Positions 1-25,316 of a stretch of DNA of 25,316 nt are shown in pieces. How positions within the stretch are numbered: position 1 is the stretch's first letter; each line of letters starts with the position of its first letter. This stretch comes from a virus. Under the pieces are notes generated by a model, which was not told where the DNA came from, searched no databases, and saw only the letters and a program-made list of their open reading frames with translations. Both the position numbers and the translations under genes were made by a program. The stretch lies in IMG/VR virus record IMGVR_UViG_3300021171_000040, positions 1 through 25,316 of that record. One strand, given 5' to 3'.

Positions 1-750
1 AATCATGGTTGCTCAGCTATTTATTCAATAGCTACTATGGACGTTCTAGTTTTCTTTATGATGGAAGATCAGCAAGGAAATGGAATAGTTGTTCAAGGTC
101 AAGGATACGATGTAACAGAAATTTCTACACCAAGAATAGTTGACGAATTTAAAAGTTATGCAACTTTAAGTGATGCAATTGGATTTTGTTTTCAAATAGG
201 CGATCATCCTTTTTATGCTTTAGTGTTTCCTACAGCTAATAAAGGATGGTTATACGATGTGGGAACTAAGCAATGGAGCGAATGGAATTGGGTTGATGGT
301 AATGGTGTTTTTAATCGTCCCCGTGCTAATTGTTGTATGTTTGTTAATGGATTTAATCTAGTTGGTGATTGGCAAACAGGACAATTATTATTGCTTTCTC
401 TAGATACTTATTTGGATAATGGACAACCGATAACTTGTATTAGAACATTTCCCCACAATATTGTTGATAATGTTAGAATATCTGGATTGTGCTTTGAAGC
501 TGATATGGAAGTAGGGACAGATTTAAATAATGAAGTTCCAGAAGTAAGTTTGAGCTGGTCAGATGATAAAGGTAAGAGTTATGGAAATCCAATTACTCAA
601 TCATTAGGCCAAACTGGTGATTATGTAGTTGTGCCAATGTGGAATAGATTAGGACATGCTAGGGATAGAGTTTATAAATTAAGTTGGGCTGCTAATTGTA
701 AGACTGCTTTGAATGGTGGATTTTTAAGTTTGAATAAAGCTAGAACATGA
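1..750 (+). CDS. P22 gp10-like tail/DNA-stabilisation protein, C-terminal part
   Basis: The frame is open from base 1 with no start codon, so this is the C-terminal 249 residues of a longer protein whose start lies left of the window. The first ATG (base 37) is internal. The pattern matches the packaged-DNA stabilisation / tail accessory family of P22-type podoviruses (gp10-like): a GNGIV...GYDVTEIST segment, an SDAIGFCFQ...FYALVFPTA stretch, HLVGDW-like NLVGDWQTG, SWSDDKGKSYGN, and the near-C-terminal RLGHARDRVYKLSW. In P22 this family sits below the portal, helps close the packaged head and connects to the needle and tailspikes. It is followed by an ATGA overlap with the next gene, as expected for a late structural operon. 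Family recognition is by sequence pattern from memory; a distant, differently named tail tube protein is the main alternative. Confidence 0.78.
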   Translation, partial: NHGCSAIYSIATMDVLVFFMMEDQQGNGIVVQGQGYDVTEISTPRIVDEFKSYATLSDAIGFCFQIGDHPFYALVFPTANKGWLYDVGTKQWSEWNWVDGNGVFNRPRANCCMFVNGFNLVGDWQTGQLLLLSLDTYLDNGQPITCIRTFPHNIVDNVRISGLCFEADMEVGTDLNNEVPEVSLSWSDDKGKSYGNPITQSLGQTGDYVVVPMWNRLGHARDRVYKLSWAANCKTALNGGFLSLNKART

Positions 751-1073
751 CACTACCAGTACCAAATATGCAAGCTCCTTTGGTTAGTGTCAAAGGACCA
801 AATGGAAAAGAGATAGGGAAAGGTTTTCTGGTTTCACCTTGGAATAGTTTTTTTCAACAATTGGTACAACCTGCTCCAGCAGTTGTTGATGTTACTCAAA
901 ATCCTTTTACAGCAAATGCTAATGGTACTGTAATTATTACTGGAGCTAGTACAGTAACTCTAACTAGAGGAACTACTGTTATAGGTTTAACTGGTCAAAT
1001 AATTATTCCAATTTCAATTGGTGATACCGTTAGTTGGACTGGCCCTGCAACTGTTCAATTTTTAGGTGCATAA
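747..1073 (+). CDS. Small beta-rich phage protein next to gp10-like gene
   Basis: This 108-residue protein has no recognised enzymatic domain. Its start ATG overlaps the stop of the gp10-like gene (ATGA), arguing for coupled translation. Residues 1-45 are hydrophilic with a WNSFFQQLVQPAP segment. Residues 50-108 alternate valine, isoleucine, threonine and glycine (for example GTVIITGASTVTLTRG), which predicts beta-strands such as those of small fibre-like or decoration proteins. Similar short proteins commonly follow the gp10-like gene in related podovirus clusters, so a virion role is plausible but not shown. There is no signal peptide, membrane segment or cysteine. Confidence 0.65.
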   Translation: MTLPVPNMQAPLVSVKGPNGKEIGKGFLVSPWNSFFQQLVQPAPAVVDVTQNPFTANANGTVIITGASTVTLTRGTTVIGLTGQIIIPISIGDTVSWTGPATVQFLGA

Positions 1074-1508
1074 ATGAATTTAGAATTATTTAAGGGGACA
1101 GTTAAATCTAAAATATTTGCTGCTGAAGCTTATATGCGAGAAATGCCGCAAGTAGATATACCAGTTAAAAATTATTTTTCACAAGGAGTTTACGCAAGAG
1201 AAATTACGATACCAGCAGGAGTTTGTTTAACTGGCGAAATTCATAAATTTAAACAATTAAATATTTTGTCTAAAGGTTGTATGTCTGTTTATACTGAGGA
1301 CGGAATTGTTAAGGTTGAAGCTCCTTTTACTGTAGTATCGCCAGCAGGAACCAAGCGAATTGCCTATGCTCATTCTGAATGTGTTTGGACTACAATCCAT
1401 GGTACTGATGAAACTGATATAGATATTATACGATCTAAATTTATAGCTAAAGATGAACAAGAATGGTTAGAGTTTTGTAACGCTAATCAATTGGAATTTA
1501 AATTATGA
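1074..1508 (+). CDS. Cupin-like phage protein
   Basis: This 144-residue protein starts immediately after the previous stop codon (TAA then ATG). Residues 38-110 have the rhythm of a single-domain cupin: YAREITIPAGVCLTGEIHK, then NILSKGCMSVYTEDGIVKVEAPFTVVSPAGTKRIAYAH, then WTTIHGT. In cupins these strands form a small beta-barrel around a metal or ligand. Histidines at the GEIHK, YAH and TIHG positions could bind a metal, but the classical two-motif histidine set is not complete by eye. Cupin-like proteins of this kind occur in podovirus tail clusters with unknown function. It ends with an ATGA overlap to the DNA-transfer gene. No enzymatic activity should be assumed. Confidence 0.65.
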   Translation: MNLELFKGTVKSKIFAAEAYMREMPQVDIPVKNYFSQGVYAREITIPAGVCLTGEIHKFKQLNILSKGCMSVYTEDGIVKVEAPFTVVSPAGTKRIAYAHSECVWTTIHGTDETDIDIIRSKFIAKDEQEWLEFCNANQLEFKL

Positions 1509-2290
1509 TTACATCTGACAAGGTTAAATTAGATTTTGAATTTATTGATCCTTGCTTGTGTAATGCATGGGTAGCAACAGCAGTTATTGGCGCTGGTTTA
1601 GTTGGAGCTGGGGCGACTATTTATGGTGCTCAAAAAGCTGCGTCTGCTCAAGAGCAAGCCGCTAATGTAGCTGCTCAAACTTCCATGAATATGTTTAATA
1701 CTACCAACGCTAATCTTGCTCCTTATAGAGCAATTGGTGGTCAAGCTGCTGATCAATTAGGTACTCAACTTTCATCTTTAACTTCACCTATTATAATGGA
1801 TGAAAGTACGTTAAGAAATACTCCCGGTTATCAATTTAATTTAACGCAAGGTGAAAGAGCTGTTACTAATTCTTCTGCTGCTAGGGGATTAGGTTCTTCG
1901 GGAGCTGCTTTAAAAGGCGCTACTACTTTTGCTACTGGATTAGCTGATAGCACTTATCAAAATCAATTTCAAAATGCAGTTACTAATCAGACTAATGCTT
2001 ATAATCGTTTAGCTGGATTGGTTAACACTGGTGAAACGGCTGCTGCTGGTGGTGCAGCTCCTGCAACTGCTGCTGCTGGTCAGATTGGTACAGCAGCAAC
2101 AAATGCTGGTAATGCTGCTGCGGCTGCTTCTAATACAAGTGCTGGAGCAATATCTAATTTAGCTGGTAATGTTGGAGGATATGCCGCGTATAAAGGATTA
2201 TATGGAGCTGCTCCCGGATCAGCTATCCCCGGTGCAGTAGGTCCAACTTCCTATGGTGGTCCTAATGGTCCTACTCCAGTAACATTTTAG
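1505..2290 (+). CDS. DNA transfer/ejection protein (P22 gp7/p32-like)
   Basis: This 261-residue protein overlaps the cupin gene by ATGA. Residues 22-45 form one hydrophobic, Ala/Gly-rich segment (AVIGAGLVGAGATIYGAQKAA), followed by a helical Ala/Gln region. The core at about 75-160 carries the pattern I recognise from phage DNA-transfer proteins: NLAPYRAIGGQAADQL, TPGYQFNLTQGERAV, SAARGLGSSGAALKG, LADSTYQNQFQNAVTNQ. The C-terminal third is low-complexity Ala/Gly. Such proteins are packaged in the virion and leave it ahead of the genome to help DNA cross the envelope. The next two large genes look like the rest of an ejection set, comparable in order to P22 7-20-16. Assignment rests on pattern and neighbourhood. 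Confidence 0.72.
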   Translation: MITSDKVKLDFEFIDPCLCNAWVATAVIGAGLVGAGATIYGAQKAASAQEQAANVAAQTSMNMFNTTNANLAPYRAIGGQAADQLGTQLSSLTSPIIMDESTLRNTPGYQFNLTQGERAVTNSSAARGLGSSGAALKGATTFATGLADSTYQNQFQNAVTNQTNAYNRLAGLVNTGETAAAGGAAPATAAAGQIGTAATNAGNAAAAASNTSAGAISNLAGNVGGYAAYKGLYGAAPGSAIPGAVGPTSYGGPNGPTPVTF

Positions 2291-2301
2291 GATGATATGA
2301 A

Positions 2302-3735
2302 ATGCCTGATATAGGTTCAGTTGATACCTCAAGTTATCCAAAAGCAACTATGCAAGTTTCACCACTTGACTTAGCGCAGAAGCTTGGAAACATTCAGCAG
2401 CAATCATTAAATATTAGTCAATCAAAACTTGATTTAATGAACCATCAATTCAGCTTAATGAATGCTGAATTGTCATCTATGAGTGATGATCCAAAAATAA
2501 CTAAAGAACAAGCTGCTGCTAGATTAAATAAATTTGCTGATACGTTTAGTTTACCTGATCCAGTTAGACAGCATATGATGGGAGAATTAGCAGCCGCTCC
2601 TAGTGTTAAATCATTTTCTGATAATGCTTTGCGTAGGGGGATGGATGTTCAACAAAAAATTAATAGACAGTATGGATCAAATTCAACACAGCAAGATAAT
2701 ACTAATATCTATCAAGGTGTAACAGCTTCTCCTGCTGCTGGTGGTGGTTTTACACCTTCCACTCAAATGCCTATCCAACCGCCTCCAACACAACCAAATG
2801 TGAACAATCAACCTACCTTACCTAATGGACAGCCTAATCCAGCTTATATGCAGCCGGGAATTGTTGGAGCTGCTGGTCCTCCCGGTGTGGTCCCTGCTGC
2901 TCCTGTCGCTGCCCCTAGAATGCCTGTCCAACAGCCTACGCTGCCCGTACAGCGTCCTCCTGCTGCTGTCCCCGGTCCTATCACCAATCCAGCTATTCGC
3001 GGTCCTAGCACCAATTTTTCGCCTCCGGGGATGCCTCCCGGTTCAACTACAAGAGTAACTGGAGCTACAGTACAACCTCCACCATCTATTGTAACTGGTC
3101 CTCCTGCTAATTTTGAAGTAGGTCAAAAATTGTACGCTCAAGATCAAGCTAGTTCTACAGCTAAAGCTACTTCATTAAAACCATTAGAAGAAGCTTATGA
3201 TTTAGCTAAAAATGTAGCTACAGGGTCTGGTACAGAAAGTTTAAATAAAGCTAGAGCATATTTAGCTAATATTGGTTTAATTAAAGCTGATGAAAAAAAT
3301 CCTACTGTTATTTATCAAATGTTGAATAAAAATTTAGCTCAGTTTATTGATAAAACAGGTTCGCGTTCTGATGCAGATTTAGCTGTTAAAGAAAGTGGAA
3401 ACGCTAATGCTAAAACTCAATTGCAGCCTGCATTGCTTCATATGGTTCAAAAAATCATAGGTCGTGAACGAATTGAAATAGCTAGACCGCAAGCTTTTGA
3501 AGGTGCTGATTATCAAAATTATGGAAAGCATTCTGCTCTATTCCCCACAAGTCAGGATGAGCGAGCTTACTCAATTGATAAGATGGAACCTCAAGCTGCT
3601 AAAGCATTATACGCTGATATGAGAAATAAAGCATTGAATGGTAAAACTCCAGCAGAGCAAGCTGAAGGAGCTAAATTTTTAAGATCATTAAGTGTAGCTA
3701 AGAAAACAGGACAAGTTAGCGGATTGGGGCAATAA
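2302..3735 (+). CDS. Proline/glutamine-rich virion-associated protein, putative ejection component
   Basis: This 477-residue protein is preceded by AGGATGA about nine bases upstream of its ATG. Residues 15-110 are helical and Gln-rich (QKLGNIQQQSLNISQSKLDL). Residues about 130-270 are an extended, disordered, Pro/Gln/Ala-rich linker with many PP and PG pairs and locally higher GC. Residues 275-477 return to a helical domain with no enzyme motif that I recognise. A helical head, disordered linker and helical tail between the two DNA-transfer genes suggest an internal virion protein that threads through the portal, by analogy with P22 gp20/gp16. That role is inferred only from position and architecture. 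There is no signal peptide or membrane segment. Confidence 0.6.
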   Translation: MPDIGSVDTSSYPKATMQVSPLDLAQKLGNIQQQSLNISQSKLDLMNHQFSLMNAELSSMSDDPKITKEQAAARLNKFADTFSLPDPVRQHMMGELAAAPSVKSFSDNALRRGMDVQQKINRQYGSNSTQQDNTNIYQGVTASPAAGGGFTPSTQMPIQPPPTQPNVNNQPTLPNGQPNPAYMQPGIVGAAGPPGVVPAAPVAAPRMPVQQPTLPVQRPPAAVPGPITNPAIRGPSTNFSPPGMPPGSTTRVTGATVQPPPSIVTGPPANFEVGQKLYAQDQASSTAKATSLKPLEEAYDLAKNVATGSGTESLNKARAYLANIGLIKADEKNPTVIYQMLNKNLAQFIDKTGSRSDADLAVKESGNANAKTQLQPALLHMVQKIIGRERIEIARPQAFEGADYQNYGKHSALFPTSQDERAYSIDKMEPQAAKALYADMRNKALNGKTPAEQAEGAKFLRSLSVAKKTGQVSGLGQ

Positions 3736-3736
3736 A

Positions 3737-3896
3737 ATGAAATGTCATTTCTGCGAAAAAGAAGCTCAATATGAATTAACTTTAAAAAGTGATGGAACTA
3801 AAACTTTAGAATTTGCACCAAATGCAAAATCTATTTTATGTTTGTCAATCTCATTTAGATGCTGGTGATATTCCTGTGAGAGATAAAACAAATTAA
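3737..3896 (+). pseudogene. Tiny zinc-motif gene interrupted by a +1 frameshift
   Basis: An ATG one base after the previous stop opens a frame reading MKCHFCEKEAQYELTLKSDG and ends early at TGA 3866-3868 (43 residues). Skipping one T in the TTT at 3841-3843 moves to the +1 frame, which reads CQSHLDAGDIPVRDKTN and stops at TAA 3894-3896, sharing its last base with the next ATG (TAATG). The repaired product would be about 52 residues with an N-terminal CxxC and a second cysteine pair followed by QSH, a plausible zinc knuckle. Zinc site completion and the tight TAATG junction in the shifted frame argue that the shifted half was coding. The cause could be a real inactivating insertion, an assembly error in a T run, or ribosomal frameshifting. 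Confidence 0.6.
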
Positions 3897-6040
3897 TGCC
3901 TGATCTTCAAGGTATAGACTTAAATGATTTAGATAGCTCATTTGGCGGTAAGTCAAGTGGAGCTACAACTACGCCTAAAATAGAAGGTGTTAATTTACAA
4001 GATTTGGATAAGAATTTTGGATACGTAGAGACTGCTCCTATAGGTAAAGATGTTAAGCGAGTTATCATTAATACAGGTAAAAAAGATGATACGTTTGATT
4101 ATATAAATCCTGATTTACTTAAAGGTGCTGTACAAGGTTTAAAAGATATTCCAGCTTCTGGAGCACAGTTAATAGGAGCTGCTGATAGAGCTATCTCTAA
4201 AGTACTTCCTACTGGTGGTACTGAAAGAGCTGATGCTTATGAAGCTAGATTAAAAGCTGAAAATGAAGCTTTACCTAAAGACAATACTGCTTTTGATGTT
4301 GGTCGCACGGGAGGACAGATTTTAGCTACTGCTCCTTTAATGACTGGAGTACCATTTCAAGCTGTTAGCGCAGCAACTAAGTCTATTCCAGTTGTAGGAA
4401 AATTATCAGGATTAGTTGCCAATGGTGCTATGTCCGGTGGTCTTTTTGGAGCATCTACTAATTCAGCAAATGACGAAGGATTGGTATCTAATGTGGGTAC
4501 AAATACTCTTTATGGGGCCGCTGCTGGTCCTGTAATTGCTGCTGGAGCTAAAGTAGCAGGAAAAGTTATAAGTTCTGCTCAAGATATAGCTAGAGCTATT
4601 AAAACTAATAATATTTTAAAAAATTCTGGTATTGATCCTAACGCAGCTAAAAATATTTTATCTCGTTTGACTGATGCTGGTTATACTCCTGATCAAGCTC
4701 ATATTGAATTACAACGTATGGGGCATGAAGCTACGTTATCTGATCTAACTCCTTCTTTAACAACTGAAGCTGGTGGTTTAGCATCTAAAGGTGGTATGCC
4801 TACAGAAACTTTAAAATCTAGATTTGATGCTAGAGCAGCTGGAGCTAATAACGCTGCTCATGATATTATGGAAACTAGACTTGGGCCTAAGCCTGATTAT
4901 GAAGTTGAAAAGGAAGCTGCTAGAATAGATAGACAAACTCAGACAGCTCCTGATTATAATAGAGCTAAAGCTAGTAAAATGGCTTTAGATGTTCAACCTT
5001 TAGCAGATTATATAAAAAGTGAATTAAAAGATGCTGTTGGATCAGAAGCTTCATATTTAAAAGATATAGGGTCTTATTTGTTTGATAATAAGGGAAATAT
5101 AAAGACTGATACAGCTCCATTACATAAAGTTAGGATAGCTCTTGATGGACTTTTAGAAAAATTACCACAAGAAGGAACTAGCCAAGCTAGCGGTACATAT
5201 AGAGCTATTGAAAGAGTGAGAAATAAATTAGATACTATTTTAAAAATTAATCCTGATATGGCAATAGCTGATGCTAAATTTGCTAAGTTAGCTGAAGATT
5301 TTAAAGGAGTTGATATAGGTAAAAAAGCTATTGGGCCGCGTGGTAATTATGATGAGTTTGCTAGAGAGTTTAATTCAGCTTCTCCTGAGAAACAAGAATA
5401 TATGCGTAAAGGATTACGCATTCAAATTGGTGATCAGATGGAGAAAGCTACTCGTGGTGAATTGTCAGAAGCTCAGAGATTATTTGGTAAGTCAACCGCT
5501 AATCGAGATATTATTAAATTAGCTTTTGGTTCTGATGGAGATGAAGTTTTAAATGCTCTTGAAAAAGAAGCTAAATTTAGAAGTACAGAAAGATCAATTA
5601 GTGCAAATAGTTTAACAGCAGAACGCCGTGCGGTTCAAGAGCGTTCTGAATATGGTGGTTCGGCTCATGAGGGACATTATTTAACTCCAGTTGCATCAGG
5701 AGCAGCTTTAGATTTAGTTACAGGTACTCCGGGTGGAGCAACAGCTATTGGAGCTGGTAAAGGTGTAGTAGAAGGTATTAGAGAAAGAGTTTTAAGAAAT
5801 AAAATTAAAAATACTGTAGAAGGATCAGCAGATTTACTCTCTAGGCAAGGGAGAGAACGGGATACTGCTTTGGATTTTATGAGGAGGATTAATCAAGTGA
5901 ACAGTAGAAATAAGTTCAAACTCCCCATTGATAATAGTGGGATCATTACTGGTATTGCTACTCCTGCTGTAATTCCTGCTATCAAAAGGATTAAGAGAGG
6001 TATTCACACTCTCGCTGGTATCAGTGAGCAACCATCTTAA
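3896..6040 (+). CDS. Large DNA-ejection / internal virion protein
   Basis: This 714-residue protein has no catalytic motif that I recognise. The N-terminus holds a repeated motif, GIDLNDLDSSFG (residues 6-17) and GVNLQDLDKNFG (31-42), exactly 25 residues apart. Residues about 140-230 are Gly/Ala-rich and mildly hydrophobic (GGQILATAPLMTGVPFQAV, TLYGAAAGPVIAAGAKVAG) and may interact with membranes. The remainder is long, helical and charged. Size, composition and position after the DNA-transfer gene fit an ejected internal virion protein comparable in role to P22 gp16 or T7 inner-core proteins. No transglycosylase motif is obvious. The start overlaps the shifted-frame stop of the small zinc gene by one base. 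The next gene follows after a 91-base gap. Confidence 0.65.
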   Translation: MPDLQGIDLNDLDSSFGGKSSGATTTPKIEGVNLQDLDKNFGYVETAPIGKDVKRVIINTGKKDDTFDYINPDLLKGAVQGLKDIPASGAQLIGAADRAISKVLPTGGTERADAYEARLKAENEALPKDNTAFDVGRTGGQILATAPLMTGVPFQAVSAATKSIPVVGKLSGLVANGAMSGGLFGASTNSANDEGLVSNVGTNTLYGAAAGPVIAAGAKVAGKVISSAQDIARAIKTNNILKNSGIDPNAAKNILSRLTDAGYTPDQAHIELQRMGHEATLSDLTPSLTTEAGGLASKGGMPTETLKSRFDARAAGANNAAHDIMETRLGPKPDYEVEKEAARIDRQTQTAPDYNRAKASKMALDVQPLADYIKSELKDAVGSEASYLKDIGSYLFDNKGNIKTDTAPLHKVRIALDGLLEKLPQEGTSQASGTYRAIERVRNKLDTILKINPDMAIADAKFAKLAEDFKGVDIGKKAIGPRGNYDEFAREFNSASPEKQEYMRKGLRIQIGDQMEKATRGELSEAQRLFGKSTANRDIIKLAFGSDGDEVLNALEKEAKFRSTERSISANSLTAERRAVQERSEYGGSAHEGHYLTPVASGAALDLVTGTPGGATAIGAGKGVVEGIRERVLRNKIKNTVEGSADLLSRQGRERDTALDFMRRINQVNSRNKFKLPIDNSGIITGIATPAVIPAIKRIKRGIHTLAGISEQPS

Positions 6041-6131
6041 TATTTCACCAAAGAAGCCAACGCTAAACATGAGCAAAGTAAATTTCCATCCAATAAAAAT
6101 TGTTACTCCAAGGGTCCATAGGATCAAAATT

Positions 6132-9100
6132 ATGAAATCCATTTTTAAAACTTTCTTTTTATCGTTGTGTATTATTGCCAACACAACTTTTGCTTATGCT
6201 CAAACTGCGGCAATTTTACCGCCAGCCTATACAACTTTTTTAGATGCTAACGGTCATCCTTTAACGGCTGGTCAAGTGTTTTTTTATATTCCCTCTACCA
6301 CAACTCCTAAGACAACTTGGCAGGATGCAGCCGAAACAATTCCTAATACCAATCCTGTTATATTGGATGCAGCAGGTAAAGCTTTAATTTTAGGTTCTGG
6401 TAGCTATCGCCAGATTGTTCAAGATCAACTTGGAAATACTATTTGGGATCAAGTCACAGCTTCTCCCGGTGGGTCTGGAGGGGGAGGAGGAACAGCTACA
6501 GGTGATGGTGATTTAGTAGGAACAATTAAACCATGGGCTGGTCCTGTTGCTCCTAATCAATATATGTTCACTTATGGGCAGCAAATTTCTAGAACAACTT
6601 TTGCTGCTTTATTTTCTGCTATAACTTCAGTACAAGCTATTTTTTGTAATACTGGAAGTTCAACTTTAAGTGGTTTGTCAGATACCACTAATTTTTGGAT
6701 TGGAATGACTGTAGAAGTTTCTTGTGTTTCTGGTGGGGTAACTACAGTTATTTCTAAAACTTCCTCAACAGTTAATTTAGCTGTAAATGCTAATATAACA
6801 ACTTCTACTAATGCTACATTCTTTATGTGGGGAAATGGTAATGGTGTAACAACTTTCACATTACCAGATTTTAGAGGATTTAATTTAGCTGGTAACTGTC
6901 TAATGGGAGGAGTTGCTTGTTCTAATTTAACAACTCCTAATTTTGGTTCTCAAACTCCTAATGGATCAGGAGCGGCCGGTGGTAATCAAACCGCTAGTAT
7001 TACATTAACAGCTCCTAATATACCAAGTATTACTTCAACATTAGCTGGTACAGTTACTGGTACATTAAATAGTAATGTTGTAGAATACGGAGGAGTATTT
7101 TTCGGATCAGTCCAAAGTGGTTCTGGTGGTGGTATTTCTTTTAATAGTTCTCCTGCTATAGGAGAACCAACTGTTTCAGTCCCTCTTGCTGCTGGTACTG
7201 CTACATCTAATAATACTGGTACTACTCCTTATGTAACTTCTATAATTCAACCAACTAAGACTGTAAATTATATTATTAAAGTTACTCCTGATGTAAATTC
7301 AACTATTGCTTCTGGTGTTACATCTTTAGGCTTAATGACTGGTAGCATTGCTTGTGGATCAGGATTAGTCTGTACTGGAAATAATGTTAGTGTTAATGTC
7401 ACTTCAGTTAATTTAACTTCTGGAGTTAGCGGTATAACAAGCGGTGTCAATAATGGTGTATTATGGGATAATGCAGGTGTTTTAAATGTTACAACTACTT
7501 TACCTACAGGTTTAACTGCTCCAGCTTTTACAATTACTGGTAGTTTGACAGCTACAGGATTAGTTACAAATGCTGATCTTGTAAATCAATCAACTACTGT
7601 TAATGGGCAAACTTGTACTCTTGGAAGCACTTGTACTATTTCAGCTTCGGCAGGTACTATTACTGTAGGTACAACTACTGTAGCTAGTAGCACAACTACA
7701 GATGTTCTATTTAATAATGGTGGTATATTAGGTAATTATGCAATTACTGGTACTGGTAGTGTTGTCATGTCTGTTACGCCAACATTAACAGGTATTCCAG
7801 TTTTAGGAGCTCCTACAGCTACTTCTATAGCATTAGGTGGAGCAACTATTGGAGGAAATGCTTTAGCTGTAACAGGTACATCTTTGTTTAATACTGCTGT
7901 TACAATGGGAGCTGCTTTAACTTATGGAGGAGTAACACTTTCAAATGCTGTAACTGGTACTGGAAATATGGTATTATCTACATCTCCTACTATTGCTGGT
8001 CCTACTATATCTGCGCCAGTTTTGAGCGGAACAGTAACAGGAACTTATACAATAGGTGGTACTCCATCTATTGCAGGATCAGCGATTAATTCAGGGACTA
8101 TTTCAGGTTCCTTTATGTCAGCAAGTAATTTAGCATCATCTAGTAATGGTGGTGTAACTGGTGTACTTCCAACAGCAAATGGAGGTACAGGAAGTGCGAC
8201 AATTGCTCCAGCTAGAGTAAATTTAAATATTGATGAAGCAACTTCTACTGGTGATGCTAATTATGTTATTCTTTCAACTGATAGGATGGTTTATCATACA
8301 GCATTATCAACAGCTAGAACTGATACATTACCAGCGGCTAATTCTGTTAATGCTGGTCAAGTATTTATTGTTAATGATTTTGCTGGCGTAGCTACTGCTT
8401 CTAAAACTATTACATTACAAAAAACTGGTAGTGATACCATTAATGGAGTTAGTTCTGTTGTAGCTATTAATGCTCAATATGGAGCTGCTATATTTTGGTC
8501 AGATGGTACTTCTAGATGGACGTTTTTTCCTATTGTTTCTGCTAGTGCTTCAGGTACAGTTACTGATGTTATAATAGCTGGTGGGAATGGTATTACTGTT
8601 TCTGGTACTTGTAATATTACTGTATCTGGTACTTGTACTGTTAATGCTAGTGTTCCTATTCCACAAGGTAGATTAACTTTAGCCGCTAATACTCCAGTGA
8701 TGGGAGCTACGTCTTGTAGTGGTTCTCCTTGTGCTAATATTTCAACTTTAAGATATGATTGCTTTATCGGGCAAACTGTTCCTTATTATAATGGAACAAA
8801 TGATCTTATAGATACTATTACATCTTGTGAATTTACTGATGCTATGGTATCAGCTGCTAGTGCTGGTCAAGTTGTATCAGGACAAGTTTACGATGTTTGG
8901 TGGGTACACGGTGGAACTAATCGTATTTGCATTGCTATGTCTGCTTCTACTGGTGGTGGAGGAGGATGGGCACAAGATACAGCAGGATCAAATACAGCTA
9001 GAGGTACTGGATTTAGTCAACTTGATTATACAACTAGAGGATATATAACTAATAAAAATTCTATAGCTAATTGTTTTAATGGTGCCACCAACTATGGTTC

Positions 9101-9638
9101 TATAAGTGCTAATCAAGGTACTTATTTAGGAACTATTTATGCTACAGCTAATGGGCAGACTACTTATCAATTTGGATCAGCTAATACTTCTGGTCAAAAT
9201 GCTTTATTTGGGGTATATAACGCTTATAATCAAAAAGATGTAGTATCAGCAGTACAAGATACTACAACTAGCTGGACTTATACAGTAAACTCATTTAGAC
9301 AAGCTCGTGCTTCAACAAGTAATCAAATTCAATATATAGATGGATTAGGTACATTAAATGTTCAATCTATATATGGGGATGACATTACAGCTTCGGCAAG
9401 TAGTTCATGTTTAATTGGTATTGGTATTGATACATTAACAGCAAATTCAGGAAAACAAGGATTTGTTAGTACAGGATCATCATCTACAGATGTACTTGCT
9501 ATCTATACAGGAGTTCCGGGTTTTGGTTTACATACTATAGCAGCAATTGAAAAAGTTAGTGCTAATACTTTTACTTGTACTTATTTTGGAGGAACTAATC
9601 TTTATATGCAATTATCAGCAACTTTAAATGGAATGTGA
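6132..9638 (+). CDS. Tail fibre with N-terminal signal peptide
   Basis: This 1168-residue fibre uses the ATG at 6132, which has AGGA about nine bases upstream. The frame is open further back to 6024, but that extension lacks a ribosome site and overlaps the previous gene. Residues 1-23 are a Sec-type signal peptide (MKSIFKTFFLSLCIIANTTFAYA, shown as MKSIFKTFFL then SLCIIANTTFAYA) with cleavage expected before QTA. Residues 30-110 form a T7/P22-style anchor domain (FLDANGHPLTAGQVFFYIP, NPVILDAAGKA). A SPGGSGGGGG linker (111-120) precedes a tail-collar-like region (DLVGTIKPWAGPV). A long Thr/Gly/Val beta shaft follows with a VLPTANGGTGSAT motif. The C-terminal domain has YNAYNQ...DTTTSWTY and SNQIQYIDGLG, a receptor-binding-type pattern. 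It is the likely host-range determinant. Confidence 0.85.
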   Translation: MKSIFKTFFLSLCIIANTTFAYAQTAAILPPAYTTFLDANGHPLTAGQVFFYIPSTTTPKTTWQDAAETIPNTNPVILDAAGKALILGSGSYRQIVQDQLGNTIWDQVTASPGGSGGGGGTATGDGDLVGTIKPWAGPVAPNQYMFTYGQQISRTTFAALFSAITSVQAIFCNTGSSTLSGLSDTTNFWIGMTVEVSCVSGGVTTVISKTSSTVNLAVNANITTSTNATFFMWGNGNGVTTFTLPDFRGFNLAGNCLMGGVACSNLTTPNFGSQTPNGSGAAGGNQTASITLTAPNIPSITSTLAGTVTGTLNSNVVEYGGVFFGSVQSGSGGGISFNSSPAIGEPTVSVPLAAGTATSNNTGTTPYVTSIIQPTKTVNYIIKVTPDVNSTIASGVTSLGLMTGSIACGSGLVCTGNNVSVNVTSVNLTSGVSGITSGVNNGVLWDNAGVLNVTTTLPTGLTAPAFTITGSLTATGLVTNADLVNQSTTVNGQTCTLGSTCTISASAGTITVGTTTVASSTTTDVLFNNGGILGNYAITGTGSVVMSVTPTLTGIPVLGAPTATSIALGGATIGGNALAVTGTSLFNTAVTMGAALTYGGVTLSNAVTGTGNMVLSTSPTIAGPTISAPVLSGTVTGTYTIGGTPSIAGSAINSGTISGSFMSASNLASSSNGGVTGVLPTANGGTGSATIAPARVNLNIDEATSTGDANYVILSTDRMVYHTALSTARTDTLPAANSVNAGQVFIVNDFAGVATASKTITLQKTGSDTINGVSSVVAINAQYGAAIFWSDGTSRWTFFPIVSASASGTVTDVIIAGGNGITVSGTCNITVSGTCTVNASVPIPQGRLTLAANTPVMGATSCSGSPCANISTLRYDCFIGQTVPYYNGTNDLIDTITSCEFTDAMVSAASAGQVVSGQVYDVWWVHGGTNRICIAMSASTGGGGGWAQDTAGSNTARGTGFSQLDYTTRGYITNKNSIANCFNGATNYGSISANQGTYLGTIYATANGQTTYQFGSANTSGQNALFGVYNAYNQKDVVSAVQDTTTSWTYTVNSFRQARASTSNQIQYIDGLGTLNVQSIYGDDITASASSSCLIGIGIDTLTANSGKQGFVSTGSSSTDVLAIYTGVPGFGLHTIAAIEKVSANTFTCTYFGGTNLYMQLSATLNGM

Positions 9639-9640
9639 AT

Positions 9641-10462
9641 ATGAAATTTTTAATTATTGTCTTATCACTTTTAATTACTCCAATTTATGCACAATCAATA
9701 CCTCATGCTTATCTAAGTGGTTCATCTGATCCTAAAGCTACAATAAATACTCCATTTTCTATTTTACATTATTCCAATGGAATTAATGTTGATCTTATAT
9801 TGAATATTAGTAATTATGCAATTGGAGCTTATGATATTTTTGAAGTGGGAGGAGTATTAAGCTCTGCTATATTTAATCCTATTCGTTCTATGACTAATTA
9901 TATTGGCTCAATAAATATTAGTGTTGCTGGTCAATTAACAACAAGAAATGATCCTTGTTTTGCTTGTAAATGGGAAATTTATAATGCTTATAATCAGCGT
10001 CATATTACAATGATGGTGATTACACAAGAATTAAATATGTCTTATTGTCCTAGTAATCCTTACAGCGTAATGCAACCATTTAATAATAATCCTAATAATA
10101 GTGGTTCTATTTTTACTGGATTAAAAGAGACAGTAACAGCTTTTTATCAACAGCGTAGTTTTGATAATTCAACATTAGGAGCATATGGGATTTTAAATGG
10201 AATTGGGTGGGATAGTAATTCAATAGTATCAGGAACATGGGGAGGAGGTACTCATGATGATATAAATTATGCAGGTTATGCTTCATTGATTGCACATATG
10301 GTACAAAAGGATGTTATAGGACTTCATACAGCTACTATGTTAATTGGAGCAGCAAAAAATTCATCAGGTTGCCCACAAAATCAAGTTAATAGTGCTAATA
10401 CATCTGGGGTTAATTATACAACTGATGATCAGGGTCATTTAATTATTGAATGGAATGGATAA
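9641..10462 (+). CDS. Secreted fibre-related protein
   Basis: I prefer the ATG at 9641 over the in-frame GTG at 9635 because a GGA ribosome site lies eight bases before it. The product is 273 residues with a clear signal peptide (MKFLIIVLSLLITPIYA, cleavage before QSIP). A central segment, KWEIYNAYNQRHITMMVITQ, matches the YNAYNQ element in the C-terminal domain of the preceding tail fibre, so the two probably share a domain. Paired cysteines (CFAC, CPS, GCP) would suit an oxidising periplasm. It could be a second fibre, a fibre chaperone or tip, or a secreted protein that acts at the receptor. It begins three bases after the fibre stop, so the two are co-transcribed. Confidence 0.62.
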   Translation: MKFLIIVLSLLITPIYAQSIPHAYLSGSSDPKATINTPFSILHYSNGINVDLILNISNYAIGAYDIFEVGGVLSSAIFNPIRSMTNYIGSINISVAGQLTTRNDPCFACKWEIYNAYNQRHITMMVITQELNMSYCPSNPYSVMQPFNNNPNNSGSIFTGLKETVTAFYQQRSFDNSTLGAYGILNGIGWDSNSIVSGTWGGGTHDDINYAGYASLIAHMVQKDVIGLHTATMLIGAAKNSSGCPQNQVNSANTSGVNYTTDDQGHLIIEWNG

Positions 10463-10466
10463 TAAA

Positions 10467-11012
10467 ATGACACAATATAGTGAACAATTTTTAGCATGTA
10501 TGCCTTTTATTTTAAAAGAAGAAGGTGGTTATTCTAATACTCCCGGTGATCATGGTGGAGCTACTGATTATGGTATTATTCAAACTGAATATAATTATTT
10601 TCGTTTTGCTGAAAAATTTCCATTACAATCAGTTAAATTAATTACTCCTGACGAATATAATACAATTTATTGGCAAAAATATTGGAATCCAAACTGTCCA
10701 AAACTACCTAACGGTCTTAATCTTTCTGTATTTAATATTAATGTAAATGGTGGTACAGGACGCGGAACACGATTATTACAGAAGTGTCTTAATATCACTA
10801 TTGATGGAATTTGGGGAGGTGAAACAGATAAAGCTATTTCTGCAATTACCGATATTTCATCAATAATTATTGCATTTCATGCTGATGAACGTGCATTTTA
10901 CCAAGCTATAATTAATTATGATCGTAGTCAAGAAAAGTTTGCATCAGATTGGTTCGGAAGAAATGATCGCTGTGAAAAACTTAGTTTAAGCATGATAGAT
11001 AAAACAATTTAA
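10467..11012 (+). CDS. Endolysin, GH108-type muramidase
   Basis: This 181-residue protein starts at the ATG at 10467. Upstream in-frame TTG (10446) and ATG (10455) starts overlap the previous gene and are less likely. The N-terminus carries the family signature EEGGYSNTPGDHGGATDYGI; in GH108 N-acetylmuramidases the glutamate before GGY (E19) is catalytic. A C-terminal peptidoglycan-binding-like segment follows (LLQKCLNITIDGIWGGETDKAI, about 108-130). There is no signal peptide, so export would need a holin, and a holin candidate follows. It cleaves the glycan backbone of host peptidoglycan at lysis. The length is normal for the family. This is one of the safest functional calls in the window. 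Confidence 0.9.
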   Translation: MTQYSEQFLACMPFILKEEGGYSNTPGDHGGATDYGIIQTEYNYFRFAEKFPLQSVKLITPDEYNTIYWQKYWNPNCPKLPNGLNLSVFNINVNGGTGRGTRLLQKCLNITIDGIWGGETDKAISAITDISSIIIAFHADERAFYQAIINYDRSQEKFASDWFGRNDRCEKLSLSMIDKTI

Positions 11013-11027
11013 AAAGGAAAATTATTT

Positions 11028-11342
11028 ATGAACAAAACTCAATTACAGACTACATTTGCTCCATTGGTTGGCGTAGCTGCTGGTTATTTAGCTGGTGCTC
11101 ATATTTTAAATTTAAGTGCTGGTGATTGGAGTATTGTATTAGGTTCTATTCTAGCGGCTGTATCTGTTATATGGCCAGCTATAGTTACAAGAGAAACAAC
11201 ACTAAAAGATACTGTAGGCAATATGTCACATACTACAGTTGTTACTGATGAAGCTAGCGCAAAAGCTTTGCCTGATAATAAGGATGTTGTAGCAGTAACT
11301 CCAGCGATTGTAGCAGCTATTAAAGCGAGTAATCCATCATGA
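11028..11342 (+). CDS. Putative holin, two membrane segments
   Basis: This 104-residue protein has a strong ribosome site (AAAAAGGAAAA) before its ATG. Two hydrophobic segments are visible: residues about 10-29 (APLVGVAAGYLAGAHILNL) and 34-53 (WSIVLGSILAAVSVIWPAI). They are joined by a short loop and followed by a hydrophilic tail of about 50 residues. Two membrane spans directly downstream of an endolysin fit a class II-like holin, which would form lesions in the inner membrane and release the endolysin on schedule. The tail is longer than in many class II holins. The call depends on topology and position, not on a specific family match. It overlaps the next gene by ATGA. Confidence 0.7.
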   Translation: MNKTQLQTTFAPLVGVAAGYLAGAHILNLSAGDWSIVLGSILAAVSVIWPAIVTRETTLKDTVGNMSHTTVVTDEASAKALPDNKDVVAVTPAIVAAIKASNPS

Positions 11343-11524
11343 ATGAATTAATAAAATTAGCATTAGGGATGGCTGGTTTATCGCAAACTGCGATCTCTGA
11401 TATTGAGAATGCTTTACCTGCAATGACAAGATTGTTAAGTGATCAAAATAAAAGTGATTTGAATATTGTTATTCCAGTGATTAAGAACCTTTTAATTTTT
11501 ATTCAGAGTAAGAAAGCTGTGTAA
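11339..11524 (+). CDS. Small helical protein of the lysis block
   Basis: This is a 61-residue protein whose ATG overlaps the stop of the holin candidate (ATGA). It is predicted to be amphipathic and helical with two moderately hydrophobic stretches (LIKLALGMAGLSQ and NIVIPVIKNLLIFIQ), neither a convincing transmembrane span. I do not recognise a family. Coupling to the holin suggests a lysis-related accessory, possibly a holin modulator, but nothing in the sequence proves it. Translation on this operon ends here; a hairpin and a separate gene follow. Confidence 0.6.
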   Translation: MNELIKLALGMAGLSQTAISDIENALPAMTRLLSDQNKSDLNIVIPVIKNLLIFIQSKKAV

Positions 11525-11550
11525 CCGAATAGTCACACTTCATCTAAATC

Positions 11551-11609
11551 TTAGTTGAAGCCTAGAAATCTTTACAATTTTAAATAAAGTTTCTAGGCTT
11601 AACAACTAA
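11551..11609 (+). promoter_or_regulatory. Long hairpin directly before the ribosome site of the outer-membrane gene
   Basis: TTAGTTG plus AAGCCTAGAAA (11551-11568) pairs with TTTCTAGGCTT, AA bulge, CAACTAA (11590-11609). Inside, CTTTA and TAAAG can extend the stem. That is 18 pairs with one two-base bulge before counting the inner part. No T-tract follows on either strand, so it does not look like a simple intrinsic terminator. The stem ends right at the GGGAGA ribosome site (11610-11615) for the gene at 11623, which suggests a 5'-UTR element that stabilises the message or controls access to the ribosome site. Confidence 0.65.
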
Positions 11610-11622
11610 GGGAGAATTTGAA

Positions 11623-12402
11623 ATGAAGAAGTTATTCTTTGCTTTTCTAGCTGTTTTGATAGCTACAGCAGCATTGGCTACTGATATTCCTGCTGTGACT
11701 GCTATCAATAAAGCTATCGCTGCTGATCTTCCGGTTAAGGCACCAGTGCCAGCTTCTGCATGGCTTAATGGGTATCCTTATGGTAGCTCTGGCTTGTATG
11801 TTGGACTTTATACAGAAGGTGGTGGTGGTTCAGTTACTGCTTCAGTTCCCGGTATCGCATCAGCAAGTTTAACAACTACCACAGCAAGCATTGGTGCTAC
11901 TGTTGGTTATGCTTGGGGTAGTAAGAATAGTCCATTTGCATATGCAATTGAAGGGAGTGCTTGTGCAACTAACTTTAATGGAGCTAACCAAGGATTTGCT
12001 CTAGCTGGTCCTTTGTGCTTTGAGCAAATGGGTTTTATTTGGATGCCTGTTTCGCTAATCCAAAGCACTTTTTCACTTTTAAATATTCCAAATCCGTTTA
12101 GTTCAATTGCTCCATTTCCTGTTAATCCCACGGGAATTACTGCTAGTAATATACAGGCTGGTTTTGGAGCTGGTGCTATTGAGCGTGATATGACTATCGC
12201 TTATCTTGGTGTAGGATCAAATAAAGTTTGGGCTGTTGCGCCTCAAATTGAATTTGCTCTTATGGAACAGCTTAGTAATGGTTCTGCTTTGCAAGAGTAT
12301 GTGAAAGTTAGATTGCAAGCAAAAGAAATACTTTTTGGTGCAACTCAATCTGCTGCAACACCTAGTACAGAAATTATTGCTGGCGTTAAAGTACTGTTTT
12401 AA
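11623..12402 (+). CDS. Outer-membrane beta-barrel protein, probable phage moron
   Basis: This 259-residue protein has a GGGAGA ribosome site eight bases upstream. Residues 1-19 are a signal peptide (MKKLFFAFLAVLIATAALA). An AADLPVKAPVPAS segment (34-45) resembles the start of many rhizobial outer-membrane proteins. The body alternates Gly/Ala/Thr/Val strands (SGLYVGLYTEGGG, ASIGATVGYAWG, IQAGFGAGA) and ends in VKVLF, with the terminal phenylalanine used by the barrel-assembly machinery. It sits between a 5' hairpin and its own terminator inside a phage late region, with somewhat less AT-rich codons than the fibre genes. This is the layout of a moron, perhaps for lysogenic conversion or receptor masking. 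A virion role is not excluded. Confidence 0.75.
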   Translation: MKKLFFAFLAVLIATAALATDIPAVTAINKAIAADLPVKAPVPASAWLNGYPYGSSGLYVGLYTEGGGGSVTASVPGIASASLTTTTASIGATVGYAWGSKNSPFAYAIEGSACATNFNGANQGFALAGPLCFEQMGFIWMPVSLIQSTFSLLNIPNPFSSIAPFPVNPTGITASNIQAGFGAGAIERDMTIAYLGVGSNKVWAVAPQIEFALMEQLSNGSALQEYVKVRLQAKEILFGATQSAATPSTEIIAGVKVLF

Positions 12403-12411
12403 TAGCGTCTG

Positions 12412-12440
12412 AGCCGGGGCAGTTCCCCGGCTTTTTCTTC
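12412..12440 (+). terminator. Rho-independent terminator after the outer-membrane gene
   Basis: AGCCGGGG (12412-12419), loop CAGTT, CCCCGGCT (12425-12432), then TTTTCTTCTT. This is an eight-pair GC-rich stem with a T-rich tail, ten bases past the stop codon of the outer-membrane gene. It is the cleanest terminator in the window and marks the gene upstream as its own transcription unit. Confidence 0.92.
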
Positions 12441-12455
12441 TTGAAAGTAATCAAC

Positions 12456-12785
12456 ATGGTTGATGTACCAGATAAAGACGCTCCATTTCGCAGCTTAATT
12501 GATAGTACGTTAGCAATTACATTAGCGCGATTTGGTATGCCAGTTGTAGTTGCTCTTTTAGGTTGGTTATTTTCAAATATGCTAAGTGATTTAAAAACTG
12601 GTCAGAGAGATGGTTTGAGCGAATTAAAAGTAGGTCAAGTACAAGTATGGACACAAATAGGTAAATTATCTGATGCTCAAACATCTAATAGTGTTGCTCT
12701 AGGTACATTATCATCTAAAGTTGATGGAGGATTAAAGCAAATTGATCATTTGCAAATTCAAGTAGATAAATTATCTAGTAAATAA
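12456..12785 (+). CDS. Membrane-anchored coiled-coil protein
   Basis: This 109-residue protein starts at the ATG at 12456; an in-frame TTG at 12441 would add five residues inside the terminator tail and is less likely. Residues about 18-40 form one membrane span (ITLARFGMPVVVALLGWLF). The remainder is hydrophilic and helical with heptad-like spacing (LSELKVGQVQVWTQIGKL, then LSSKVDGGLKQIDHLQIQVDKL). An N-terminal anchor with a coiled-coil tail is the topology of an inner-membrane spanin subunit, and the lysis genes are close, but the usual outer lipoprotein partner is not seen. It may pair with the next protein. Function unknown. Confidence 0.65.
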   Translation: MVDVPDKDAPFRSLIDSTLAITLARFGMPVVVALLGWLFSNMLSDLKTGQRDGLSELKVGQVQVWTQIGKLSDAQTSNSVALGTLSSKVDGGLKQIDHLQIQVDKLSSK

Positions 12786-12796
12786 GAGATAGGCTT

Positions 12797-13441
12797 ATGC
12801 CTACAAAACAAACTTATGCTAATAGACCGGGAATTGGGATTGATAGTCTTGGTGGTCAAGTAATTGATCCTACCAAAAATGTTGAAGATTTAGTAAAAGC
12901 TTTAGAAGTTACAAATGAAAAATTAAGAATTGCTGATGCTAGGAGATTAGAAGATGTAAGAGTTGCTGATGGGAAAAGAATTGATGATTTAAGAGAAGCT
13001 GATAGAATACGTCTTAATGAATTAGCTACTCAAAAACGAGAATATGATAAACAAATTTTTGATATTCAAACTGTTCAAGTTAAAACTACATCAGATTTAA
13101 TTTCAGCTCAACTTTCTAAAGAAACCGCAAGCCTTGCTAATCAAATTAATGCAGCAACTGTGCAAAACCAAGGCTTAATTTCTACTCTTTCAGAACGTAT
13201 TGGCAAGCTTGAGCAAGAGCGTTGGACAATAACAGGTAAAAGTAGTGTAGCTGATCCTGCTTTAGCTTCTGCTCTTGCTGATATGGCTGCATCAATTCAA
13301 GGATTGACAAAATCAGAAACTAAAACTGATACTCGTAGAGAAAGTATGGCAAGTTTAATTACAATTACTACCGGAGTTGCTATTGTAGTCGCAACTTTAA
13401 TTTCAGTAGTTGCATTTATTTTAACTCATAGCCATCCATGA
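12797..13441 (+). CDS. Long coiled-coil protein with C-terminal membrane anchor
   Basis: This is a 214-residue protein. Residues 28-100 are a charged coiled coil with a repeated AD(A/G/R)(R/K)R pattern (IADARRLEDVRVADGKRIDDLREADR). Residues 105-160 continue helical. Residues about 185-209 are a strongly hydrophobic membrane span (LITITTGVAIVVATLISVVAFIL) followed by a very short HSHP tail, giving a tail-anchored topology. Similar proteins recur near the lysis end of alphaproteobacterial phage late regions without a known role. Together with the previous gene it forms a pair anchored at opposite ends, which could span or bridge compartments. The stop overlaps the next ATG (ATGA). Confidence 0.65.
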   Translation: MPTKQTYANRPGIGIDSLGGQVIDPTKNVEDLVKALEVTNEKLRIADARRLEDVRVADGKRIDDLREADRIRLNELATQKREYDKQIFDIQTVQVKTTSDLISAQLSKETASLANQINAATVQNQGLISTLSERIGKLEQERWTITGKSSVADPALASALADMAASIQGLTKSETKTDTRRESMASLITITTGVAIVVATLISVVAFILTHSHP

Positions 13442-13620
13442 TCATAATTCTAACCAAATGCTCTGCCATTATTCCTAATAATGGAATAGTTAAATTTTTA
13501 TTGACTAAAGATAGTCCTATTTCATCACAAGATGAGCATGCATTTTTCAATCTTCTAAGGGAAAGCATTGATTTTGCCGAAGGGGACACGATCAAGGTAA
13601 CGCTTGAGAAGGTGAGCTAG
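13438..13620 (+). CDS. Small hypothetical protein ending the late operon
   Basis: This 60-residue protein is coupled to the preceding gene through an ATGA overlap. The N-terminal half has hydrophobic strands (MIIILTKCSAIIP), then SISSQDEHAFFNLLRESI and a strand-rich end (GDTIKVTLEKV). There is no membrane span, signal peptide or recognised motif. GC rises in the last third, which merges into the GC-richer convergent junction. It is accepted as a gene mainly because of the coupling and sensible composition. It is the last plus-strand gene before the opposing operon. Confidence 0.5.
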   Translation: MIIILTKCSAIIPNNGIVKFLLTKDSPISSQDEHAFFNLLRESIDFAEGDTIKVTLEKVS

Positions 13621-13652
13621 GATTAGCACCGCGCGGCTCGCCCATTCGTTAT
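13611..13652 (+). terminator. Weak candidate terminator of the late operon
   Basis: GGTGAGC (13611-13617) can pair with GCTCGCC (13636-13642), seven pairs with one G-U and an 18-base GC-rich loop, followed by ATTCGTTATTTT. The stem begins inside the last codons of the final plus-strand gene. The T-tract is interrupted, so this may be weak or only part of a larger structure. Confidence 0.3.
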
Positions 13653-13681
13653 TTTGGCTCTTCTGCCCTTACCCCTACCCC

Positions 13682-13707
13682 AAAAAAGAAAGCCCCTCAA
13701 AGGTGCT
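13682..13707 (-). terminator. Intrinsic terminator of the minus-strand replication operon
   Basis: Read on the minus strand: AGCACCT, loop TTG, AGGGGCT, then TTCTTTTTTGG. The stem is six pairs around one A-G mismatch and is followed directly by a T-rich tract. It lies about 30 bases past the polymerase stop, where the early operon meets the late operon head-on. Confidence 0.65.
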
Positions 13708-13735
13708 TATTTAGTAGGTATTTAGGTAAGCTATT

Positions 13736-15667
13736 TTAAAAAAACTGCAATTGTTTAGGCCTTTGATGATACCCAATTTCCTCTAAAATCTCATTAGTCT
13801 TTTTAATGTACCAATCATAATTAATATCTGGCCATTCGTTAGGAAAGTCCATGAACGGCACAGCTCCATCAGTATCAGCTACTTTATTTCCGGTAGTAAC
13901 ATAATTAATAGTTCCAGCTTCACCTTTAATGTAAGCCCAACGTACCACTTTACCAAGATATTCTTTGTTTTTGTGTGCTCCTCCTTTGACCTGTCTGACA
14001 GTAACAAATCTTGTAAAGTCTTTGCATTCTCTAATAGTGTGCTCAATTGGTATTCCTTTTGATAGTAGAGCTTCTACAGCATCAGAGCAAATCAATACCA
14101 TTGGATTAGTATCTAATTTGGTTCCAGATTGTGAACCTATCTCTGAATACGGACCCTTCTTCTTGACCGTGCCATCAACTTTAATGGCAAAATAAGCATT
14201 AACGTCACGAGCATAATAAGCCACATATCTAGTTTCCTCTGTTTCAAATCCAGTACGTTGTTCCCAATCCTTGATAACATATTTTAAAGTATCTTCTTGA
14301 TCTTTCCTAACAATCATTACAACACCATCAGTATTAGCACTAATGACTTGAATGCTATTTAATTCAAGCATTTCTATTTGCATGAGCAAAGCTAATTGCC
14401 CTGTTACTGTCATTTGAATAGTCAAATCTGGAGCATAAAGAATGCTCCAGAAATCGCTAAATTTCCCTCCAGCTCCATTGATAACAATCTTCTTTCCAGC
14501 ACTTTCAGTAGTCCGCTTAGCTCTCTTGGCAGCTATTCGACTATCAATGATATGATTGTAAACTTCTAGGAATGCTGGTCCGCATGATTGTGGGTATAAT
14601 CCTAAAGTGGTTACTATTTTAGGATAATAGCTAACAACATCCCTATCGACAATACTGTTATTGTTGTCACTGATATATCGAACATTCTTTTCAGAAGAAT
14701 GTAATCCTCCAATACCAAGTCTATATGATCCTGTTCCAATTCTGACATTAGTTTTTAACTCCTCTGGTAAATCAATTTTTCCAAATCCATTGACAATAAA
14801 TTTAGCTACTCTGATTTTACCAAGCATTAGCTTTAATTCAGTAGATTGATACTCAATATAATTTGGAATTGAGTATCTATAAATAGTTCCTGTATCTATT
14901 TCAGCTCTTTTAGGACGGCTACTATTAATTTTACCAACTTCCTTAGCTAATACTACTTCAGCAATTTGAGCATCTGACTTGCTCATTAAATCTTCATTGT
15001 ATTCAATGCTCATATTCTGGCGAAGGTCTAGACGCTCTTTCATAAAATTAAAAAGCAATTCTGTTCCGTTTAGATCATTAGCATTATACTGTTTAATTAT
15101 TTCTATTTCTTCCTCAGTTAATTCTTTCATATGATCAATTGGTAGCTCTTGAATGCGAGGAGCATGAAGCCTTGCCATGTAAAGTTTTAAACTTCCTTTC
15201 AATGGAGCTACTTCAATTAAATCAATATGAGGAGTTTTGTAAGTAAAAAATCCATACTTCTTTTTTAATTCTTGTGAACGCATTTCACTTAAGATTATAT
15301 CATTAGTTGCATCTTTTAAAATATAAGTATCTTGATTACGATAAGCTAACCATATCATTAGCAAATCAAACTTGATTGAATTAAAGCCAATTGTTCTATA
15401 GTTATGGAGCAGCCAAGATAGGAATTGTTGATTAAATGATTTACCTTCCCCACACTCTAATTGAATGAATTTATTCAGTTTGGGAGATTTAAAAGCACAT
15501 AAGAAATAATTAGGATGGCATTCAACATCTACAAATAAATCTGATCCTATGTTAGCCAATATCTCAGCATCAGTCATTAACTCACGCTTGATAAATTCGC
15601 GTGGTTTGTAGGGGAGAAGGTCTACAGACTTCTCAAACGTGATTAGATTATTTTGATTTAATTGCAT
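13736..15667 (-). CDS. Family B-like DNA polymerase with 3'-5' exonuclease
   Basis: This is a 643-residue replicative polymerase. Exonuclease motifs are in order: ExoI FVDVEC (D47, E49), ExoII GFNSIKFD (N96, D101), ExoIII YNANDL (Y194, D198). Polymerase motif A is DRDVVSYYPKIV (D343, S346, YYP 347-349), comparable to the family B DxxSLYPS. Motif B is around KKIVINGAGGKF (392-403). Motif C is SANTDGVV (D447), where the usual DTD is NTD and the following serine is glycine. The protein is short for family B, so insertions and the thumb are reduced. It is last in the minus operon, its ATG sharing one base with the methyltransferase stop (TAATG), and lies downstream of a clamp candidate, helicase and SSB. 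It synthesises the phage DNA. Confidence 0.82.
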   Translation of the reverse strand: MQLNQNNLITFEKSVDLLPYKPREFIKRELMTDAEILANIGSDLFVDVECHPNYFLCAFKSPKLNKFIQLECGEGKSFNQQFLSWLLHNYRTIGFNSIKFDLLMIWLAYRNQDTYILKDATNDIILSEMRSQELKKKYGFFTYKTPHIDLIEVAPLKGSLKLYMARLHAPRIQELPIDHMKELTEEEIEIIKQYNANDLNGTELLFNFMKERLDLRQNMSIEYNEDLMSKSDAQIAEVVLAKEVGKINSSRPKRAEIDTGTIYRYSIPNYIEYQSTELKLMLGKIRVAKFIVNGFGKIDLPEELKTNVRIGTGSYRLGIGGLHSSEKNVRYISDNNNSIVDRDVVSYYPKIVTTLGLYPQSCGPAFLEVYNHIIDSRIAAKRAKRTTESAGKKIVINGAGGKFSDFWSILYAPDLTIQMTVTGQLALLMQIEMLELNSIQVISANTDGVVMIVRKDQEDTLKYVIKDWEQRTGFETEETRYVAYYARDVNAYFAIKVDGTVKKKGPYSEIGSQSGTKLDTNPMVLICSDAVEALLSKGIPIEHTIRECKDFTRFVTVRQVKGGAHKNKEYLGKVVRWAYIKGEAGTINYVTTGNKVADTDGAVPFMDFPNEWPDINYDWYIKKTNEILEEIGYHQRPKQLQFF

Positions 15668-16518
15668 TAATTATTTCCGAATGGAGAATACCAAAATAAC
15701 CAAGAAATCATATTGATAGTCCAACAATTTCCTAACATTTTATATCTTTCATTTGGACTAAATCCTTTAGTATAATCATCAGGTAAAGTTTGTAATCTTT
15801 CACATTCAATAGGAGTTAAATACCTACAATAATCTTCAAATTCTATTAAACCGGCGTTTCCCCATCTATCCTGGCGAGTAGTTAGACAATTTGATTTATT
15901 AGAATAAGTTATATTTTTACATTTACCTTCTAACCACATTTTATCTCTAGATGGAGTTTTATTAACTTTATAATTTTTAATTAATTTATAATCTCTAATT
16001 AATATATCTTGTAAATTTATTTTAAAATCATAAGGTTCTGGTACTTCCCAATTTTTCCAATACAATCTTTTTCTATGTTGTGCTGAAACTTTTACTGAAT
16101 TTAATTCAACATAATTAACATTAAGTCTTTTATTAATAGTTAAAACATAAGACCAATCCATTGGTGTATTTTCTAATAAAAAATATTTTGGCTTAATTTC
16201 TTTAATAGCTCTTTCAAATTCAAAATATAATTTTGATTCAGGATGATTGAAGCCCAATTGATTACCTAAAAAACTAAATCCTTGGCAAGGTGATCCTCCT
16301 ATTATTAGATCAATATTTTTAAATTTACTAAAATTAGCATTTTCAACTGAACCATGATGAATAACTTCAGGATGATTATTTTTAGTAACTTGAATAGCTT
16401 TATAATCTATTTCATAAGCATGATATTCTGATATATTTATTTTAGCTCTTTTTAATGCAACTAACCCACAAGCTATTCCATCAAATAAACTTAATACTTT
16501 AATTCCGTTCACGGCCAC
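15667..16518 (-). CDS. DNA (cytosine-5) methyltransferase
   Basis: I place the start at the GTG at 16518, six bases after GGGGAG; a GTG at 16512 is also possible. The 16572 ATG would overlap the upstream gene by over 70 bases. The product is 283 residues: motif I LSLFDGIACG (9-18), motif IV GGSPCQGFS with the catalytic cysteine C78, motif VI LLENT (E116), motif VIII SAQHRKRLYW (145-154), and near the end ECERLQTLPDDYT and YKMLGNCWTINM (motifs IX-X). The layout resembles compact Dnmt3-like phage enzymes. It transfers methyl from SAM to cytosine C5 at an unknown site. No restriction enzyme accompanies it, so self-protection against host restriction is likely. The gene looks even more AT-rich than the clamp and polymerase genes. 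Confidence 0.9.
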   Translation of the reverse strand: MAVNGIKVLSLFDGIACGLVALKRAKINISEYHAYEIDYKAIQVTKNNHPEVIHHGSVENANFSKFKNIDLIIGGSPCQGFSFLGNQLGFNHPESKLYFEFERAIKEIKPKYFLLENTPMDWSYVLTINKRLNVNYVELNSVKVSAQHRKRLYWKNWEVPEPYDFKINLQDILIRDYKLIKNYKVNKTPSRDKMWLEGKCKNITYSNKSNCLTTRQDRWGNAGLIEFEDYCRYLTPIECERLQTLPDDYTKGFSPNERYKMLGNCWTINMISWLFWYSPFGNN

Positions 16519-17503
16519 TAATAACTCCCCGCATCGCGTCACCTTCAAATTTAAGCATATAACTAGCTCCACTTAATCCCTTAGCCATAAAATCAATAGT
16601 TTTAACATGTCCCTTCATCATCATGAGCTGTTTAATTGGATAAATAAATCCTTTTGGAATACCGTTGCATTCATGACTTGCTCCTGTATTTTCAGGATGG
16701 CTCATGAGTAAATTTATATCAGAATAAACATTACCACTATCTGAAAATGGTGCAATAGCTTCCAAAGCTTTAAAGAAATTAGGATCAATAGCCCATAGAT
16801 TAGCTTCAATATTTAATATCCTGCTTACATCAGGCCACGTATCAGAATATAGCTGCGTTCTTAGCCAATATCCATCTTCAAAATAAAATGTAGCTGATGA
16901 ATTTGAAAATCCAAATCCAATAAGATTTTTCTTTTGTTTTACCAGAGCTGATACAAATTGTTTTGGTAAAGGTATGTTAGGTGGTAAATCTAACCCATGC
17001 CAATATTCAAAAAGCATTAAGCGATTAGTTGATATGACGCTTTGCCCATTCATTAAAATTGAAGCTGTTAAGACATGTTGTGCATTCTCACTTGCTAATA
17101 CTCCTACTGCTTCTACAGCCTCTTTAAAGCGATTGGTGATAGGAGCTATCATAGGATCAGGTTGAGCATCCTGCATTAAATTAGGATCAAGGCAAGGTAC
17201 AATAGCTTTAAATTTTCCTGATTTAATTGATAGCCTTCCGTTATCCAATTGAGTAAATGAATAACCTTCATCGCATTTAGATAGAGCTTCAACCATTAAA
17301 AGAGTGTGAGGATGACAATACAAATCTTCAATAATTGGAGCACCAGCAGCAATGATACCATTAAACGCAATAGCCCAATTATTTTTAAGACCAATATGCG
17401 TTTCATATGGTGTTCCTAGTTTCTCACTAACACATGAACAAAATTCTAACGCTTGAAGAAGTGAGGATTTAGTTTCAGTTTTAATAGTTGGTTTACGTGC
17501 CAT
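16499..17503 (-). CDS. Putative DNA sliding clamp (beta-clamp-like)
   Basis: This 334-residue protein contains no nucleotide-binding or catalytic motif. Its repeated alternation of strands and short helices, and its ending in a basic RGVISGRERN resembling the C-terminal strand of bacterial beta clamps, suggest a processivity clamp. Segments NGQSVISTNRLMLFEYWHG, LIGFGFSNSSATFYFEDG and YSDTWPDVSRILN fit the clamp-like pattern of a ligand-displaying strand, a paired domain and the WPD-type turn. It sits two genes upstream of the DNA polymerase, where a clamp would be expected. Its ATG shares a base with the previous stop (TGATG). If it is not a clamp it is a conserved replication-associated phage protein. 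Structure prediction would settle this. Confidence 0.6.
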   Translation of the reverse strand: MARKPTIKTETKSSLLQALEFCSCVSEKLGTPYETHIGLKNNWAIAFNGIIAAGAPIIEDLYCHPHTLLMVEALSKCDEGYSFTQLDNGRLSIKSGKFKAIVPCLDPNLMQDAQPDPMIAPITNRFKEAVEAVGVLASENAQHVLTASILMNGQSVISTNRLMLFEYWHGLDLPPNIPLPKQFVSALVKQKKNLIGFGFSNSSATFYFEDGYWLRTQLYSDTWPDVSRILNIEANLWAIDPNFFKALEAIAPFSDSGNVYSDINLLMSHPENTGASHECNGIPKGFIYPIKQLMMMKGHVKTIDFMAKGLSGASYMLKFEGDAMRGVISGRERN

Positions 17504-17811
17504 CAGAAAGGTATATTATCATCATCAAGGTACTCAGGGCAAGAATATACAATTATCTCAGTAGGAGGCTTAGCGTTAAATTTTTTACATAAGTCACGTT
17601 CATTACTCCAATGCTGGCAATTTAAACAGTTTTGGTAAGCTCTAGAATTAGCTATCAATCTGACTAAATCAGATTGAAGTTCTAGATAAACATTTTGCCT
17701 AATGATTGGAGTTGGTTGTTTATACATTATTTTATTAATTCCTTCAAATATCTTACCATTAACTAACGTTGTAAATATTCCTGAATAAGGTGTGTAATTA
17801 TGTTTATACAT
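17503..17811 (-). CDS. Small zinc-binding phage protein
   Basis: The product is 102 residues if translation starts at the ATG at 17811, which overlaps the stop of the upstream small gene by eight bases. A second ATG at 17727 (74 residues) has GAAGGA upstream, though twelve bases away, and starts nearer the conserved-looking part (TPIIRQNVYLELQSDLVRLI). Cysteines in CLNCQHW, DLCKKF and VYSCPEY form a likely four-cysteine zinc site, and the tail is acidic (YLDDDNIPF). Proteins of this pattern are frequent small neighbours of phage replication genes with unknown role. It may be an adaptor or nucleic-acid-binding factor. The stop overlaps the clamp start. Confidence 0.65.
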   Translation of the reverse strand: MYKHNYTPYSGIFTTLVNGKIFEGINKIMYKQPTPIIRQNVYLELQSDLVRLIANSRAYQNCLNCQHWSNERDLCKKFNAKPPTEIIVYSCPEYLDDDNIPF

Positions 17812-17953
17812 TTTTAGGCCAATACCTATAAGAAAGTTTATGACATTTTTTACACATTAAAACTTCTCTAGGTCCATTCATCGTCATTATATTTGAAGCA
17901 TGAATATAATCATGTTCGCATAATCCAAATAAATTTCTAAGCCATTTAATCAT
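17804..17953 (-). CDS. 49-residue zinc-knuckle protein
   Basis: This short gene fills the space between the HNH gene and the 102-residue zinc protein. It reads MIKWLRNLFGLCEHDYIHAS, then NIMTMNGPREVLMCKKCHKL and SYRYWPKNV. C12 and H14 with C34 and C37 make a credible zinc site, and CxxC-H is typical of short phage zinc ribbons. A GTGAG element seven bases upstream can serve as ribosome site; that element lies inside the residual copy of the helicase end. Its stop overlaps the next possible start (ATGTATAA). The cysteine pattern and exact fit between neighbours support it. Function unknown. Confidence 0.65.
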   Translation of the reverse strand: MIKWLRNLFGLCEHDYIHASNIMTMNGPREVLMCKKCHKLSYRYWPKNV

Positions 17954-17954
17954 T

Positions 17955-17987
17955 TTACATCTCACAACTCAATATTTCAGGATGTTT
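17955..17987 (-). repeat. Residual second copy of the helicase 3' end
   Basis: On the minus strand this reads codons for KHPEILSCEM and TAA. The functional helicase ends KHPEILSCEF and TAA at 18507-18475. Nine of ten residues are identical, yet Pro, Ile, Leu and Ser use different codons (CCA/CCT, ATT/ATA, CTC/TTG, TCT/AGT). The copy lies on the far side of the HNH gene, whose own stop falls inside it in another frame. It is one base away from the next gene's ATG, the spacing expected of the original helicase/next-gene junction. It has no start and is not expressed as a protein. Confidence 0.8.
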
Positions 17988-18471
17988 TTACATTTAAAGT
18001 GCCATTACCTGCAAATCCCTCATGATATAATTTCTCAGCGGCTAATCTAGCTTGTATAGCATCTTCTTTAAGTGCGAAAGTTCCTAATCTAATTCTTTCT
18101 CCCCTAACTCTTATATAAGCTGTCCAATAACCTCTATCTTCTCTAAATTGCAATCCTTTAGCTTCATTTTCTAAGTTAGTAGGTCGTCTGTTAAATTGAT
18201 TTTGTGAAAAATCACAAATTCTTAAATTATTTTTAGTACAATCTAATCCATTACCATTCTCATGATCAACTAAAATATTTCTAGATTTAACATTTAAAAT
18301 TATCCTATGTAGCATTCCAGCATGTTTATTAGTTACTAAAAATTTACAAACTACATATCTAGTATATCCTCCCTTAGTTATCATAGTATTTAAATGATAT
18401 TTAAATAAAATATCTTTATCTTCATCATCTACAAAGATTTGCCTTCCTGTATTCATAGTATAAGTAAACAT
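17977..18471 (-). CDS. HNH homing endonuclease with AP2-like DNA-binding domain
   Basis: This 164-residue protein contains an HNH nuclease fold at about residues 53-95 (MLHRIILNVKSRNILVDHENG, followed by LDCTKNNLRICDFSQNQFN), with the H of LHR, the DHENG histidine and the NNLR asparagine as expected catalytic or metal residues. Residues 104-150 are AP2-like (KGLQFREDRGYWTAYIRVRG, then ERIRLGTFALKEDAIQARLA). This pairing is standard for free-standing phage homing endonucleases. It starts three bases after the helicase stop. It is visibly more AT-rich than the helicase. Its last codons read into the residual helicase copy, showing that it is inserted. There is no room for a self-splicing intron around it. 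Confidence 0.9.
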   Translation of the reverse strand: MFTYTMNTGRQIFVDDEDKDILFKYHLNTMITKGGYTRYVVCKFLVTNKHAGMLHRIILNVKSRNILVDHENGNGLDCTKNNLRICDFSQNQFNRRPTNLENEAKGLQFREDRGYWTAYIRVRGERIRLGTFALKEDAIQARLAAEKLYHEGFAGNGTLNVKTS

Positions 18472-18474
18472 AAT

Positions 18475-20082
18475 TTAAAACTCACAAGAGAGAATTTCTG
18501 GATGTTTTTTATTACAGTGTACTCTAATATATCTAGGGCAACGTAATTCGCTTATTTTTAAAAGAGCATTGTCTATTGTTAAAGGTGGTTCTTCTCTATG
18601 CCGACGCCTCCACCAATCCCTAGCAATCTTACCAGCCATTCCTTTGTGCTCCAAGCAAATATATTCCTTATAGGATAGTCCATTTGTGAAATAAGTTACC
18701 TTTAGCGTAGGAGGTTTGTCATTGAAATGATTTTTATGTTTAGCGTAAATAGCGTATTGAACAGGAAAGGTTTCAATAATTGGTAATTCTTCTTTTATAG
18801 CAGCTCTCAATAATTCTTCAGTACCAGCTTTTGAAACAAGCTTTTGCTGAAAGGTAAAAGCTTCATTACATTGACAGCAAACTTTAGCAGAAATGTGATT
18901 ATAAGCTCCACAATTTTCACAGAGCTTAATTGGCATTTCTCCCGGTAATCCCTTTTTCATCTTAGGAATAGCAGGATCATTAATAGGACCAAGGCGAGGC
19001 GTGTTGCGGGCGAAGTCTAAAACCAAGCAATTGTTCTTACCTTCAGCAGGCCTTGTGCCCCGTCCTAGCATCTGCACCCATAATGGTACGCTCAAGGTTG
19101 GTCTTAACATTCCTATAAGGTCAATTTCAGGGTGATCAAATCCTGTCGTAAGCTTTCCGTAATTAACGATAGCTCTAAGCTCATTTCGTTTAAACGCTCT
19201 AATTGCTTCATCGTTATAATTTGTTTCTCGCTTTGAATGCACCGGAGCACAATCAATCCCAAAAGCCCCAAGTTGCTCTGCAATATGCTCAGCATGTTCA
19301 ATACCTGATGCGAAGATAAGCCAGCTTCTCCGATTTTTCCCAGCATGTGCTAATTCCTGAAGTGCTTTATAAGTTATCTCTGCTTTATCAACAGCTCCTT
19401 GAAGTTGAGTAGCAACAAACTCGCCTTGCTGTACTCCAACATCTGAAACGTCAAGCTCCGTCTTGGTTCTGAGCGGAATTAAAGGAGAAATAAAACCTTG
19501 CTCAACAAGCTGATTAAAACCGTTTAAGCTTGTTAGGTCATGACAAATATCTGTAAAAATTCCACCTTGATCAGTTATCATACCACTCCCCATTCTATAG
19601 GGAGTAGCAGTCATTCCAATGACTTTTAAAGCTGGATTTATAAGCTTCATCATAGCAAGAAAAGTATTATACATTGATGCATCGTTATTAGAAATTAAAT
19701 GCGCCTCATCAATAAAAATAATATCACGCCTTCCGAATAGGGTAGCTCCTTTCCTTACTGTGCTTTGAATACCAGCATAAATTATAGGATGAGCTGTATC
19801 ACGTTGTTTTAAACCTGCACTATGAATACCTAGTGGTGCTTCTGGCCATACTAATTTTAAAATATTAGCATTTTGAGAAATAAGAGTTGAAACATGAGTT
19901 AATAGCATAAATCTTTGGGTAGGCCAAAGTCTCATAGTTTCTCGAATAAAGATTACAGGAGCAATACTTTTACCTGTACCTGTAGGCCAACATAAAACAG
20001 GATTACCAGTTTGACCACTTTGAAAATAATTCCAAAGTGCATTTAATCCGTCTATTTGATAAGGACGTAACTCTATATTCAT
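18475..20082 (-). CDS. SF2 DNA helicase (DEAH-type) with zinc finger
   Basis: This is a 535-residue superfamily 2 helicase. RPYQ (6-9) opens the ATPase core; Walker A is PTGTGKS (33-39); motif II is IDEAH (124-128); motif III is MTATP (157-161). The C-terminal RecA domain has NYGKLTTGFDHP (307-318) and motif VI QMLGRGTRPAEG (337-348). A zinc finger follows (C388, C391, C402/C403, C405) and then an unassigned C-terminal domain. It uses ATP to move on or unwind DNA, presumably in phage replication or recombination. Its ATG abuts the stop of the nuclease gene upstream. The last codons are duplicated beyond the HNH gene, so the present C-terminus (SCEF) may be a replacement brought in with the HNH element. 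Confidence 0.92.
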   Translation of the reverse strand: MNIELRPYQIDGLNALWNYFQSGQTGNPVLCWPTGTGKSIAPVIFIRETMRLWPTQRFMLLTHVSTLISQNANILKLVWPEAPLGIHSAGLKQRDTAHPIIYAGIQSTVRKGATLFGRRDIIFIDEAHLISNNDASMYNTFLAMMKLINPALKVIGMTATPYRMGSGMITDQGGIFTDICHDLTSLNGFNQLVEQGFISPLIPLRTKTELDVSDVGVQQGEFVATQLQGAVDKAEITYKALQELAHAGKNRRSWLIFASGIEHAEHIAEQLGAFGIDCAPVHSKRETNYNDEAIRAFKRNELRAIVNYGKLTTGFDHPEIDLIGMLRPTLSVPLWVQMLGRGTRPAEGKNNCLVLDFARNTPRLGPINDPAIPKMKKGLPGEMPIKLCENCGAYNHISAKVCCQCNEAFTFQQKLVSKAGTEELLRAAIKEELPIIETFPVQYAIYAKHKNHFNDKPPTLKVTYFTNGLSYKEYICLEHKGMAGKIARDWWRRRHREEPPLTIDNALLKISELRCPRYIRVHCNKKHPEILSCEF

Positions 20083-20943
20083 TTAAATACCAAGATGATG
20101 ATCACATCCTTTAGAAATGAAATCTTTAGGTATAGTATTATTAAATTTATGACAGTACCATTGAGCATCTTCAATTGGTTCTGCATTTCTACATGAGCGA
20201 CAATTTATTTCTACAGGTTCATTTTTATGACATATACCTGAGAAATTACAATATTTACAATTAAAAAAACTAGGATTTTCACTAATTCGTGGTGGGGGTT
20301 CTTTAGCAAATATTATATCTTCAGCTTTCTTTTCTAGCTGTGCTCCTAAATTCCAATCAAGCTCTACAATTTTAACTGTAATATCACTATCATTCTTATT
20401 TTCAATCATGTAGATGCAATAACGAATACCAGTTTTATAACCATATTGGCATTCTTGTGCCCAATGCTTAGGCTTAGCTTTTGATAAATGTTCTTCAGCT
20501 ACTTTGTTATATCCTGATCCTGTATTATTAGTTTTGAAGCTCAATGAAATAATTATATCTTCACTTATTTCATAGTGCTTTGGTGTTTTGCACATTCCAT
20601 CTAGTGAACCGCCATAATGTCCCTTAGCTCCTGAGATATGAAATTGCTTTCTATTTTCGTCAAATTCTTTAACTTCAAATCCAATTCCTCTAAGATATGA
20701 TACAAACCTTGGCTCAGCTTGATGACCAACATTAAATAGCCTAAGCATTCTTCCATCAAATACTTCTTCCTTAGTCCATCTGAAATTATACCAAAGCTTA
20801 CGCCAACATTCTTCACCTAGATCAGAAGCTCCTAAATGGTTTCTATGACCATGATCATAATGCTCAGCACAATAAGCATCAATATCTTCTTCGATACGTG
20901 AAGCTAGCTTATCTCTATCTTCTGGATTATTTAGATTGATCAT
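20083..20943 (-). CDS. Cas4/RecB-like PD-(D/E)XK nuclease with cysteine clusters
   Basis: This 286-residue protein follows the phage Cas4/RecB exonuclease plan. It has C46 (GEECWRK), GHQAEPRF (73-80), the catalytic aspartate in GSLDG (D115), and a lysine in SLSFKT (K137). A cysteine cluster, FNCKYCNFSGIC (C230, C233, C239), would bind an iron-sulphur cluster together with C46. A second cluster, NCRSC...WYC...GCD (C249, C252, C265, C281), may hold zinc. The residue two before K137, normally Glu in (D/E)XK, is Ser135, so activity is uncertain. It is placed between SSB and the helicase, suggesting DNA-end processing in replication or recombination. The start overlaps the previous short gene by ATGA. 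Confidence 0.78.
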   Translation of the reverse strand: MINLNNPEDRDKLASRIEEDIDAYCAEHYDHGHRNHLGASDLGEECWRKLWYNFRWTKEEVFDGRMLRLFNVGHQAEPRFVSYLRGIGFEVKEFDENRKQFHISGAKGHYGGSLDGMCKTPKHYEISEDIIISLSFKTNNTGSGYNKVAEEHLSKAKPKHWAQECQYGYKTGIRYCIYMIENKNDSDITVKIVELDWNLGAQLEKKAEDIIFAKEPPPRISENPSFFNCKYCNFSGICHKNEPVEINCRSCRNAEPIEDAQWYCHKFNNTIPKDFISKGCDHHLGI

Positions 20944-21095
20944 TTTTTATCTAATTCAGCTTGAATTAAAATTGATAATATTGAGCGTTCTGTTTTATTT
21001 ATACTAAAATACTCCCTAGTAATATCTTTATCAAATTTTAAATTTCTTAATTCATTAAGCATCTTTTTTAAATGATATTTTCTATTTTCATTCAT
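20940..21095 (-). CDS. 51-residue basic helical protein
   Basis: This short gene reads MNENRKYHLKKMLNELRNLK, FDKDITREYFSINKTERSIL, SILIQAELDKK. GGTGAG precedes the ATG, and its stop overlaps the nuclease start (ATGATC), the coupling used throughout this operon. It is Lys/Leu/Ile-rich and probably a helical hairpin or small DNA-binding domain, but I recognise no family. Support comes from exact fit in the gap, ribosome site and overlap. It follows two hairpins that separate it from the SSB-like gene. Confidence 0.6.
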   Translation of the reverse strand: MNENRKYHLKKMLNELRNLKFDKDITREYFSINKTERSILSILIQAELDKK

Positions 21096-21113
21096 TTGCT
21101 CACCTATTAAAAT

Positions 21114-21154
21114 GCCCTGCTACTCTAAATTTTCCCCATTGTGAATAGCAGGGC
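21114..21154 (-). terminator. Hairpin between SSB and the 51-residue gene, possible attenuator
   Basis: GCCCTGCTA pairs perfectly with TAGCAGGGC (nine pairs) around a 23-base loop. On the minus strand the right arm is followed by ATTTTAAT. The stem is strong but the loop long and the T-tract short, so partial termination or mRNA processing after the SSB-like gene is the likeliest role. Confidence 0.5.
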
Positions 21155-21159
21155 AGTTG

Positions 21160-21190
21160 TTACAGCAATTATGTTAGTCTTAGGCTGTAA
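21160..21190 (-). promoter_or_regulatory. Second hairpin directly after the SSB stop
   Basis: TTACAGC and GCTGTAA (seven pairs) enclose a 17-base loop beginning at the base next to the SSB-like stop codon. No T-tract follows before the second, stronger hairpin. It probably protects the 3' end of the upstream message or acts together with the neighbouring hairpin. Confidence 0.4.
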
Positions 21191-21832
21191 TTATGTTCTG
21201 TTGCCCCAAGGAGGATTAGGACTTGGATTAGTATTTCCCGGTTGCCATGCTTGGCCGGGATTTTGCTGTTGCGGCGCAGCACTCTGATTACCTCCCCAAG
21301 AGCCATTAGGAGGCGCTGCAGTGGGGTTAGGAGCGTCCGCTGTCTTACCCCAATTCCCTCCCGGCTGCTGCTGTAGCGGTGCTCCCTGTTGAGCCTGAGC
21401 AGGCTTGGAAGGATCATTACCCGCCACGTCATACACTCGCTTCAACTCTGTGTAGCCCTTGGCGTCTGGATTAGTAGCAGAAGGTTCCTCCCCTTTCTGA
21501 TACCCAACATCCATCAAACCTTGAGCACCGCGCAATGCTGCACCTTCATCTTGCCAATTGATTGTATAGCGACTAACAGCTCTACACAATGCTGATAATT
21601 GACCATGAGCAATTTCTACAGCCTTTGGCGTCTTATTCCAAATGTTGTAGTTGTGGCGTATCATTCCAATTGGAGAAGTAAACTCTACTACAAAATATCC
21701 ACCATCCTTAGCAGCAGTTTCTTTAATTTCTGTGCCAGTAATAGTAAATGCAATTTTTTGAGCTGGAGGATGAATACCAAATCCTTGATTTGGTTCAAAC
21801 TGATTAGCATTAAAACCACCCGACATCTGCAT
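21191..21832 (-). CDS. Single-stranded-DNA-binding-like protein (DUF669-like)
   Basis: I set the start at the ATG at 21832 (213 residues), with CAGGA about nine bases upstream; the longer frame from 21865 overlaps the previous gene. Residues 20-120 form a beta-rich core (IAFTITGTEIKETAAKDGGY, FVVEFTSPIGMIRHNYNIWN, AVEIAHGQLSALCRAV) resembling phage SSB-like proteins of the DUF669 type. Residues 135-213 are a disordered Gln/Pro/Gly/Asn tail, as in many SSBs, but the end is PWGNRT, not the acidic DDDxPF tip of bacterial SSB. Its DNA is clearly GC-richer than its neighbours in the tail region. It probably coats single strands for the neighbouring annealing ATPase and nuclease. Confidence 0.68.
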   Translation of the reverse strand: MQMSGGFNANQFEPNQGFGIHPPAQKIAFTITGTEIKETAAKDGGYFVVEFTSPIGMIRHNYNIWNKTPKAVEIAHGQLSALCRAVSRYTINWQDEGAALRGAQGLMDVGYQKGEEPSATNPDAKGYTELKRVYDVAGNDPSKPAQAQQGAPLQQQPGGNWGKTADAPNPTAAPPNGSWGGNQSAAPQQQNPGQAWQPGNTNPSPNPPWGNRT

Positions 21833-21837
21833 TTTAG

Positions 21838-22095
21838 TTATCCTGTAAGTCCTTTGACTGCCCACATGACAGCCTCTTCTACTTTAGTTTTAGCAATAGA
21901 GTATTCACGTTTAGAACCTAGGCTATCAATATATGTTATAAGTTCTAAACCAAAATCTTTAATTGCTACCATATTTTGCTTCTCAATATCAGATAAAATT
22001 TTGTATTGATGGCGCATAGTATTGTTGATAGTACGTTCATCTTTCGCACTATCTACCATTTCTTTTTCTTCAATTGGTTCACCAGATGGACACAT
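21838..22095 (-). CDS. Acb2/Tad1 hairpin-domain-like protein, candidate anti-CBASS/anti-Thoeris sponge
   Basis: This 85-residue protein has a variable, acidic N-terminal third. The helical-hairpin pattern that I recognise from phage Acb2 and Tad1 proteins follows: MRHQYKILSDIEKQ (27-40), AIKDFGLELITYIDSLG (44-60), then KREYSIAKTKVEEAVMWAVK (62-81), ending in GLTG. The TKVEEAVMWA segment is the most characteristic part. Known members bind cyclic nucleotides or cyclic ADP-ribose signals and so switch off host CBASS or Thoeris immunity. The length and position in an early operon fit. Its ATG shares one base with the previous stop (TAATG). Ligand specificity cannot be read from the sequence. Assignment is from memory of the family pattern. 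Confidence 0.72.
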   Translation of the reverse strand: MCPSGEPIEEKEMVDSAKDERTINNTMRHQYKILSDIEKQNMVAIKDFGLELITYIDSLGSKREYSIAKTKVEEAVMWAVKGLTG

Positions 22096-22235
22096 TATCC
22101 TAACACCTTTTCTAGTTTTGCTACTTTACTGCTTAAAACTTTAATTTCATTGCGTAGCTGTTTCAATGTAATACTATATGGTCCTACTTTAACTCCCGGC
22201 TTACGACCACGCTTCTTAGGTTTATCTTTAGTCAT
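22095..22235 (-). CDS. 46-residue AT-hook-like basic protein with leucine-zipper-like tail
   Basis: This short gene starts immediately after the previous stop (TAA then ATG at 22235) and ends in TAATG with the next gene. It reads MTKDKPKKRGRKPGVKVGPY, SITLKQLRNEIKVLSSKVAK, LEKVLG. Residues 5-14 (KPKKRGRKPG) match an AT-hook-like, minor-groove-binding basic core. Residues 21-46 form an amphipathic helix with leucines or valines at heptad spacing, suited to dimerisation. A tiny DNA-binding dimer acting on AT-rich DNA is a fair reading, but no family is known to me. Confidence 0.65.
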   Translation of the reverse strand: MTKDKPKKRGRKPGVKVGPYSITLKQLRNEIKVLSSKVAKLEKVLG

Positions 22236-22445
22236 TTATATAAATCCTTTTTCTAATGCCAACCATTCAGGCATTGTAAATATATTATTATCACTCATTT
22301 CAACTTGAGATTTAGGCACCCAAACTCTTAATTCGCTAGGCTTAGTCTCTCCCTTTTTAATTTCTGTTCTTCCATCAGCTAATAGATAAGCATTAGCTGT
22401 TTCATGACGTAATTCAGCAGCTATATCTATTAGATTAGACTTCAT
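22236..22445 (-). CDS. Conserved-type small phage protein
   Basis: This 69-residue protein starts at the ATG at 22445, seven bases after GGAG; the TTG one codon earlier is less likely. It overlaps the stop of the ATPase gene. The pattern LIDIAAELRHETANAYLLAD, LRVWVPKSQVEM and FTMPEWLALEKGFI is one I associate with small proteins that accompany phage SSB/recombinase genes. It is compact, mixed alpha/beta, with a tryptophan-containing VWVPKSQVE strand and no membrane span. Function unknown. Its fixed place directly after the Sak4-like ATPase suggests a recombination accessory. Confidence 0.65.
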   Translation of the reverse strand: MKSNLIDIAAELRHETANAYLLADGRTEIKKGETKPSELRVWVPKSQVEMSDNNIFTMPEWLALEKGFI

Positions 22446-23143
22446 CAATAAACTCCTATTGGTTGATTTGTCATTGCCTTCTCGATTAATCTCCCAAAAT
22501 GTGGTTCTTCATATTGATTTAAATTACCAGTTCTATTGCGAGATAAGATGTTATAACTACCCACACATTGGAAAGCTAATGTTTCACCATTTACTCCCGG
22601 TACATTTGTTTTAGCACAACGTATGATGAAATCATATAAGTGAGGAACCATGATAGGGAGGACTTGTCCGGGAAAATATGGACGGCGCATTGTTTGACCA
22701 TCTACATCTTTAATTTCTTCCTTACAGATAACATAAGTATGCTTATATCGTGTATAATATAGCGTTCTTAAATGCTCCATCGTGTTATCTGCCATTTCGC
22801 CATAAGCTTTTAAACCATGTTTATTATTCTTTAAAGCGTCAACTAAATAAACATCAGCTACTTGGCTGGCACTGTCAACACCTAATGTATCAAAATTTTT
22901 AGTTTCATTTGAATTGAAGAACCACTTGAAAAATTCATCAATCCTAGCTGGTGTATAAGCTTCCCATGTAGGGATTTTTGATCCTCGCATGGATAATAAC
23001 CCCGGCTCAGTAGCAAGCAATAATGGTCTAGGAGCTGAATTGAGTATTGGTGTTTTACCAGTACCAGCAGGGCCATATACAAGTGCCTTGCAGCCGAAGT
23101 TTTGTGCAAATTCCCCTGCTGCTTTAAGATCAGAGATGTTCAT
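22445..23143 (-). CDS. RecA-fold P-loop ATPase, Sak4-like recombinase
   Basis: This 232-residue protein has a Walker A GPAGTGKT (24-31) and a Walker B-like FDTLGVDS (84-91), followed by helices and a KHTYVICKEEIKDVDG sensor-like strand. The size, an AAA_24/Sak4-style core, and linkage to an SSB-like protein and a Cas4/RecB-like nuclease point to a Sak4-type single-strand annealing or pairing protein. Such phage ATPases anneal or pair strands with SSB in recombination-dependent replication. The start is ATG at 23143. Its ribosome site (AGG) lies in the final codons of the upstream GIY-YIG gene, so that insertion now supplies it. Confidence 0.75.
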   Translation of the reverse strand: MNISDLKAAGEFAQNFGCKALVYGPAGTGKTPILNSAPRPLLLATEPGLLSMRGSKIPTWEAYTPARIDEFFKWFFNSNETKNFDTLGVDSASQVADVYLVDALKNNKHGLKAYGEMADNTMEHLRTLYYTRYKHTYVICKEEIKDVDGQTMRRPYFPGQVLPIMVPHLYDFIIRCAKTNVPGVNGETLAFQCVGSYNILSRNRTGNLNQYEEPHFGRLIEKAMTNQPIGVY

Positions 23144-23146
23144 TAT

Positions 23147-23686
23147 TTACCTAATGTTAGGATAATTTTTCATTCTATTACGTTTAGGTCTACAGATATT
23201 ACAATTACAATAATAACCTTCAGGACAAGGCCAATTTGTCATATCTCTTTTAGCAAAACTTAAAGCTTTCTTATGTTCTTCAGATTTAGGTTTTTTCATC
23301 TTATCTGTATTTGATTTTCTTATTCCAGTCATAGAAACTGACATTTTATTTTTTATTTCTTGACTTTTAATTCTTCCTAATGGCGATGGTGGTCGTAACG
23401 CATCTGGATTTATATTATACCCTAATTCTATATCACAAGCTCCTAAACTATCAATCCAAAATTGTTCGCGTTCTAGCATTTTATTTAAAGGCACAAGTTC
23501 TATAACTATAAACTCAAAGGCATTAGGGCCATATTTATTCCAAGCTCTTTGTAAATGTTGGTTATCATGATTGCCTTTTCTAAGCTTTCTCTCATGTTCA
23601 AACCATCTTATGTCATAATCATAACTATGCCCTATGTAAAATTTTCCATTAATTAAATTTAAAATTTGGTATATACAAGACTTCAT
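23147..23686 (-). CDS. GIY-YIG homing endonuclease with NUMOD-like region
   Basis: This 179-residue protein opens with the GIY-YIG module: CIYQILNLINGKFYIGHSYD (4-23; IYQ and YIG are the signature strands), IRWFEHERKLRKG with the catalytic arginine (R27), and EREQFWIDSLGACD with the glutamate (E73). Residues 98-150 (PSPLGRIKSQEIKNKMSVSM, TGIRKSNTDKMKKPKSEEHK) resemble NUMOD3 DNA-binding repeats, and a C-terminal CPEGYYCNCNIC cluster may bind zinc. It overlaps the upstream gene by ATGA and ends three bases before the ATPase start. It is a selfish free-standing endonuclease lodged in a recombination operon. It is more AT-rich than its neighbours. Confidence 0.88.
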   Translation of the reverse strand: MKSCIYQILNLINGKFYIGHSYDYDIRWFEHERKLRKGNHDNQHLQRAWNKYGPNAFEFIVIELVPLNKMLEREQFWIDSLGACDIELGYNINPDALRPPSPLGRIKSQEIKNKMSVSMTGIRKSNTDKMKKPKSEEHKKALSFAKRDMTNWPCPEGYYCNCNICRPKRNRMKNYPNIR

Positions 23687-24180
23687 TTTTTAGATTTTGG
23701 TGCTTTTATTTCGAGAGTGGGGGACGCTTCTTTTATGGTTAACATATCATTAATTATTTTAATTATTTCAATTGCAGTTTTATCTTGTTTTTCAGCATCT
23801 TCCTGTAGTTGTCTATATTCTAAAAGTTTAAAATTAGGTGTCCAACTAACCAAACGGTCAGCAACAAAAGTGCCAGCATTACCGATATTCGCAATTCTAT
23901 TAAGGCAATGCTCAACAGTGTCATTATCAGCGAGAGTATAATTATATTTAATAGCCGCTTTGAGTTGGTATCCATTACCTAATTCCTTGGTATTCATTCC
24001 TTCTTGAGGTTTAGGAAATTCACGCTTCACAATGTACTTGCGAAGGTCCATTTCCTCCTCTTTAGCTATCTCAATAGCTTTCTTCTTTTGCTCCCATAGC
24101 AGCAAAAGTTGATCCTCAGTCATTGTATCAAGAGGATTAGTGCTAGGCCATTGCGTAGCAGCTTGATTATTCCAATTCAT
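23683..24180 (-). CDS. Early-operon protein of unknown function
   Basis: This 165-residue protein starts at the ATG at 24180, overlapping the previous stop (ATGA); the GTG one codon upstream is less likely. The N-terminal part is a charged helix (MTEDQLLLLWEQKKKAIEIA, KEEEMDLRKYIVKREFP), then MNTKELGNGYQLKAAIKYNY and a helical C-terminal region ending in a lysine-rich KAPKSKK. The ELGNGYQLKA strand is reminiscent of a group of small proteins beside phage Sak4/SSB genes. No catalytic motif is visible. It may be a recombinase or replication partner. Confidence 0.6.
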   Translation of the reverse strand: MNWNNQAATQWPSTNPLDTMTEDQLLLLWEQKKKAIEIAKEEEMDLRKYIVKREFPKPQEGMNTKELGNGYQLKAAIKYNYTLADNDTVEHCLNRIANIGNAGTFVADRLVSWTPNFKLLEYRQLQEDAEKQDKTAIEIIKIINDMLTIKEASPTLEIKAPKSKK

Positions 24181-24536
24181 CACTTAGCCCAACCATTAGA
24201 TTTATTTTCTCCCCATGATGGCTGAGGAGTTGGTTGGCGCATAAGTCTAGTGGCTGCTGTTTCAGCAGCATCTTTAACTTCTTGCTCAATATCTTTAGCG
24301 GTATTGGTATTAAGATGACCATCACTATGATTAAATACACCAGCTCTGTCAAATAGAGTTGCTATTTTAATATCAATCAAGTCAAGGAATGCATCATCAA
24401 CAGCTTCATACTGATCAATAGGAAGAAGCTTAGCATGAGCTGATAGATAAGCTCTGCGCATTACAGTACGGACTTCACTATATAAAGCTCTGTCATCAAC
24501 ACTTAAACCTTTAAGAACATCGCGAATATCAGGCAT
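24180..24536 (-). CDS. Helical protein of unknown function
   Basis: This 118-residue protein starts at the ATG at 24536, about eight bases after AAAGGA; the longer frame from 24584 lacks a ribosome site and runs into the upstream gene. It is mostly helical and acidic (MPDIRDVLKGLSVDDRALYS, then EVRTVMRRAYLSAHAKLLPI, AVDDAFLDLIDIKIATLFDR) and ends in a Pro/Gln-rich tail, WGENKSNGWAK. It overlaps the zinc-ribbon gene by eight bases and the next gene by ATGA. I recognise no family. Confidence 0.55.
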   Translation of the reverse strand: MPDIRDVLKGLSVDDRALYSEVRTVMRRAYLSAHAKLLPIDQYEAVDDAFLDLIDIKIATLFDRAGVFNHSDGHLNTNTAKDIEQEVKDAAETAATRLMRQPTPQPSWGENKSNGWAK

Positions 24537-24714
24537 CAGTTTTATCCTTTTTTTTAAAGCATTCCAAACATACAGCTTTACCAAATAATTCTGGAGCGGT
24601 TGTTTCTAATTCAAACTTGGTTTGACAATCAGGACAAACGGTAAAACCTTTATAAGCTTTAATTGACTTACCATTATTAAGCTTATGCTCATACTCTATA
24701 TATGTATTATTCAT
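24529..24714 (-). CDS. Small zinc-ribbon protein
   Basis: This is a 61-residue protein with two CxxC pairs, CPDC (27-30) and CLEC (49-52), separated by 18 residues. It is a standard zinc-ribbon layout flanked by a lysine-rich tail (FKKKDKTDA). Such proteins bind nucleic acid or act as adaptors; the target is unknown. It overlaps the upstream gene by ATGA and the next by eight bases, typical for this operon. Confidence 0.65.
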   Translation of the reverse strand: MNNTYIEYEHKLNNGKSIKAYKGFTVCPDCQTKFELETTAPELFGKAVCLECFKKKDKTDA

Positions 24715-24932
24715 TTAATAACATCTTTCTTATTTAAATATTTCCTAGCGTATTCATTCCATTCATTTAGTGTCATAGTTTTTTCAGTAATTAAACATAA
24801 TATATTACTATCTGGTAATGGTGTATCAGCACTAATCCAATCTGACCATTCAGCAAAGCGAGCTTCATCGCCATATTGTATCTTATATCGTGGTGGATCA
24901 GGTATACTATCTTGATTTTCATATTTAATCAT
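24711..24932 (-). CDS. Small early protein of unknown function
   Basis: This is a 73-residue protein. Aromatic and acidic residues dominate (FAEWSDWISADTPLPDSNIL, then MTLNEWNEYARKYL), with a short hydrophobic strand, ILCLITE. There is no recognised domain, signal peptide or membrane span. Its ATG lies inside the end of the preceding 56-residue gene (eight-base overlap), and its own stop overlaps the zinc-ribbon start (ATGA), so it is embedded in the early operon. Confidence 0.6.
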   Translation of the reverse strand: MIKYENQDSIPDPPRYKIQYGDEARFAEWSDWISADTPLPDSNILCLITEKTMTLNEWNEYARKYLNKKDVIK

Positions 24933-25095
24933 TTTCCATTTCCACCTTGACTATAATTGATTGTGGTATCTTGGCTGGTAATGATGTTCGCATCAGATAC
25001 ACTGATGTAATACCAGCATCTTTATCTAAAGCATCATATCTGACTGAATGCTTTTTCTCAGAATTGATCTTCATTGGTACAGTAAAGCCAATCAT
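24925..25095 (-). CDS. First gene of the early operon, 56 residues
   Basis: The gene starts at the ATG at 25095, about 48 bases after the predicted transcription start, with GAGAGAA upstream. It reads MIGFTVPMKINSEKKHSVRY, DALDKDAGITSVYLMRTSLP, AKIPQSIIVKVEMEND. The composition is strand-rich with a basic centre and acidic end. Small proteins with the SVYL...SLP...I.VKVE rhythm occur in phage early regions, but the function is unknown. Its stop overlaps the next start by eight bases. Confidence 0.65.
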   Translation of the reverse strand: MIGFTVPMKINSEKKHSVRYDALDKDAGITSVYLMRTSLPAKIPQSIIVKVEMEND

Positions 25096-25149
25096 TTTTC
25101 ATTCTCTCATTTTAAAATATCTAAACGAAATAATATTTCAACATTGCCC

Positions 25150-25178
25150 ACTTTACAGGGACGTGAAATCCGTGTCAA
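25150..25178 (-). promoter_or_regulatory. Leftward early promoter
   Basis: Minus strand: TTGACA (25178-25173), a 17-base spacer, then TAAAGT (25155-25150). The -35 is a perfect sigma70 consensus with ideal spacing; the -10 matches four of six positions. Transcription would begin near 25143 and give a leader of about 48 bases before the first minus-strand gene at 25095. It would drive the whole 11-kb replication operon. Confidence 0.7.
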
Positions 25179-25195
25179 GCTGTCAATGTCACGGA
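25173..25195. promoter_or_regulatory. TGTCAA repeat, candidate operator between divergent genes
   Basis: TGTCAAGC, TGTCAATG and TCACGG form tandem half-sites at eight-base spacing, and CCGTG (25170-25174) with CACGG (25190-25194) bracket them as an inverted repeat. The first repeat is the -35 box of the leftward promoter read on the other strand. A ribbon-helix-helix gene begins 13 bases beyond, so autoregulation plus control of the early operon is plausible. Confidence 0.5.
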
Positions 25196-25207
25196 AGGAA
25201 AAAAATT

Positions 25208-25316
25208 ATGACTGATACTGACATTGCACAAAAGCGAATAAATGTGAGCATTGTAGGGGAAGAAGCTGAGATGTTAGAGAAACTACATATACATCTCAAT
25301 ACTAAATTAATGATGA
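25208..25316 (+). CDS. Ribbon-helix-helix regulator, N-terminal part
   Basis: A plus-strand frame with a strong ribosome site (GGAAGGA, eight bases upstream) runs off the right edge. The visible 36 residues read MTDTDIAQKRINVSIVGEEA then EMLEKLHIHLNTKLMM. A basic RINVSIV strand followed by a helix and a turn is the Arc/CopG ribbon-helix-helix pattern, in which the strand enters the major groove of an operator. It is transcribed away from the early operon and lies beside the TGTCAA repeats. It is probably the early-gene repressor or an auxiliary regulator. The truncation at the window edge prevents a firmer call. Confidence 0.6.
   Translation, partial: MTDTDIAQKRINVSIVGEEAEMLEKLHIHLNTKLMM

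Follow-up and report, generated by a model that had tools for sequence, protein, structure and literature searches.

Mobile elements that supply a replacement for the gene end they displace are familiar from integrases, which restore the ends of the tRNA genes into which they insert; these systems use a site-specific recombinase, the target is an RNA gene, and the replaced end is identical in sequence rather than diverged. Protein-coding targets are known from the mobile ORFs of fungal mitochondria, which have brought in foreign and mostly synonymous C-terminals of atp6, atp9, cox2 and nad3, the native ends being stranded beyond the endonuclease. The atp6 gene of Allomyces was the first case of a fungal mobile ORF with a foreign C-terminal, and atp6, atp9, cox2 and nad3 of Glomus are others (PMC3630166). 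In phages, the intergenic HNH or GIY-YIG genes of the T4 mob/seg type cleave a gene next to them and co-convert the flanks as they move, and in T4 homing with homology on one side and illegitimate microhomology joints on the other has been documented; a stranded native end together with a respelled replacement is not described for them in the part of that account used here (PMC2988022). The IPA-HNH homing endonucleases of phages, which combine HNH and AP2 domains, cluster near essential phage genes, and the sections of the source drawn on here report no end duplication or restoration for them (PMC10448857).

Here we analyse a viral DNA of 25,316 nucleotides (IMG/VR record IMGVR_UViG_3300021171_000040; the whole stretch is called the window), in which a gene for a free-standing endonuclease of the HNH-AP2 type is found at the 3' end of a helicase gene. 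The region is a phage replication module comprising a Cas4-type exonuclease, the helicase, small genes, a clamp and a DNA polymerase, and the same module also occurs in Xanthomonas, Paracoccus, Pseudomonas, Escherichia and Rhodobacter phages. Along the minus strand the helicase is followed by the HNH gene, a second copy of the helicase end (the outer copy), a small gene whose product begins MIKWLRN, a conserved small gene and the clamp (Table 1); the MIKWLRN gene gave a weak match to families of small phage proteins. Elsewhere in the window, a C5 cytosine methyltransferase gene (15667-16572) lies between the clamp and the DNA polymerase, which directly adjoin each other in cultured relatives, and a GIY-YIG endonuclease gene (23147-23686) is flanked by a DUF7173 gene and an AAA gene and overlaps the upstream stop codon. 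On inspection by eye, no end duplication was seen around the GIY-YIG gene.

Table 1. Positions of the features discussed, in the window unless another locus is named.
Feature	Position	Strand	Remarks
Superfamily II helicase gene (ResIII + Helicase_C)	18475..20082	(-)	ends NKKHPEILSCEF and stop, the inner, expressed copy
Inner copy of helicase 3' end, KHPEILSCEF and stop	18475..18507	(-)	probably brought in by the HNH cassette
Free-standing HNH-AP2 endonuclease gene, 164 aa	17977..18471	(-)	stop lies inside the outer copy
Outer copy, KHPEILSCEM and stop	17955..17987	(-)	putative stranded relic of the original helicase end
Right joint (approximate limits)	17977..17994	(-)	helicase codons AAAACATCCTGA follow directly on AATGTA, the HNH 3' end
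Small gene MIKWLRN...PKNV and stop, 49 aa	17804..17953	(-)	putative original neighbour of the helicase
Replication-module gene phrog_23504, conserved	17503..17811	(-)	directly 3' of the helicase in several empty-site relatives
HNH cassette with 63-bp relic and 63-bp respelled start in phages, with the insert-less close relative SP5M	G7C (L308) 3471-4100; SP5M (L309) 3471-3533; Bp4 (L310)		

The helicase ends with AAACATCCAGAAATTCTCTCTTGTGAGTTTTAA, and it can be seen that on the far side of the HNH gene this end is present again as AAACATCCTGAAATATTGAGTTGTGAGATGTAA, followed after a single base by ATGATTAAATGG. The second copy had been pointed out in a preliminary description of this DNA, and it is real: the two copies match at 25 of 33 bases and at 9 of 10 residues (10/11 symbols counting the stop), and the next-best match to KHPEILSCEF and stop in the whole window, read in six frames, is 5/11. 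The sequence also confirms that four codons differ silently between the inner and the outer copy (Pro CCA/CCT, Ile ATT/ATA, Leu CTC/TTG and Ser TCT/AGT) and that the HNH stop codon, TGA at 17979-17977, lies within the outer copy, out of frame with it. A test of the duplication that used the DNA only was weaker, its score being reached by 1 of 2000 dinucleotide shuffles, which is expected because the DNA is AT-rich. Since a sibling contig (L002), possibly from the same sample, agrees with the window at every one of 5866 bases, it is unlikely that the duplication is a slip of assembly.

Between the inner and the outer copy pS is 0.60 and pN is 0.20, and when the window helicase is compared with 13 relatives these values are 0.65-0.80 and 0.11-0.24. 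The two copies have therefore diverged in the manner of orthologous helicases from different phages, and we conclude that two lineages have been joined here, rather than that a local duplication has drifted. The inner copy had been described as a synonymously recoded end; it is indeed diverged while conserving the protein, but the silent divergence is that of ordinary orthologues, as the comparison with whole helicases shows, and nothing in it is designed. The outer codons are slightly closer than the inner codons to phages without the HNH gene (25/30 against 24/30 for L033), a small difference. From the structure of the junction, and by analogy with a case described below, the outer copy would be the native-type end.

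The HNH product matches the phrog_99 HNH endonuclease family (E 2.2e-27), and its matches to Pfam AP2 and HNH_3 are weak and below the cut-off; the HNH motif DH...N is intact, and DH and N are invariant in the alignment. The gene is sporadic at a fixed site and is missing from most relatives, in keeping with the earlier proposal that it is an added element. One relative (L008) has the same HNH at the same position, with 76% amino-acid identity to that of the window, and another (L005) has a different HNH-AP2 gene at exactly the same spot; in both, the endonuclease gene ends in a V-stop overlapping ATGTATAAAC, and neither has an outer copy. At the DNA level L008 and the window are 78.8% identical in the HNH gene, 64.7% in the helicase end, 69.1% in the following gene and 69.0% in the clamp. 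As the HNH gene is better conserved than the core genes surrounding it, it has most likely moved after these phages diverged. In L008 the native overlap of the HNH and the next gene is AATGTATAAACAACC, and the joint in the window, AATGTA followed by AAAACATCCTGA, differs from it at 2 of 15 bases in an ungapped comparison; the right joint therefore looks like a microhomology joint, if an imperfect one.

The C-terminal motif NKxxPEILxxE of the helicase is highly conserved among phage relatives. Relatives were drawn from 80 helicase loci in viral contigs. None of 32 relatives without this HNH repeats its own helicase end, the best match within 1 kb downstream being 5/11. The HNH-less relatives have a single helicase end; the next conserved gene, which often starts ATGTATAAACAACC, comes immediately after it or is separated from it by small accessory genes, and the small genes that occupy the spot between the two differ from relative to relative. 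Neither HNH-less relatives carrying both copies nor a single end equal to the inner copy was seen. It had been proposed that the original junction ran from the helicase through SCEM and the stop codon into the next gene; the tight stop/start junction of the outer copy speaks for this, but a relative without HNH in which the end SCE-x is followed after one base by MIKWLRN was not found, and a search for relatives of the MIKWLRN gene and of the gene following it matched only the identical sibling contig. In a sliding comparison with 22 relatives, there was no clear switch of the kind expected of a co-conversion tract in the window helicase; its mild drop in identity near the end was common to other members.

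Of 18 loci from phage isolates, one showed the same pattern: in Escherichia phage G7C the HNH gene gp41.1 lies before the exonuclease gene gp42. Its close relative, phage SP5M, is without this HNH, and there the start of gp42 adjoins gp41 directly. The G7C relic is identical to the intact SP5M gp42 start at 63/63 positions, whereas the gp42 start found 3' of the HNH in G7C matches it at 43/63 (pS 0.82). From codon 22 on, pS between the two gp42 genes is 0.16, and identity is back to 96% exactly at base 63. This is also the maximum-likelihood breakpoint and equals the length of the relic, and the gain in likelihood was matched by 0 of 500 permutations. The foreign tract in G7C is just the replaced end, with no long co-converted region, and simple mosaicism is therefore disfavoured in this phage. 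The cassette of an endonuclease and a respelled target end that had been suggested for the window can thus be observed directly in G7C, together with the native relic and the foreign end; the same anatomy may be assigned to the window by analogy. Phage Bp4 has the same cassette, with an HNH that is 95% identical. Separately, the DNA polymerase gene of SP5M (L309, 1364-1906) is split by another HNH gene that overlaps both fragments, and it is intact in G7C.

In a survey of 126 distinct HNH-AP2 loci, taken from contigs of viruses and bacteria, the flanks were compared in all frames, and 3000 mismatched flank pairs served as the null. Four of the 126 loci, namely the window, L232, L129 and L280, scored above all 3000 mismatched pairs; in three of the four it is a 3' end that is duplicated. 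In L232 (1343-2570) a ThyX gene (Pfam Thy1) ends LANKIREALLPAFPRVLG... and LARKIREALLPAFPHVLG... is found beyond the HNH-AP2 gene; the duplicated end is of 23 codons, with silent changes at most of the shared residues and silent divergence that is near-saturated. In L129 (1880-2540) a family A DNA polymerase ends HRWSGLKKVKD..., with YKWSTLKKVKN... beyond the HNH-AP2 gene, and a relative of this locus that lacks the HNH (L206, 4231-4400) has a single polymerase end. L280 (1827-2817) is a mirror image, in which the stranded 5' end of a DUF968-like gene precedes the HNH and the respelled intact gene follows it. Where a 3' end is duplicated, the outer copy and the next gene meet in a tight stop/start arrangement (TAA-A-ATG, TTAATG and ATGGATGA), and in L280 the start of the relic overlaps the stop of the preceding gene; such junctions are what a native arrangement predicts. 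A test of silent against replacement changes gave a strong result at three loci, namely the window, L232 and L280; it was weaker at L129, a locus that passes the full neutral null only (P 0.009). Counting G7C, the genes with duplicated ends encode a helicase, a polymerase, ThyX, an exonuclease and a DUF968-like protein, and the duplicated end is about 10 codons long in the window and 13-24 in the other cases. A further candidate, L153 (EPIPGPEILLE/GPVPGPEIALG), was dropped as its score lay below the null maximum.

The reading that we favour, at a probability of roughly three in four, is that a cassette encoding a free-standing homing endonuclease of the HNH-AP2 type entered the helicase gene at its last codons and rebuilt the helicase end. 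The endonuclease would cut the intact gene end, and repair would copy in the cassette from another phage lineage, together with the final helicase codons as they are spelled in that lineage. The helicase side of the break would be repaired by homology, and on the other side microhomology would have linked the 3' end of the HNH gene to helicase codons of the recipient itself, so that 33 bp of native sequence would be left stranded beyond the insert. The new end would keep the helicase functional, and the relic would preserve the ribosome-binding context of the next gene. The insertion would have split the recognition site, and a gene rebuilt in native codons would contain that site again; being spelled differently, the new end probably blocks recutting of the restored gene. 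Against this reading speak the L008 locus, which has the same HNH but no outer copy, and the lack of a clear co-conversion tract in the window helicase.

A potential explanation that would not need to invoke homing or rescue is ordinary mosaicism, in which a single illegitimate joint connected a lineage with the order helicase-HNH to a lineage with the order helicase-MIKWLRN; the HNH gene would then be resident, and the MIKWLRN module would have brought a scrap of foreign helicase with it. The window joint does look like a microhomology joint, the spot between the helicase and the next gene is variable in small-gene content among relatives, and nuclease genes often mark exchange boundaries (PMC10448857). 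However, a simple joint would not give a foreign tract that, as in G7C, is exactly the 63 bp of the relic with both flanks native, nor is it favoured by the recurrence of the arrangement around unrelated target genes or by an HNH that is more conserved than its own flanks, and we consider mosaicism unlikely.

An insert flanked by two copies is also what a local duplication of the target site would leave, whether it arose by slippage or by insertion, if the non-coding copy then drifted. The differences between the copies are mostly silent, however: neutral decay after a local duplication predicts that about 4.7 of the 10 residues are kept, and about 7 with half of the changes assigned to the constrained copy, as against the 9 observed (P < 0.001 and P 0.03, respectively), which makes this origin very improbable. 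There is next to no chance that the HNH gene lies inside a self-splicing intron with the outer copy as the true downstream exon. HNH genes are often found in group I introns (PMC10448857), but only about 25 bp of the 520-bp insert lie outside the ORF, and the same peptide end on the 5' side is not expected of an intron. No Rfam intron match was obtained in the window or in the other cases, and with no intron core and too little non-ORF sequence a group I intron-encoded endonuclease was rejected.

The cassette reading places these loci close to the fungal mobile ORFs, with which they share a diverged end that is fused to the gene upstream of the endonuclease and a native end that is stranded downstream. 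A further feature of that type, near-identity of the native end with the one end present in a closely related genome that lacks the insert, is seen in the G7C/SP5M pair (63/63). They differ in that the setting here is a phage and the enzyme HNH-AP2, whereas the fungal elements are found in an organelle with LAGLIDADG or GIY-YIG enzymes and mostly longer replaced ends; moreover, only 3' ends are described for the fungal elements, and the phage cases also include the 5' mirror image (PMC3630166). The phage cases are thus distinct in enzyme family, in compactness, in drawing on both 3' and 5' ends and in the genes targeted. The initial claim of novelty for a protein-coding target is accordingly reduced, since the fungal mobile ORFs do likewise. 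Searches of the phage literature found no description of the pattern; PMC3630166 cites a 1992 thesis on T-even introns in connection with mobile ORFs that carry coding sequence, and this may hold an earlier phage precedent. With the T4-type genes the loci share an intergenic endonuclease and probably one-sided events with microhomology joints, and with the IPA-HNH enzymes their domain architecture. The logic is also that of synthetic homing-rescue and toxin-antidote drives, in which a cutter is combined with a recoded piece of an essential target that restores function and resists cutting; those are engineered CRISPR systems, and the analogy implies no shared descent (PMC7068947).

On balance we think it probable that phages carry recurrent natural home-and-rescue elements, that is, HNH-AP2 cassettes that carry, in respelled form, a short 3' or 5' piece of an essential target gene, selected because the gene is restored and self-cleavage is prevented. 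Such elements would be a natural counterpart of the engineered recoded-rescue gene drives, and would explain how a free-standing endonuclease with neither intron nor intein can invade essential coding sequence without host death. The footprint of native relic and respelled end would show precisely where the insertion took place and probably where the recognition site lies, and with the G7C/SP5M pair homing with rescue is directly testable in E. coli. Ends of this kind will mislead gene callers and phylogenies of phage replication genes. We also note that the motif ATGTATAAACA, or near copies of it, occurs at three successive gene joints 3' of the helicase (17720-17820 and 17977-17994), as if this boundary had gained modules repeatedly.
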